DNA from: Hyella patelloides LEGE 07179
Lineage (GTDB): Bacteria; Cyanobacteriota; Cyanobacteriia; Cyanobacteriales; Xenococcaceae
Reading direction: 5' to 3'
Length of the DNA stretch: 58,526 nt
Assembly: GCF_900659865.1 (NCBI RefSeq)
Contig: NZ_LR213776.1
Location: 1 to 58,526 of the forward strand
Numbering within the stretch: position 1 is the stretch's first letter; every line of letters starts with the position of its first letter. Shown one piece after another: positions 1 to 58,526 of this stretch. Below the pieces are notes generated by a model that saw only the letters and a list, made by a program, of their open reading frames with translations, searched no databases and had not been told where the DNA came from. A program made the translations under genes and the position numbers.

Positions 1-1
1 T

Positions 2-139
2 GGTTTGCTGTCCAAAAATTTTCAGATTGTAGCTCCTGAAGATGGTGACTACACAATTTTGGTCAGGCTTGCAGGATGGGCTAATGAAGGAAATGGTGTT
101 GTTGTCGAGGTTGATAATGTTAGTTTAGGGGTTGATTAA
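2..139 (+). CDS. 3' end of an unidentified protein (partial, 5' end outside window)
   Basis: An open frame enters from the left edge and stops with TAA at 137-139, giving about 45 residues. The segment is rich in V, D, G and N (for example DYTILVRLAGWANEGNG and VVVEVDNVSLGVD), which looks like the last strands of a beta-sandwich or carbohydrate-binding-like domain. No catalytic motif is visible. The next gene is convergent and starts its stop codon at 261. Function cannot be assigned from this fragment; exported surface protein is an inference only. Confidence 0.55.
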   Translation, partial: GLLSKNFQIVAPEDGDYTILVRLAGWANEGNGVVVEVDNVSLGVD

Positions 140-260
140 CGGCAACTTGAATCAGGGAAAATTACTGTGTTGCGATTAATTAAAGCAGGTATTGTTACTC
201 TTGGCGATCGCTGATTTTCTCATGTCAGCAATATCTAAAAATACATATTTGATAACTGTT

Positions 261-1442
261 TTATACTTCTAACTTTTCAAAAAGAGTAGCTAAAATTGTA
301 TTAGAAATTAAAAAGCCTTCAGGGTCGATTAATTTAAGCCTAGTTTCTCCTTTTTGATTTTCAAGGACTACTAGATTTTGCTCTGAATAGGGTTTTAAGC
401 AAGTTAAAATATTGGCTTTAGTTTGTTCTCCAAAATTTTTTGCTATTTGGGATAAACTGACACCTTCTACTAAGCGTAAGCCTAACATCAGAGTTTCTAA
501 TAAATAATCATTTTTAGTAAGGTTTGGAACATTAATAATTGCTCCTTTTTGTACCCAATCATAATAGGTTTTGCGAGTGCCAGGACGATTAAATCTTAGA
601 TCGTTGAAATAACTAGCTGCACTCATGCCAAATCCATAGTAATACTTATTTTCCCAATAAATTCTATTGTGACGACATTGATATCCTGTTTGAGCATAAT
701 TAGATATTTCGTAATGTTGATATCCTTGTTGTGTCAGCAATTGTTGGGTTAGCTGATACATTTTTCTTGTGGTTTCATCTGTGGGTAGCGGAGTTTCTCC
801 TGGTTGATATTGTTTTCCAAAAGCAGTTACAGGCTCAAGTACTAAATCGTAACAAGATATATGAGGCGGTGCAATTTTAATTGCAGTTTCTAAAGAGTGT
901 TGACAATGTTCTATAGTTTGATGGGGTAAACCTGTAATTAGGTCTATACTAAAGTTTTTAATATTAGCTTGTTTAATTAAATCGATCGCAGTAAAAATAT
1001 CTTTAACATTATGGGTTCTTCCACAAATTTCTAGTAGTTTGCTATCGAAAGTCTGGACTCCTAAGCTAACACGATTAATACCCAAACTTAAATATTCTTG
1101 TAGCTGTTTTTTATCAAATGTTCCAGGATCAATTTCTAAAGAGATTTCCGCATTAGAGGCAATACCCAAATATTGTTTTATGGTAGTTAAAATTGTTGCT
1201 AATTTATCTACTGGTAATAAAGATGGTGTTCCTCCACCAAAAAAGATAGTTTGTAACGGCTCATTTTTAATAGCTGTTAGTTTAATTTCTTGGCAGAGAT
1301 GATCTACATAATCTGCTACCATTGTCGAACTATTCTGTAAGGGAGCATCTCCTACTACGGAAATCGCAAAATCGCAATAATAACAACGACGACGACAAAA
1401 AGGAATATGAATATAAGCAGCAGTAGGATTATGATAAATCAT
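261..1442 (-). CDS. hemW: Radical SAM heme chaperone HemW (oxygen-independent coproporphyrinogen oxidase-like)
   Basis: A 393-residue radical SAM protein, full length for HemW. The iron-sulfur motif CRRRCYYC lies at residues 16-23 (C16, C20, C23) and is followed by DF; HemN proper carries a fourth cysteine here, so this is the HemW type. GGGTPS at 69-74 is the SAM-binding glycine motif, and a C-terminal HemN-like domain follows. HemW proteins bind heme and deliver it to membrane enzymes rather than oxidising coproporphyrinogen; that role is family knowledge. The ATG at 1442 overlaps the stop of the upstream metallophosphoesterase (ATGA), so the two are translationally coupled. Old annotations often call this gene hemN. 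Confidence 0.9.
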   Translation of the reverse strand: MIYHNPTAAYIHIPFCRRRCYYCDFAISVVGDAPLQNSSTMVADYVDHLCQEIKLTAIKNEPLQTIFFGGGTPSLLPVDKLATILTTIKQYLGIASNAEISLEIDPGTFDKKQLQEYLSLGINRVSLGVQTFDSKLLEICGRTHNVKDIFTAIDLIKQANIKNFSIDLITGLPHQTIEHCQHSLETAIKIAPPHISCYDLVLEPVTAFGKQYQPGETPLPTDETTRKMYQLTQQLLTQQGYQHYEISNYAQTGYQCRHNRIYWENKYYYGFGMSAASYFNDLRFNRPGTRKTYYDWVQKGAIINVPNLTKNDYLLETLMLGLRLVEGVSLSQIAKNFGEQTKANILTCLKPYSEQNLVVLENQKGETRLKLIDPEGFLISNTILATLFEKLEV

Positions 1443-2293
1443 TCAATATTTTGTTCAGTAACTTCTATGATTTTACCTTGGGAGGTTTTCTTAAATACAG
1501 CAAGAGCATCTTGTCCTTGTTGTACGTTAGCCAAACAACAAATATTACCGATCTTATCTGAAGCAACTTGCATAGAGGAACGATATTTAAGATGCATATG
1601 ACCAAATAAAACTAATTTTGGTTGTAAAGCTTCAATTAATAATCGAGCGTATTCATTGCCAATTTGCTCGTATCGAGCATTAGAGTATCTTTGTTGCAGT
1701 TTATCTAAGTCTTCTTTTTTTAAGATATCAGTAGCCCATTCATGCATAATTAAAATATCTGTATCTTGATAATTAAGTGCTTGTTCAATTTCTACTTCGG
1801 TAAAGCCAATATATTTTTTATTAGAATAAGATTTGATAGCTTTTATTGACGGGCGATAAGAAAATAATTCTGGTTTATATATTCCCGAAACTCCCACAAT
1901 TTTTAAATCACATACCTTAATTTGATTAACTCTTCCTAAATAATTAAAATTAGGAGCTATCTCTTGACCTTGAGGAAAATAGTCTAAAAATCCATAGGGT
2001 TCATGGTTGCCACCAATAAAATATAAAGGATAAGTAAAACGAGCCTGATTATGATAAAAATTGGCAAAATCTCCTAACTTTTTATACTTAGTTGGAGCAT
2101 CCATTGTTACTAGATCTTCTTCATGACGATGAGGTTCAAAATCGCCTACTTGTAAAACAAAATCTAGTTTTTGCTGATGTTTTGCTTCCCACTTTTGTAA
2201 CAGTCCTAGCATCTTATAAATATGACCATGAACATCTCCAACCGCAGCGAAGTAAATATCGAGATGTGTGTTTTTCTCTATTGTCTCTATCAT
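1439..2293 (-). CDS. Calcineurin-like metallophosphoesterase
   Basis: A 284-residue cytoplasmic metallophosphoesterase. The five metal-binding blocks appear in order: GDVHG (D20, H22), GDFEPH (about residue 50), GGNHEP, MHEW and GHMH near the C-terminus. These ligate the two metal ions of the calcineurin-like fold. The substrate is not evident. The ATG at 2293 is preferred over an adjacent upstream TTG. The stop overlaps the hemW start by 4 nt, so the pair forms a two-gene leftward operon. There is no signal peptide. Confidence 0.85.
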   Translation of the reverse strand: MIETIEKNTHLDIYFAAVGDVHGHIYKMLGLLQKWEAKHQQKLDFVLQVGDFEPHRHEEDLVTMDAPTKYKKLGDFANFYHNQARFTYPLYFIGGNHEPYGFLDYFPQGQEIAPNFNYLGRVNQIKVCDLKIVGVSGIYKPELFSYRPSIKAIKSYSNKKYIGFTEVEIEQALNYQDTDILIMHEWATDILKKEDLDKLQQRYSNARYEQIGNEYARLLIEALQPKLVLFGHMHLKYRSSMQVASDKIGNICCLANVQQGQDALAVFKKTSQGKIIEVTEQNIE

Positions 2294-2303
2294 CAATTTA
2301 ACC

Positions 2304-2357
2304 AGCTATAAGCTCTAAGCTTTGTTTAATTCCTCCACTTCTAGCATAGTGGAATAA
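2304..2357. repeat. Dispersed hairpin motif, copy A (pair of 36070-36124)
   Basis: Contains AAGCTCTAAGCTT-like sequence followed by a hairpin with arms TCCACT (2334-2339) and AGTGGA (2348-2353), then ATAAGA. The same order (AGCT/AAGCTC run, TCCTCCACT arm, AGTGGAATA arm) recurs at 36070-36124 with scattered mismatches. It lies in the 260-bp gap upstream of the metallophosphoesterase, which also holds short GAGGCAA repeats near 2496. Dispersed intergenic repeat is the simplest reading. Confidence 0.45.
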
Positions 2358-2556
2358 GACTACGTAGTGGATAAAATTGCCCCCACATTTGCTTGCTTGT
2401 AACTAATAGCCTATAGCGATTTTAAAATCATTTAGGATTATTATATAGCAATACGTTTTTAGTTTAAGACATTAGGGATTTGTTCAAAGGGAAGAGGCAA
2501 GAGGCAAGAGAAAACGTCCTAATGTTGTCCCGTAGTGTTATAGTTCTATTTTGAGG

Positions 2557-3415
2557 TTAGTTTTCAAACCAATAATCGCTAAAATCACATACAGGTTCAT
2601 AACCAATCTTTTTATAGATTCTATTTGATGTGGGATTGGCTAAATCGGTAAATAAAAAACAATATTTAAATCCTTTATCCAACAAGGACTTACTCAAAGT
2701 GGCAACACAAGACTTTGCATAACCTTTTCTCCGATATTCTGGAGGAGTATACACAGCATTGATTCTAATTCCGTTAGGAGTTGCTCCGCTCACACCTGCC
2801 ATCGATACAGGAACATCATTTTGCCAAATATACAAACTATTTTGGCTGAGACGACGATCGCAATTTTCTTGATAGTGTTGTTCTGGTTCATTTTCGCCTA
2901 ATGCTTCTTCGGCAAAAGTTTTTATCCAACTAATTAATAAAGGGCGATCTCACGAAGTGAGGCGTTGCACGATCGCTTTTAGTAGCTAGACGCAGATAAC
3001 CATTAGTTTTATTGACTGGGTTCACAACTTCTAATTGATAAATACGCTGTGCCAAACCCAATCGATAAGATTTTCCTGTCAAAGATTGCCACATTTGAGC
3101 AAAAGTGAGTGCTTCGGGTTTGGGTGCAATAACACCTGGTAAAGATTCCCCGCGAGAAACCAAATCTCTGGCAATAATAGCGATCGCATTTTCCGATCCA
3201 GATTTTGATAACACTAACTCATCAGGAGGCGGAGTTTTGATGGCAGTAGCTAAAACTGTATTGTTTTCTGTTACTACAGCTAAATAAGGCTGCTGAGTAA
3301 AATGTTTTCTCGAACCTATTCCCAACATCCAACAGTGAGTGGCTTCTTGCTGTAGCAAATAATCTTTTACAGTTTTATAGTAGCAATCTATATTTTCAAA
3401 ATGCTCGATTTGCAT
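2557..3415 (-). pseudogene. GNAT family N-acetyltransferase, broken by a 25-nt repeat insertion
   Basis: Reading from ATG 3415, the first 145-150 residues are a GNAT N-terminal half; the frame then runs into foreign sequence and a stop at 2930. Removing 25 nt (2950-2974) restores one frame of about 277 residues through to the stop at 2557. The restored join reads ATKSDRPLLISWIKTF and continues into the acetyl-CoA-binding segment PPEYRRKGYAKSCVATL and the end GYEPVCDFSDYW. The insertion is a small dispersed repeat flanked by a duplicated CGATC. The substrate is unknown. The downstream half keeps an ATG at 2835, but a half-GNAT is unlikely to be active. Confidence 0.8.
2950..2974. repeat. 25-nt small dispersed repeat (SDR-like) inserted in a HIP1 site
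   Basis: The inserted unit starts TCACGAAGTGAGGCGTTGCA and ends CGATC. It contains the palindrome CTCAC-TTC-GTGAG and splits what would otherwise be an intact GCGATCGC octamer, leaving CGATC on both sides. Its length, hairpin and insertion in a coding HIP1 site match the very small mobile repeats (SDR elements, about 21-27 nt) described in cyanobacteria. It causes the frameshift in the GNAT gene. Confidence 0.75.
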
Positions 3416-3563
3416 TTTTTAAGTCTTTCTACTTTGTGCTATTGTTTCCTTTTTTTATCTTACAAATTTATTGACGGTTGTAAAAAGCGATCGCTCTAAC
3501 TTAAAAAACTATTCTTATCTCAATTTGATAAATGGAAAGCTACACATAAATTCAATCTAAAGA

Positions 3564-3586
3564 AAGGGTGGGCGATGCTCACCCTT
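3564..3586. terminator. Palindromic hairpin downstream of the GT4 gene (repeat or terminator)
   Basis: Arms AAGGGTG (3564-3570) and CACCCTT (3580-3586), with an inner GC-GAT-GC, form a strong stem. It lies 3' of the leftward glycosyltransferase gene that ends at 3699. No long T run follows, so it may simply be a member of the dispersed GGGTGGGC..GCCCACCC palindromes common in cyanobacteria; a related one is at 45741-45766. Confidence 0.45.
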
Positions 3587-3698
3587 GTATATCGAAAGTA
3601 GTGATCGACTGTTGCATTCTTTCTTCTAATTGGTATTAGAGATGTTGGTTTATTTCTGCACGTACCAAGAGCAATGGTATTAATTGTTGTTAAAAATC

Positions 3699-5060
3699 TT
3701 AACTACTGATTTCTAACTCCTGATTGCTAACTGCATGACTTTTAACTTCTGATGCATTAGGATTTAATACTTGATGGTATTTTTGAGCAATAATTTGAGG
3801 AGTAAAGTTAGTTTCTAAATATTGGCGACCAGAAGCACCCATATCTACAGATAGATGAGGATTGTCCGCTAAATAACGAATAAAATTAGCTAAACCGTAA
3901 CTATCTTGGTTATTAAAACAACCGCCACAGCCAGCTTCGGCGAGTAATTCTCTCAAATAAGAATGAGGTTCACAGATAGCTGCGATCGCTCTTCCTGCTG
4001 CCATTACGCCATAGAGTTTACTAGGAGCGACGATTCCTTCCATACCTGGGGCGATACTGACTAAAGCCAAATCACAAGCTGTTAGAGAATAGGGGAGATT
4101 TTTGCGGTCTTGATAGGGTAAAAAACTACAGTTATCAAAACCCCAATCTGCAACAGTTTGACGACAGATATCATGTTTTGCGCCAGCACCAATAAAGACA
4201 AACTGGATCGGCTCATTTTTGAGTAGTTTAATTGTGCCTAAAATAGTATCGACATCATGACAACGCCCCAAATTACCAGAGTAAAGTACAGTAAATTTGC
4301 GATCGATTCCATGTTCGCAAGCAAACCAGTTTTGTTGTTTGGCTAGAGGTTTAATCCAGTCTGCATTAGCCCAATTGTGAATAATGGCAATTTTAGAATC
4401 TGTGTCAGGGTGTTTAGCGGTAATACGATTTTTCATGGTTTCACTAAGCACGATAATGCTTTTAGCTCTGCGCCACACCTTCCCATTAACCCAGTTCCAA
4501 AATTTGGCGATAGGATGATTGTCACTAATTAAGCCAAACTCTGTCGCCACATCAGGATAGAGATCGTAAACCAAACAGACATAAGATACTCCAAAAAAGA
4601 GATTAGTTAAATAACCAACTACAGAAAGAAAAGGAGGTGCAGTAGTAATTAGTAAGACATCATTTCTTTTGCGATGACGCACGATATGTAAGGCTGTTCT
4701 CAAACAAAAGATGATTCCATTAATCGCTTTACCAGTAATTCTTCCCGACCACATCCGAGAAGCACGGGATCTTTTAATAGTCACTCCTTTGACTTTTTCT
4801 TTAGGGGGAGCATTTTCTTCGCTAAAAGCGTATCCTGGTTGTCCAGTAAAGACATTTACCTCGATATTATTATCCTCTAATTGCGTAGCTAATTCTTGAA
4901 TTAATTGACCCGTCGCAGCGTAATCAGGTGGATAAAATTGCGTAATTATCGATAAACGAAAGTCATACTCTTTTGCTATTTGTAAATCTTTATCTTGAAT
5001 AGTTGTATCGATATAAACATTTTTAATTTGAGTTGCCCACACATCGGATAATTTAAACAC
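3699..5060 (-). CDS. Glycosyltransferase family 4 (WbuB/WcaI-like)
   Basis: A 453-residue GT-B glycosyltransferase. The N-terminal acceptor domain has RLSIITQFYPPDYAATGQL (about residues 35-53). The C-terminal donor domain has VLYSGNLGRCHD and the nucleotide-sugar block GIVAPSKLYGVMAAG. Family members transfer a sugar from a nucleotide donor in the cytoplasm during exopolysaccharide assembly. The start is GTG at 5060 (GTG 5042 is possible); about 28 residues precede the usual family start. The last 20 residues are encoded by degenerate heptamers (3699-3762) and look like an extension from intergenic repeat DNA. It sits apart from, and opposite to, the main polysaccharide locus. Confidence 0.85.
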   Translation of the reverse strand: MFKLSDVWATQIKNVYIDTTIQDKDLQIAKEYDFRLSIITQFYPPDYAATGQLIQELATQLEDNNIEVNVFTGQPGYAFSEENAPPKEKVKGVTIKRSRASRMWSGRITGKAINGIIFCLRTALHIVRHRKRNDVLLITTAPPFLSVVGYLTNLFFGVSYVCLVYDLYPDVATEFGLISDNHPIAKFWNWVNGKVWRRAKSIIVLSETMKNRITAKHPDTDSKIAIIHNWANADWIKPLAKQQNWFACEHGIDRKFTVLYSGNLGRCHDVDTILGTIKLLKNEPIQFVFIGAGAKHDICRQTVADWGFDNCSFLPYQDRKNLPYSLTACDLALVSIAPGMEGIVAPSKLYGVMAAGRAIAAICEPHSYLRELLAEAGCGGCFNNQDSYGLANFIRYLADNPHLSVDMGASGRQYLETNFTPQIIAQKYHQVLNPNASEVKSHAVSNQELEISS

Positions 5061-5405
5061 TGTTAACTTTACCTATAGATACGACTGGAAACTGAGTTTT
5101 TACTGTCTTATAGTTCCCAAAAATCACGTAGTATCGATCGCGATTATGATTTTTTGGGTATTTTTTTTGGCTAATAGTTTCTACTGAGTAAAATAAAATA
5201 TTACTGAATATAAGTAGCTAAATTTACGTATTTTATCTGATTCCTTCAATTCCTTATCAATCACTAAATCTAAATCAACAAGTCAAACTAGATTAAGGAT
5301 TTTATAAAGATGCCATGTTTTTTATCCCTGTAAAATAACCTACGAGTAATTACGTAATAAGATAACTAATAAGCAAACTTTTAAAATTAAATCAATTTTA
5401 GATTG
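5061..5405. promoter_or_regulatory. Divergent intergenic region between GT4 and an exported protein
   Basis: 345 nt, very AT-rich, separating two divergent genes, so it should hold both promoters. It contains AAGTAGCTA at 5212-5220, a nonamer also present twice in front of the cyanoexosortase operon (8748 and 8866). A TATAAA-like element lies near 5304. No RNA gene or clear terminator is seen. Confidence 0.35.
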
Positions 5406-6266
5406 ATGTATAGAAAACTTTTACTTAGTGGTCTTACTGCTCTAAGCGTTATTACTTTATCTTCTAACAATCTGGTTTCGGCATTTTCCGCAAATAATGA
5501 CCCAACTAAGCGAGAATGTACTGCTATTGATAGTTCAAAACTCAATCAAAAATCCGATATTTTGCAAAAATTCAATTTTTCCGAGCATCTGAATGTTAAG
5601 ATTGAAGGCTCAGGGATTGTTGCTCAATTTGTGCCTCAAAATACGCAACAACAGGCTATAGAATTAGATGATTTAGCAGCAGCTACGGGTTATAAAAGTT
5701 TTAATTGGGTAAATTATGTAGAACAAGACCCTTATGGCATTGCAGATTATCAGGGAAATTTATTATCTCTTCCTTATAACGACCCACCTCCAGGTGGCTA
5801 TCAATACGAAGCAGCAGATCGTCAACCTTTTTATTGGGATATTGAAAAGTGCGAAAATTGCAGTTCTCGTCACTATTATCAACATCCCAAAATTAAGCAA
5901 AAATTTACTTTAACCTTTGAAGATCATCCTTCTGATTATCGTCTGCAACTAGGAGAAACTATTGAATTTGTGACTCATTTAGTAGGAGTTAAAAATAGTC
6001 ATCTCAATCAGGAGCGATTGCAATGGGATGTCTTAAGCACCTTTAAATGGCAACTTAGTAATAATGCTGCTGGTAGAAGTCAAGTATCTTTAATTGCTGT
6101 AGAGCATAATGTTTTAGAGCTATCATCATCTTTACTTGCTCAAATACAAAATGATGGCGGTATTATTCCTGATTTAGAGATTGCGACTCAGGATAAATAC
6201 AATTCTCATAGCCCCCAATGCCCACTACAAAGTCATCAAAATCAACATCTTGATAGCCATCTTTAA
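5406..6266 (+). CDS. Exported protein of unknown function
   Basis: A 286-residue protein with a typical signal peptide: basic start (MYRKLL), hydrophobic stretch, then SAFSA around residues 24-30. The mature part has a paired-Cys segment (EKCENCSSRHYY) and many aromatic and charged residues, but no recognised catalytic motif. The ATG at 5406 is chosen over the preceding TTG. The last 30-35 residues are antisense to the 3' end of the facing gene (6163-6951) and are Q/H/S-rich, unlike the rest, so the original C-terminus may have been lost. It lies next to three more exported proteins and the exosortase operon. Confidence 0.6.
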   Translation: MYRKLLLSGLTALSVITLSSNNLVSAFSANNDPTKRECTAIDSSKLNQKSDILQKFNFSEHLNVKIEGSGIVAQFVPQNTQQQAIELDDLAAATGYKSFNWVNYVEQDPYGIADYQGNLLSLPYNDPPPGGYQYEAADRQPFYWDIEKCENCSSRHYYQHPKIKQKFTLTFEDHPSDYRLQLGETIEFVTHLVGVKNSHLNQERLQWDVLSTFKWQLSNNAAGRSQVSLIAVEHNVLELSSSLLAQIQNDGGIIPDLEIATQDKYNSHSPQCPLQSHQNQHLDSHL

Positions 6267-6951
6267 CTAAAGTTGAACCTGTATCATCAAAACGTAATAA
6301 CAGCCCACCTTCTACTAAAGATTCAAACTGATTAATTTCTGAATTAGGGATATTTCTTCTGGTAGCTAATTTAGTAGGAATTTCTTCGTTAAACAAAGCT
6401 TGTCTGTTGCTTTGATTATTAAAAAAGTCTACGGAGTAAACTACTCCTGCAAATTTGCCTTCATAGTAGGACTCTAAATAAAAGGCATATCTTTTACCTG
6501 TTTTAAAGGTAAATTCTACCATCGGTTGAGGTACAGCATTACCTGGTGTTCCGACAAAATCGTAGTTAGAACCACTCAAATTATCTTCATAGGTAGAACG
6601 GCGACTTACCGTTTCATAAATATCAGATGGCTTAGTTTCTGCTAGCAAAGGAGTTTTGGCACAAGATTCAAAAATAATTTCTCCTCCCACACCATTTTGA
6701 CAAGAATCTAAATCAATTATCCCAAAAGTAGATTGATACGCACCATGAGATTGAATAAATTCAAATTCAATAGTGGTATTTTCTTGAAATTGAATTCCTT
6801 TGTTTCCGATATAATCATTGGCGGTTGCTGATTGACTCAACACGTTGAGAAATCCTATTGTGCCGAGGGAAATACTAACCAAAGCTAGTTTAGATAATTT
6901 TTTTGGCTGCAACCTGGTCAAGTAATCGATCATTTGCTGATTTAACTTCAT
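6163..6951 (-). CDS. Exported protein with a DUF4114-like C-terminus
   Basis: A 262-residue protein. The signal peptide has a long basic start and hydrophobic core (LALVSISLGTIGFLNVL) with a likely cleavage near ATAND. The mature part is a beta-rich domain (TTIEFEFIQSHGAYQSTFGIIDL). Near the end, GLLLRFDDTG and DGYQDVDFDDFVVGIG resemble the acidic, probably calcium-binding end of DUF4114 domains. It is the third gene of a leftward operon with 6982-7623 and 7639-8631 (gaps of 30 and 15 nt). Its 3' end overlaps the convergent exported gene by 104 nt. The family assignment is tentative. Confidence 0.6.
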   Translation of the reverse strand: MKLNQQMIDYLTRLQPKKLSKLALVSISLGTIGFLNVLSQSATANDYIGNKGIQFQENTTIEFEFIQSHGAYQSTFGIIDLDSCQNGVGGEIIFESCAKTPLLAETKPSDIYETVSRRSTYEDNLSGSNYDFVGTPGNAVPQPMVEFTFKTGKRYAFYLESYYEGKFAGVVYSVDFFNNQSNRQALFNEEIPTKLATRRNIPNSEINQFESLVEGGLLLRFDDTGSTLVKDGYQDVDFDDFVVGIGGYENCIYPESQSLNQE

Positions 6952-6981
6952 TTTTATTAATTCTCCGCAAAGCTTGTGATG

Positions 6982-7623
6982 TTACCAAATGCTGTTTTCT
7001 GGGTTTAATTGATCCACCTGCTCCACAAATTTTTGTGATTCTTCAAGCTTTTTCTCCACAGTTTGACGAGCTTGAATTGCAGGATTGACACAATTGGCCG
7101 ATCTTCTTCTGACAAATTTTCTAGGCTGATTACTAGCTCTTTGTTCTACTGCTTCTGCTGCTGCCAGTTCATTTAAAGAATTTTGCAGGTCATTTTCGAT
7201 CAATTCGGCTAAATCATTCAAGCTAATAGCCCTAGTACCCTCTCCAGAAGGAACACAAGGGTCAGAAAAACAAATTGTAACTGTATTAGAGCTATCAGAA
7301 CTCAAAGTATCGGCATTTCCTGTTATGGTTTCACCACCAGAAACACCACTTATATCTTGAATAGATTGAATGATATCGGGAGAAAGAGTAATGGTGCTAC
7401 CTAATCCTTCTACTGTCAAGACACCTGTATCAGAATCTAAACTGCCATTAATGCCATTACTAGGAACACTCGTATCGACTAAAGACTGATTAGTCGGGAT
7501 TGATGTTGTATCGTGATTAAAACCATTAGCATTACTAGGATTAATAGCAGCTATTTCTCCTGCAATAATCACCAAACCAGCTAAAAACCATTTATTGCTC
7601 GTAAACATAATTAATTTTTGCAC
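6982..7623 (-). CDS. Exported protein of unknown function with a Ser/Thr-rich middle
   Basis: A 213-residue protein from a GTG at 7623; an ATG at 7608 gives a five-residue shorter form. The N-terminus is a signal peptide (FLAGLVIIAGEIAA then NPSNANG). The middle is rich in S, T, G and D with beta-like repeats (SLDSDTGVLTVEGLGSTITL) and one Cys pair (ICFSDPCVPS). The C-terminal third is charged and helical (EAVEQRASNQPRKFVRRRSA, then VEKKLEESQKFVEQV), probably a coiled coil. It is the middle gene of the exported-protein operon. No known domain is recognised. Confidence 0.6.
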   Translation of the reverse strand: MQKLIMFTSNKWFLAGLVIIAGEIAAINPSNANGFNHDTTSIPTNQSLVDTSVPSNGINGSLDSDTGVLTVEGLGSTITLSPDIIQSIQDISGVSGGETITGNADTLSSDSSNTVTICFSDPCVPSGEGTRAISLNDLAELIENDLQNSLNELAAAEAVEQRASNQPRKFVRRRSANCVNPAIQARQTVEKKLEESQKFVEQVDQLNPENSIW

Positions 7624-7638
7624 CTAATCTATATACAG

Positions 7639-8631
7639 TTAAAATCCTGCGCCGACTCCTAAAACAAAACGTGCGCCATCTCCTGCGCCAGTAATATCTC
7701 TTAAGCCTAAGTTGAAAGTGACGGGTACAGTTTTAAAAGGAGAGATCGAAGTACCTACGGCTAAGTCTTGTCCTGTCCATTCGATAATGCCACTGACAGG
7801 TCTAGCAATTCTAAAAGCTAAACTACCAAAAACATTAAATCCTTCTTCATCATCTTCAATTGCTTGTTCCGTACGAAACTGTCCATTGCCAGCTCCTACA
7901 GTCAAAGCGACTCGACTAAAAGCAGAATTGAGATTTTCTCTAGTAGAAAAGATTTTAGTTGTCGCTAGATAAAGAGAATCTTGGAAGTCATTTTCATCGC
8001 CAATATTTAAAAATCCATTCCAGCCAGCAGCAATTCCCCAGCCAGTAGAAATAGTACGATGAAGTTTGGCACTAAAACCACCTGTACCAAAATCACGATT
8101 TTCACCAAAACCAGCCATGGTATAATTGAGTTCAAAGCCAACCGCTTTTCTGGCGTTGCCAACACCAATACCAAAGCCAATAACCCCATCAGGATCATCC
8201 TGATCGAAACCCGCTCCATTGCGACTATTGGGGGTAAAACCAATACCTACATAAGCATTACCGCCATCAGCACCAAACCCATAAGGATTTGCCATAGTAA
8301 AGCCAGGTGCGCCTCTATTAGGAGCAAAGTCACGACGACCAATTTGTTGCAATTGAAATAAAGTCTCTGTAGGTTCTTCTTCTTCATCAGAGTTTGACCA
8401 CGAACCATTGGCGATGTCTTGAGGTCTATCAGAAGCCTCGTTTTCTGCTTGTGCTAAGAGAGAACTTGCTTTTGTTGTCCACTGATTTTGTTCGATAAAG
8501 TCAGCTTTACGAACCGAGAGATTTTGATTTTTAATATTGTCTGCTGTAGTTTCAATAGTGCGAGCTTCTACTGATAGTTCAGTCAAAGGTAATAAAATAG
8601 CACTTAAACAGATCAAATTTACTATACGCAT
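7639..8631 (-). CDS. Outer-membrane beta-barrel protein
   Basis: A 330-residue protein with a signal peptide (MRIVNLICLSAILLPL, cleavage near SVEA). Residues 35-110 form a polar linker. The rest alternates hydrophobic and polar residues with glycine-rich turns (GGNAYVGIGFTP, GVIGFGIGVGNA, ALTVGAGNGQF) and ends in a terminal Phe (LGVGAGF), the usual signal for outer-membrane barrel insertion. It is the first gene of the leftward operon. A role in surface passage of polysaccharide or protein is inferred only from its position next to the exosortase operon. Confidence 0.6.
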   Translation of the reverse strand: MRIVNLICLSAILLPLTELSVEARTIETTADNIKNQNLSVRKADFIEQNQWTTKASSLLAQAENEASDRPQDIANGSWSNSDEEEEPTETLFQLQQIGRRDFAPNRGAPGFTMANPYGFGADGGNAYVGIGFTPNSRNGAGFDQDDPDGVIGFGIGVGNARKAVGFELNYTMAGFGENRDFGTGGFSAKLHRTISTGWGIAAGWNGFLNIGDENDFQDSLYLATTKIFSTRENLNSAFSRVALTVGAGNGQFRTEQAIEDDEEGFNVFGSLAFRIARPVSGIIEWTGQDLAVGTSISPFKTVPVTFNLGLRDITGAGDGARFVLGVGAGF

Positions 8632-9251
8632 TAGTTTACTTTAGTACAATACAAATAAAACATTTACTAAGGTAAGACTACAGAAAAAGGTCAATAGGCT
8701 ACAGAAGTATCAACTTAACTTTTGTAAGTAGTTGAGTTAATTTTCTTAAGTAGCTATCCTTAAATCCAGTAGCACTGTTGCTGTTATACTCTAGATTTTT
8801 ATAAGCCTCAACCAAAAAGTAAAAATTTCAGAATATTTACGTAAATAGTTGATTGAATACATATTAAGTAGCTAAGTATAATTTCTATTAAGAATAGATA
8901 TTATAAAAAAATAATTATTATTAAGAAAAAAAGCAATAAATAGCTTAAGCTTGTTAATTAATAGATGGAAAGTCTAGATCGTAAGGATACAGAATGCCAT
9001 AATGCCGATAAAATAAGTTATAAAAAAAGTAACAAACAATTCCTAATTAGGCTTGCGCTCAAAGCCAATAAACAAATAAACAATAATAAATACTCGTAAA
9101 AAATATTGTTTAAATAGCTATTGATACGCAAAAATCCTATTAATCGTCATCCGTATTTGCTCTAGTCAATTACTTATATTTAAGGAAAAATACGTATAAA
9201 TACTGACAGCAAAAAATCGGTAATTTGATAGCATCTTAAAAGTAATAAGCA
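8632..9251. promoter_or_regulatory. 620-nt divergent control region upstream of the cyanoexosortase operon
   Basis: A very AT-rich gap between divergent genes with no credible ORF or RNA gene. It holds two copies of AAGTAGCTA (8748-8756 and 8866-8874) plus a near copy at about 8726, and a good sigma-70-like promoter at 8853-8882. The long leader between that promoter and the ATG at 9252 (about 360 nt) could carry regulation. Confidence 0.4.
8853..8882 (+). promoter_or_regulatory. crtA: Candidate promoter of the cyanoexosortase operon
   Basis: TTGAAT at 8853-8858, an 18-nt spacer and a consensus TATAAT at 8877-8882. The spacer contains AAGTAGCTA, so a regulator binding this nonamer would sit between -35 and -10. 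A start near 8889 would leave a leader of about 360 nt before the exosortase ATG. Confidence 0.4.
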
Positions 9252-10214
9252 ATGAATATTTCTCGATCTCCAATGGACAAAAAAACCTGGGCAGCTATCA
9301 GTGTTGTAAGCCTGGGAATTTTTTACTTTAATCTTCTCTGGAAAACAACAGGAGATATAGATAGCTTAACAACTGACCTGTTATTTTATAGTGCAATTTG
9401 CGCCTTGCTGTGGCGACGGAAAGATTCTCTAGTCTGTAACAGCGATCTGGTTTCTTCTTTTGTGGGTTTGTCTTTATTGACTATTTTGTTAATAAAAAGT
9501 ACTACCCTTTTTAGTTTTGAGGCTACTTTAATTCCTTTGATTCCTTTCTTTGCTGCTATTAGTTTGGCACTAATTAGCTCTGGTATTCGAGGTATTGGAC
9601 AATACAAAAAAGAGATATTTTTTGCTTGGTTTTTATTTTTCCCCACAGGAGTAATTGGGCATTTTATAGATGGTTTAATTCAAATTACGGTGTTAAATGC
9701 CAAGCTTGCTACTTACATTCTCTATTATGTCGGGTTTAATGTGGCAAACCAAGGTAATCAAGTCATCCTTGCATTACCAGAATTAGGACAATTTAAAGCG
9801 ATTGTGGATTATCCTTGCGCTGGAGTTCCTATGATACTCCTGATGCTGAAATTATCACTATTGCTAGTGTGCTTCTTTCCTTTTAATAAATCGCAAAAAA
9901 TTTTGATTCCTACTGTTTCGGTAGCAATTGGATTTACCCTAGGAGTGATTCGAGTTTGTATTTTAACTTTGCTAATTCCCCAGCCAGCTAAATTTGATTA
10001 TTGGCATGGCTCAAGTGGCGATGGGATTTTTTCTACTTTGGCTGTTGTAATTTTTTCTGGCTTTGCTTATTGGATGCTAGAGAAAGCAAACTCATCAGTT
10101 AATAATAACCAGTTAGTAGTTCCTAGTGAGTTATCGGTTATCAATGATCGGCAAGCTATTAGCGATGAAAAGGTAGCAACGAACAACCAACAACGAACAG
10201 CTAATTATGATTAA
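9252..10214 (+). CDS. crtA: Cyanoexosortase A (transpeptidase for PEP/PFE-CTERM proteins)
   Basis: A 320-residue polytopic inner-membrane protein with about eight hydrophobic segments. The exosortase catalytic residues are all present: Cys189 in DYPCAG, Arg234 in GVIRVCIL and His252 in YWHGSSGDGIF. Exosortases cut C-terminal sorting tails of exported proteins and hand them to the surface; the cyanobacterial type A is named CrtA in TIGRFAMs, unrelated to the carotenoid gene. The gene overlaps the next by 8 nt. The last 35 residues, after the final helix, are polar and encoded by repeat-like sequence (ACGAACAACCAACAACGAAC near 10180-10200), so they look like a late extension. A candidate substrate is encoded at 54179-55051. 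Confidence 0.85.
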   Translation: MNISRSPMDKKTWAAISVVSLGIFYFNLLWKTTGDIDSLTTDLLFYSAICALLWRRKDSLVCNSDLVSSFVGLSLLTILLIKSTTLFSFEATLIPLIPFFAAISLALISSGIRGIGQYKKEIFFAWFLFFPTGVIGHFIDGLIQITVLNAKLATYILYYVGFNVANQGNQVILALPELGQFKAIVDYPCAGVPMILLMLKLSLLLVCFFPFNKSQKILIPTVSVAIGFTLGVIRVCILTLLIPQPAKFDYWHGSSGDGIFSTLAVVIFSGFAYWMLEKANSSVNNNQLVVPSELSVINDRQAISDEKVATNNQQRTANYD

Positions 10215-10887
10215 AAAAAATCTTTGGCATCACAGGTTATTAACTACTACAGCCATTGGTATTAGTCTTGTAGCAACTTATTCTGTTATTAATCCTAATG
10301 CAGGAAATCATTCTGTAGCTACTTTTGCTTTTCCCGAACAGATACCCCTTCCTTTTTGGGAATATAGGGGTAATCAAGCAATAAATGTCAGTAAATTGAA
10401 CTCTGAAAAAAGTCAAGATGTAATTCAATCGGCAAATCGTTATCAATATCAAGAAAACGATACCCGATTAGATATTGAAGTGTATTATTTGACCGATACT
10501 AGGGGTAATGTAGAAAGTCTTTTAGTAGAGCAAACTAAGATTACTCCTGAAAGTTTAAAAACCCAAGAGATCGAACAACAAGATAACGGTTACTATAGCA
10601 TATTTAGCGATCGCGATCGCACCTATCTGAGTAGTTGTCTCAATCCTACTGGTAATAGTACGGTAACTCAAAAACAGTTTTCGCAAAATCTCGATCGACG
10701 CCAGTTAAATCTCAAGTTGCTTGGGAATTGGCTGTTGGGTAAAGATAGTATACGCGATCGTCGCTGTCTTTGGGTAACGATTTCTATTCCCAACGATAAT
10801 TCTTCTTTTCTGCAACCTAGGGGAATCCTCGAACAAGTTTGGCAAAATTGGTACGAATGGTGGCAACCCCGTTTTCCCAGTTTATAA
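10207..10887 (+). CDS. Cyanoexosortase A system-associated protein
   Basis: A 226-residue protein with an N-terminal membrane anchor (residues about 11-28, TTTAIGISLVATYSVI) and a periplasmic domain. The PFWEYRGNQAI and NRYQYQENDTRLDIEVYYL segments resemble the EpsI-like partner proteins found directly after exosortases. It begins inside the 3' end of crtA (8-nt overlap), so the two are translationally coupled. The exact biochemical role of this family is unknown; it is taken as an accessory subunit of the sorting system. Two overlapping HIP1 octamers occur at 10608. Confidence 0.75.
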   Translation: MIKKNLWHHRLLTTTAIGISLVATYSVINPNAGNHSVATFAFPEQIPLPFWEYRGNQAINVSKLNSEKSQDVIQSANRYQYQENDTRLDIEVYYLTDTRGNVESLLVEQTKITPESLKTQEIEQQDNGYYSIFSDRDRTYLSSCLNPTGNSTVTQKQFSQNLDRRQLNLKLLGNWLLGKDSIRDRRCLWVTISIPNDNSSFLQPRGILEQVWQNWYEWWQPRFPSL

Positions 10888-10915
10888 ATTTGCATAAATA
10901 TACGGAATTAATTTC

Positions 10916-11650
10916 ATGACTAAAAGCCCCACTTCCCCTGTGATTAGTTTTTTTAAAGAGCAACAAGTTTTTTCTCTAGCTATTCTACGTTTAGTTGGCT
11001 ATGGACTGATCGTGATGGCTGCGATCGACTATATTAGTTTATTAATTCCACCTCAATTGATGAATCCTGTCTGGGAATTTAAAACTGTGGGAGCAATTGT
11101 CGAGCGAATTCCCATTGTTTTATTGGGTCTGGTTTTTGTCTTTTGTGGAGAAAGAGAAGAACGTACCCCCATAGAAAATTTGTTACTGAGATGGATATCT
11201 TGGTTCTGTTTAATTTTTGCTATCTTTTTATTTATTACCTTTCCCCTCAGTATTATTAATGGTTTCCGTATTTACTATAGTAATAATGCTCAAGTTAACC
11301 TTCAAATTGGTAGTCGTATTGAAAATTTAGCTAAGTTTCAAACAGAACTAGAATCAGCACAATCTCTAGAACAAATTGGCAATGTTTTGCAAAAACAGAG
11401 TAATAGCAAAGTTAATATTCCACAGTCAGTAAATGAAGAGCAACTCAAAGCCGATATCTTAAAAAGCGTCACAGAAAACCAAAATACATTAAAATCTCAA
11501 GCTGCTAATTTACGATCGAGTAAAAGTTTTACTCTTCTCAAGCAGGGTATTAAGTGGAATCTCGGAGCATTGATTTCTGCTTTTATTTTATTATTTATTT
11601 GGCAGCAGACTTTTTGGGCAAGAATTAAGTATGAACCAGAAAATGATTAA
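10916..11650 (+). CDS. hpsJ: HpsJ-like polytopic membrane protein
   Basis: A 244-residue protein with three N-terminal transmembrane helices (about 17-42, 58-80 and 92-112), a long coiled-coil-prone periplasmic section (115-205), and a fourth helix near the C-terminus (ALISAFILLFIWQQTFW). The layout and the LRLVGYGLIVMAAIDYISLL start match HpsJ, a component of the hormogonium polysaccharide secretion locus in filamentous cyanobacteria. It follows the exosortase pair by 28 nt and probably belongs to the same operon, joining protein sorting to polysaccharide secretion. The molecular function of HpsJ is not settled. Confidence 0.65.
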   Translation: MTKSPTSPVISFFKEQQVFSLAILRLVGYGLIVMAAIDYISLLIPPQLMNPVWEFKTVGAIVERIPIVLLGLVFVFCGEREERTPIENLLLRWISWFCLIFAIFLFITFPLSIINGFRIYYSNNAQVNLQIGSRIENLAKFQTELESAQSLEQIGNVLQKQSNSKVNIPQSVNEEQLKADILKSVTENQNTLKSQAANLRSSKSFTLLKQGIKWNLGALISAFILLFIWQQTFWARIKYEPEND

Positions 11651-12062
11651 ATTAGTTACTTGAGACTAAGTAATCAAGTTAAGAGTTACTAAATATATTA
11701 TTAAAGCTAATTTTTAATTTATTTAAAAAGCATTTTTATGAAAACACAAAAACTCATAATCAAGATATTTTATAACCTTTAGCTTACTAATTAATACTGA
11801 TATTTACTACTGCTTTTAAATCATTAATTCTGTTACTTAGTAGGCTCTACAAATAAATGAGTGAATTTACTGAGGCAGCCTACGTATAATCTGTATAATA
11901 TAAGCTTAGTAACTAGATATTAAAGCAAACTATTGACTAAATACTTATATTTAACTATCAACTATTTTTTGAGTTTGAAACTTTATTGAATATATAAAGA
12001 ATTATCATTAAGTAATTTCCCAACTGTTTGATCGTCCAAAACTTTAGTTCTAAATAATTAGA
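11651..12062. promoter_or_regulatory. Intergenic region upstream of the polysaccharide locus
   Basis: 412 nt without a gene, AT-rich. Two TATAAT hexamers stand close together at 11885-11890 and 11894-11899. No well-spaced -35 was found (the TTTACT at 11866 is too close to one and too far from the other), so the promoter call is weak. The region probably drives the long rightward operon that begins at 12063. Confidence 0.35.
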
Positions 12063-14420
12063 ATGAATAATCCCATAAATAATCCAGAATTTGTTCAGTT
12101 ACCTTCTCAAGAAACAGGCTTTTCTTTATCTGAACTTAAGCAAATAATTTTTCGTCGCTGGAAACCAGCTTTAATCGTTGGTACAACAGTATTTGCAGGA
12201 ATTTTTATTCCTACTATGTTGCAGACACCGAAATACCAATCAGAAACCTTTATTCTTCTAGAAAATCCTCAAACTAAAGAATCTGCCCGTATTGTTCCTG
12301 GTAATATGACAAGAGGAAGTGCCTTTTCTAGTCTGAGAGATTTATCAACAGAAATCTTAGTACTCAGAAGCAACTCTCTAATTTCTCAAGCTATAGCTCA
12401 ATATCCTAATACTTTTAAAGGATTATCAGTAGGTGAGGTTATTAGTAAACTATCTATTAATACTCAGGAAGTTAACGAGATTCCTACAGACGTTTTGACG
12501 GTTTCCTTTATTGATTCTTCTCCTCAAAGAGCCAAAGAAGTATTAGATGCTCTGGGTAAAGTTTATGTTCAATATAGTTTAGATAAACAGCGTTCTCAAG
12601 CAGCTAATGCTATTGATTTTATCGATGAACAACTACCAGATTCTCAACTGGATTTAGATAAAGTAGCCTATGACATACGCAGTTTTCGCCAAGAAAATAA
12701 TCTAGTCGATCCCAATATTTATGCTTCTGATGTCAGTAAGTTCCGTCAATCTTTAGAACAAGATTCCAGGTCAACAGAAATAGCTCTTGCGAGAGCTAAA
12801 AGCAAGTATCAAGAACTATATTTTCAACTGCAACAACTAGGTCAAGAGCCTGATACTATCCTGGCATCTACTGTTTTAAGTCAAGATGGGGTTTATCGAA
12901 AGTTAGCAACTCAACTAAGTGGATTAGAAACTCAGTATCTTTTAAATAGCACTAACTTTAAGGATACTTTCCCTATAATGCAAGACCTTAAAGATAAAGG
13001 ACAAGAACTTCAAGAATTGTTGAGAGAGCGAGCTACACAAGTCTTAGGAAATACTGTCTCTCAGGCTGTCTTAGATAAAGCGATCGCGACTTCAGCAGAA
13101 ATTATCAATAATACTAATACCACAACTAGCATTACTAACGCAACTGAAAGCGAATCAACTACGGAAAATTCAGAAGTTAACTCTCAAGGTAACATCCTCG
13201 CAAGTCTAGGGAATCAACTTCTGGCAGCCAAACATGAAATAGCAATTCTCGAAAGTCAGATAGGAGGAACCGACAAAGCCAAAGCTAAAGTAGAAAATAG
13301 CTTTCAAGATGTACCTCAGTTACAAGAGGCTTATGCAGAATTAGAACGTCAGTTAGTAGTTAAGTCAGAATCACTTGACTATTTATTGAAAAGACGACAA
13401 GAATTGCAGATATCTCTTGCTCAAGAAACTGCTCCTTGGAAAGTTCTCGACAAGCCTTATCTACCCCATAAGCCAATTTCGCCTAATATCCAAAGAGGTT
13501 TAGCTTTGGCTCTGGCTGGCGGTGGTTTTATTGGCATCTTAACTGCCTGGCTACTACATCAGTTAGATACTAGAGTTAAATTAATTGACGAAGTCAAACA
13601 AATAACTCAACTACCTTTATTGGGTGCTGTACCTAAAGTTTTAGAACCTCGTATAGTTCTTAGTAATGAAGCAGAAATTAATATCTCAAAAGGCTACAAT
13701 TATAGCTACTCTTCTTTTACGGAAGCTTTTCGTGCTATTGCGATGAACCTGGGCTATATGATGGCTCAATCAGGCAAAATTAAATCATTAGTTTTAACTT
13801 CTTCCACTTCTTCTGAAGGAAAAAGTACTACTGCTTATAACCTGGGTTTAGCTCTTACCGATTTAGGCTCGCGAGTTTTAATTGTTGATGCAGATATGCG
13901 TAAGCCTAAAATGCATAAACTCACGAAACAGTCTAACGAAAAAGGTTTAACTGAAGCTATTGTTTCTGATGAACATTGGTCAGAAATTGTCAATCCGAAC
14001 ATAGTAGATGGTCTAGATGTTATGACCGCAGGTTCTAATGTACCGAACCCCATCGCCATCTTAAATTCGCCAAAAATGGCTCAGCTTTTGAAAGAATGGG
14101 AAGAATCTTATGACTATGTTTTAATCGATACACCACCTATTGGCATAATGGCAGATGCTCAAAGCATTATCCATCTTGTGGATACAGTTTTATTTGTAGT
14201 AGGAATCGAACGCGCGACTCAGAAATCTATTTCCCATACCCTGGAAATCTTGCAAGGCAATCACTCTAATTTAGCTGGATTTGTCGCTAACTTTGTGGAG
14301 AAAGACTTAGACTACTATTCCTATTCTTACTACTCACACTACTACAATCAACCTACTAATAGTGGTAATGAGAATCAACAAGAAAACAGTGGCATTATGC
14401 AACAATTCCGCCGTCGATAA
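12063..14420 (+). CDS. Wzc-type polysaccharide copolymerase / tyrosine autokinase (BY-kinase)
   Basis: A 785-residue inner-membrane protein. A Wzz-type domain with its first helix at about 34-52 is followed by long periplasmic coiled coils (about 190-460). The second helix (about 478-496) is preceded by the proline motif PYLPHKPISPN. The cytoplasmic kinase has Walker A SSEGKSTT (about 581-588), Walker A' VLIVDADMRKP and Walker B VLIDTPPIG. The C-terminal tyrosine cluster DYYSYSYYSHYY (about 750-761) is the autophosphorylation tail. Such proteins control chain length and export of surface polysaccharide by cycles of tyrosine phosphorylation. It heads the locus, 24 nt before the ABC exporter genes. 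No cognate phosphatase is seen in the window. Confidence 0.9.
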   Translation: MNNPINNPEFVQLPSQETGFSLSELKQIIFRRWKPALIVGTTVFAGIFIPTMLQTPKYQSETFILLENPQTKESARIVPGNMTRGSAFSSLRDLSTEILVLRSNSLISQAIAQYPNTFKGLSVGEVISKLSINTQEVNEIPTDVLTVSFIDSSPQRAKEVLDALGKVYVQYSLDKQRSQAANAIDFIDEQLPDSQLDLDKVAYDIRSFRQENNLVDPNIYASDVSKFRQSLEQDSRSTEIALARAKSKYQELYFQLQQLGQEPDTILASTVLSQDGVYRKLATQLSGLETQYLLNSTNFKDTFPIMQDLKDKGQELQELLRERATQVLGNTVSQAVLDKAIATSAEIINNTNTTTSITNATESESTTENSEVNSQGNILASLGNQLLAAKHEIAILESQIGGTDKAKAKVENSFQDVPQLQEAYAELERQLVVKSESLDYLLKRRQELQISLAQETAPWKVLDKPYLPHKPISPNIQRGLALALAGGGFIGILTAWLLHQLDTRVKLIDEVKQITQLPLLGAVPKVLEPRIVLSNEAEINISKGYNYSYSSFTEAFRAIAMNLGYMMAQSGKIKSLVLTSSTSSEGKSTTAYNLGLALTDLGSRVLIVDADMRKPKMHKLTKQSNEKGLTEAIVSDEHWSEIVNPNIVDGLDVMTAGSNVPNPIAILNSPKMAQLLKEWEESYDYVLIDTPPIGIMADAQSIIHLVDTVLFVVGIERATQKSISHTLEILQGNHSNLAGFVANFVEKDLDYYSYSYYSHYYNQPTNSGNENQQENSGIMQQFRRR

Positions 14421-14446
14421 AACCAGTTGCTAACAGAGGCAATGTG

Positions 14447-15346
14447 ATGAATAAATTAACAAAAAGAAAAATTAATCGCAGTATCAGACATTCCCGTCAA
14501 GCAACTTGGAATATCTACTCTCCAGAAAGTCAAATCAAACATCCGATCCAGCTAGTCAAAATCATGTGGCGCGATCTACTTGCTTCTCGTGAATTAGCTT
14601 GGCGACTCTTGGTTAGAGACATTAGTGCTAAATACCGTCAATCTTTCTTAGGTATCTTTTGGGCAATAATTCCTGCGGTGGTTACAGCAGCAAGTTTTAC
14701 CCTAGCAAAAAATAACGGGATTGTTAATATCGGTACGACTGATTTACCTTATCCCGCCTATGTCATGTTTAGTATGACGCTGTGGCAAACTTTTGTCGAA
14801 GCTCTCAATGCACCTATTCAAGGAGTAACTGCGGGAAAAGCCATGTTAGCGAGAATTAATTTTCCCCGCGAAGCACTGATTTTAAGCAAGCTGGGAGAAG
14901 TCTTCTTTAATTTTGGCATCAAGTTAATTTTGATTATCCTGATATTTATCTGGTTCAAAATGCCTGTGAGTACTAGTGTAATTTTAGCTCCCGTAGCTTT
15001 AATTCACTTGGTAGCATTAGGAACATTTTTTGGTTTAATATTGGCACCTATCGGAGCTTTATATCAGGATGTTTCGCAAGTTATCACCTTAGCAACTAGC
15101 TTCTGGCTATTTCTAACTCCTGTCGTTTATCCCGTACCCAGTGGTGGTGGTTTATTTGGGGTAATTATCAAGTTTAACCCCGTGACACCTCTATTAGTTA
15201 CCACGCGAGAATTAGCCACTACGGGAATTATTTCCGATCCGATAGGTTTTTGGATTGCCAGTAGTATCAGCTTAGTTGGTTTGCTAGTTGCTTGGATTGT
15301 TTACCGCATCTCAATGCCTTACATAGTAGAAAGAATTAGTTCCTAG
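14447..15346 (+). CDS. ABC-2 type polysaccharide exporter, permease (Wzm/TagG-like)
   Basis: A 299-residue permease with a cytoplasmic N-terminus containing LASRELAWRLLVRDISAKYRQSFLGIFWA, the hallmark of O-antigen/teichoic-acid exporters, then six hydrophobic segments. It forms the membrane channel for lipid-linked polysaccharide. The ATG at 14447 is preferred over a GTG three nt upstream because AGAGG at 14434-14438 gives better spacing. The partner ATPase starts 3 nt after the stop. Confidence 0.85.
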   Translation: MNKLTKRKINRSIRHSRQATWNIYSPESQIKHPIQLVKIMWRDLLASRELAWRLLVRDISAKYRQSFLGIFWAIIPAVVTAASFTLAKNNGIVNIGTTDLPYPAYVMFSMTLWQTFVEALNAPIQGVTAGKAMLARINFPREALILSKLGEVFFNFGIKLILIILIFIWFKMPVSTSVILAPVALIHLVALGTFFGLILAPIGALYQDVSQVITLATSFWLFLTPVVYPVPSGGGLFGVIIKFNPVTPLLVTTRELATTGIISDPIGFWIASSISLVGLLVAWIVYRISMPYIVERISS

Positions 15347-15349
15347 AAA

Positions 15350-16651
15350 ATGATTAATCTTACCCCAGAAAAAGTAATTGAACCTTCTCCTGACAATAGT
15401 GAAGTAGTTCTCTCCGTCGAAGGAGTATCTAAAAAGTTTTGTCGCGATTTAAAACGTTCTCTATTTTACGGAGTACAGGATATTGCTGGCGAATTAACTG
15501 GATTTAGAGCAAAAAGCGATAAGTTAAGAACCAAAGAATTTTGGGCTTTAGATAATGTCAATTTTCAACTTAAAAAGGGCGAAGCACTGGGCTTAGTGGG
15601 TAAAAATGGTAGCGGTAAATCAACTCTGTTACGCATCATTGCAGGTTTAATTAAACCCGATCTCGGTACGGTAAGAGTAACTGGTAGAGTTGCACCTCTA
15701 ATCGCTTTAGGCGCAGGTTTTAATCCCATCCTCACAGGAAGAGAAAACATCTATGCCAATATGTCAATCTTGGGGTTATCCACTAAAGAAATTGATGAGA
15801 GATTTGATGATGTTGTTGAATTTGCAGAGATCGGAGAGGCTATTGATTCTCCTGTGCAAACATACAGTTCTGGAATGGCTGCACGCTTAGGCTTTGCTAG
15901 TGCCATTCATACCGAACCAGATATTTTGTTGATTGATGAAGTATTGGCTGTTGGAGACGCAAAATTTAGAGCCAAATGTAACCGAAAACTCAACGAAATT
16001 CGGAGTCAAGGTTCATCTTTTGTTTTAGTTTCTCATAATGTAGCAGCAATTTTAGGTATATGCGATCATTCTGTATATCTATCAAAAGGAAATATGATTG
16101 CAGATGGCTTAACAGATTCAGTAGTAAGGAAATATGAAGCAGATTTATTTATCCAGGAACAGGAAATATATCATGGAAAAGTTTACTTTGAGGAAAAGAC
16201 CCCAATAGCAAGTTCTGGTGCAGATATTAGATATTTTTGTTTCAAAGATATAGATGGCAATATTATAGATTTTCCAGAAGTTGGAGAATATGTTAGTTTT
16301 TGTGTTGGGTGTAAAATACATCAAAAAATTGATGAAATCTTTATTTATTTTGCTATCAACGATCTAACTAAAGACAATGAAAGTATTTTAGTAATGTCTA
16401 GTCGTTTTGATAAAAAATGCATTAAAACTCAACTAGGAGAATTAGAAATACAGTTACAGTTACCCTGTTGTTATCTTAGACCTGGTACTTATGAAATGGC
16501 GATACATCTGCAAAAGCAAAACAGTTACGCTTTTGATATTGTTTCTTCTTTAAGGTTTGAAATTAAAGATTCTCATAAAATTACTTATTTGAATGGTAGA
16601 AATTTATTTTATCATCCTAGAAAATGGAATTATTTGACTACTAAATATTAA
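15350..16651 (+). CDS. ABC polysaccharide exporter, ATP-binding protein with C-terminal cargo-like domain (Wzt-like)
   Basis: A 433-residue protein. The ABC domain (about 20-270) has Walker A GLVGKNGSGKST, signature YSSGMAARLGF, Walker B ILLIDEVLAVGD and the H-loop in VLVSH. Residues 275-433 are a beta-rich extension (KVYFEEKTPIASSGADIRYF, CYLRPGTYEMAIHLQ) in the position of the Wzt carbohydrate-binding domain, which in O9a-type systems recognises the modified end of the finished chain. It starts 3 nt after the permease and forms the exporter with it. The C-terminal domain implies export of a completed, end-capped glycan; methylation, sulfation or acylation by locus enzymes could supply the cap. 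Confidence 0.85.
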   Translation: MINLTPEKVIEPSPDNSEVVLSVEGVSKKFCRDLKRSLFYGVQDIAGELTGFRAKSDKLRTKEFWALDNVNFQLKKGEALGLVGKNGSGKSTLLRIIAGLIKPDLGTVRVTGRVAPLIALGAGFNPILTGRENIYANMSILGLSTKEIDERFDDVVEFAEIGEAIDSPVQTYSSGMAARLGFASAIHTEPDILLIDEVLAVGDAKFRAKCNRKLNEIRSQGSSFVLVSHNVAAILGICDHSVYLSKGNMIADGLTDSVVRKYEADLFIQEQEIYHGKVYFEEKTPIASSGADIRYFCFKDIDGNIIDFPEVGEYVSFCVGCKIHQKIDEIFIYFAINDLTKDNESILVMSSRFDKKCIKTQLGELEIQLQLPCCYLRPGTYEMAIHLQKQNSYAFDIVSSLRFEIKDSHKITYLNGRNLFYHPRKWNYLTTKY

Positions 16652-16680
16652 CTATTGTTGAGCAATATAACTCATGTGAA

Positions 16681-17394
16681 ATGAAGAAATTATTTAAATC
16701 TAAGATAAAGTCTTATTTGTCTAAAGGAATTCAATATTTAGCTAATAGTCAAGAATTTTCGGCTGTATTAGCTAATAATGATTTTTTCATCCAAGAATTG
16801 AAACAATCAGAAAAACAAAAAGAGTCATTAAGAAATCAAACTCTTTTACAGCAGCTTAAATTCTGTGGTCACGGAGTCAGGTTAAATGGCAAAATGTTTA
16901 TTTCCAGTCCCCAGAATATGATTATTGGACACAATGTTCATATTAATGAAAATGCTTATTTTTCTTCTGCAGGGGGATTGACAATTGGAGACAATGCTCA
17001 TATTAGTCGCAACTTAACTATATATACCGTCAATCATAATTATCGTGGAGAAGCTTTACCTTACGATCATAAAGAAATTAGAAAGCCTGTTGTAATCGGC
17101 AAAAATGTTTGGATTGGTATGAATGTTTGTATTGTTCCTGGTGTCCATATTGGAGACGGGGCAATTATTGGTCTAGGTACAGTAGTAACTCAAGATATAC
17201 CGCCGTTAGCAATAGTTGGTAATCAGCCAAGTCGTGTATTGAAATATCGAGATACCGAACACTATCAAAATTTAGAGTCGAAAAACTGTTACGGTGGCGT
17301 TGGTGGTCAAATTTTAGCTCCAGAACAACTAAAATACCTACAAAATAATAAACAAAAGGGATATGTTGAGTCCAATTCAATCAATTACAAGTAA
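16681..17394 (+). CDS. Hexapeptide-repeat acyltransferase (WcaF/maltose O-acetyltransferase type)
   Basis: A 237-residue protein. After an N-terminal helical region (1-60), residues 75-190 carry left-handed beta-helix hexapeptides: IGHNVHINENAYF, IGDNAHISRNL, IGKNVWIGMNVCIVPGVHIGDGAIIGLGTVV. The TVNHNY segment holds the likely catalytic histidine. Family members transfer acetyl or another acyl group from CoA to a sugar hydroxyl. Its last 32 nt overlap the start of the MurB-like gene, so the two are expressed together. Acetylation of the locus polysaccharide is inferred. Confidence 0.8.
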   Translation: MKKLFKSKIKSYLSKGIQYLANSQEFSAVLANNDFFIQELKQSEKQKESLRNQTLLQQLKFCGHGVRLNGKMFISSPQNMIIGHNVHINENAYFSSAGGLTIGDNAHISRNLTIYTVNHNYRGEALPYDHKEIRKPVVIGKNVWIGMNVCIVPGVHIGDGAIIGLGTVVTQDIPPLAIVGNQPSRVLKYRDTEHYQNLESKNCYGGVGGQILAPEQLKYLQNNKQKGYVESNSINYK

Positions 17395-18211
17395 TAAATT
17401 ATCCTATTATCGAACTACTCATAATTTCAAAAACTATGCTGAGTTTGAAACTTTAGAGCAGTTTAAAGAATATTGTATTTGGGCAAAAGCTAATAATCGT
17501 AAAATCTATATTTTAGGTAATGGCTCTAATACTTTATTTGCCCGCAAAAATATTAAATCGCTAATTCTTAAAAATCAACTGCACAAGAAGATCGATGTAT
17601 TATCAAAAAACAAAATTAGAGCATCTTCATCTACTTTAATAAGAGATGTTTTAAAATACTGTTTTGATAATTCTCTTGATTCTTTCTATTATCTGGCATC
17701 AGTTCCAGCTACAATTGGCGGAGCATTAGCTATGAATGCTGGAAGAGGTAAAAGTTTTCAGCGCACTATTTACGATTTCGTTGAGACTGTTGATTTTTTT
17801 GATTTTGAAGACAATCGTGTTAAAACTCTAACTAACGAAGAAATTGTCAAGAGTTATAGACAAACAATATTTACTGGTATTCAGTCGAAGCTGATTTTGA
17901 GTGCAGTATTTAAGTTTCAGAAAATTCAGTTAGAAGGCAATCCCATCACGCAAAGATGTATATGGTCAAAAGAAAATCAAGATTATTCTGCACCTAATTG
18001 TGGTTCTGTATTTAAGGAAGCCGATCCTTATATATTGAATAAATTAAGAGGTTGGCATATCAATAAAGCTAGTTTTTCTTCTAAAACAAATAATTGGATT
18101 TTAAATAAATCTGAAAGTTATATTCCGCTAATGTTACTAATTACAGCAGCAAAAATAATTCATTTTTTAAAAAGAAAAATAGCTAAAATTGAAATTATTT
18201 TTGTGGATTAA
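17363..18211 (+). CDS. MurB-like FAD-binding protein (UDP-N-acetylenolpyruvoylglucosamine reductase family)
   Basis: A 282-residue homologue of MurB, close to the family length. FAD-binding motifs are GNGSN (52-56) and PATIGGALAMNAG (115-127). SYRQTIF (164-170) matches the MurB YR-S motif. GSVFKEAD holds Ser215, the equivalent of the proton-donating Ser in GSFFKNP. A possible catalytic Glu is at 277 in KIEIIF. MurB reduces an enolpyruvyl ether to a lactyl ether on a UDP-sugar. Because it sits between an acyltransferase (32-nt overlap) and a pyruvyltransferase, it may act on a sugar of the exopolysaccharide rather than on peptidoglycan. It could also be the cell's only murB; that cannot be judged from this window. 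Confidence 0.75.
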   Translation: MLSPIQSITSNKLSYYRTTHNFKNYAEFETLEQFKEYCIWAKANNRKIYILGNGSNTLFARKNIKSLILKNQLHKKIDVLSKNKIRASSSTLIRDVLKYCFDNSLDSFYYLASVPATIGGALAMNAGRGKSFQRTIYDFVETVDFFDFEDNRVKTLTNEEIVKSYRQTIFTGIQSKLILSAVFKFQKIQLEGNPITQRCIWSKENQDYSAPNCGSVFKEADPYILNKLRGWHINKASFSSKTNNWILNKSESYIPLMLLITAAKIIHFLKRKIAKIEIIFVD

Positions 18212-18262
18212 ATTAATTTTCTAGATTTAAAATACTAGGTCTTTCAACAAGGAATAAAGAAA

Positions 18263-19423
18263 ATGAAAGTAGGAATTATCACTTTTCATCATACTACCAA
18301 CTTTGGTGCAACATTACAGACTTATGGATTGTGGAAAGCAATTAAAAATCAAGGGCATAAGGTTGAAATAATTGATTATAGACCAGCTTCAGCTACTCAA
18401 TACTATCGGGAACGAATTATTAATCCTATTAGTTGGAATTTTGATTTTTTACCCTGGTTGAAACTTTTGCTGAAATATTTTTTTCCTGGTTTGGCAAAAT
18501 ATATTAAGATGAGGCTTTTCTTGATATCTGAATTGAATTTAAGTGAGAAAAAATTTATCAATAAAGAACAATTAAAATCTTTTCTAGAATCAACAAAAAA
18601 CTATGATGCTATAGTCTGTGGAAGCGATCAAATTTGGTGTATTAATTCCATCAGAGGATTTGACACTTCTTATTTTTTGGACTTTGTTAATAATAATTGT
18701 CGCAAGTTAAGCTACGCAGCTAGTTTGGGTCCAGCAGATAGTTTTGAAGAACATTGTGAATATATTAGTAAGTTAATTAGGGATTTTGATAATGTTTCTG
18801 TACGAGATAGCAATAGTTTGAATTTAATTAGGCAAAATTGTGGTATTTCAGCAGTTAAAGTTCTCGATCCTACATTTCTTGTTAATTACCAAAAGGTTTT
18901 TAATTTAAGAAAAAATCCTATTAATAAAGAGTATCTTTTGTTGTATATAGAAAAAATCATGAATTCTCAAGAAATTGAGTTTATTCAGTTTCTTGCAAAA
19001 AAAAGAAATTTAACTATTATTTCAATTGGAGAGCCTTGTTATATAGCAAATAAAACCATAGTTAATCTTAGTCCTACTGATTGGTTGAGTTATTTTAATC
19101 ATGCTTCTTATGTAATTACTAATTTTTACCATGGAACTATTTTCTCTATAAAATTTAACAAGCAATTTACAACTCTTGCCAGAAAAAGCAAATTAAACAA
19201 AACTGGTGATTTATTAAATGATTTGGGCTTAAGCAATAGATTTGTAAGTAATATTCAATCTAACTTGTTTGAGCAGCAATTAAAAGAAATTAATTACGAT
19301 ATTATTGGCAAAAAATTAGAAACTGAAATATCAAAATCAAAGACTTATCTATCTGATGCTTTAAATGGGAATCAATATAAAACTGCACCACTAAGTACGA
19401 TAGGAACCAGTACAAAAAATTAA
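18263..19423 (+). CDS. Polysaccharide pyruvyl transferase family protein (CsaB-like)
   Basis: A 386-residue protein starting MKVGIITFHHTTNFGATLQT, the typical beginning of this family, with CGSDQIW (about 116-122), the SYAASLGPAD segment, SVRDSNSLNLI and VITNFYHGTIFS as further family blocks. Members transfer a pyruvate ketal from phosphoenolpyruvate to a sugar; in several bacteria such ketals anchor S-layer proteins or add charge to exopolysaccharide. It lies 51 nt after the MurB-like gene. A pyruvylated polysaccharide is inferred; some relatives have undefined acceptors. Confidence 0.8.
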   Translation: MKVGIITFHHTTNFGATLQTYGLWKAIKNQGHKVEIIDYRPASATQYYRERIINPISWNFDFLPWLKLLLKYFFPGLAKYIKMRLFLISELNLSEKKFINKEQLKSFLESTKNYDAIVCGSDQIWCINSIRGFDTSYFLDFVNNNCRKLSYAASLGPADSFEEHCEYISKLIRDFDNVSVRDSNSLNLIRQNCGISAVKVLDPTFLVNYQKVFNLRKNPINKEYLLLYIEKIMNSQEIEFIQFLAKKRNLTIISIGEPCYIANKTIVNLSPTDWLSYFNHASYVITNFYHGTIFSIKFNKQFTTLARKSKLNKTGDLLNDLGLSNRFVSNIQSNLFEQQLKEINYDIIGKKLETEISKSKTYLSDALNGNQYKTAPLSTIGTSTKN

Positions 19424-19443
19424 GGTTTAGGCAAACACAAACA

Positions 19444-20406
19444 ATGAATGTATTATCAGATAAACCACTTGTAAGTGTCATCATCCCAACCTATAATCGC
19501 GCTGATTTAATCTGTCAGACTCTTAATAGTGTACTTAGACAATCGTATCAAAATTTAGAAATTATTGTTGTTGATGATCGCTCTACAGACAATACTGAAA
19601 CAGTAATTAACAGTATTAACGATCCTAGAATTCGCTATCTTAGCCACTCAACTAACCAGGGAGGTGCAGCAGCACGTAATACAGGTATTGATGCAGCCAA
19701 AGGTGAATATATAGCCTTTTTAGATTCTGATGACGTTTGGGTTGCTAATAAGCTAGAGTTACAACTTGCTTCGATTCTCCAATCTGATAATCCCCAAAGA
19801 GTAGTGAGTTATACTCAAGCATTTTATAGTGCATCGGGAATTTCGGAGTCTACTTATACAGCGTTTGATAATCGCTTTTTTGTTCCTAAAAGGGGGAAAG
19901 AATTAACAGAATCTCTGGGAGATTATTTATTTTGTCATGAGGGAAAAGCATTAACTAGCACTTTAATACTACACCGTTCTCTCGCTTTAGGAACTCGTTT
20001 TCGAGCAAGCTTGAGAAAGCATCAAGATTGGGATTTTTGTCTAAGACTAGAAGCTAGAGGAGCAATATTTTCCTTTATTCAACAGCCTCTTACTATTTGG
20101 AATGGCGATCCTAAATTAGAACACGTTGGGAGAAAAGTTGACTATCGACTGTCAGAAAGCTTTATGACAGACTGTCGAACTTATGTTTCATCTAAGGCTG
20201 CTACAGCTTTTTTACTGGATAAAGTAGTTCCATTTTTAATCCAAGACGGAACGAGAAAATTATATTGTCAAAAAATATTTTGCCAGGGATTAGTACACAA
20301 ATTAATTTCTGGTAAACAATTTACCAGAATTACTGCTCGATTGTGGTTGAAAAAATTAAAAACATTACGCAAATTAAATTTTATGAGAAGAGTATTGTCT
20401 TCTTGA
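19444..20406 (+). CDS. Glycosyltransferase family 2
   Basis: A 320-residue GT-A enzyme. The N-terminal block PLVSVIIPTYNRADLI, the VVDDRSTDNT nucleotide-binding segment and the metal-binding LDSDDVW (DSDD at 94-97) are clear. HQDWDFCLRLEARG carries the later acidic motif with the likely catalytic base. There is no transmembrane segment, so it probably works at the inner face of the plasma membrane on a lipid-linked glycan. It lies 20 nt after the pyruvyltransferase. Donor and acceptor are unknown. Confidence 0.85.
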   Translation: MNVLSDKPLVSVIIPTYNRADLICQTLNSVLRQSYQNLEIIVVDDRSTDNTETVINSINDPRIRYLSHSTNQGGAAARNTGIDAAKGEYIAFLDSDDVWVANKLELQLASILQSDNPQRVVSYTQAFYSASGISESTYTAFDNRFFVPKRGKELTESLGDYLFCHEGKALTSTLILHRSLALGTRFRASLRKHQDWDFCLRLEARGAIFSFIQQPLTIWNGDPKLEHVGRKVDYRLSESFMTDCRTYVSSKAATAFLLDKVVPFLIQDGTRKLYCQKIFCQGLVHKLISGKQFTRITARLWLKKLKTLRKLNFMRRVLSS

Positions 20407-20507
20407 AGATTTTTACTAACGAAATAGACTAAAGTGTCGCAGATTATTAATCAATTTCTAAGTTTATATCCTGTTCTTTATAGCTAAAATAATATGCGGT
20501 ATTTAAG

Positions 20508-21476
20508 ATGACAGCCATTACCAGAAAAATCCACCAATTTAATCAACAGCTTCAGACTCAGTTATGGACTAAATATTACATAGACTATGATTTGTCATCT
20601 GAAAACACAATTCTTTTAGCTGGATGTGGAAGAAGTGGAACTACTTGGGTTTCCAATATTATTAATTACCAAAACAAGTATCGTTATATTTTTGAACCTT
20701 TTTGCTTGGAAGAAGTTGATGTTTTTAAATCTTTAGATTTTGGTAATGGGAAATATCTCAGACATGACGCAGAAGACAAAGAATTATTAAAAGTTGTTAA
20801 ATTTATATGTTCGGGTAAACTAAGGAATAAATGGTGCGATCGGTTTAATCAAAAGTTTATTACTGATCGAAGATTAATTAAAGTGATTCGGATTAATCTG
20901 CTTTTAGGGTGGATAAATCATAAATTACCCAGTATGCCAATTATTTTATTACTCAGACATCCTTGTGCTGTAGCAAATTCAAAAATTCAACTTAATTGGA
21001 AGACAAGTATCAATAAATATTTAATTCAAGAACAATTAATACAAGATTTCTTGCATCCTTTTATCGACACAATTAAAGCAATTAACAACCAAGGAGATGC
21101 TTTTGAAAAAATAATATTAGCTTGGTGTATAGAAAACTATGTTCCTCTCAAACAATTTGAAAAGAAAAAACTTTGTATAGTTTTTTATGAAAAACTTTGT
21201 ACAGAACCAGAGTTAGAACTCAAAAAAATCTTTTCTTTTTTAGGAGATAAGGATAACAAATATCTTACACATAACTTTAGAATACCATCGCAGCTTAGTC
21301 GGCGATCAAGTTCGATAATTACAGGGGAAAATTTAACAGATAGTTGGAAAAAAAATATTACTGAAAGACAAATCAAAAAAGCTATGGAAATACTAAGTAT
21401 ATTTGGTTTAGAGCAAATATATTCACATAATTCAATACCTGAAAGCCAAAATTTAAAGATATTAATGGCTAGTTAA
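20508..21476 (+). CDS. Sulfotransferase family protein (first of two in the locus)
   Basis: A 322-residue protein. GCGRSGTTW (39-47) is the 5'-phosphosulfate loop for PAPS, and LLLRHPCAVANSKIQL (about 145-160) is the 3'-phosphate-binding motif. VFYEKLCTEPELELKKIFSFLG is the usual late block of carbohydrate sulfotransferases. The expected reaction is transfer of sulfate from PAPS to a sugar hydroxyl. It lies among glycosyltransferases, so the polysaccharide is the likely acceptor. A second, different sulfotransferase is at 30244-31086, and sat (ATP sulfurylase) is at 43780. Confidence 0.85.
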   Translation: MTAITRKIHQFNQQLQTQLWTKYYIDYDLSSENTILLAGCGRSGTTWVSNIINYQNKYRYIFEPFCLEEVDVFKSLDFGNGKYLRHDAEDKELLKVVKFICSGKLRNKWCDRFNQKFITDRRLIKVIRINLLLGWINHKLPSMPIILLLRHPCAVANSKIQLNWKTSINKYLIQEQLIQDFLHPFIDTIKAINNQGDAFEKIILAWCIENYVPLKQFEKKKLCIVFYEKLCTEPELELKKIFSFLGDKDNKYLTHNFRIPSQLSRRSSSIITGENLTDSWKKNITERQIKKAMEILSIFGLEQIYSHNSIPESQNLKILMAS

Positions 21477-21519
21477 TTTTTGGGTGAGTCTTGTTTTTTA
21501 TGTAGTTCAAGAAAATAAT

Positions 21520-22650
21520 ATGAATAGACCAAAACCGAAAGTCAGTATTTTAATGTGTGTCTATAATGGGGAAGCTTACCTACAAGAAGCTGTAGACAGT
21601 ATTCTACAACAAACTTTCCCAGACTTTGAGTTTGTAATTGTTGATGATGGTTCAACAGACAGCAGTTGGCAAATTCTTACAAAATATAGTAAACAAGATT
21701 CTCGAATTGTTCTCATTAGTAACGCAGAAAATCTTGGTTTAGAAAAATCTTTAAATAAGGGATTAGCGACTGTTAAAGGAAAATATATTGCTCGTCAAGA
21801 TGCAGATGATGTGTCTTTACCAAATCGTCTGCAACTACAAGTAGATTTCTTAGATGCTCATCCAGAAGTAGGTGCATTAGGCTCTTCTATAGAATTTATC
21901 GATCGCGAAAGTTTAGTTTTAAGACAATTAGAAGTAGCTACAGACCACGACTCTATAGAAGCTCTACTATTAGTTAATAACTGTTTGTGGCATTCATCAA
22001 TGATGATGCGTCGTCACCTATTACAAGAGTTAGCAGGATATAACGAAAATATGCTTCACGCCGAAGATTACGATCTTTGGTGGCGCATCAGTCGTCACTC
22101 TCGCTTGGCAAATTTACCAGATATTTTATTACAGTACCGCCAAGATAATGTCTCTGCTATTAGCAAACTCAAACGCCAGCAACAGCTTGAATGCGCTCAA
22201 AAAATCTCCCTCAGAGCAGTCCAGGAAAGTTTACCAAAAACTGCTTTAAATATAGATAAGCTAGCTTACGAGCGATTTTGGTGGGCATATTTAGGATTAA
22301 TAGACCCTCAATCTTATCAAAAATGCTGGTATAGCGATCGCGGAAAATCAGAGTTACTCCGATGGCAGGATATTAGGCAGCTTCAGCCATTTTGGGATTT
22401 ATTGGCAAACCATCCAGCAGGGGCGAAAATTTGGGGATCCCGACTATATGAATTAGTCCTTTATTGTTTGCGTATTCGACAAACATCTACAGGGCTTTAT
22501 TTGCTTTGGGTTGGCTGGCGACAGTTACAAATGCCAATTTCTTGGTCGATAGTTTTCAGAAGTTCAACCAAACCTTATCTACCCAACTTTTTCCATCGAC
22601 TGTGGCGAATTAAGCAGCAAAAACAGCAAAAACCTCTATTTTCTAATTAA
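21520..22650 (+). CDS. Glycosyltransferase family 2
   Basis: A 376-residue GT-A enzyme from the ATG at 21520, where the family's usual start (PKVSILMCVYNGEAYLQEAV) follows directly; an upstream GTG at 21484 adds 12 unrelated residues. VIVDDGSTDSS and ARQDADDVS (DADD metal site) are present, and HAEDYDLWWRIS carries the ED motif. Residues 220-376 form a long helical tail. It lies 43 nt after the sulfotransferase. Donor and acceptor are unknown. Confidence 0.85.
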   Translation: MNRPKPKVSILMCVYNGEAYLQEAVDSILQQTFPDFEFVIVDDGSTDSSWQILTKYSKQDSRIVLISNAENLGLEKSLNKGLATVKGKYIARQDADDVSLPNRLQLQVDFLDAHPEVGALGSSIEFIDRESLVLRQLEVATDHDSIEALLLVNNCLWHSSMMMRRHLLQELAGYNENMLHAEDYDLWWRISRHSRLANLPDILLQYRQDNVSAISKLKRQQQLECAQKISLRAVQESLPKTALNIDKLAYERFWWAYLGLIDPQSYQKCWYSDRGKSELLRWQDIRQLQPFWDLLANHPAGAKIWGSRLYELVLYCLRIRQTSTGLYLLWVGWRQLQMPISWSIVFRSSTKPYLPNFFHRLWRIKQQKQQKPLFSN

Positions 22651-22695
22651 TTTATTCTAATTAACTTGCTATTGGATTACGGAGTAGTCCCAAAC

Positions 22696-23916
22696 ATGAA
22701 AATTCTACATATTAATCAATCAGATATTTCAGGAGGAGCAGGTATTGCAGGTTATCGCTTGCACCAAGGCTTATTAGATCGGAAGCTCGATTCTCGACTA
22801 TTGGTAGGTCAAGCTCAAACTAAGAGCGATCGCGTAGCCACAGTTCAACGCAAACATCGTCTAGAAAATCGTCTGTTTCGCTTATCTCGTTATTTAGGAC
22901 TGAACAACCTCAACCTGATTAGCAGCTTCGATATACCCAAACACCAGTTTTACCAAGAAGCCGATGTTTTAAATTTTCACAATTTACACACTGGTTATTT
23001 TAACTATCTAACAATTCCCAATCTGACCAAAAATAAACCTGCTGTGTTTACCCTCCACGATATGTGGAGTTTTACTGGTCATTGTGCTTATAGTTATGAT
23101 TGCGATCGCTGGAAAAGTGGTTGTGGGCAATGTACTTATCTAGATAGTTATCCCAACGTCCAAAGAGATAACACACAGATTGAATGGAAGCTCAAAAATT
23201 GGGTTTACAGTCGCTCTAACTTGATTGTTGTCACCCTCAGTCAATGGTTGACCCAACAGGTCAAACAAAGTTTACTCAATCGCTTTCAGATTCATCATAT
23301 TCCCAATGGGATTGATACTGAAGCATATCAACCGTTAGAGCGTGAATTATGTCGCAAAATACTAGATATTCCCCCCCATAGCAAAGTCTTGATGTTTGGA
23401 GCGCAAAGTCTAAGCGACTCTCGTAAAGGAGGAGATCTACTCTTAAAAGCTTTACAAGCATTACCACAATCTTTAAAAGCTGAAATCGTGCTGTTGACAA
23501 TGGGTAGTAGTAGTAATCAGATTACTCAAACTGTAGGCATCAAAGCAATTAATTTAGGTTATTTAGAAAGAGATCGCTTAAAATCGGTGGCATATTCGGC
23601 TGCGGATTTATTCGTGTTTCCCACTCGTGCGGATAACTTACCCCTAGTTTTACAAGAAAGTATGGCTTGCGGTACGCCGATGGTTTCTTTCAAAGTTGGT
23701 GGTGTTCCCGATTTAGTCCGTCATAACGTTACTGGTTATTTAGCCACTCCAGAAGACACTGAAGATTTAAGTCGAGGTATCGTGCAGCTTTTAGAAGATG
23801 ACGAGTTACGTCAACAAATGAGCCAAAATTGTCGAGCGATCGCACTTGCAGAATATGGAATCGAAATTCAAGTACAACGTTATGTCAACCTATATCGTCA
23901 GGCGTTGCACAATTAA
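22696..23916 (+). CDS. Glycosyltransferase family 4
   Basis: A 406-residue GT-B enzyme. MKILHINQSDISGGAGIAGYRLH is the usual acceptor-domain start. TLHDMWSFTGHCAYSYDCDRW is typical of GT4 members acting in colanic-acid-like pathways. The donor domain has FPTRADNLPLVLQESMACGTPMVSFKVGG, the E-x7-E region. ATG 22696 is preferred over a TTG 30 nt upstream. The four-cysteine cluster in CDRWKSGCGQC is common in this subgroup. Sugar specificity is unknown. Confidence 0.85.
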   Translation: MKILHINQSDISGGAGIAGYRLHQGLLDRKLDSRLLVGQAQTKSDRVATVQRKHRLENRLFRLSRYLGLNNLNLISSFDIPKHQFYQEADVLNFHNLHTGYFNYLTIPNLTKNKPAVFTLHDMWSFTGHCAYSYDCDRWKSGCGQCTYLDSYPNVQRDNTQIEWKLKNWVYSRSNLIVVTLSQWLTQQVKQSLLNRFQIHHIPNGIDTEAYQPLERELCRKILDIPPHSKVLMFGAQSLSDSRKGGDLLLKALQALPQSLKAEIVLLTMGSSSNQITQTVGIKAINLGYLERDRLKSVAYSAADLFVFPTRADNLPLVLQESMACGTPMVSFKVGGVPDLVRHNVTGYLATPEDTEDLSRGIVQLLEDDELRQQMSQNCRAIALAEYGIEIQVQRYVNLYRQALHN

Positions 23917-23982
23917 AAAGCGATCGAAAATATAACAACTACTCATTATTTTTTAGTTTTAACACTCAGTACTTATTTAATC

Positions 23983-24918
23983 ATGTTACTTGTTTCTAAT
24001 ATTCCTACTCTCCAAGACTTACCTGCAACACCACCAGGAAAAACAGGATGGCCCTGGACAGAGCAAAGCAAACCATTACCCGCTAAGATGCCTAATGGCT
24101 CTGATTGGCCCCGTATTAGTATTGTGACTCCTAGCTACAATCAAGGAGAATTTATTGAAAAAACAATTCGATCTATTTTGCTTCAGGGCTATCCCAACCT
24201 CGAATACATTATTCTTGATGGTGGTTCTACAGATCGAACTGTAGAGATTATTCGTAAATACGAACCTTGGCTTGACTATTGGGTAAGCGAACCAGATAAA
24301 GGGCAAAGTGATGCGATTAACAAAGGATTTAGTCGCACTAGCGGACAAATTTTAGCTTGGTTAAATAGCGATGATTATTATCTTCCTCAAGCCTTAGAAA
24401 CGGCTGGTTCTTATCAATGGCAAGAAAATATTGGAGCGATTGTTGGTATTGGACATGGTGTAGATATAAAAGGAAAAATTTCAAAGACAATCCAATCTCC
24501 CGAACTAAACTTTACTGCCTTTTTAGATTGGATGGACTATTCTAATTTTTCCCAACCATCCTGTTTTTTTACAAAAAAAGCTTGGCAAGAATGCGGGCCT
24601 TTAGATGTAGAGCGTAATTATTGTATGGACGTAAAGTTATGGCTTGATATTAGTAAAAAATACAAATTTGCTCCAATAAATCAAAGTCTTTCCCATGCTT
24701 TAGTTCATCAAGGTAGTAAAACTATTGGTCAAGGACAATATAGTCGAGCAGAAACAATTTTATTACTTGCTGAGTATGGAGGAGAAGAAATTGCCAAAAA
24801 AGAGTTATTCGATTTGATGGATATGCTTACTCACTATTTATTGTTAAAAAAACGTATTCAGAAAAACCCTCTTGTGAAATATTTTCTAATGCCTATTTAT
24901 CGGAAATTCCATAATTAA
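23983..24918 (+). CDS. Glycosyltransferase family 2
   Basis: A 311-residue GT-A enzyme. An N-terminal leader with the cyanobacterial motif TPPGKTGWPWTEQ precedes PRISIVTPSYNQGEFIEKTI. LDGGSTDRTVEII and SEPDKGQSDAINKGF follow, with LNSDDYY as the metal site and MDVKLWLDI as the later motif. It ends in TAATG, overlapping a possible start of the next gene by one nt. Specificity is unknown. Confidence 0.85.
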   Translation: MLLVSNIPTLQDLPATPPGKTGWPWTEQSKPLPAKMPNGSDWPRISIVTPSYNQGEFIEKTIRSILLQGYPNLEYIILDGGSTDRTVEIIRKYEPWLDYWVSEPDKGQSDAINKGFSRTSGQILAWLNSDDYYLPQALETAGSYQWQENIGAIVGIGHGVDIKGKISKTIQSPELNFTAFLDWMDYSNFSQPSCFFTKKAWQECGPLDVERNYCMDVKLWLDISKKYKFAPINQSLSHALVHQGSKTIGQGQYSRAETILLLAEYGGEEIAKKELFDLMDMLTHYLLLKKRIQKNPLVKYFLMPIYRKFHN

Positions 24919-24944
24919 TGAAAGGTATTTATAGAAGTAATAAC

Positions 24945-26156
24945 ATGAAAAATATTAACTTAATTCAGATTACAGAATATCTTCCTCCTCACCTTAATGG
25001 TATTGGTCATTATGCTCATAATTTAGCTCAACAATTACAGTCTCAGTACGATGTATCGACTTCTTTTATATTAATAGATAAACAAAAGAAATCATCTTTA
25101 GACAATGGCTCTGATTTTACAACTTATTACTTATCTCAACTAGCAAACTCTTTGGAAGTAGCTGTAAGTAGATTAACCGAGTTAAAAGCAGCAGAAAATA
25201 ATACTATTATTTTGCACTTCGAGCGAGGTATTTACGATCGCTTTATTGACGACAAATTTTACAGAAGATATGGGTTGTCTTTTCAGTTAGCAAAAGCCAT
25301 TAAAAAAATCAAAATAAAACATCCAAATACCCAAATAATTACAAATTTTCATGAGTTTCTTTATCCATCAATTTTACAACAAAGAGACTATTTACTAAGA
25401 CCGTTACAAAATTATTATATGCGATCGCTACTTAAATTATCTGATACAGTAGTTTGTAGCAATCCAGTAGTCGAACAACAAATAAAACAGCTATATCCTT
25501 CAGTAAATATCAATCTTATCCCCGTTTTTTCTAATATTAAAGAGCCATCATGGGAACAACTAAAAACTAAAAGATTGGGTCATTGGGTACTTTTTGGCTC
25601 TACAGATAACTTAAAGCGTAATACAATTAATTTTATTCAACACCTACCAATAATCAAAAAACAATTACCAATTAATCAAGTTAACATTATTGGAGGTAGT
25701 TACAACCCTAGTATTATTGAGCTAGTAAAACAATTAAAAAAATCAATTATTAATGTAGATTACCATCCCAATCTTTCTAATAAAGAAGTAAGTAAATTTT
25801 TTGCTCAAGCTCAATTTTGCTATCAATATTACTTTAATACTCCTCAAGCAAAAAACCCAGGTCTAATTTTCAAATCAGGAGTTTTCGCCAATGCTTCCGC
25901 TCATGGAGTAATTTCTGTGATGGGCAATCAAGGAATAGAAACTGCTCTTAATTATTTGAATTATCCAGGTTTTATTTATATGCAAAACAATAGCTTACAA
26001 ATTAATTCTCAATTCAATTTTGATTTATGGAGCAAAGAAATACATAATTGGTATCAACAATACTGTAGTTTATCTCAGGCAGCTAAAACCTTTGAGACAA
26101 TAATTAAGCAAAATCTTTCTTGTCGTGCGATCAAGCAGTATGCTTCTATTTCGTAA
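24945..26156 (+). CDS. Glycosyltransferase, GT-B fold
   Basis: A 403-residue protein from the ATG at 24945; an in-frame ATG at 24918 overlaps the previous stop and would add nine residues. The start IQITEYLPPHLNGIGHYAHNLAQQL is a GT4-like acceptor domain. HWVLFGSTDNLKRN and NIIGGSYNPSIIELV look like the donor-domain Rossmann strands. The C-terminal half lacks the usual clear E-x7-E signature, so it is a divergent member. It has no signal peptide and lies inside the operon. Role in glycan assembly is inferred from context. Confidence 0.65.
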   Translation: MKNINLIQITEYLPPHLNGIGHYAHNLAQQLQSQYDVSTSFILIDKQKKSSLDNGSDFTTYYLSQLANSLEVAVSRLTELKAAENNTIILHFERGIYDRFIDDKFYRRYGLSFQLAKAIKKIKIKHPNTQIITNFHEFLYPSILQQRDYLLRPLQNYYMRSLLKLSDTVVCSNPVVEQQIKQLYPSVNINLIPVFSNIKEPSWEQLKTKRLGHWVLFGSTDNLKRNTINFIQHLPIIKKQLPINQVNIIGGSYNPSIIELVKQLKKSIINVDYHPNLSNKEVSKFFAQAQFCYQYYFNTPQAKNPGLIFKSGVFANASAHGVISVMGNQGIETALNYLNYPGFIYMQNNSLQINSQFNFDLWSKEIHNWYQQYCSLSQAAKTFETIIKQNLSCRAIKQYASIS

Positions 26157-26199
26157 ACAATTTTCTTGATTGATATTAAGTGCGTATTTTTGATTAGCT

Positions 26200-27237
26200 A
26201 TGATTAACACAATTAAAAAGAATCAAACTAAATTAATTCCTAAAACCTGTCATAATCGCTGGATGAGTGACAAATATAAAGAGAAATTAGTATCCGTTAT
26301 TATCCCAACTTATAATCGAGAAGAATTAATTCAAGATGCGATTCAATCTGTTAGAAATCAGACCTATAGACCTCTAGAATTATTGATTATTGATGATGGC
26401 TCGACTGATAATACTAGATCGGTGATTGATCGATTTAAATCACAAACAGAGCAAGATCGAGAAATCACAATTCGTTATTTATTTCAAAAGCAAAAAGGAG
26501 CGCAAGCTGCTAGAAATTTAGGACTAATTGAATCACAAGGAGAGTATATTCAGTTTTTAGATTCAGACGATATTCTCATCAGTCAGAAAATAGAATGGGG
26601 AGTAGACCAGTTAAAAATAAACAGTTGTTCTCTGGTCTATTTTTTGACCCAAGAAACAGATCGAGATTTAAAGCCGATTCCTCACCATTTTTGTGGGAAA
26701 AATAGTTCCCAATGGCACAATGATGTTATTGATTATTTATGGCACACTTCCGCCCCACTTTATCGCAGAAGTGTTGTTAAAGAGATTGGCCCTTGGTTAG
26801 AAAATTTAAGTGGCAGTCAAGATTGGGAATATGGGGCAAGAATCAAACTTTATAAGTATCAATCATTATACGATAATCGGGTTGGTTCTTTATTTCGAGA
26901 TCATCAAAACCACCGTATTAGCGTTTCAAAATTTGACTATAAGTACACTCATAGCGCAGAGTTAGCTTACGATTATATTCTTAATTTGGCTCGTCAATTA
27001 AACTATTTAGACACAAAATTGGGTTCTCGTTTTGTACGTCTGTATTTAACTAGAGCTTTAGAATTTCATCAGGCTAATTATTACCAAGAGCGAGATCGAT
27101 GTTTGCGAAAAGCGTTGGAATTACCCTCCTCTAAAAATTTAGTTTGGTTTATTACTTACTTGTGTCAAATATTACCCAATAAATTTCTTTTAAACTCTAT
27201 CAACAAAGCTTTAGTAATGAGGAGGACTATTAAATGA
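26200..27237 (+). CDS. Glycosyltransferase family 2
   Basis: A 345-residue GT-A enzyme with KLVSVIIPTYNREELIQDAI (from about residue 30), IIDDGSTDNTRSVI, the metal site QFLDSDDIL and SGSQDWEYGARI. The first 28 residues are an extra basic leader. It overlaps the next gene by 4 nt (ATGA). A strong Shine-Dalgarno GAGGAGG (ending 8 nt before the next ATG) lies within its last codons. Sugar specificity is unknown. Confidence 0.85.
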   Translation: MINTIKKNQTKLIPKTCHNRWMSDKYKEKLVSVIIPTYNREELIQDAIQSVRNQTYRPLELLIIDDGSTDNTRSVIDRFKSQTEQDREITIRYLFQKQKGAQAARNLGLIESQGEYIQFLDSDDILISQKIEWGVDQLKINSCSLVYFLTQETDRDLKPIPHHFCGKNSSQWHNDVIDYLWHTSAPLYRRSVVKEIGPWLENLSGSQDWEYGARIKLYKYQSLYDNRVGSLFRDHQNHRISVSKFDYKYTHSAELAYDYILNLARQLNYLDTKLGSRFVRLYLTRALEFHQANYYQERDRCLRKALELPSSKNLVWFITYLCQILPNKFLLNSINKALVMRRTIK

Positions 27238-28190
27238 AATTTCACGCCTTACTTCCAGTCCGCGACGAAGCAGATATTATTAGACAATGTCTAGAACATC
27301 TCCTTACCTGGTGCAATGCTATCTACGTTTTCGATACAGGTAGTGTAGACAACACTTGGGAAATTGTTCGAGAAATTGCCTCTAATGACAGTCGAGTTAT
27401 AACCATTTGTAAAGAACCTGTTTATTACTGTGAAACCAAGCTAAGAGGCTATATGTTTCACTACGCTCGTCAGTATATGGAACATGGAGATTGGTTTTTA
27501 AGGGTAGATGCTGATGAATTTCATCACGTACCACCACCAGAATTTATCAAAACTCAACTTCGTCCCCATGAAACAATTGTCTATCACCAATACTATGATT
27601 TTTGCTTGACAACCGAAGAAGTAGCAGCTTGGGAAAGAGGAGCAGAAACTATTAAAGACCGTCAAAAACCGATAGCAGAACGCCGTCGCTACTTTATCCC
27701 TAGTGTTTATAGTGAGCCTCGTATGTGTCGCTATCGCAGTACTATGCAATGGCCAATCAACTGCTCTTTTCCCGTCAATGCAGGGTTTGTTGCTCAAAAA
27801 AGATTGCCGATTCGTCATTACCCTAATCGCGACCCCTTACAGCTAGAACGTCGCTGTCGTCTACGAGCCATTATGATGGCAGATAAAACCAACCGCAGCA
27901 ATTGGACTCAACCAGAACAACATCACTGGTCACAGGGAGATTGGCAAAAATTTATCGTTGATAGTAACGACCCGCAACTCCAGTACTGGGAAACAAATAC
28001 AGAGCTACCAGTAATCAACAATACCAATCACTTAAAACCGCCTCATATTCGTATCGTACAGAGATTAGTTCATTCTTTTTGTCTGCCGATGCTCGACCGT
28101 CAGCGTCCTTCTTTTCCCGATGATGCTCGACCTCAACCCATATCTGAAGCGGTCAATCAAACTCTAATCAAAGAACTACAAATAGGATAA
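27234..28190 (+). CDS. Glycosyltransferase family 2 (Glyco_tranf_2_4 type)
   Basis: A 318-residue protein. FHALLPVRDEADIIRQCLEHLL and YVFDTGSVDNTWEIV are typical of the branch of GT2 that carries FDTGS instead of DDGS. FLRVDADEFH provides the DAD metal site. Many His/Arg/Trp-rich segments follow. Its ATG overlaps the previous stop and is preceded by a strong GAGGAGG, so it should be well translated. It is 5 nt from the methyltransferase gene. Confidence 0.75.
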   Translation: MKFHALLPVRDEADIIRQCLEHLLTWCNAIYVFDTGSVDNTWEIVREIASNDSRVITICKEPVYYCETKLRGYMFHYARQYMEHGDWFLRVDADEFHHVPPPEFIKTQLRPHETIVYHQYYDFCLTTEEVAAWERGAETIKDRQKPIAERRRYFIPSVYSEPRMCRYRSTMQWPINCSFPVNAGFVAQKRLPIRHYPNRDPLQLERRCRLRAIMMADKTNRSNWTQPEQHHWSQGDWQKFIVDSNDPQLQYWETNTELPVINNTNHLKPPHIRIVQRLVHSFCLPMLDRQRPSFPDDARPQPISEAVNQTLIKELQIG

Positions 28191-28195
28191 AAATC

Positions 28196-29041
28196 ATGAA
28201 ACTATTAACCAACGCCAAAACTGTTATTTCCAATTCCAATATGTTGAAATCTTATCAGAAATGGGTTTTTCATAAAATGATTGGTTCCGAGCCTAAAATT
28301 AATATACCCTATGGCGGTAGTGTAGGACATTTACGCCACTTTACAGAATTTTGGTCAGTGACCAACAATATTTATAAAATGACTTTGGAAAGAGAACAAA
28401 AGCTAATTGAAAAATTCTTAGAACCCGAAAAAATTGCTTTTGATATTGGAGCGAATGTAGGGGTATTTAGTTGTATGATGTCCTACACATATCCCGAAGC
28501 TTCTATTTACTCTTTTGAACCAGTTACTTCAACTTTTGAAATTTTACAATCTAACATCAAAGATAATAAATTAGACAATGTAGTTTGCGAAAATATTGCT
28601 CTTTCTAATCAATCTGGATCGTTCAACTTTATTGCTAACGAGCATAATCCTTCTCAAAATAAATTAAGTCCTGCCAATCAAACAGCTAATAATACTCTTT
28701 CTGTTCCCACAATTACTCTTGATTCTTATTGCGATCAGAAAAATATTACCGAATTGAGTTTTGTCAAGATTGATGTGGAAGGCGCAGAACTTTTAGTTTT
28801 AGAAGGAGCAAAAAATATGCTTCAAAGTAAAAAGATAGCTGCTTTATTAATCGAAGTTATTCCCCACGCTATTACTGATATGGGATTGAACATGAATAAA
28901 TTATTTGACTTTATTGAGAATGTAGGTTACGAATGTCGGCAAGTAACTGACGATGGAAACATTGGCTCAAAAATAGACATGGCAACAGCACAAGATTTTA
29001 AATTAGAAAATGTTCTTTTAGTTCCTCAATTTTCCAATTAA
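28196..29041 (+). CDS. FkbM family methyltransferase
   Basis: A 281-residue protein. The SAM-binding motif FDIGANVGVFS (about 82-92) is followed by IYSFEPVTSTFEILQSNI and the FkbM signature FVKIDVEGAELLVLEGA. Family members O-methylate sugars or polyketides. In this locus, methylation of a sugar hydroxyl is likely, and in ABC-exported glycans a terminal methyl can stop chain growth and mark the chain for the transporter; that role is inferred. It lies 5 nt after the preceding glycosyltransferase. Confidence 0.85.
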   Translation: MKLLTNAKTVISNSNMLKSYQKWVFHKMIGSEPKINIPYGGSVGHLRHFTEFWSVTNNIYKMTLEREQKLIEKFLEPEKIAFDIGANVGVFSCMMSYTYPEASIYSFEPVTSTFEILQSNIKDNKLDNVVCENIALSNQSGSFNFIANEHNPSQNKLSPANQTANNTLSVPTITLDSYCDQKNITELSFVKIDVEGAELLVLEGAKNMLQSKKIAALLIEVIPHAITDMGLNMNKLFDFIENVGYECRQVTDDGNIGSKIDMATAQDFKLENVLLVPQFSN

Positions 29042-29089
29042 AGTAAATTGAAACAACGGCATTTTATTGAAAAAGAATCAAGCTTTATC

Positions 29090-30229
29090 ATGAAAAAAAA
29101 ACTAATCAAAGTACATCTAGTTTGCACTGGAGTAGGAGTAATTAATAGGGGTATCGAAACTTTTGCTAGAGAATGTTTTGATGGTTTGAAAGGTGCTGAT
29201 GGTTTGGATATTAAGCTTTTTAAAGGAGCAGGAGCAGAAAAAGATTGTGAATATCGCCTCTGTAATCTCTCTCGAAATAGCCAACTAGCTGATTTTTTAG
29301 GAAAGTTAATTAAGCGTAATGGCTATGTGGTCGAACAGCTATCTTCTTTTCTACCTCTTGTCGGAAAAATTATCCAAGATCGACCAGACGTTATTTTTTA
29401 TAGCGAAGCAAATTTAGGTTATCAGCTTTATCATTGGCGAAATCTCATAGGTGTTCCCTATAAATTAGTCTTTTCTAATGGCGGTCCTTGTTTTCCTCCT
29501 TTTTCTCGTACCGACCACGTACAGCAAGTTGCGCCATTTTATCGAGATTTAGCTCTTAAATCTGGGGAAGCACCAGAAAAACATTCATTAGTTCCTTATG
29601 GCATTAACCTACCCCCAGGAAATCCTGTATACGATACCGCAATCAAAACCAAAATCCGACAAAAGCTCCAGCTACCACTAAATCGACCCATAGTTTTAAG
29701 TGTTGGTTGGATTAGTTCTCAACACAAACGAATGGATTACGTAGTGTCAGAAGTTGCTGCGCTACCACAACCCAGACCTTACTTAGTAATGCTAGGACAC
29801 ATGGATGAAAATAGTATTCCCATAGTGCAGCTAGCAGAACAAAAACTAGGAAAAGCCAACTTTACCGCACTTTCAGTTCCTTACGAACAAGTTCAAGAAT
29901 ATTATCAAGCAGCAGATGTTTTTGTTCTCGGTTCTTTAAAAGAAGGTTTTGGTCGAGTCTATCTTGAAGCATTAATTAACGGTTTACCTTCTATAGTTAA
30001 CGATCATCCTGTAATGCGTTACGTTCTCAAAGAACAAGGAATTTTTCAAGACCTTTCTCAATCTGGAACTTTAACTCAAACTTTAGCAGAACTAATCAAG
30101 CAACCACAATCTGCTGAATCAATGATTAAACGCCGAGAGTATGTGAAAAATACTTTTAGCTGGGAAGCTTTAATTCCTGCTTATAGAAATATGTTTAATC
30201 ATTGCCTCAAAACACCAGCTTATTTTTAG
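29090..30229 (+). CDS. Glycosyltransferase family 4
   Basis: A 379-residue GT-B enzyme from the ATG at 29090; an in-frame TTG at 29048 would add 14 residues and is less likely. VHLVCTGVGVINRGIETFARE is the acceptor-domain glycine loop. The donor domain has ILSVGWIS-like VLSVGWISSQHKRMDYVV and VFVLGSLKEGFGRVYLEALINGLP with the E-x7-E pattern. No membrane segment. Specificity is unknown. Confidence 0.85.
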   Translation: MKKKLIKVHLVCTGVGVINRGIETFARECFDGLKGADGLDIKLFKGAGAEKDCEYRLCNLSRNSQLADFLGKLIKRNGYVVEQLSSFLPLVGKIIQDRPDVIFYSEANLGYQLYHWRNLIGVPYKLVFSNGGPCFPPFSRTDHVQQVAPFYRDLALKSGEAPEKHSLVPYGINLPPGNPVYDTAIKTKIRQKLQLPLNRPIVLSVGWISSQHKRMDYVVSEVAALPQPRPYLVMLGHMDENSIPIVQLAEQKLGKANFTALSVPYEQVQEYYQAADVFVLGSLKEGFGRVYLEALINGLPSIVNDHPVMRYVLKEQGIFQDLSQSGTLTQTLAELIKQPQSAESMIKRREYVKNTFSWEALIPAYRNMFNHCLKTPAYF

Positions 30230-30243
30230 TAGATATTTAAATT

Positions 30244-31086
30244 ATGACAAAGTTTCAAGATATAGGTAAACCTATTGTAATTGCCAGTCATCCTCGTTCT
30301 GGTACACACTTAACCATTGATTTATTACGAAAGCAGTTTGCAGAATGTAAGTCTTATAAAAAGCCAGGAGAACCACTAGATAGGCTTTATTTTGCTTTGG
30401 AGTCTTTTGCTTCTGTGAATAAGCCTTTACCAGAAAAAACTGCTCTCAATATATTATCTAGAGCCAAAAAACCAATTATAAAAACTCATTCAGACCCTCA
30501 ATTTACTTACTTATTAAAGCAACAAAAAGAACATTGGGTTTCTTGGTTACAACAAGAAGCAGAGACTTACTATATTTGTCGAGATGGTCGTGCTGTTCTT
30601 TGTTCTCTTCATTTATTTATGCAAAGTTACGAACCCAAAACTCGATGTTCTTTTAGTGAATTTATCCGTCAACAAGAACATGGCTGTAGTCGGATCGAAA
30701 ATTGGGCAAAACATATTCAAGCATGGTCAGATCTCTCTAATATCAAATTGCTACGTTTTGAAGATATTATCAAAAATCCGAATTCAATTATTACTAAAAT
30801 TGGTCAGGATTTAAAATTACTTCCTTTATATCAAGAGCCATTACTACCTCAAAGGTTTAGTAATATATGGCATAGCCGTTGGGCAAGAATGACAAATTTT
30901 TATTCTGAAAGTACGGCAATTATTGGATATTATAAAAATCAAAAAGTTCAAAAATGGCAAGAAGTTTTTACTGAAGAAGACAGAAAATTATTTCATCAAG
31001 AAGCTGGTAATATATTAATCGATTTAGGATATGAAAAATCAGATTATTGGGTAAGTAAAAAGGAAATTTTAAATTTAAGTTATTAG
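30244..31086 (+). CDS. Sulfotransferase family protein (second of two in the locus)
   Basis: A 280-residue protein. IASHPRSGTHLTIDLL (about 12-27) is the PAPS 5'-phosphosulfate loop, ICRDGRAVLCSLHLF (about 112-126) is the 3'-phosphate motif, and LRFEDIIKNP the later conserved block. It is not a close copy of the one at 20508 (SHPRSGTH against GCGRSGTT, and different spacing), so two acceptor positions are likely. It lies 14 nt after a GT4 gene. Confidence 0.85.
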   Translation: MTKFQDIGKPIVIASHPRSGTHLTIDLLRKQFAECKSYKKPGEPLDRLYFALESFASVNKPLPEKTALNILSRAKKPIIKTHSDPQFTYLLKQQKEHWVSWLQQEAETYYICRDGRAVLCSLHLFMQSYEPKTRCSFSEFIRQQEHGCSRIENWAKHIQAWSDLSNIKLLRFEDIIKNPNSIITKIGQDLKLLPLYQEPLLPQRFSNIWHSRWARMTNFYSESTAIIGYYKNQKVQKWQEVFTEEDRKLFHQEAGNILIDLGYEKSDYWVSKKEILNLSY

Positions 31087-31119
31087 CATTTTAGTTAAAA
31101 ATATAATTGAATACCTCTT

Positions 31120-32346
31120 ATGCGTACAGACAAATCAGAATGGCTTTGTTTTCAGTTAGGCTCAAGAGAACATTACTCAATTCCCAGAGTATTAAATGAA
31201 CAAAAAATATTATCTCATTTCATTACTGATACCTGGATTATCCCCAATTCTCCTTTGAATTTACTACCTCATAAATTTTGTACTAGTTTAAGAGAAAGAT
31301 TTCATCATGAATTAGCAACAGCATCCATATCTTCTTTTAACAACAATTTATTTTGGTTTGAAATCCAGCAAAAAATTAGGAGAAAATCAGGCTGGAATAA
31401 AATTATTTCTCGCAATCAGTTATTTCAAGAACAGTGTTTAAATTTTTTACGAAAGCTTGAATATAAGTATTTCCAAGATATCACTATTTTCTCTTATAGC
31501 TATACTGCTTTAGAAATTTTTCGTTGGGCAAAGAAAAGAGGTTGGCGAACTATCTTAGGACAAATAGACCCAGGAATATATGAAGAAAAAATAGTCAAAC
31601 AAGAATGTTATAAATATCCTCAATATAGTAACAATTGGCAGCCAGCACCATCTCAATATTGGAAAAATTGGCAGCAAGAATGTGACCTCGCTGATACTAT
31701 AGTTGTTAATTCTCAGTGGTCAGAACAAGCATTACAAAAAGTTGGAATTTCTCAGGATAAAATTAAAGTCATTCCTTTAGCTTATGCTCCCGCCAAAGCA
31801 GCTTCTGAGTTTGTGAGAACCTATCCCAAAAGCTTTAATAGCAAACGACCTTTGAAAGTGTTATTTTTAGGTCAAATTATTTTACGTAAAGGTATTGCTC
31901 AAATTGTTCAAGCAATTGAATTATTAGCAAAAGAATCAATAGAATTTTGGCTTGTTGGTTCTGTAGGAGTAAATTTACCGAACCATATTACGAATAATGG
32001 TCGGGTAAAACTTTTCGGTAAAGTTTCTCGTAGCCAAACCGCCCATTACTATCAACAAGCAGATATTTTTTTATTTCCTACTCTATCAGATGGCTTTGGT
32101 TTAACTCAGTTAGAAGCTCAAGCTTGGGGATTACCCATTATTGCTTCTAAATTTTGCGGGGAGGTAGTTAAAGACGAAGTGAACGGTCTAATTTTACCAG
32201 AACTAACAGGAGAAAGCATTGCTAAATCGCTTCAAAGATGTTTACATAATCCTGAAATACTTAATATTTTTGCTGGTAAATCTTTATCTAGAGTTACTGA
32301 TTTTGATTTATCAGAATTAAAGATAAAAATACAACACATAACCTAA
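31120..32346 (+). CDS. Glycosyltransferase family 4
   Basis: A 408-residue GT-B enzyme. The N-terminal domain is divergent (LCFQLGSREHYSIPRVL). The middle has VVNSQWSEQALQKVGISQDKIKVIPLAY. The donor domain has VLFLGQIILRKGIAQIVQA and FLFPTLSDGFGLTQLEAQAWGLPIIAS, with a clear E-x7-E region. It precedes the polymerase-like gene by 22 nt. Specificity is unknown. Confidence 0.85.
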   Translation: MRTDKSEWLCFQLGSREHYSIPRVLNEQKILSHFITDTWIIPNSPLNLLPHKFCTSLRERFHHELATASISSFNNNLFWFEIQQKIRRKSGWNKIISRNQLFQEQCLNFLRKLEYKYFQDITIFSYSYTALEIFRWAKKRGWRTILGQIDPGIYEEKIVKQECYKYPQYSNNWQPAPSQYWKNWQQECDLADTIVVNSQWSEQALQKVGISQDKIKVIPLAYAPAKAASEFVRTYPKSFNSKRPLKVLFLGQIILRKGIAQIVQAIELLAKESIEFWLVGSVGVNLPNHITNNGRVKLFGKVSRSQTAHYYQQADIFLFPTLSDGFGLTQLEAQAWGLPIIASKFCGEVVKDEVNGLILPELTGESIAKSLQRCLHNPEILNIFAGKSLSRVTDFDLSELKIKIQHIT

Positions 32347-32368
32347 AAATTACACTTTTAAACTACAA

Positions 32369-33658
32369 ATGGTAGAACTCTATTTTGGCTTATTTATTAT
32401 TGCCTGTGCATTTTTAATTCTTTGGGGCTTAGTCTATTTAGAAAGAGCTTACCAATATCCATTTTTGACGGGTAGTATCTTTATTTCTTTTCTCATTCCT
32501 CAAGGATTTGCTTTATACAATAATCCCGAAGCAGTCGATACTAATGGATTAGCAAGAGTATTTTTAATGTGTTTTCTTTGTGCATTAATGTGCTTAATCG
32601 GTTATCAGCTTTCCCCAAATAATAATGTAATCAATTATTTGAATGTTAAAGTTAATGAGCAAAAGCTATTTAAAGCAGGAATTGGTTTACTGGTAATAGG
32701 AACAATCTGTAATGCAGCAATTAGATTCGTTGCTATTGAAACCGATGGACATAGTAACGGTTGGACTGGTAAAGCGACGATCTTAGTATTTTTTGGTCGG
32801 CTTACCTATATCGCATTAGCAATTTTTTTGATGGAATTACTTAAAAGACCTAGTATGCAGAACTTTGTTTTCACTGCTATTGCTGCTTATTATCCCATAA
32901 GGAGTATTGTTATTGGTGGTAGAAGGCAACCAACTATGGTATTTCTGATTATTATCGGTCTTTCTTTTTGGTTTGTCAGACGCTCCATTCCACCTAGATG
33001 GTTTTTCCTTCTGGCTATCGTTGCTATTACTTTTCTTATTCCCTTTTTGGGCTATAACCGTGATGCTTTTCAAGATATTACTGTTCAAGATTGGGAACAA
33101 TTACAAACATCTTCTCAAGATTCTTTAGAATTTATAACTCAGGGGAAAGTATTAGAACTGAGAAATGCAGCAGTTTTAATGAAAGCAACATCACAAACAG
33201 GAAGATATGGCTATGGTACTGGTTATTGGGATGCAATAATCTTCCAATTTTTTCCTGGTCAAATCTTTGGTCATGAACTTAAAGATGCACTGCAACTGAG
33301 ATGGGGTTTAGGGCATTTTAAACGGTTCTATGACTACTATGTGACTCCAGGCAGTACTAATACAGGAATTGGTGATGCATTTGCTGAATTTGATTATTTT
33401 GGTAGTTTGATTTTTGCTGGGATTGGTTATCTTTTCAAAAATCTTTGGATTTCTGCCAACTATTATCAAAGTGTTTTTAGTAAGTTACTTTATATTGGAT
33501 TAGTTACTCCAGCAATGGTTTGTATCACTCACGGTACGCAAAGATTTTTCCAAGAAGCATTATTTCAATTTATCTTTATCGGCTTGGCAGTTCATTTTTC
33601 CCAAGAAAAAACTTTTTACAGAGCCATACCCAAGAAATCAGTAGCTTATCATGAATAA
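32369..33658 (+). CDS. Wzy-like O-antigen/exopolysaccharide polymerase (polytopic)
   Basis: A 429-residue protein with about ten to eleven transmembrane helices and a long soluble loop (about 235-330) containing TGRYGYGTGYWD and TPGSTNTGIGDAFAEFDYFGS, which resembles the periplasmic loop of oligosaccharide repeat-unit polymerases. Such enzymes join lipid-linked repeats outside the plasma membrane. It overlaps the next glycosyltransferase by 8 nt. No Wzx flippase was found in the window, which is notable because Wzy enzymes normally work with one, while this locus encodes an ABC exporter. Confidence 0.65.
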   Translation: MVELYFGLFIIACAFLILWGLVYLERAYQYPFLTGSIFISFLIPQGFALYNNPEAVDTNGLARVFLMCFLCALMCLIGYQLSPNNNVINYLNVKVNEQKLFKAGIGLLVIGTICNAAIRFVAIETDGHSNGWTGKATILVFFGRLTYIALAIFLMELLKRPSMQNFVFTAIAAYYPIRSIVIGGRRQPTMVFLIIIGLSFWFVRRSIPPRWFFLLAIVAITFLIPFLGYNRDAFQDITVQDWEQLQTSSQDSLEFITQGKVLELRNAAVLMKATSQTGRYGYGTGYWDAIIFQFFPGQIFGHELKDALQLRWGLGHFKRFYDYYVTPGSTNTGIGDAFAEFDYFGSLIFAGIGYLFKNLWISANYYQSVFSKLLYIGLVTPAMVCITHGTQRFFQEALFQFIFIGLAVHFSQEKTFYRAIPKKSVAYHE

Positions 33659-34781
33659 AAATATTGGTCTTTTATTTTCTAACTATGGTCCTTACCATAT
33701 TGCCAGATTAGAGAGTCTGAGTAATTATCTATCAATTAAAAATTTGCAAGCTGTAGGAATAGAATTATCTCGCTCTGAGAAAAGATATCCTTGGCAAACT
33801 AAATTAGAAAATCTGACGCTACCAATTATCTCAGTAATTAAAAACTCTTCTCTAGAAGAAACAAAGCTAATTCATTTAATTAAACAATTATTAACTACTC
33901 TAAAGCAAGTTGACCCTACAGTATTAGCTATTTCTGGCTATTTTAATCCTTCAATGTTGGTCGCCCTTTTTTGGTGTCGATTGCGTAATAAGCCTGTGAT
34001 TTTATTTTCCGAAACTACAGAAAGCGATTTTGAGCGAGTTTGGTGGAAAGAAACAATTAAACGCTTAATTGTCAAGCAGTTTAAGTCTGCGTTGGTAGGA
34101 GGAAAACCCCATAAACGCTATTTAATGAAATTAGGAATGCCAGAAAAGGCTATTTTTGTTGGCTATGACATTGTAGGTAATGATACTTTTCTTCCTGATG
34201 AAATACAGCATTTGCCTAAGCCTTTAGATAGACCTTTCTTTCTGACAGTTAATCGCTTTATAACTAAAAAAAATCTTCCTTTTATCATTGATTCTTACGC
34301 CAAGTATCGTCAACAAGTAGCAGATAAGGCTTGGGATTTAGTGCTTTGTGGTGATGGAGAATTACGTCCGCAAATCGAGAAACAAATTGCTGAATTAAAC
34401 TTACAAACAGTAGTTCACTTACCAGGGTTTTTACAACAGGAAGAGATGCTACCCTATTTTGCTCATGCTGGTTGTTTTGTTCATGGCAGCACCACAGAAC
34501 AATGGGGATTAGTGGTTAATGAAGCAATGGCTGCTGGTTTACCTGTGTTGGTATCCAATCGCTGTGGTTGTTTTGAAGATTTAATTATTGAAGGAGTTAA
34601 TGGCTTTGGTTTCGATCCTGAAAATTCTCAGCAATTAACTAGTTTAATGTTAAAAATTAGTGCGGAAAGTTTTGATAAGCAAAAAATGGGAAATACTGCT
34701 TTTAAACACATTCAAGATTTTTCCCCAGATCGTTTTGCGAATGGTTTAATGCAAGCTGTTGAATATGCAACTACTCACTAA
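33651..34781 (+). CDS. Glycosyltransferase family 4
   Basis: A 376-residue GT-B enzyme. NIGLLFSNYGPYHIARLESL starts the acceptor domain. LTVNRFITKKNLPFIIDSY, VLCGDGELRPQIEKQI and VHGSTTEQWGLVVNEAMAAGLPVLVS form the donor site with the E-x7-E pattern. It begins inside the 3' end of the polymerase-like gene (8-nt overlap). Specificity is unknown. Confidence 0.88.
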   Translation: MNKNIGLLFSNYGPYHIARLESLSNYLSIKNLQAVGIELSRSEKRYPWQTKLENLTLPIISVIKNSSLEETKLIHLIKQLLTTLKQVDPTVLAISGYFNPSMLVALFWCRLRNKPVILFSETTESDFERVWWKETIKRLIVKQFKSALVGGKPHKRYLMKLGMPEKAIFVGYDIVGNDTFLPDEIQHLPKPLDRPFFLTVNRFITKKNLPFIIDSYAKYRQQVADKAWDLVLCGDGELRPQIEKQIAELNLQTVVHLPGFLQQEEMLPYFAHAGCFVHGSTTEQWGLVVNEAMAAGLPVLVSNRCGCFEDLIIEGVNGFGFDPENSQQLTSLMLKISAESFDKQKMGNTAFKHIQDFSPDRFANGLMQAVEYATTH

Positions 34782-34865
34782 TTGAATTATTGCTTAATTC
34801 GCTTTACTTACAATAGCTAATATTTTAAAAAGTAAGAATCACTCAAAATAAAAGTTATCCAAGAT

Positions 34866-36059
34866 ATGAAAATTTTATGCGTAACTCCTTATCTGGGAAA
34901 AAGCTATGGTGGAACATCAAAAGTTGTTACAGAAATAGCTCAAGAACTTGGCTCTTTTAACTGTAATATTGATTTAATTACGACAAATGCTAATGATAAG
35001 AATATATTAGATGTTTCTTTGAATACTTGGATCGATAACATCAATTATCGAGTACAATACTTTTCTTGTTGGCATCGTAGTGATTTTATTTTTAGCTTAT
35101 CACTAATTAAATGGCTGTATAAAAATGTTACTAACTATGATTTAGTTCACACTAATACTATATTTTCACCTTTAATTTCGGTCGTTCATGGAATTTGTAA
35201 ACTGCAAAATATTCCTTATATAGCTACTCTTCACGGAATGCTAGAACCTTGGGCATTATCCTATAAAGCAGGAAAAAAACGTTACTATTATCAGTTTCTA
35301 GAAAAACCTCTTTTAAAACAAGCTAATGCTATTCATACCTTAGCAAGTTCAGAAGCAGAAAGAGTTCAGAATCTTGGTTTATCAAAAACTATTATTATTC
35401 CCAATGGGATTCATCGCCAAGACTATCAAATTTTACCCAATTCCGATATTTTTTATCAGCAATTTCCTCACACTCGCCATAAAACACTAATTTTATTTCT
35501 TGGAAGAATCGATCCCAAAAAAGGATTAGATTTACTAGCTCCTGCTTTTGCTCAGGCTTATCAAAAGTTTCCCAATGCTCATCTAATAGTAGCAGGGCCA
35601 GATAGTATTAATTTTATGCCTACTGCAACACAATACTTTCAGGATGTAGGTTGTCAAGATGCAGTTACCTTTACGGGAATGCTCAAAGGAGATTTAAAAT
35701 TAGCTGCTCTAGCTGCTGCTGATATCTATGTCGCTCCATCTTATTCTGAAGGCTTTAGTATGTCAGTTTTAGAAGGAATGGCTTCAAGTTTGCCCTGCAT
35801 CATCACCACAGGTTGCAATTTTCCTGAAGCAGCAGAAGCAAAAGTAGCTCACGTAGTAGATATCGATGCTGAATCTATTACTGAAGCCTTAATTACTTGC
35901 TTGCAACAGCCTCAAGAAGCAAAAGCTATGGGAATGAAAGCCCGTCAGTTTATTTTTGATAATTATACTTGGGATATTGCTGCTAAAAAGTTAGTCAGAG
36001 TTTATCAACAAATTTTAGCTCGCCAAAACTACGCCCTTGAAAGTATCTGTAGTAATTAA
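34866..36059 (+). CDS. Glycosyltransferase family 4 (last gene of the polysaccharide locus)
   Basis: A 397-residue GT-B enzyme. MKILCVTPYLGKSYGGTSKVV is the acceptor-domain glycine loop. IATLHGMLEPWAL, LFLGRIDPKKGLDLLAPAF and VAPSYSEGFSMSVLEGMASSLPCI are the classical GT4 blocks with E-x7-E. The 84-nt gap before it is the longest among the last nine genes of the locus. The run of rightward genes ends here; a hairpin at 36101-36119 may terminate it. Specificity is unknown. Confidence 0.88.
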   Translation: MKILCVTPYLGKSYGGTSKVVTEIAQELGSFNCNIDLITTNANDKNILDVSLNTWIDNINYRVQYFSCWHRSDFIFSLSLIKWLYKNVTNYDLVHTNTIFSPLISVVHGICKLQNIPYIATLHGMLEPWALSYKAGKKRYYYQFLEKPLLKQANAIHTLASSEAERVQNLGLSKTIIIPNGIHRQDYQILPNSDIFYQQFPHTRHKTLILFLGRIDPKKGLDLLAPAFAQAYQKFPNAHLIVAGPDSINFMPTATQYFQDVGCQDAVTFTGMLKGDLKLAALAAADIYVAPSYSEGFSMSVLEGMASSLPCIITTGCNFPEAAEAKVAHVVDIDAESITEALITCLQQPQEAKAMGMKARQFIFDNYTWDIAAKKLVRVYQQILARQNYALESICSN

Positions 36060-36069
36060 CTAGCGAACA

Positions 36070-36124
36070 GCTTTAAGCTCCAAGCTCCAGGTTCAACTCC
36101 TCCACTAAAGATAAGTGGAATAGA
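36070..36124. repeat. Dispersed hairpin motif, copy B (pair of 2304-2357)
   Basis: AGCTTTAAGCTCCAAGCTCC, then a hairpin with arms TCCACT (36101-36106) and AGTGGA (36114-36119). The order and hairpin match copy A at 2304-2357. It lies just after the last gene of the polysaccharide locus and may serve as a terminator, but there is no T run. Confidence 0.45.
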
Positions 36125-36294
36125 GCAGATTCTAACTTATAGCTAATGGCTTAAAGCTAATTTAAATATACTGATAATTAATAACAAATGACTGGGGTTC
36201 AAATTTATAGCTAAATAAGGTCATTGTGTAGCTTGCATTTACATTAGTAATAATGTAGTTGACTATTAGTTCATAAGTATTTTGGGATGCCACT

Positions 36295-36500
36295 ACTTCT
36301 TTAATTGCTTTGACGTTCTCCTCTCCCTAAAAGAGAAGAGGATTCACTTCATCACTAAAGCGATTTCCTCTTTCGACGAGCCGACTTATTGGGTTGTGTT
36401 TCCACGACCGAACAGAGGTCATTCTCTCCAGAGGCGTTGTTGATTACCGTGCGCCCCACGGTATCTGATAGTTGTTTCAAGCTAGATTTAAGAATATTTC
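36295..36500 (-). ncRNA. Putative TnpB guide RNA (reRNA/omega RNA) at the tnpB 3' end
   Basis: In IS200/IS605-type elements the guide RNA covers the 3' end of tnpB and the right end of the element, with the guide taken from flanking DNA. Here the tnpB tail after the RuvC-III motif (DTVGRT and onward) is typical of sequence kept for RNA rather than protein. A hairpin with arms CCTCT/AGAGG lies at about 36320-36342, and GTCAA (minus strand) at 36311-36315 is a plausible right-end boundary. The guide would then be the roughly 16-20 nt just left of 36311. The boundaries are inferred. Confidence 0.4.
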
Positions 36501-37575
36501 TAGCTGCGTTTTCGTCCCTGTCAGCAATATAGGAACAGCTATTACAGCAGTGTGTTCTGGTACTCAGGGTTTTAATAACTGGCTCGCCACAATTAGAACA
36601 ATTAATACTGGTATAGCTTGGGTTAATTGCAATCACAGGTACTCCATAAACTACCCCAAAGTACTCTAACCATTCTCGGAACTTGCGCCAGCTAGCGTCA
36701 TTAATTGACTTGGCTAATTGATGATTTTTAACCATGTTACGCACCTGTAGGTTTTCAATCGCTAATAAATCGCTAGATTTTATGACGCGCTGGGCTAACT
36801 TACATACCCAATCGTTACGTCTGCGTGAAACCGATAAATGCGCTCTACCTAATCTATTTCTGGCTTTAACTCGGTTTTGGCTTTTCTTTTGAGTGCGAGA
36901 TAGACGACGTTGAAGCTTTTTGAGCTTGCGTTCATCTTTTCTCAAAAACCGAGGATTGTCTATTTTTTCCCCGAAATTATCAGTGTAGAAATGGTTCAAA
37001 CCCACATCTAAATCTCGTTCTACTCCTGTTAACTCTTTATCTATCCTCCTGTCTACATCAATTAAAAACTGGGCGTAATAGCCATCACATCTTCTAATTA
37101 CTCTAACTCGTTTGATTTGATTGAGTTGATAAAAATGCAGATCGCGAGTTCCCCAAAGCTGAAAATTACCTGCTTTAAAACCATCAGTGAATTTCAAATA
37201 GCGTCGGCATTCAGATAGTTTCCAACCACTGGTCTTGTATTCTACCGATGCTCGTACTTGATATTTGGCAAACTTAGGAAAACCTTTCTTTCCTTTAATT
37301 TTGGCTTGACAATTGCGATAAAAACGTTCGATGGATGCCCAGGCTCTTTCGGCATGAGCTTGTCTTGCCATTGAATTCAGCTTTTTCGCCCAAGGAAACG
37401 ACCGATTGTCTGCCAACACCTTGCAATATTTATAAGCACCGTTACGGCTTTTTACCTGTCGATCTATCCAAGCTCGAATTAGAGAATTGCGAACAAAGCG
37501 ACCAGTACGAATAGCCTCATCTAGCTTTCCATACTGTTCTTTTGTTCCTTCTAGTTTCGCCTCGTAGACAATCAT
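36355..37575 (-). CDS. tnpB: RNA-guided endonuclease TnpB (IS200/IS605, IS1341-type)
   Basis: A 406-residue intact TnpB. The RuvC-like catalytic residues are Asp190 (LDVGLNHF), Glu274 (LAIENLQV) and an Asp in ADRDENAARNIL (352-354). The zinc finger has Cys326, Cys329, Cys344 and Cys347. TnpB proteins cut DNA next to a short target-adjacent motif using a guide from the element's right end, and help the element persist. No TnpA transposase is encoded nearby, so this is a solo tnpB that would move only with TnpA in trans. It lies between the polysaccharide locus and a STAND NTPase gene. Confidence 0.92.
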   Translation of the reverse strand: MIVYEAKLEGTKEQYGKLDEAIRTGRFVRNSLIRAWIDRQVKSRNGAYKYCKVLADNRSFPWAKKLNSMARQAHAERAWASIERFYRNCQAKIKGKKGFPKFAKYQVRASVEYKTSGWKLSECRRYLKFTDGFKAGNFQLWGTRDLHFYQLNQIKRVRVIRRCDGYYAQFLIDVDRRIDKELTGVERDLDVGLNHFYTDNFGEKIDNPRFLRKDERKLKKLQRRLSRTQKKSQNRVKARNRLGRAHLSVSRRRNDWVCKLAQRVIKSSDLLAIENLQVRNMVKNHQLAKSINDASWRKFREWLEYFGVVYGVPVIAINPSYTSINCSNCGEPVIKTLSTRTHCCNSCSYIADRDENAARNILKSSLKQLSDTVGRTVINNASGENDLCSVVETQPNKSARRKRKSL

Positions 37576-37611
37576 TTTTATCGTTTAAGCTCACGATAAG
37601 ATTTTACCATA

Positions 37612-37725
37612 ATTAGTGATTCGCTTATATCACAAGGGGCTGTCTCCTGTGGTTTTCCCAGGAGTTTACATTGTCCTCGAATGGGGATACGCCCCGTCGC
37701 CCTGAGAAGGACGGTACTTTACGCT
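37612..37725. mobile_element. Structured left-end region of the tnpB element
   Basis: Between tnpB and the next gene lie several nested hairpins: CTCCTG (about 37645) with CAGGAG and inner GG-TTTT-CC; GTCCT (37671) with AGGAC enclosing GGGG-ATACG-CCCC. The density of perfect stems in otherwise AT-rich DNA suits the subterminal structures of an IS605-family left end. The exact end and the target-adjacent motif cannot be fixed without an empty-site comparison. Confidence 0.4.
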
Positions 37726-37769
37726 CAAATGCGGTAAATTAGATTAAGGAAGAAGGCAGATAACTCGCT

Positions 37770-40160
37770 ATGACTATTGAGCAAGCATTGGCTTTAGTGG
37801 ATCGAGTAATTTACGATCGCACTGGTAAACCTCTTAACGATCTCCAAGCTACTATCTTGCGAGAAGTTTGGCAAGGAAAAAAGTATTTAGAAATTGCTGA
37901 TATTTATGGCTGTACTGAGGGACACGCTAAGGATGCGGGTTATCTTTTATGGAAAATGTTATCGAAAGCTTGGGGAGTCAGGATTAATAAAAATAATTTT
38001 CGTACAGCTATTAAAAAGCGTTTAAAATCAACAGTTCCTCATCTTCCTCGGTTAGTAAATTCTCAAATTAAAGCTGCTGTTACTGCGCCAACATTAAATA
38101 AGATTCTAGAAGATAGTAATTTTCTCGGTCGTCAACAAGCAATTACTGATTTAACTACTTTAGTTAATCAGGGAAATAAAATAATTGTTATTCAAGGACA
38201 GGGTGGTATTGGAAAAACTACTCTGGCAAAAAAGTATTTAGCTACTCAAGAGTTTGACCTTATTTTAGAGTTTCTGATGGCTAAAGAAACCGTAAATATT
38301 ACTTCTGTGGAAAGCTTAGTAGAAGAGTGGTTAAAGCGGGATTTTCAAGAAGAACCTGGTCAAGAATTTGGTGTTACTTTGGCAAGGCTAAAAAGGCATC
38401 TAGAAAAACGCAAAGTAGGAATTTTAATTGATAATTTAGAACCTGCTTTAAGTAAAGATGGTCTGTTAATTACTGAACAAAGAAACTATATCGAATTATT
38501 ACGTATTTTAGCTGATATTAATGTTAAATCTGTTACTTTAATTACTAGTCGCGATCGCTTTTGTGAATCGGACATTAATTTATCCCATTATCGTTTATCA
38601 GGACTAAGTTCAACTGCTTGGCAACAGTTTTTTACGATTAATCAAGTACCAATTAATAAATCTATTCTTCAAGAAATGCATCATATTTATGGTGGTAATG
38701 CCAAGGCGATGGGAATCTTATGCGGTGTAATCCAAGAAGATTTTACAGCAGATATAAATACGTATTGGCAGGAAAACTCTAACGACCCTTTAATAGAAAT
38801 TAATTTGAAAAATCTGGTTACCAGTCAATTTAATCGCTTACAAAAATTAGACTCTCAAGCATACTTATTACTATGTCGTTTAGGTTGTTATCGCTATCAA
38901 GATGTACCTACTATCTCTAAAGCAGGATTATTATCTTTACTTTGGGATGTTCAAGTAGATAATAAAAATCGCATTATTGAATCTCTTCGTAATCGCTCTT
39001 TAATCGAATTTTCTCAAGGAAACTATTGGCTGCATCCCGTAATTAAAGCAGAGTCTTTATCTCGTTTAGCTTCTACAGAATGGCAACAAATCAATCAAAG
39101 AATTGCTCAATTTTATATAGAAAGCGTGAGCCAGATTACAACTATTCAAGATGGTTTAACAGCCCTTGAAGCTTATCATCATTATTTTACAATTGCTGAT
39201 TTTACCCAAGCAGGAAAAGTAATTTTATTTAGTCGTCCCAATCAATGGGGACAGCATTTAACCCTTGGTACTAACTTATATCGTCTTGGTTTATCACAAC
39301 CTTTGTTAAAAGCAATCACCCAAATTATAGATCGTATTGAAGAGCCAAAAATTTATAGTGAACTTAATAATATTTTAGGGGACTTATATTGGATTAGCGG
39401 TCAAGTAAAAAAAGCGATCGCTTGTCAACAATCTACTATTACAACAGCAACTAATTATCTTAACAAGATTACCATTGCACCATATAATAAGCAAAGTATT
39501 TACTACTGGAAAATGCTTCGGGTAGATTCTTTACTAAGTATTGGCTTATATAATGTTGATTTGTGGCAACTAGAAGAAGCTGCAACTTTTTTTCAGGAAG
39601 TAATTACTATCGCCCAAAATACCAGACATCATCCTTGGGCAGAAAAAGCGGATATTTGTTTAGCATTAGTCCATTCCTATTTAGGACAAACAGAAATAGC
39701 CAGAACTACTGCCCAAAAATTTATTCAACTAATTAACCACGACCCAAATAAAATCTATAATACAGGTCGCTTTGCTTACTTTATGCAAATTTTAGGACAA
39801 ACCCTAATTAACCTGCAACAATATAATTCAGCCCAAGAAATCTTAGAAAAAGCGATCGCTTTTTGTCAAGAAAGTCATTATATTCAAATTAAAGCCAAAG
39901 CCCTAACTTGTCTAGCTAAGATTCAAGCACAAACAAATAATTTCATCGCAGCAAATCAATATCATCTAGAAGCAATTCAACTTTTAGAAAATATCGGTGC
40001 AAAATGCGATCTCGCTGAAGCCTACTATCAATATGCTCTAACCCTACAACAATTTGAAAAGATAACAGAAAGTAAAACCTACTCCCAAAACGCTATCAAA
40101 CTATTCCAACAAATAGAAGCTCCGAAGAAAATAGCCAAAATTTTAGCAAATCTGTCGTAA
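37770..40160 (+). CDS. STAND (NB-ARC) NTPase with N-terminal HTH-like domain and C-terminal TPR repeats
   Basis: A 796-residue protein. Residues 1-85 are a helical domain (EQALALVDRVIYDRTGKPLNDLQATIL, GKKYLEIADIYGC) widely found at the start of cyanobacterial signalling NTPases. The NTPase has the P-loop GQGGIGKTT (143-151), Walker B VGILIDN (216-222) and LITSRDRF. Residues from about 520 to 790 are TPR-like helical pairs. STAND proteins are switches that oligomerise on sensing a ligand; some are antiphage sensors (Avs-like), others regulate transcription. No effector enzyme domain is visible, so the N-terminal domain may recruit a partner. It is next to tnpB and follows the structured region. 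Confidence 0.8.
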   Translation: MTIEQALALVDRVIYDRTGKPLNDLQATILREVWQGKKYLEIADIYGCTEGHAKDAGYLLWKMLSKAWGVRINKNNFRTAIKKRLKSTVPHLPRLVNSQIKAAVTAPTLNKILEDSNFLGRQQAITDLTTLVNQGNKIIVIQGQGGIGKTTLAKKYLATQEFDLILEFLMAKETVNITSVESLVEEWLKRDFQEEPGQEFGVTLARLKRHLEKRKVGILIDNLEPALSKDGLLITEQRNYIELLRILADINVKSVTLITSRDRFCESDINLSHYRLSGLSSTAWQQFFTINQVPINKSILQEMHHIYGGNAKAMGILCGVIQEDFTADINTYWQENSNDPLIEINLKNLVTSQFNRLQKLDSQAYLLLCRLGCYRYQDVPTISKAGLLSLLWDVQVDNKNRIIESLRNRSLIEFSQGNYWLHPVIKAESLSRLASTEWQQINQRIAQFYIESVSQITTIQDGLTALEAYHHYFTIADFTQAGKVILFSRPNQWGQHLTLGTNLYRLGLSQPLLKAITQIIDRIEEPKIYSELNNILGDLYWISGQVKKAIACQQSTITTATNYLNKITIAPYNKQSIYYWKMLRVDSLLSIGLYNVDLWQLEEAATFFQEVITIAQNTRHHPWAEKADICLALVHSYLGQTEIARTTAQKFIQLINHDPNKIYNTGRFAYFMQILGQTLINLQQYNSAQEILEKAIAFCQESHYIQIKAKALTCLAKIQAQTNNFIAANQYHLEAIQLLENIGAKCDLAEAYYQYALTLQQFEKITESKTYSQNAIKLFQQIEAPKKIAKILANLS

Positions 40161-40413
40161 GTTATAGATTATCCTGATATTTTTTATTTTATGGAAAATT
40201 GAACCACTAATCATGGATAATAAAATTTGTACAAAATAAAATTTTTAAACTGAGATGTTCTGTTGTAGACAATACTTATCGCAATATTAGACTAGACATT
40301 GCCCATCTTACTGATGGTTTTTGAGCGATAACTTTTTTTCAATAAATAGAAATCTTTAAACATACAGCAAAATCTACAACGAACAACGAACGACTAGTAA
40401 CTAACTAAATAAA

Positions 40414-41118
40414 ATGGTTCCTTTAAAAGACGAAAACCCAATTAAGATTACTCCTTATGTCACCTATACCTTAATCGCCATTAACATAATTGTTTTTATT
40501 TACGAACTTAGTTTAAATCCCTCTCAACTAGAAACCTTGTTTCACTACTTTGCTGTTGTACCCCTAGAATTAACCGTAAATCTAGGCGGTGCTGCAACTT
40601 ATCAACCAGTACCAGAACTTGCTACCCTAATTACCTGTCAATTTCTCCATGCTAGTATTGCCCATATCGCTTTTAATATGCTCTTCTTGTGGATATTTGG
40701 GAACAATGTCGAAGAACAATTAGGTAGCAGCAAATACTTAGTTTTTTATCTTTCTTGTGGCGCACTTGCAGCCTTATCCCAATGGTTTTTCTCCGCTACC
40801 TCTGATGTTCCCTCTTTAGGTGCTAGTGGTGCAATCGCAGGAGTTATGGGCGCATATATTTTAAAATTCCCCCAAGCTAAAATTGTGACTCTCGTACCTT
40901 TGGGCTTTTTCTTCCCCATCTTTCGTATTCCCGCTATTTACTTTCTTGGTTTTTGGTTTCTCGAACAAGCATTCAATGGTATTGCTTCTCTAGAAGTACC
41001 CGTCAATGTCGGAATGGAAAGTGGTGGTGTTGCTTATTGGGCGCACGCAGGAGGCTTTGTCTTTGGTGCTATCCTCGCCCCCATGTTAGGATTATTTTCC
41101 TCAAGGGATGAAGGATGA
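40414..41118 (+). CDS. Rhomboid family intramembrane serine protease
   Basis: A 234-residue polytopic protein. GASGAIAGVMGAY contains the catalytic Ser138, and YWAHAGGFVFG the catalytic His211; HASIAHIAFNMLFLW is the usual rhomboid loop. It cleaves transmembrane segments of other proteins within the membrane. Its substrate is unknown. The stop codon overlaps the beginning of a heptamer repeat array (41117-41170). The 253-nt gap before it shows no clear promoter. Confidence 0.9.
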   Translation: MVPLKDENPIKITPYVTYTLIAINIIVFIYELSLNPSQLETLFHYFAVVPLELTVNLGGAATYQPVPELATLITCQFLHASIAHIAFNMLFLWIFGNNVEEQLGSSKYLVFYLSCGALAALSQWFFSATSDVPSLGASGAIAGVMGAYILKFPQAKIVTLVPLGFFFPIFRIPAIYFLGFWFLEQAFNGIASLEVPVNVGMESGGVAYWAHAGGFVFGAILAPMLGLFSSRDEG

Positions 41119-41170
41119 AGTCAGAAGTCAGAAGTCAGAAGTCAGAAGTCAGAAGTCAGAAGTCAGAAGT
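41117..41170. repeat. Heptamer tandem repeat (STRR), unit GAAGTCA, 7 copies plus partial
   Basis: Seven perfect copies of GAAGTCA run from 41117 to 41165, followed by GAAGT. Short tandem heptamers like this are the STRR class known in cyanobacteria. The array starts within the last codons of the rhomboid gene. No spacers are present, so it is not a CRISPR. Confidence 0.9.
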
Positions 41171-41183
41171 AGCGAGTAATGAG

Positions 41184-41241
41184 CCACCAACAACTAACAA
41201 CTAACCACTAACCACTAACCACTAACCACCAACCACTAACC
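41184..41241. repeat. Second heptamer repeat (CCACTAA-type) abutting hisF
   Basis: About eight units of CCACTAA or its variants (CAACTAA, CCACCAA) end 6 nt before the hisF ATG. A different heptamer array lies 14 nt upstream. The repeats fill the whole hisF leader, so no Shine-Dalgarno is visible; expression of hisF must use sequence inside or beyond the repeats. Confidence 0.85.
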
Positions 41242-41247
41242 AAAATA

Positions 41248-42018
41248 ATGCTTGCCAAAAGAATTTTACCCTGTCTTGATGTCAAAGCTGGACGAGTAGT
41301 CAAAGGGATTAACTTTGTCGATCTCAAAGATGCTGGCGACCCTGTAGAATTAGCAAAAGTATATAATGATGCGGGAGCAGATGAATTAGTCTTTTTAGAT
41401 ATTACTGCTACCCACGAAGATCGCAATATTATTCTCGATGTTGTTTATAATACCGCCGAACAAGTGTTTATTCCCCTTACCGTAGGGGGTGGGATTCAAT
41501 CCACAGAAGATATTAAAAAATTATTAAGAGCAGGAGCAGACAAAGTTAGTATCAACTCTGCTGCGGTGCGTAACCCAGACTTAATTAATCGTGGAGCTGA
41601 TCGCTTTGGTAGACAATGTATAGTAGTAGCGATCGATGCTAGAAGGCGTAATGACTCTAGTAACCCTGGCTGGGATGTTTTTGTTCGTGGCGGTAGAGAA
41701 AACACGGGCTTAGACGCTATTACCTGGGCAAAAGAGGTCACCAAAAGAGGCGCAGGCGAACTATTGGTAACCAGTATGGATGCAGATGGTACTCAAGCAG
41801 GATACGATTTAGAGCTTACTCGTACTATTGCCGAACAAGTAGAGATACCTGTTATCGCTTCAGGAGGCGCAGGTAACTCTCAGCACATTTATGAAGCCTT
41901 TAGCAAAGGCAAAGCCGAAGCAGCCCTTTTGGCTTCTTTACTGCATTACGGACAATTAAGCGTCGCAGAAATTAAAAAATATTTGCAACAGCATCAAGTT
42001 CCTGTGCGTATCAGCTAA
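41248..42018 (+). CDS. hisF: Imidazole glycerol phosphate synthase subunit HisF
   Basis: A 256-residue (beta/alpha)8 barrel of normal family length. Catalytic Asp11 ([14 protein letters not shown]) and Asp130 (VVAIDARR) are present, as are phosphate-binding segments TVGGGIQS (79-85) and ASGGAG. HisF cyclises PRFAR with ammonia from HisH to give IGP and AICAR in histidine synthesis. No other his gene is nearby, normal for cyanobacteria where the pathway is scattered. Confidence 0.96.
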
Positions 42019-42112
42019 CAAACATTCTTTAGTAAAGTTTAAGTTCTAGAAAATATCCTCACAATTAGCAAAATTGTGTACTAGAATAAATAAGATTTTA
42101 CATTTCGTAAAA

Positions 42113-42295
42113 ATGCTGATTCCGATTCTCATATTTGATGTTGCTCTTGTAGCCTGGTCTTTGCACCTAATGCAAGAAGCTTTAGACTTACAAGAATTTT
42201 CTCTGATGCTGGCAGGTACTTTAGTGGCAGCTTCGGCTGGTGCCATGTTAGTAGTCTATTTTTTGATGGGTCACTGCTTGAGCCACTTGATATAG
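42113..42295 (+). CDS. Small two-helix membrane protein, unknown function
   Basis: Sixty residues from the ATG at 42113 (an upstream TTG at 42074 would add 13). Two hydrophobic helices, about 2-20 (IPILIFDVALVAWSLHL) and 33-54 (LAGTLVAASAGAMLVVYFL), with a short acidic loop (QEALDLQE) between. The sequence looks like a real, evenly composed protein rather than chance, but I do not recognise a family. It follows hisF by 94 nt. Confidence 0.55.
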   Translation: MLIPILIFDVALVAWSLHLMQEALDLQEFSLMLAGTLVAASAGAMLVVYFLMGHCLSHLI

Positions 42296-42847
42296 TTGAT
42301 TAATTTTCTTCGCAAAAATTCATTAAGTTACAAGAAAAAAATTTATCAATAGACTTTTTGTTTTAATGTATCTTGGATTCAAAAAATCTAGGTATAAAGC
42401 CAGGAAACTAACAGCTAAGGTAAATGAAAAAGTAAGTAACTCTAGGTTAGATTTTCTACACAAGCTATCACTTTGACTTAGTAAATATATACTAAAAAAG
42501 TCGCTGTGGGGTATTTTTACCTCGTGATTAGAATGCGAGTATCAATTTAGCTCGCTATGCGGACGGCTTGTCCTTGGACGAAGGGGGTTTAAATAGACCA
42601 AGGTTAATGCACCTTAACTAAAAACTTAAGATAAAAGCCCCGTTGCTACTATGAAACAAGAAGTAAAAAGTGTCTAATCTAGCTTGTCTAGGTTCGTCTA
42701 TTATTTCTATTCATGAAGCAGAGTGGAGAAACTATTAGTCAAGGAAGTAGACGTAAAAAATCCACAACCGAGCAAGTCTCAGGAAAATGATAATCTCCAG
42801 TATAGACGGCGGGAATTGTCAAATGATGTATTTGAACAAGATTTAGT
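42296..42847. other. 552-nt intergenic region without an assignable gene
   Basis: AT-rich with a more GC-rich core (about 42500-42680). Small stems are AAGGT (42600) with ACCTT (42611) and CTCG/CGAG near 42522-42540. A 25-codon ORF (42713-42790) is too short to support. The region could hold a small RNA or the remnant of a mobile element; nothing firm is seen. Confidence 0.3.
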
Positions 42848-43696
42848 ATGAAAACACGCTGTACGTTTCAATCATCAAATATTACTCTTTCCTATTTACA
42901 ATGGAATCGAGGTAAAGAGCCTTTACTACTATTGCATGGCATGGCTGACTTAAATTTAGTCTGGTCTAGTCTGGGAGAATTTTTAGCAGAAAAGTATCAT
43001 ATTGTTGCACCAGATTTACGGGGACATGGAGAAAGCAGTAAGCCGAAAACTGGTTATTGCTGTCAAGATATTATTAATGATTTGGAAGCTTTAATGGACG
43101 AGTTGGGATGGGAAAACGCGCACATTCTCGGTCATTCTTGGGGTGGTAAAATAGCTGCATTATGGGCTAATAATCATCCTCAGCGTTTTCGCAGTCTGAT
43201 TTTAGTCGATCCTTTTTATGTTGGTAAGTTACCCAGTTGGTTAAAAATCACCTTCCCTTTACTATATCGAGTATTGCCTTTTTTACAAGGAATGAAGCCC
43301 TATCCTAGTTACGAAGCAGCAGAAGCAGCAGCTAAAGAATTGAAACAATATCAAGGATGGAGTGATTTGCAGCAAAAGGTTTTTCAAGCCAGTATTGAAA
43401 AGAAAGCTGATGGGACATGGAGAAGTAAGTTTCCAGTGGCAGCCAGAGATGGTATTTTTGATGATGTGATGACTGTTGCTAGCTTCACTAAACAAGTTGA
43501 TGTGCCGACTCTACTCATAAAACTTGATGCAGGACTCAATCGCAGTCAATGGCAATTTAAACCCTATTATCAATATCTTTCTCATCTAGAAGTTCGAGAA
43601 ATTTCTGGTAATCATTGGGCTTTTTTAACCAACCCTGAAATATTTAATCAAACAATTCAAAATTACTTAACGTCAGTTCGACCTAAGACAATTTAG
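42848..43696 (+). CDS. Alpha/beta hydrolase
   Basis: A 282-residue protein. LLLHGMAD (oxyanion-hole HG), DLRGHGES, the nucleophile elbow GHSWGG with Ser97 and the late GNHWAF with His256 are all in place; the acid residue is probably Asp227 or nearby in the LIKLDAGLN strand. Family members hydrolyse esters, epoxides or C-C bonds; the substrate is not evident. No signal peptide. A bidirectional terminator separates it from the convergent sat gene. Confidence 0.85.
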   Translation: MKTRCTFQSSNITLSYLQWNRGKEPLLLLHGMADLNLVWSSLGEFLAEKYHIVAPDLRGHGESSKPKTGYCCQDIINDLEALMDELGWENAHILGHSWGGKIAALWANNHPQRFRSLILVDPFYVGKLPSWLKITFPLLYRVLPFLQGMKPYPSYEAAEAAAKELKQYQGWSDLQQKVFQASIEKKADGTWRSKFPVAARDGIFDDVMTVASFTKQVDVPTLLIKLDAGLNRSQWQFKPYYQYLSHLEVREISGNHWAFLTNPEIFNQTIQNYLTSVRPKTI

Positions 43697-43726
43697 CATG
43701 GGAGCATGATTTTTAAAACCACAAAA

Positions 43727-43754
43727 AAAAGATCGCATCTAGATGCGATCTTTT
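43727..43754. terminator. Bidirectional intrinsic terminator between the hydrolase and sat
   Basis: A perfect 28-nt palindrome centred at 43740/43741: AAAAGATCGCATCT followed by its reverse complement, with an A run before (43722-43730) and T run after. It sits between two convergent genes and can stop both. Confidence 0.9.
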
Positions 43755-43779
43755 ATAATCTATAAAGAAAGATTAATTT

Positions 43780-44958
43780 TTAGCCTTGACCACTCATTGC
43801 TTTAGCTAATTCTTCAGCCACTTTAGGACGAGAGAATTGTGGAGGAGGAGTTTTACCTTCTCTTAGCATTGCACGAACCTTAGTTCCAGATAGGTGAATA
43901 CGTTCTTCCTTAGTTGCAGGACTGGTTTTAGCAGTCGCCATTTGTTCGGTGCGAGTGCAATAGAAAGCGTGTTCAAATTTTAAAGGAGTAATACCTAACT
44001 CTTCTGGTTTAAACTGACTAAATATTTCCTGAGCGTCATAAGTACCATAGTAATCCCCTACCCCCGCGTGGTCGCGTCCTACGATAAAGTGAGTACAACC
44101 ATAGTTTTTACGAATTAAAGCGTGGAAGATTGCTTCACGAGGACCTGCATAACGCATTGCAGAAGGGTTAATTGCTAAAATAACGCGGTCTTGAGGAAAA
44201 TAGTTTTCCATCATAATTTCGTAGCAGCGCATCCGCACATCCGCAGGGATATCATCGCTTTTAGTTGCACCAACCAAAGGATGTAGAAATAAACCATCAA
44301 CAATCTCTAAAGCACATTTAATAATGTATTCGTGAGCGCGGTGAATGGGGTTACGAGTTTGGAAACCCACAACTGTTCTCCAGCCTTTGTCACGGAATAT
44401 TGCTCTGGATGCTGCGGGGTCAATTTGATACGTAGGAAATAAAAGATGAGCTTCTCTTTCTAATAACCAAACTGGACCTGCTAGGTTAACAGCACCTTGT
44501 TCATAAACTACTTTTACCCCAGGATGCTTATCTTCATCAGTGCGATAAACATTAACCGCTTCATGGGTTTTATTATAAGTATATTTTTCAGTTAATTCTA
44601 AAACACCAATAAATTTACCTTCAGGATTGTCTAAACGAATTAGGCTACCTTCTTTTAGAGGTGCTGCAACTTCTTCGGAAACAGATAAAGTAACAGGTAC
44701 AGACCAAACAGTACCATCAGCCATCCGCATATCATCAACGACACCTTGATAGTCTGCTTCTCCCATAAAACCACTGATGGGGCTAAAACCACCAATAGCA
44801 ATCATGACTAAATCAGAAGTTGCTCTTTTATCCAATTGAACTTTAGGTAAAGAGTCTGCTTGAGCTAAAAATTCTGCTTTTTGTTCTTCTGTAACAATGC
44901 GATTAATTAGTGTGCCACCGTGGGGGGCAATTGTATCTGTAATTACACTCATATTCAT
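43780..44958 (-). CDS. sat: Sulfate adenylyltransferase (ATP sulfurylase)
   Basis: A 392-residue enzyme. [12 protein letters not shown] holds the HxxH ATP-binding motif, GRDHAG the second nucleotide block, and APHGG..INRI the conserved N-terminus. It makes APS from sulfate and ATP, the first step of sulfate assimilation and the precursor of PAPS used by the two sulfotransferases of the window. ATG 44958 is preferred; ATG 44952 is possible and a TTG at 44988 would add ten unlikely residues. No Shine-Dalgarno is apparent. It is divergent from the peroxiredoxin gene. Confidence 0.93.
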
Positions 44959-45121
44959 GTATTTAGCTGCGAGCAACAATCCTAACAAACTATTCTTATA
45001 TTGTGATGTCTCTTAACATACATCGGCAAATTATTGCCTATGCACGATCTGACAACAGGATAGCTGTTAACTTATGTTAAGTAAACCATACTTTAGTTCC
45101 TTAAACCAGATTTAAAAGCCA

Positions 45122-45670
45122 ATGAATCGTCATTCTTTTGTGAAGTTTTTGTCAATCATTTGTCTGTCTTTACTATTTTTTAGTAACTGCGTCCCTTATG
45201 CTTTAGCTTTAGGTGGAACACAACCACCAGTTAATGAACCAGCACCAGAGTTTACCCTTCCTACTAATACAGGGGATGGGGAAATTTCTTTAAATGATTA
45301 TCAGGGTAAGTGGGTGGTTTTGTATTTCTATCCCCAAGACTTTACCTCTGGTTGTACCGTTGAAGCTCGTCGTTTTCAACAAGATTTAGCGGAATATGAA
45401 GCTAGAGATGCTCAAATTTTAGGGGTAAGTGTTGATGATGTTGATTCTCACCGCGAGTTTTGCGATGCAGAGGGTCTCAAGTTTCCCCTTCTGGCTGATA
45501 CTGATGGTAATGTTAGTAAAGCCTATGGCTCTTGGTTAGGCTCAATGTCTTTGCGTCATACCTATTTAATTGACCCTAATGGTGTTTTACAAAAGGTGTA
45601 TTTAGGAGTAAGACCTAATACCCACAGTCAAGAAGTATTAGCCGATTTAGATAGCTTTCAAAATTCTTAA
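45122..45670 (+). CDS. Exported peroxiredoxin (BCP/PrxQ-like)
   Basis: A 182-residue protein. A signal peptide (hydrophobic core about 8-22, cleavage near ALA at 27-31) directs it to the periplasm or thylakoid lumen. The peroxiredoxin domain has the peroxidatic Cys78 in FTSGCTVEARRF; the resolving Cys usual in PrxQ four or five residues later is absent (EARR instead of EACG). Cys114 (REFCDAEGL) is the likely alternative. It reduces peroxides using thiols. It is divergent from sat with a 163-nt gap and is followed by hairpins at 45697-45717 and 45741-45766. Confidence 0.85.
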   Translation: MNRHSFVKFLSIICLSLLFFSNCVPYALALGGTQPPVNEPAPEFTLPTNTGDGEISLNDYQGKWVVLYFYPQDFTSGCTVEARRFQQDLAEYEARDAQILGVSVDDVDSHREFCDAEGLKFPLLADTDGNVSKAYGSWLGSMSLRHTYLIDPNGVLQKVYLGVRPNTHSQEVLADLDSFQNS

Positions 45671-45696
45671 TTGAAATTAGATAAAGTCACAGATTA

Positions 45697-45717
45697 CTCC
45701 GCCGTAAAACGACGGAG
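45697..45717 (+). terminator. Hairpin after the peroxiredoxin gene
   Basis: Arms CTCCGCCGT and ACGACGGAG with an AAA loop (one C/A mismatch). Located 27 nt after the stop. No strong T run, so it may be a terminator or a processing hairpin. Confidence 0.5.
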
Positions 45718-45740
45718 ACGGCACGTGACCGTTGGTTAAA

Positions 45741-45766
45741 GTAGGGTGGGATATGTCTCGCCCTAC
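45741..45766. repeat. Dispersed GTAGGGTG/CGCCCTAC palindrome
   Basis: Eight-bp arms (one G-T wobble) at 45741-45748 and 45759-45766. Similar to the palindrome at 3564-3586, so probably a common dispersed repeat of this genome. Confidence 0.5.
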
Positions 45767-45825
45767 AATTGTAAGGTGTTTTTTATTGATTTCTTGAGTT
45801 AATGCTTCTTGAGTTAATACACTAT

Positions 45826-45935
45826 TATAGTGATTCCAAATAAAAACCTTATACTTGACTGTTCAGGCGTTCCCTGTTCAGGCGTTCCCTCGAACCATTA
45901 AACTTAATGTAAGGAAATTAATTGGAACGACTATA
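45826..45935. mobile_element. 110-bp MITE, copy 1
   Basis: Starts TATAGTGATTCCAA and ends TTGGAACGACTATA, 14-bp terminal inverted repeats with two mismatches; pairing continues imperfectly (CCTTA / TAAGG inside). Inside is a 15-bp tandem duplication (TGTTCAGGCGTTCCC twice). Copy 2 at 46934-47043 is identical over all 110 bp and in the same orientation. The TA at both ends suits TA-targeting (IS630/Tc1-mariner-like) mobilisation. No transposase is inside. Confidence 0.85.
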
Positions 45936-46070
45936 CTTTTTAATCACGATCGCAAATTAGATTGTTTTTAACTATGGTGGAATTCTTTGTCTATTCTTAA
46001 TTTTCTTGGCTATGATAGTAGACATCAAATTAAATGATGGGTTTTACCTTCAAAAATAAGAGCAACAATT

Positions 46071-46916
46071 GTGATTAATCAGTTGATTCAAGCATTTAAG
46101 CCTAAAAGCTCTAATGTTACTATTAGTGTCAGCTTTGATAATAAATACTTAGACTATGGAAAAATCTTACTAAATTCTCTTATCAAAAATTCTCCAGATG
46201 TCAAAGTTGTAGTGTTAGCAATTAACATACCAGAGAATGACCTAAAAAAGTTTGCTGAGATCGAGAATATTAAAGTAATTCATGAGAACAAAAATTTTCT
46301 CCATGCTTATGAGCAACGTCTATACGTTACTACAAGAAGAATTTTTTTGATTAACGAGCTTAGACAAGATAGTTCTACTGAAAATCTTCTTCAATTAGAT
46401 GCCGATGCAATTGTCAAAAGAAATCTCAACAGATTTGGTACTCTCTTTCAGCAAGGAGATTTCTGTATTTTTGCTCGACCTAAAATGAAGCATGAAGCTT
46501 TAAGGTTGACAATGAACGTACTCGGTTTATCTAATTCTTCTGTGGCTAAAGAACTAACTCAAGAGTGGGTTAAACAACTTTGGAAAATTCTTGAAGAACC
46601 ACAACAAAGCAAGTATATCGATCAGCTAACCCTATGGAAAGCTTATGAAAAAGTAAATCAAGAGTATGGAGTAAAGTTGGTTAATTTAGGTACTCCTTGG
46701 ATTGGTAGTTCAAGAAATACTATTATCAGAACATTCTATGCAACAAAAAATGCTAAAGGCGATCGAAAACTCTTGAAAGAACTTAATAAATTTACAGAAA
46801 ATTACCTGAAAGAAGCACCTAGTAATGCACCTGCAAAGCCTGAAGAAACAGAGGTTTTCTTGACAAGAAGTTTACTTAGCGAACATTTTGAAAAATTTGG
46901 TTTGAGTGCCTCATAA
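46071..46916 (+). CDS. Glycosyltransferase family 8-like protein, between two MITEs
   Basis: A 281-residue protein from a GTG start. The N-terminal half is a GT-A-like Rossmann region (TISVSFDNKYLDYGKILLNSLI, VKVVVLAIN) with the metal motif LLQLDADAIVKRNL (DAD at about 114-116), as in GT8 enzymes. TPWIGSSRNTIIRTFYATKNAKG is the later block. No signal peptide. It is the only gene between two identical, same-direction 110-bp MITEs. Acceptor and donor unknown; assignment rests on the DAD motif and fold-like pattern. Confidence 0.6.
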   Translation: MINQLIQAFKPKSSNVTISVSFDNKYLDYGKILLNSLIKNSPDVKVVVLAINIPENDLKKFAEIENIKVIHENKNFLHAYEQRLYVTTRRIFLINELRQDSSTENLLQLDADAIVKRNLNRFGTLFQQGDFCIFARPKMKHEALRLTMNVLGLSNSSVAKELTQEWVKQLWKILEEPQQSKYIDQLTLWKAYEKVNQEYGVKLVNLGTPWIGSSRNTIIRTFYATKNAKGDRKLLKELNKFTENYLKEAPSNAPAKPEETEVFLTRSLLSEHFEKFGLSAS

Positions 46917-46933
46917 GCTTTGTATCTAAAATC

Positions 46934-47043
46934 TATAGTGATTCCAAATAAAAACCTTATACTTGACTGTTCAGGCGTTCCCTGTTCAGGCGTTCCCTCG
47001 AACCATTAAACTTAATGTAAGGAAATTAATTGGAACGACTATA
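46934..47043. mobile_element. 110-bp MITE, copy 2 (identical to copy 1)
   Basis: Same ends (TATAGTGATTCCAA and TTGGAACGACTATA), same internal 15-bp duplication and no mismatches relative to 45826-45935. Flanks differ (AATC before, AGTT after), so the shared block ends at the TATA termini. It separates the GT8-like gene from the 3' end of the ketosynthase. Confidence 0.85.
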
Positions 47044-47060
47044 AGTTCAATGTTTAATAA

Positions 47061-49067
47061 TTAATCCCACCAATATGTTTGTCTTTGAAAAGGATAAGTA
47101 GGCAAAGTAATTCTGTTTCCACCAAAATTTTTGGCTACAGTTTGCCAATTAATCGCAACACCTAATATATACAATTGTGCTAATCCTGATGTTAGTAGTT
47201 GCCAATCATCTAATTCATGATTGATTTTCGTAAAAATAACTGTTTGATTTTCATTTGATTGTAAGCTCGACTGGTCGTTAATTTCCCAACAAATTTTAGC
47301 GACATCTAAATCAGCAACGGGATTAATAAGCATCGATGCTGCTAAATCTAATAGGGGTTTTTGTACTTCAGGAGAATTAATAACAGTAACTTTAGGTTCA
47401 CTATTGAGATTTACTTTACCTTGCCAAAATTCTGTAGGTGTTTTTTGATTGATAAATTGCCTTAATTTGCTTTGTAATTCCAGGGTAGAACTTGCGGTGA
47501 GGGCTAATCTATGGTTAAAATGCGATCGCCCTATATTAACGGTTAAACAAATGTCTTCTAGGTTAAGATGGGGATTTTTTTCTAGATATTCAGTGTAATT
47601 GGTAACTAGCTGTTGTAAAGCGGGTTTATTTCTGGCAGAGAGGCTAAATAAATTACTATCTGGTCTAATAACGGTATGACTGTCTTCCATATCGGGAGCT
47701 TCTGAGATTATTACATGGGCATTTGTCCCGCTCAAGCCAAAAGCACTGACTCCTGCAATACGAGGTTGTTCTTTTTTCTCCCAAGACAAGTTATTTTTGG
47801 GTAAGATAAAGGGCGATTTTTGCCAATCTATTTGGTTATGGGGTTGTTTAAGATGGAGATTAGCAGGAATGGTTGATTTTTGCAGAGATAAGACCGTTTT
47901 GATCGAGCTAGCAATACCTGATGCCGATTCTAAGTGACCGATGTTAGTTTTAACCGCGCCTAAAATTAATTGCTCATTATAGGCAAAGACTGAGCTTAAA
48001 GCTTCTATTTCAATTAAATCTCCTAATGATGTTCCCGTACCGTGGCTTTCTACATAGCTAACTTGGGATGGCTTTATTTTACTATTCTTCAATGCCTGCT
48101 TAATTACCGCTTGCTGCGACAAACTATTGGGGGTGGTAATACTGCTAGTGCGCCCATCTTGATTAACCGCCGAACCTAATAAAACAGCTTGAATATTATC
48201 TCGATCTGCAATAGCATCATCTAAGCGTTTCAAGATGACAATGCCACAACCTTCCGAGCGTACAAAGCCATTAGCAGAGGTGTCAAAAGTTTTACATAGC
48301 CCATCAGGAGAGAGCATTTTAGCCTGAGAAAAGTTAATACTAACTTGAGGCGCAATGAGGCGATTTACACCTCCTACTATAGCTAAATTTGATTCGCGAT
48401 CGCGTAAACTTTTAATTGCTAAATGTACTGCAACTAAAGATGAAGAACAAGCAGTATCTAAAGAAATACTGGGCGCAGTTAAACCATAAAAGTGTGATAA
48501 ACGCCCCGAAGCCAGACTATGGGTATTACCTGTAGTTAAATAAGCATCGATTTGGTTAGGGTTACGATTGAGTAATTGATGCCAATAGTCTGTACCACAG
48601 ATACCAATAAAAACCCCTGTAGCAGTTCCTTTAAGCTCTTCTGCGGGGATAGCTGCATTTTCTAAAGCTTCCCAACTTACTTCTAACAGTAATCTTTGTT
48701 GGGGGTCAAGACTGATTGCTTCTCTGGGTGCAATACGAAAGAAAGCAGCATCAAATTCTTTTAAATGGGGGACAAATCCACCGTAAGCAGTACAAATTTT
48801 ACCAGGGGTGTTAACGGCATCACTACAATATTGCTTTAGATCCCAATGTACTTCAGGTACTTTGGTGATAGCATTACCACCTTGAGATAATAATTGCCAA
48901 AACTCTTCAGGATTATCTGCGCCAGGAAAACGACACCCAATTCCGATAATCGCTATCGGTTCATGTTTCGCTTTTTCCAAGGTATCTATTTTGTCTCGCA
49001 TTTGTTTTAATGCCAGTAGAGCCTTTTTCGTAGGTGAGAGATTATCTGATGCTGCTAAACTTTCCAC
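47061..49067 (-). CDS. Orphan type I PKS ketosynthase (no acyltransferase or ACP)
   Basis: A 668-residue protein. A short N-terminal docking-like helix (about 12-35) precedes a full ketosynthase (37-450) with the active-site triad Cys207 (DTACSSS), His342 (ESHGTGT) and His378 (KTNIGHLES). The KS C-terminal extension and linker follow (to about 545). Instead of an AT domain the sequence goes almost directly to the segment that normally follows an AT (ILGVAINWQTVAKNFGGNRI, LPTYPFQRQTYWW) and stops. So the AT is deleted, or the protein is a free-standing condensing enzyme using a partner AT and ACP. The start is GTG 49067; upstream the frame is open to a stop at about 49140. Confidence 0.85.
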   Translation of the reverse strand: MESLAASDNLSPTKKALLALKQMRDKIDTLEKAKHEPIAIIGIGCRFPGADNPEEFWQLLSQGGNAITKVPEVHWDLKQYCSDAVNTPGKICTAYGGFVPHLKEFDAAFFRIAPREAISLDPQQRLLLEVSWEALENAAIPAEELKGTATGVFIGICGTDYWHQLLNRNPNQIDAYLTTGNTHSLASGRLSHFYGLTAPSISLDTACSSSLVAVHLAIKSLRDRESNLAIVGGVNRLIAPQVSINFSQAKMLSPDGLCKTFDTSANGFVRSEGCGIVILKRLDDAIADRDNIQAVLLGSAVNQDGRTSSITTPNSLSQQAVIKQALKNSKIKPSQVSYVESHGTGTSLGDLIEIEALSSVFAYNEQLILGAVKTNIGHLESASGIASSIKTVLSLQKSTIPANLHLKQPHNQIDWQKSPFILPKNNLSWEKKEQPRIAGVSAFGLSGTNAHVIISEAPDMEDSHTVIRPDSNLFSLSARNKPALQQLVTNYTEYLEKNPHLNLEDICLTVNIGRSHFNHRLALTASSTLELQSKLRQFINQKTPTEFWQGKVNLNSEPKVTVINSPEVQKPLLDLAASMLINPVADLDVAKICWEINDQSSLQSNENQTVIFTKINHELDDWQLLTSGLAQLYILGVAINWQTVAKNFGGNRITLPTYPFQRQTYWWD

Positions 49068-49223
49068 AGGTGTTGGTGTTAGATCGGGTTCGCTTAAACA
49101 TTTATTGAGTGTGATAGCACAAGGAGAGGGAGATAAATTTTATTTAAAAGCAGGGGGTAATCATACAGACTTGAATACTAATACTTTATTTTCGCTCCAG
49201 AACCAGGATTTTGAATATCTGCT

Positions 49224-49251
49224 GTAGAGACGCGATATCTCACGTCTCTAC
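49224..49251. repeat. Palindromic hairpin GTAGAGACG/CGTCTCTAC
   Basis: Nine-bp perfect arms at 49224-49232 and 49243-49251 with a 10-nt loop. It lies between the PKS gene (start 49067) and the 3' end of the oxidoreductase (49330), and could end transcription of the latter. Similar GTAGAGACG palindromes are dispersed in cyanobacterial genomes. Confidence 0.55.
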
Positions 49252-49329
49252 GACTTGGGGAACCTCACGCCTATTACTACTTTTTCAGCAAACCCTATAT
49301 GTGATAAGATTCACGGGTTATCTCTTTTC

Positions 49330-50331
49330 TCAACGAACAAATTGGGGCATAATTTCGGCTGCGGTAAATAAACCACTCATACCACGACGTTGCAGAGCAA
49401 TACCCGCTTTCAAATAACCAAAAGCAGGGCCACAAACATTAGCAGCCATGCTAGTTTCATCGCCTAGAGTAAAAGTATGGGTAGAAATTTTGCCTTCAAA
49501 AGTACGTCCTGTAATCTGAACATTAGTACTAAGTGGTTTTTGAGGATTGCGAGTATCTACCACACCACCCACTGTAACGCGATCGCGACTACAGATACCA
49601 GCCAATTCCAACATAATATCGTCAGCGTGTTCCATATTTTCTAGAGCAATAATCCCGTTGGTTTTATCCAGCAGTGCTGATACCTCTTCATCAGTCATGG
49701 CTCTAGCGGTTTCCACATCGTATTCAGGCATATGGGCAATATCTTCGCGAATTGTAGCGCGATAAGCTTCCCAGTTAGCAATACCCACGCCAAAAGTAAT
49801 TTTAACGCTGTGAATTTCCCCATAGCTTTGGGCTGCTACTGCTGCTGCTGCGGTTAATAACCCAGGTGTGGCACCACAACCCGTTAGATATGTGATACCC
49901 GCTTGTTGTAACTCGGTTTGTAATTCTAGTAATTGTTCCACTGCGCTGGTGCGTTTGAGCGCGTCTACTAATACCCCTTGCCAACCAGACTTGATAAATT
50001 GTTGGGCGACATCTGCCATAAAAGTATTGGGTAAGTTGGGTAATGCCAGAAAATAACCGTCTACCTGTTTGTTAGCGAGTAAGTCTTGAATACTATGACT
50101 ACTCAAAACACCATTGGGTTCTAAATAGCCTACAGAGCCTTGTTGATGATAGCTTTTGATAACCGCATCAGAATTTAAACCAGTGGGGTCATAAGCGTAA
50201 CCTTGCTTGTCTGCTGCTGCTACCCAGGACATTTCCCCTTTAGGTGTTAAAACTTTGGCTGCTGCTTGTCCTAAACCGCCAAAACCGAGGACTCCTACCT
50301 TAATTGGAGAATTGATTTTATCTACAATCAT
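49330..50331 (-). CDS. Saccharopine dehydrogenase-like NAD(P)-binding oxidoreductase
   Basis: A 333-residue protein. The Rossmann motif [17 protein letters not shown] (about 12-28) binds NAD(P). [18 protein letters not shown] and the [18 protein letters not shown] segment are typical of a conserved cyanobacterial group related to saccharopine dehydrogenase. The reaction is not known. Start is ATG 50331, in an isolated leftward gene with its own 330-nt upstream region. Confidence 0.75.
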
Positions 50332-50661
50332 TTTCTTCTTAAATCATCGCCGAATGAAATATAGCATTGCATATTTGTTGCTAATTTACTCTTTGAATTT
50401 ATTAACTGGCTCAACCTTTGTATAGATTTATTAACTGATTATTCTTTTTTATACTATTTATACTTGACTAGAAACATAAGGTAAGGAAAACTTAGAAAAT
50501 AATAAAGTAATCCACCTACCCATTATTAATTTTTGATAAAATTCCAATCATAATGCTGTGATAGCCAAAGATAAGTATTTTGCTAAAAACTTAGGCAATC
50601 TATTGATTTCTATCTATTGCAACCCCACTTTATTAACCAATTAACTATCGAATAATCGACC
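50332..50661. promoter_or_regulatory. Divergent AT-rich region between the oxidoreductase and the DUF2997 gene
   Basis: 330 nt without a gene. It should hold promoters for both divergent genes. A TTGACT at 50463 and a TATACT at about 50450 are visible but not well spaced. No RNA or terminator is apparent. Confidence 0.3.
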
Positions 50662-50877
50662 ATGAATGTAGAAACTCTTGAATTTATTATCTATCCCGAT
50701 GGTCGGGTCAAAGAAACCGTGACTGGTATTGTTGGGGCATCTTGTCAAGAGGTAACAGCAGCAATTGAAGAACAACTTGGGGTAGTAGTTTCTCAGCAAT
50801 CAACTGCGGAATACTACGCTCAAGAAGTTACTCAATCAACAAAAGTAAATAATCAAAATACTTTTAGTGGTTGGTAA
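50662..50877 (+). CDS. DUF2997 family small protein
   Basis: A 71-residue cytoplasmic protein. LEFIIYPDGRVKETVTGIVGASCQEVTAAIEEQLGVVV matches the DUF2997 pattern (beta-beta-alpha with the conserved GxxGxxC). The function is unknown; members occur in cyanobacteria next to ycf35. It is 54 nt upstream of ycf35 and in the same direction, suggesting an operon. Confidence 0.85.
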   Translation: MNVETLEFIIYPDGRVKETVTGIVGASCQEVTAAIEEQLGVVVSQQSTAEYYAQEVTQSTKVNNQNTFSGW

Positions 50878-50931
50878 TCAAATTAAAATTCTGGTTTCCT
50901 TATCCAAATAGTTCCTTTAAACAACCCAAAT

Positions 50932-51318
50932 ATGTCTCATTTTAGTAATATCAAAACCAAAATTCGGAATCTGTCTTCTTTAAAAGCAGCCCTTAATGAT
51001 ATGGGTATTGAGTGGAAAGATAGTTCTGCACCCATCAGAGGCTATCAAGGTCAAACTAGAGACGCAGAAGTAGTAGTTGAACAAGATAACAATTACGACT
51101 TCGGCTTTAGTTGGAATGGTAACGAATACGAATTAGTTGCAGACTTACAATACTGGGAACAGCCTTTAACTGTAGATGGTTTCCTCAGAAAAGTGACTCA
51201 GCGTTATGCTTATCACACCGTAATGGAAGAAACTACCAAACAAGGCTTTGAAATCTCCGAACAACAAAAAAATCAAGATGGTTCAATCCGTCTAGTATTG
51301 CAACGCTGGAGTGCGTAA
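50932..51318 (+). CDS. ycf35: Ycf35 / DUF1257 family protein
   Basis: A 128-residue protein. MSHFSNIKTKIRNLSSLKAAL is the invariant start of this family, which is conserved in cyanobacteria and some algal plastids. The middle has DFGFSWNGNEYELVADLQYW, and the end LVLQRWSA. The biochemical role is not established. Its stop is immediately followed by the ATG of the ferredoxin gene, so the three genes 50662-51706 are one unit. Confidence 0.92.
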   Translation: MSHFSNIKTKIRNLSSLKAALNDMGIEWKDSSAPIRGYQGQTRDAEVVVEQDNNYDFGFSWNGNEYELVADLQYWEQPLTVDGFLRKVTQRYAYHTVMEETTKQGFEISEQQKNQDGSIRLVLQRWSA

Positions 51319-51706
51319 ATGTCTGATGATTTTATATCTACCCCCGAACCTACTGGCTTTGAGCCAGAGCTAGGGGGGGGTTTTTCGAGACGCGCCCGAA
51401 AGAAATGGTTTTGAACCAGAGTTAGGGGGAGTATTGCGTCAAAAAGGTGCTTATGTGGACGAAACTACCTGTATTGGCTGTAAAAATTGCGCCCACGTTG
51501 CTCCTGACACATTTTATATTGAACCCAATTACGGGCGAGCGCGGGTATTCAATCAGGATGGAGACTCGGAAGAGATGATTGACGAGGCAATAGATACTTG
51601 TCCTGTTAACTGTATTAACTGGGTAGACTACACAGAGTTAAAGAAACTAGAGAAACAAAGAAAGAATCAAGTTATGAGAAATCTTGGCTTGCCTCCAAAA
51701 CGCTAA
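51319..51706 (+). CDS. 4Fe-4S ferredoxin, frameshifted in a G8 run
   Basis: The gene starts at ATG 51319, directly after the ycf35 stop. As written, the frame hits a stop at about 51412. Removing one G from the run of eight at 51373-51380 restores a protein of about 128 residues, with two EPELGG repeats, RDAPERNGFEPELGGVLRQ, then the cluster CIGCKNC and DTCPVNC. That is the normal layout of this small cyanobacterial ferredoxin family. A free-standing shorter protein could start at the TTG at 51434. Sequencing error, real mutation or translational slippage are the options. Role: electron carrier, partner unknown. Confidence 0.8.
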
Positions 51707-52046
51707 ACCATTTATTATTTATCTCCCGCAAACCTTAAAGCGGGTGCGATTTTAACCAGAGTCTTGCTCTGGTTCTTGCTTTCTCATACGTGCGTGATAG
51801 CGAGGAAATCTCTGAAATTGTATTTTTGACCTACTCTACCATGAGGAGTTGTTATGTCCGCTAAGGGTCAGACATGAGTTATAAGCCATGTCAAACTAGA
51901 CTGAGTTTTGTCGGCATTGCTGATCGATAATGATTTTTAGACTAGGAATCGATGAAATAGCTGGATTTTGCAATTTCATCTTTAACTGTTGAACATTACA
52001 TTTCAGCAACGCCGTTTTGTAACAAGCGGATAAGTGTTACCCTATT
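51707..52046. other. 340-nt intergenic region with hairpins
   Basis: Holds CCCGC/GCGGG (51725-51729 with 51740-51744) and a perfect hairpin AACCAGAG-TCTTG-CTCTGGTT (51754-51774) that probably ends the ferredoxin unit. GACATG/CATGTC forms another hairpin at about 51871-51892. No ORF of note. Confidence 0.5.
51754..51774 (+). terminator. Hairpin downstream of the ferredoxin gene
   Basis: Eight-bp perfect arms AACCAGAG and CTCTGGTT with a 5-nt loop. It lies 48 nt after the ferredoxin stop. Only a pyrimidine-rich stretch follows (CTTGCTTTCTC), so termination strength is uncertain. Confidence 0.55.
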
Positions 52047-52400
52047 GTGGTTAATGAGATAGATACAGTTTTTGTCTGGGAGTCTAAAGGAGATTATGTT
52101 CATAATCGATGTCGTGTGCGTATTTATTGGATTACCGAGGAAAAAGCCGTCATAATCGCCACAGATGTCACTAAAAATCCAGGTAGAAAAGTCGCTAACG
52201 TCAGCAAAGAAATAATTAGTTTTTTCAGCAATCTCTACAATCTAGTTCCTGGTAAAACCATGTTAGTTGAACATTATCCAATGAGTAATTTGCCTGATGG
52301 AGATATCTATTTACAAGTACTATTCGTAAACAAAGAAGCTATGAGATATGAGATTGGCAGAAATGAGTTAAAACAATTGCTAGGTAAGCCAATACAATAG
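52047..52400 (+). CDS. Hypothetical protein
   Basis: A 117-residue protein from a GTG start. The sequence is evenly composed, with alternating strands (TVFVWESKGDYVHNRCRVRIYWI, AVIIATDVTKNPG) and two helices (KVANVSKEIISFFSNLYNLV, AMRYEIGRNELKQLL). No signal peptide or membrane segment. I do not recognise a family. It stands alone between the ferredoxin unit and a repeat-rich region. Confidence 0.5.
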   Translation: MVNEIDTVFVWESKGDYVHNRCRVRIYWITEEKAVIIATDVTKNPGRKVANVSKEIISFFSNLYNLVPGKTMLVEHYPMSNLPDGDIYLQVLFVNKEAMRYEIGRNELKQLLGKPIQ

Positions 52401-52510
52401 GAGTAATATAGACAAATTTTATACTAGTGCTTATTTGTGATTAAAGACGATAAGTAATTCACGAGTAACTCGTCATTACCTCTTTAAAAGTAGCAAGTAC
52501 CGCTTCGCTC

Positions 52511-52617
52511 AAGTAGCAAGTAGCAAGTTTGTCTTCTTGTAAGTTAAAAGCAATTATTTGATCCTTCTTATTTGAGTTACTTGCTACTTGTTCCTTGCTA
52601 CTTGCTACTTGCTACTT
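52511..52617. repeat. Inverted heptamer repeats forming a large hairpin
   Basis: AAGTAGCAAGTAGCAAGT at 52511-52528 is perfectly complementary to ACTTGCTACTTGCTACTT at 52600-52617. Additional units of the TGCTACT heptamer occur at 52579-52589 and 52594-52600. The loop is 71 nt. Heptamer (STRR) arrays in opposite orientation are unusual. Confidence 0.85.
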
Positions 52618-52634
52618 AAACCATACTTCGGGCT

Positions 52635-52703
52635 TTACTTATTACTTATTACTTATTACTTATTACTTATTACTTATTACTTATTACTTATTACTTATTA
52701 CTT
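52635..52703. repeat. Heptamer tandem repeat TTACTTA, about 9.9 copies
   Basis: Nine perfect copies of TTACTTA from 52635 to 52697 and a partial tenth. STRR-class repeat with no spacers. Confidence 0.9.
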
Positions 52704-52787
52704 GAGCCTCGTTGGGCGTGGTAATAAAGTCAGTCTTGGCAAAATTAACTGAGCTTGCTCAATGACTAATCGAAGCAATTCTAACTA

Positions 52788-53177
52788 TTAGCTAAGGGAT
52801 AAATATCGATTGTATCGGTCAGTTATTTGATTCTTCAGGATTATAATGCTCATCGGTTTAGTCATTACTTCTACATCTGCATCAACTTGCGACTGAACCA
52901 TTTTCTCCATCCCAATCATAGCGGTTAGAAAAATAATGGGAATAGAGCAAGTAGCCTGCTTGGACTTAAGCATTTTATAAACAGCTATTCCATCTAAGTT
53001 GGGCATTACTATATCCAGCAAAATCAAATCTAGCTTTTCTAGTTGCGCTTTGGCAATCCCCTCTTTGACCGTTGACGCGGTTATGATTCTCCAGTTATTA
53101 TCTTGTTCTAAAACCAACTTAACTAGAGTTGTATAATCATCGTTATCGTCAATAAGCAAGAGGCTTCTAGAAGTCAC
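52788..53177 (-). CDS. Single-domain response regulator (receiver domain)
   Basis: About 129 residues, receiver domain only. Counting from the upstream TTG at 53183: acidic pair Asp12/Asp13 (LLIDDNDD), phosphoacceptor Asp57 (LILLDIVMPNLDG), Thr87 (IFLTAM) and Lys109 (MTKPMS). All key residues are present, so it can be phosphorylated by a sensor kinase; there is no output domain. The start is GTG 53177 or TTG 53183. No kinase gene is adjacent. Confidence 0.88.
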   Translation of the reverse strand: MTSRSLLLIDDNDDYTTLVKLVLEQDNNWRIITASTVKEGIAKAQLEKLDLILLDIVMPNLDGIAVYKMLKSKQATCSIPIIFLTAMIGMEKMVQSQVDADVEVMTKPMSIIILKNQITDRYNRYLSLS

Positions 53178-53378
53178 GAGCAATTTAGCTTTTTTTTGTA
53201 AGGTATTGCCTTCAAACCCTTGATGGATTTAGTTATCTACACATATTTTCCTTAGCGTCTCATATTGTCTGTGCTTAAGTCTGTCCGCTAGCGGATATTA
53301 ATTAGATTGTCGGTTTGCTTAGGGTATAAAACCTAATATAGGTAAAAAATGGGAGCAAAAACTAGTAATCAATCATCA

Positions 53379-54101
53379 ATGTCTAACTTATATCGTTTAG
53401 TATTCGATCCTTCTCAGCAAACAGCAGATACAGTTAGATTAACCAAAGAACAAGAACACTATTTGAAGCGAGTTCTCCGTTTTCAGAGAGGCGATCGCTT
53501 TATTGTGATAAATGGTCAAGGAAAATCTTGGCTAGCAGAGTTAAATGGCGCAAATGCTCATTTACTCGAAATAATCTCTTTAAAAACTGAATTAGCGGTT
53601 AATTTAACTCTTATTACTGCTTTACCAAAAGGTAACGGTTACGAACAGGTCTTAAAATGTGGTACAGAATTAGGAGTTAGTCAGTTTATCCCAGTAAAAA
53701 GCGATCGCTCTTTATTAAAACCTAGTAGTAACAAAGTAGACAGATGGCGCAAAATTGTTACAGAAGCAGCAGAACAAGCAGAAAGAGAAATCGTACCTCA
53801 AATTATCGAGCCTTTACCTTTTAAACAAGCTATTACCGAATTAATACCTCAAAAAAGCAACAGCTATATATGTGTCGCGCGAGGCGATTTTCCTTCTCTT
53901 TGGAGTTGTTTGCAAACTTCCCCACAATCAGAGATTGCTATTGCTACAGGTGCAGAAGGTGGTTGGACAGAAAACGAAATAAAAATAGCGCAAACTCAGC
54001 AATTTAAGTCAGTTTCTTTAGGTAAATCTATTTTACGTGCTGTCACTGCTCCCATTGCTGCTGCGACTTTAGTTAATGCGATCTTCAATGAAAATAATTA
54101 A
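53379..54101 (+). CDS. rsmE: 16S rRNA (uracil-1498-N3)-methyltransferase
   Basis: A 240-residue SPOUT-class enzyme. The N-terminal PUA-like part has LTKEQEHYLKRVLRFQRGDRFIVINGQG; the SPOUT knot has GAEGGWTENEI and VSLGKSILRAVTAPIAA, the RsmE SAM-binding signature. It methylates U1498 of 16S rRNA. ATG 53379 (MSNLYRLVFD) fits the family start; an in-frame ATG at 53349 would add ten residues. A palindrome TCCGCTAGCGGA lies upstream near 53284. Confidence 0.92.
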   Translation: MSNLYRLVFDPSQQTADTVRLTKEQEHYLKRVLRFQRGDRFIVINGQGKSWLAELNGANAHLLEIISLKTELAVNLTLITALPKGNGYEQVLKCGTELGVSQFIPVKSDRSLLKPSSNKVDRWRKIVTEAAEQAEREIVPQIIEPLPFKQAITELIPQKSNSYICVARGDFPSLWSCLQTSPQSEIAIATGAEGGWTENEIKIAQTQQFKSVSLGKSILRAVTAPIAAATLVNAIFNENN

Positions 54102-54178
54102 TCATTTACCTGGATATTAGTTAAATCTGACAAATTATTGGGGAATACTAAGATCGACAATTTCTAATTTTACCTGTA

Positions 54179-55051
54179 ATGTTCTCAATTTCTACTATCA
54201 AACATTTGTTTATTTTAGGTACTGCGGTAACTGCTTCTGTGATTGCTGCTGAATCGGCAATTGCGGTGTCTACTTTTGGTATTAATAATGATGTCAAAAA
54301 ATTTACCGCTACCGATAATGAAGATACTTTAATTAGTGATGGCGTAGCAGTAGTAAGTAATGGCAACACTAATGTTTATATTGGCACAAACCAAGTAAAT
54401 AATAATAATCAAGACCCAATTTTAACTAGCTTTACTAATGGTACGAGAGATTGGGTTTTCACGGATATCGAAACCACTGGTGCAGATGCTAGAGGTATTG
54501 CTTTACTGTGGGATGGAAATAATGATTTATATGCTGCTTTTACCACCGATGGAACTCAAGGAGATGCTAGCAATGATTTTCGCCGTTTTACGACTAATGG
54601 CTGGTTAAATAGTTATGGTCAAGGGGGAGGCGCAAAAGCTACTGTATTATTAAAAATTGAACTCGATCGGATTAATTCTAGCGACCCCAATAATATTACA
54701 GGAGTGATTAATAATGGAACTTTTGTTTCTGCACTGTTAAGTAATGGTAAGACTAATACTTTAGTTCCGACAAATATGTCTTTTTCAGGAACAGAGCTTG
54801 TTTTAGAAGCACAGTCATTTTTTGCTCCACGTAATACTGATGCTGAGAGAATGACTCAAACAACTTCAGGTATTTCTTCTCCTTTTGATTACACCATTAC
54901 CTTTAATGATAGTTTAACTCAAGCCAATAGTGCGATCTCTCCTGGTTGGGATAATACTCCTGTTTCTGCTGCTGTTCCTTTTGAGTTTAAATCTAGTTTA
55001 GGATTGTTACTTAGTCTAATTACTTGGGGAATTGTTACTAAGAAGGAGTAA
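54179..55051 (+). CDS. Exported PFE-CTERM (PEP-CTERM-like) protein, candidate cyanoexosortase substrate
   Basis: A 290-residue protein with a signal peptide (FILGTAVTASVIAAESAIA, about 11-29) and a beta-rich body (VYIGTNQVNN, RDWVFTDIETTG, NDLYAAFTTDGTQGDASN). The C-terminus has the three-part sorting tail: PFEF at 267-270, a hydrophobic helix (SSLGLLLSLITWGIV) and a basic end (TKKE). This PFE variant of PEP-CTERM is typical of cyanobacteria and is recognised by cyanoexosortase A, encoded in this window at 9252. The body matches no enzyme family I recognise. It is probably a surface or matrix protein. Confidence 0.75.
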   Translation: MFSISTIKHLFILGTAVTASVIAAESAIAVSTFGINNDVKKFTATDNEDTLISDGVAVVSNGNTNVYIGTNQVNNNNQDPILTSFTNGTRDWVFTDIETTGADARGIALLWDGNNDLYAAFTTDGTQGDASNDFRRFTTNGWLNSYGQGGGAKATVLLKIELDRINSSDPNNITGVINNGTFVSALLSNGKTNTLVPTNMSFSGTELVLEAQSFFAPRNTDAERMTQTTSGISSPFDYTITFNDSLTQANSAISPGWDNTPVSAAVPFEFKSSLGLLLSLITWGIVTKKE

Positions 55052-55152
55052 TGTTTTGGACATCAGAACATCACGACTTCTTTACCCCAATTTTTAATCA
55101 GGTTGCTATAGTAGTCATGATTTAGTCGTTGATTCATGGAATGAGGATTATT

Positions 55153-55482
55153 ATGAATAAACAAGTACTAACAGTTTTAGGATGTTCTGGTTCAATTGCT
55201 TTAAGTTTATTAGCAGGTAATGCTGCGGAGGCTAATACAAATAGAGAGTATGTTTTTTCTGCACCAGGTACTAATCAAGAGTTAGCGGATATACCTGCTA
55301 GCAATACAGATTATCCTTTTTTTGATTGTTCTTGTAATGGTTATGATGCAGATACGATGGAAGCATTAGATCGAGAAGGAGATAGAGCAATTGCTCGTTA
55401 TGGTTGTGATTGCGCTGGTTGTAGACGTTTAGTCCGCAGTTTGGAAAAAACACAAAAAGTGCAACCTAGTGCTATCGAATAG
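55153..55482 (+). CDS. Small exported cysteine-rich protein
   Basis: A 109-residue protein. GAGG six nt before the ATG at 55153 decides the start. The signal peptide (MNKQVLTVLGCSGSIALSLLAG, cleavage near AEA) is followed by a mature part with two cysteine clusters: FFDCSCNGYDAD and YGCDCAGCRRLV, five cysteines in all. They could bind a metal or form disulfides. The function is unknown. It lies 101 nt after the PFE-CTERM gene and may be co-expressed. Confidence 0.65.
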   Translation: MNKQVLTVLGCSGSIALSLLAGNAAEANTNREYVFSAPGTNQELADIPASNTDYPFFDCSCNGYDADTMEALDREGDRAIARYGCDCAGCRRLVRSLEKTQKVQPSAIE

Positions 55483-55493
55483 GTTGTTTTGTT

Positions 55494-55542
55494 AGTCCCG
55501 TCAAGTCCTTTATCGTTGAAGGAGGGCAAACTAAACGGGACT
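55494..55542 (+). terminator. Nested hairpin after the Cys-rich gene
   Basis: Outer arms AGTCCCGT (55494-55501) and ACGGGACT (55535-55542), inner arms TCCTT (55506-55510) and AAGGA (55519-55523). It starts 12 nt after the stop. No T run follows the outer stem, so a terminator or a processed RNA end are both possible. Confidence 0.5.
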
Positions 55543-55580
55543 TGTACCCATCGCATCTTCGTATAAACGGGATAACATGG

Positions 55581-55610
55581 GTAGGGACGTTCCACGTCAC
55601 GTTCGTATAG
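55581..55610. repeat. Degenerate GTAGGGACGTTCC palindrome
   Basis: GACGT (55586-55590) and ACGTC (55594-55598) form a short stem within GTAGGGACG..CACGTTCGTATAG, a decayed copy of a palindrome often dispersed in cyanobacteria. It lies in the 214-nt gap before the convergent PsiE-family gene. Confidence 0.4.
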
Positions 55611-55696
55611 TGGTTAGTAGTTGGTGATTGGTTATTAAATATTAATAATAATCAGTCATCTTTTTTAGTTGACCTATTACCTATTACCTTAAACTC

Positions 55697-56155
55697 TTAC
55701 TGCTTTATCTTCATATTTTTAATTAAACAATAGCTAATAGATAGAGCAAAAATACCGATAGAGATTGCTATCATATCTTGACTATTTTGCTTGGCAAAAT
55801 CAAAGATAATGATTTTTCGTGAAACAGCAATCAAAGCCGTAACAATTACTAGCTCCACATGAATAATATTCTTTTTTAAATAAGCTGTGATATTTTCTAG
55901 TAGCTCTAAAGCAATTAAAATATTTAAAAATAAACCAAATAGTTCGATAATGCTTCTATTATAGAAACCCGCAGGATCTTTAGCACTAATATCTTTACCT
56001 AAAAGATAAATTAGATCGAAAAGAGCCACAGCAATTACTATTAGTAAGGCTATAGATAAAATTTTAGAGACTAATCTCTCAACTATATGAATAATTTTTA
56101 AAAATTGTTCGTCACTTTCATTACTAAATATTGCTTTCCAGAAGTTTTTTAGCAA
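55697..56155 (-). CDS. PsiE family membrane protein
   Basis: A 152-residue protein with four transmembrane helices. ELFGLFLNILIALELLENITAYLKKNIIHVELVIVTALIAVSRKIIIFD is split as helices 2-3 and carries the family signature. PsiE is named for phosphate-starvation induction in E. coli; the function is unknown. The start is taken as TTG 56155 because GAGGAG lies six nt upstream and the family usually starts with LLK. A TTG at 56245 is the other choice; it would leave only 18 nt to the divergent mfd. Confidence 0.75.
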   Translation of the reverse strand: MLKNFWKAIFSNESDEQFLKIIHIVERLVSKILSIALLIVIAVALFDLIYLLGKDISAKDPAGFYNRSIIELFGLFLNILIALELLENITAYLKKNIIHVELVIVTALIAVSRKIIIFDFAKQNSQDMIAISIGIFALSISYCLIKNMKIKQ

Positions 56156-56263
56156 GGCGATCTCCTCAATATAATTTAAATTTTTAAATTCCGCTCTAGA
56201 AAAAAATGGATCAAAGGTATCATAATTAAGATAGTTTCTACTCAATTAAGCTATATAGACTCT

Positions 56264-58526
56264 ATGGCATTTGCATCTGTAGTACGTGCGATCGCAAAAT
56301 CTACTCTGACTAAAGAATTAGTTTCTAAACTAAATCATAATGGCTCTTTGTTACTCAATGGAATTTCCCGTTTACCGAAAGGCATAGTTACGTCGGGTTT
56401 GGCTAATGTGGCGGATAAAAATCTGTTGGTAGTATGTCCCAACCTAGAAGAAGCGGGGCTTTGGGCTGCTCAATTAGAGGCGATGGGATGGCAGAGTGTT
56501 AATTTTTATCCTACTTCTGAAGCGTCTCCCTATGACCCTTTTGACCCCGAATCAGAGACAATTTGGGGACAGATGCAGGTTTTATCGGCTATTGGGAAGC
56601 AAAAATTAACAAAGACAGCTATTGTCACTACAGAGAAGGCTTTACAGCAACATTTACCACCACCACAGGTATTTGCTGATTATTGTCTCTCTTTGCAGGA
56701 GGGAATGAGTTTAGATTCTAAGGAATTAGATACTGCTTTAGCTAAATTGGGTTATGAGAGGGTTTCTCTGGTAGAAATTGAGGGACAATGGAGTAGAAGG
56801 GGTGATATTGTTGATATTTTCCCTGTTTCGGCAGAACTACCCGTGCGTTTGGAGTGGTTTGGGGATGAGTTAGAACACATTAAAGAATTCGATCCTGCAA
56901 ATCAACGTTCTTTAGATAATCTCAAAAATTTATTATTAACTCCTACTTCTTTTTCTAATATTATTACTAATACTATTTTAGAGAAAGATTTTAGTTTAGA
57001 AGAGTATTTATCTGATGAAGAGTTAGAGGGTTTATTAGAAGGTAATTATCCAGAAGGGATGCGTCGCTTTTTAGGTTTGGCGTTTGATAATCCCGCCTCT
57101 TTAATTGATTATTTACCAGCAAATACTATTATTGCTATTGATGAAGTCGAACAAAGTCAAGTAAAAAGCGATCGCTGGGCTGCTAATGCTGAGGAACAAT
57201 GGAAAAATATTAAACCTCACCTGCCGAAAGTGCATGATATTTTTGAAGATAACTTAATTTTTAGCAATGAATTTAAAACAATCTATTTATCAGAAATTGC
57301 TGAAGAAAATCCTCGTTTACCTATAGATAATTATGCAGATATCCCCATAGTTAATCTTTATAGTCGTCCTGTTCCTACTACTCCTCATCAGTTCGGAAAA
57401 TTGGCAGCTATCTTAAGAGGTAGAAAAGAAATTTATAGCGGAATCACTTTAGAGAAATATAAATCTTGGTTAGTTTCAGTACAGCCGACTCGTTCTGCTG
57501 CGTTGTTACAAGAACATGATTGTCCAGTACAGTATATTCCCAATCCCCATGATTTTAATGCTATCGAAAAAAATCAAATTCATGGTACAGCAATTGCGGT
57601 TAAGTATTCAGGCTTAGCGGATTTACAAGGCTTTATTTTACCTACATATCGGATTGCTATTGTTACAGATCGAGAATTTTTTGGACAGCATAGTTTAGCT
57701 ACTGGGGGTTATGTTCGTAAACGCAGAAAAGCTACTTCTAAACAGGTTGACTTGGACAAATTACGTCCAGGAGATTATGTAGTTCATAAACATCACGGTT
57801 TAGGAAAATTTCTGGAATTAGAAACTCTCTACAGTAGGGAATATTTAAAAATTCAATATGCAGATGGATTATTAAGAATTCCCGCCGATTCTTTAGATAC
57901 AATTGCTCGCTACCGTCGCACGGGTAAACGCCCGCCAGTACTTAATAAAATGTCCGATAAGTCTTGGTCAAAAACTAAGACTAAAGTGCAGAAAGCAATT
58001 AAAAAGTTAGCAGTCGATTTATTAAAACTGTATGCAAAACGAGCTAAACTAACTGGTTATGCCTATCCCCCTGATAATCCTTGGCAAAAAGAATTAGAAG
58101 ATTCTTTCCCCTATCAACCTACACCAGATCAATTAAAAGCAGTTCAAGATGTCAAACACGATTTAGAAAGCGATCTTCCTATGGATCGTTTAGTTTGTGG
58201 TGATGTTGGTTTTGGTAAAACAGAAGTTGCAATTAGAGCTATGTTTAAAGTAATTACTAGCGGAAATAAACAGGTTGCTTTTCTTGCTCCTACGACAATT
58301 TTAACTCAGCAACACTATCACACTCTTAAAGAAAGATTTGCAGCCTATCCCATAAATGTTGGTTTATTAAATCGTTTCCGAACTGCTTCTGAGAAAAAAG
58401 AAATAATGAAACGTCTTGCTACAGGAGAGTTAGATATTGTCGTAGGAACACATCAGTTATTAGGTAAAGATATCAAGTTTAAAGACTTAGGAATGCTGGT
58501 AATAGATGAAGAACAAAGATTTGGTG
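56264..58526 (+). CDS. mfd: Transcription-repair coupling factor Mfd (5' part, runs off the window)
   Basis: The frame from ATG 56264 stays open to the end (754 codons). The start [20 protein letters not shown] and the [23 protein letters not shown] block are UvrB-homology domain. The RNA-polymerase-interacting region has [17 protein letters not shown]. The helicase has [11 protein letters not shown] (Walker A, near 58200) and ends at the window edge with VIDEEQRFG (Walker B/DEEQ). Mfd removes stalled RNA polymerase and recruits UvrA. About one third of the protein is missing at the right edge. It is divergent from the PsiE-family gene. Confidence 0.95.

Follow-up and report, generated by a model that had tools for sequence, protein, structure and literature searches.

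Did a gene that stands between two identical short repeats arrive there together with them, and could the three move or be lost as one? The question arises in the window, that is, the whole stretch of 58,526 nucleotides of Hyella patelloides LEGE 07179 that was analysed, in which an earlier note had described two identical 110-bp MITEs in direct orientation around a GT8-like gene. The features concerned are as follows.

45122..45670, + strand: AhpC-TSA/PrxQ-type peroxiredoxin gene, the upstream neighbour, which adjoins ATP sulfurylase here and in relatives
45826..45935, + strand: MITE copy 1, 110 bp, assigned to the non-autonomous IS630/ISY100 type, upstream of the bracketed gene
45826..45839, + strand: left terminal inverted repeat of copy 1, TATAGTGATTCCAA
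45859..45890, + strand: core tandem array of copy 1, 15-bp unit x2.1
45922..45935, - strand: right terminal inverted repeat of copy 1, TATAGTCGTTCCAA on the - strand
46071..46916, + strand: bracketed gene, 281 aa, putative GT-A (GT8-like) glycosyltransferase with D110-A-D112, of patchy distribution
46934..47043, + strand: MITE copy 2, 110 bp, equal to copy 1, assigned to the non-autonomous IS630/ISY100 type
46934..46947, + strand: left terminal inverted repeat of copy 2
46967..46998, + strand: core tandem array of copy 2, 15-bp unit as in copy 1
47030..47043, - strand: right terminal inverted repeat of copy 2
47061..49067, - strand: stand-alone ketosynthase, 668 aa, the downstream neighbour, convergent

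The two elements and the gene between them

The description of the pair was borne out in most of its details. The two copies are identical at 110/110 bp in direct orientation, with 1108 bp from start to start; TATA forms the first and the last letters of both, in agreement with the claim of TA at the ends, and the internal 15-bp duplication is a tandem of CTGTTCAGGCGTTCC (x2.1). The 14-bp terminal inverted repeats are present as well, but they are imperfect, matching at 12/14 and, over a longer stretch, 14/17 positions. With a length of 110 bp (too short for a transposase), 12/14 ends and dispersed copies, the window elements have the characters by which MITEs are recognised.

As a single strand, the MITE folds more strongly than 200/200 shuffles, both as RNA (z -4.4) and as DNA (z -3.9). 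With regard to a reading as an RNA element, no Rfam family scored above its gathering score within 45000-47200. Neither copy contains a promoter-like or terminator-like site; over 45600-47200 there are 4 promoter-like sites vs 5.2 in shuffles and 1 terminator-like site vs 0.7, both within the shuffle range, and one of the promoter-like sites lies at 45987-46016, between copy 1 and the bracketed gene. With regard to carriage, the plasmid and phage collections held no match to the 110-bp MITE.

Copy 1 sits between the PrxQ-type peroxiredoxin gene and the bracketed gene, while copy 2 fills the next gap, leaving 17 bp to the stop of the bracketed gene on one side and 17 bp to that of the convergent ketosynthase on the other. 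The ketosynthase is conserved among relatives, and the idea that the MITE truncated it was rejected, for the open frames of seven close homologues measure 665-704 aa vs its 668. The 30-bp flanks of copies 1 and 2 have 9/30 bases alike on each side. Therefore the flanks are unrelated and the pair is not a duplicated block. That one real copy was placed twice, the assembly duplication that the earlier note had named as a refutation, is very unlikely. Exact repeats are hard to place in a draft of 675 contigs, but here the copies have four different flanks within one 58.5-kb contig, all four joining the element at a TATA terminus, and common sequencing reads are longer than the 110-bp repeat.

The bracketed gene is probably a sugar transferase (glycosyltransferase). 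The DxD motif D110-A-D112 is invariant in 5/5 aligned sequences, but the GT8 label used by the earlier note is weak, as the protein reaches 19.9 bits against the Pfam GT8 family PF01501, below the cut-off of 24.3, and has no NCBIfam hit. The predicted model of the protein is poor (mean pLDDT 50), and the Foldseek hits to it are weak: five have E <=0.001, with TM-scores of 0.15-0.37. Lysyl hydroxylase LH3 ranks first among these PDB matches, which also include glycogenin and blood-group transferases. The homologue in the genome G002 adjoins two glycosyltransferase genes and an acyltransferase gene. A probable exopolysaccharide cluster was also observed at 12063-33658, some 12 kb before the bracketed gene on its upstream side; the 8 of its proteins that were scanned gave hits to Wzz/AAA, hexapeptide transferase, pyruvyltransferase and glycosyltransferases, with one below the cut-off and one without a hit.

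Copies, relatives and parent elements

The genome search for more copies that the earlier note had proposed was productive. With the 110-bp query, three further copies of the subfamily were found in the same genome, on contigs C444, C30 and C364, which gives five in total. Those on C444 and C30 are 101 bp long, and the one on C364 is 145 bp long with an insert in its array. Outside the core array the C444 copy is identical to the window copies, and the C30 and C364 copies are one position off each. Therefore the perfect identity of the pair, which had been taken as a sign of recent activity or gene conversion, is less special than thought, although recent copying is supported. In the core, all three carry a 7-bp CTGTTCC array where the window copies have the 15-bp unit. 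Exact matches to this unit number 4 in the whole genome, all of them inside the window pair, so it was rejected as a dispersed repeat; near-matches lie in other small arrays on C87 and C331 and, twice, in a longer repeat on C308. Since only the window copies carry the 15-bp core variant, they are each other's closest relatives.

A second subfamily combines the common right end with a CATCCTT-type core, and many of its copies have further palindromic inserts. Allowing at most 1 mismatch, a search for the right-end motif gave 26 places in this genome and 148 across 21/27 genomes of the family, this one included, while the reversed-pattern control gave 0; at least 2 of the 148 belong to IS elements (in G015 and G014), and those on C603 and C604 are one sequence shown twice. 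As far as the letters can tell, the window pair is a real, recent and rather ordinary pair of MITEs from a family common to the relatives.

Three kinds of unusual member were noticed in the wider set. Five elements of the own genome (L011, L013, L014, L015, L019) have palindromic or REP-like inserts nested in their core arrays. Four MITEs of G022 (L059, L278, L296, L340) contain a second, decayed right end, as if fused or nested. Finally, L332 (G013:C1:1808766-1809216) is a MITE of 335 bp in which a long CTGACCT array and a longer higher-order unit are mixed.

The earlier note had also proposed a search for an IS630-like transposase with the same ends; such an element exists in relatives, but in the own genome only broken or distant ones were seen. 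The closest full element is L211 of the relative G015, 924 bp long with two overlapping transposase frames, the larger of which passes the NCBIfam IS630 cut-off (NF033545: 113.5 vs 100 bits). When compared with the outer 28 bp of the MITE, the transposase-3' end of L211 agrees with the right end at 24/28 and with the left end at 21/28, and its 5' end with the left end at 22/28 and with the right end at 18/28; the assignment of the MITE right end is thus clear and that of the left end weak, the left end matching both L211 ends almost equally. In G014, broken transposase frames lie next to an exact copy of the 23-bp right-end motif, and two MITEs of G015 (L044, L062) have intermediate ends. With ends common to the MITE and to a transposase-bearing IS630 element, the window elements are, by sequence, non-autonomous IS630/ISY100-type MITEs.

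The own genome has 26 DDE_3 (IS630-type) places. Its loci scanned for TATAGT-type ends (12 + 1 + 10, overlapping) contained only one element with both such ends, a 951-bp element on C145 whose frames are broken, and the closest protein matches to the G015-type transposase are fragments at 48-58%. An intact helper transposase of this type was not found in the own assembly, whose 675 contigs may miss IS copies. The C145 element is the less likely parent, since its ends agree with the MITE right end at 17/28 and 18/28 while the G015 type reaches 24/28. Rejected as helpers were the IS630 fragments at the ends of C15, C158, C271, C358 and C414 (L083-L087), which are one and the same piece of another IS630 element and have ends of another type than TATAGT; on C158, the fragment is closely followed by a TATAGT-type end. 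Since this fragment recurs at five contig ends, a multi-copy IS630 element is the probable cause of the assembly breaks there. In L206, L208, L209, L211 and L236 the transposase lies in two overlapping frames, which suggests that this IS630 family may use programmed frameshifting; the A-rich frame overlap was read in the C145 element only.

How the pair may have arisen

For five copies in 8.06 Mb, the expected number of same-subfamily pairs within 1108 bp is 0.003, and, the window pair apart, no two of the 148 right ends lie within 5 kb of each other on one contig, many contigs being short. Together with the private core, the expectation of 0.003 means that one copy is probably the source of the other, or that a single event produced both. 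Two insertions made independently from one source copy, and not from each other, would agree with a recently active subfamily, but a third copy with the 15-bp core is absent from the assembly and chance would provide only those 0.003 pairs; we hold this origin to be extremely improbable.

The account that we prefer, with moderate confidence, is that one copy was formed from the other in a hop over a short distance, that the gene arrived separately, and that the bracketing results from the landing place. An IS630-type transposase acting in trans would recognise the MITE ends, excise the element and insert it at TA, as the ends and the biochemistry of ISY100 indicate. The subfamily evidently spread in this genome recently, leaving five near-identical copies. 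One of the window copies would then have hopped over a short range across a glycosyltransferase gene of patchy distribution that had arrived on its own, so that the bracketing would reflect the landing site and no dedicated composite element would be involved. In the wider MITE family, cores often contain a 7-bp tandem array, of which the 15-bp unit is a local variant. The simplest origin of the pair would be a short-range hop; composite insertion, integration of a circle and gene conversion are also compatible with it.

The separate arrival of the gene is argued from the rarity of its homologues and from the limits of the homology. Clear homologues were found in 2/59 other genomes, G002 (64%) and G009 (63%), while G001 and the own genome gave marginal hits. 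A scan that reaches no further than close relatives yielded another two, one in Anabaena subtropica (73%) and one in a Scytolyngbya MAG (61%). With the Anabaena gene, the closest of them, homology at the DNA level spans 46072-46903, which is coding sequence only. The four homologue loci, all in other cyanobacteria, have other neighbours, and 0/4 of them showed a TATAGT-type end (at most 1 mismatch) in the 10.8-14 kb around each; for G002 and G009 this absence says little, since the right-end motif is absent from both whole genomes. The earlier note had held that a gene without MITEs and in unrelated flanks in sister strains would refute its reading. This arrangement was seen in other species, at the four loci, while sister strains lie outside the sample.

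These observations bear directly on the claim that the 1.1-kb unit is mobile as a composite, in which the outer ends of copies 1 and 2 would have moved a 1218-bp MITE-gene-MITE unit into the PrxQ-ketosynthase interval in one step. We consider this unlikely, and the claim was not upheld. Identical direct copies around one patchily distributed gene are what it would leave, and identical MITEs are described around Acinetobacter integrons, where mobilisation was inferred (PMC10969869). No relative locus searched has PrxQ and the ketosynthase adjacent, or the bracketed gene beside either: 0 of 25 PrxQ and 11 ketosynthase loci, mostly with 1.5-kb flanks (some ending at contig ends, and longer for 11), had both genes or the bracketed gene. 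The arrangement absent from these loci may therefore be young. ATP sulfurylase stands beside PrxQ in 24/25 of the family loci, the remaining one being cut by a contig end. Against composite movement, the unit was observed once only, none of the other four gene loci has such ends (though two of those genomes lack the MITE family altogether), homology to the nearest homologue ends at the coding sequence, and the own assembly yielded no intact helper. A composite transposon would be recognised by its unit at more than one site or by an empty site; one locus was found, with no empty site among the loci searched. Consequently neither the unit nor the two MITEs can be dated in that way, and we infer the TA duplication at the two window sites, no empty site having been seen.

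Homologous recombination offers another route, by which a circle of the gene and a MITE crossed over into a solo MITE between PrxQ and the ketosynthase. It would yield exactly two identical direct copies, private core included, but it needs a MITE beside the gene elsewhere, and none was seen at the homologue loci; we regard it as improbable. Whatever the origin, recombination between two identical 110-bp copies may delete the gene, so that the pair could delete the glycosyltransferase gene or, less likely, carry it.

Heptamer arrays in the cores and known systems

The heptamer-bearing core of the wider family matters more than the window pair itself. For its analysis, 142 right-end contexts (at most 3 mismatches) were used, including 60 places picked by hand from the list of 148 right ends, which was covered in part, and 88 of the 142 have a left end 60-420 bp away; the other 54/142, without a left end under this pairing rule, were excluded. 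Some left-right pairings are probably false, e.g. L046, L116, L283 and L338. The 88 elements are 62-335 bp long and come from 18 genomes, with 23/88 belonging to the own genome and a single one, of G038, to a genome outside the family. TA is found at both termini of 83/88, but the search pattern itself demands those letters.

In 54/88 cores the best exact repeat (run of at least 7) has a period of 7, 14 or 21, compared with 5.7 per 88 in the background, which was length-matched, mostly non-coding sequence from 303 kb of sampled loci. Another period was found in 8/88 cores, the window pair with its 15 bp included, where the background gives 20.4 per 88. Runs of at least 14 occur in 29/88 vs 1.8 in the background. 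As the 88 elements share ancestry, these counts overstate their independence. Heptamer cores are present in 11/18 genomes and runs of at least 14 in 8; the elements of the other 7/18 have no heptamer core (0/4 in G012). The units fall into 28 strand-collapsed classes that differ between lineages, and TAACTGA is absent from all 28.

Heptamer arrays are also found free of MITE ends. With at least 3 copies of the unit, 27 free arrays were counted in the sequence examined, four of them in the window. Their unit classes are also MITE units in 6/23 cases vs 1.0 expected when the letters of the units are shuffled (1/2000 shuffles reached 6). Two of the window arrays, GAAGTCA x7.7 at 41117-41170 and CCACTAA x8.4 at 41184-41242, are adjacent in one intergenic gap without MITE ends, and both units are also present in MITE cores of relatives. 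Two further arrays are TACTTGC x5.7 at 52578-52617 and TTACTTA x9.9 at 52635-52703; TACTTGC is a MITE core unit on the other strand.

It may be that heptamer arrays are spread and reseeded in cyanobacterial genomes by IS630-type MITEs acting as their vehicle, a tentative reading that we hold to be doubtful and in which the data allow transfer either way, from array to core or from core to array. The ends would move, the core would keep its 7-bp period while the unit turns over, and the arrays would remain after the ends decay. The genomes without heptamer cores, the lack of TAACTGA among the units and the frequency of free arrays without ends all count against it. If true, the reading would provide a mechanism for a spread of heptamer repeats that is otherwise unexplained: the scattered distribution of the arrays would have a testable cause, and array unit and length would become markers of recent MITE movement. 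No published description of heptamer arrays inside IS630-type MITEs was found in a search that most subscription papers lay outside, so they may already be known.

The nearest published counterparts of the cores are the heptamer repeats of cyanobacteria. MacGregor 2015 reports that the distribution of TAACTGA suggests horizontal transmission, for which "no mechanism is evident", with a mobile element left open (PMC4679880), and Rehm 2015 describes excess heptamers in Nostoc (PMC4692102). They resemble the MITE cores in their 7-bp period, intergenic position and frequency in cyanobacteria; on the other hand, these accounts, as far as cited here, do not place the repeats between transposon ends, and TAACTGA is not among the core classes of our set (PMC4679880, PMC4692102). 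BrickBuilt of Porphyromonas gingivalis is described as a MITE with a 23-bp minisatellite core (Klein 2015, PMC4596501). It has a tandem-repeat core as the window MITEs do, but with a 23-bp unit and in one species, whereas here a 7-bp period recurs and the unit changes between genomes.

With regard to the pair, the Acinetobacter MITE-flanked integrons are alike in having cargo between two identical MITEs; they differ in that identical MITEs are reported there around different integrons in several strains, while here the unit was observed once (PMC10969869). Among cyanobacteria, 147 MITEs are reported for the genome of Anabaena sp. 90 (PMC3542288), and Nezha is called an active MITE of cyanobacteria in the title of Zhou 2008 (via PMC10969869), to which our elements are likened by that title alone. 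Finally, ISY100 of Synechocystis (IS630/Tc1/mariner) is described as a cut-and-paste element that inserts at TA with duplication and whose transposase binds the terminal repeats (PMC2170065). The window MITEs resemble it in their TA termini and imperfect inverted ends, and their family includes full elements with TATAGT-type ends. Unlike ISY100, they have no transposase, and it is by description that ISY100 is set beside them, whereas the G015 type is set beside them by its letters.
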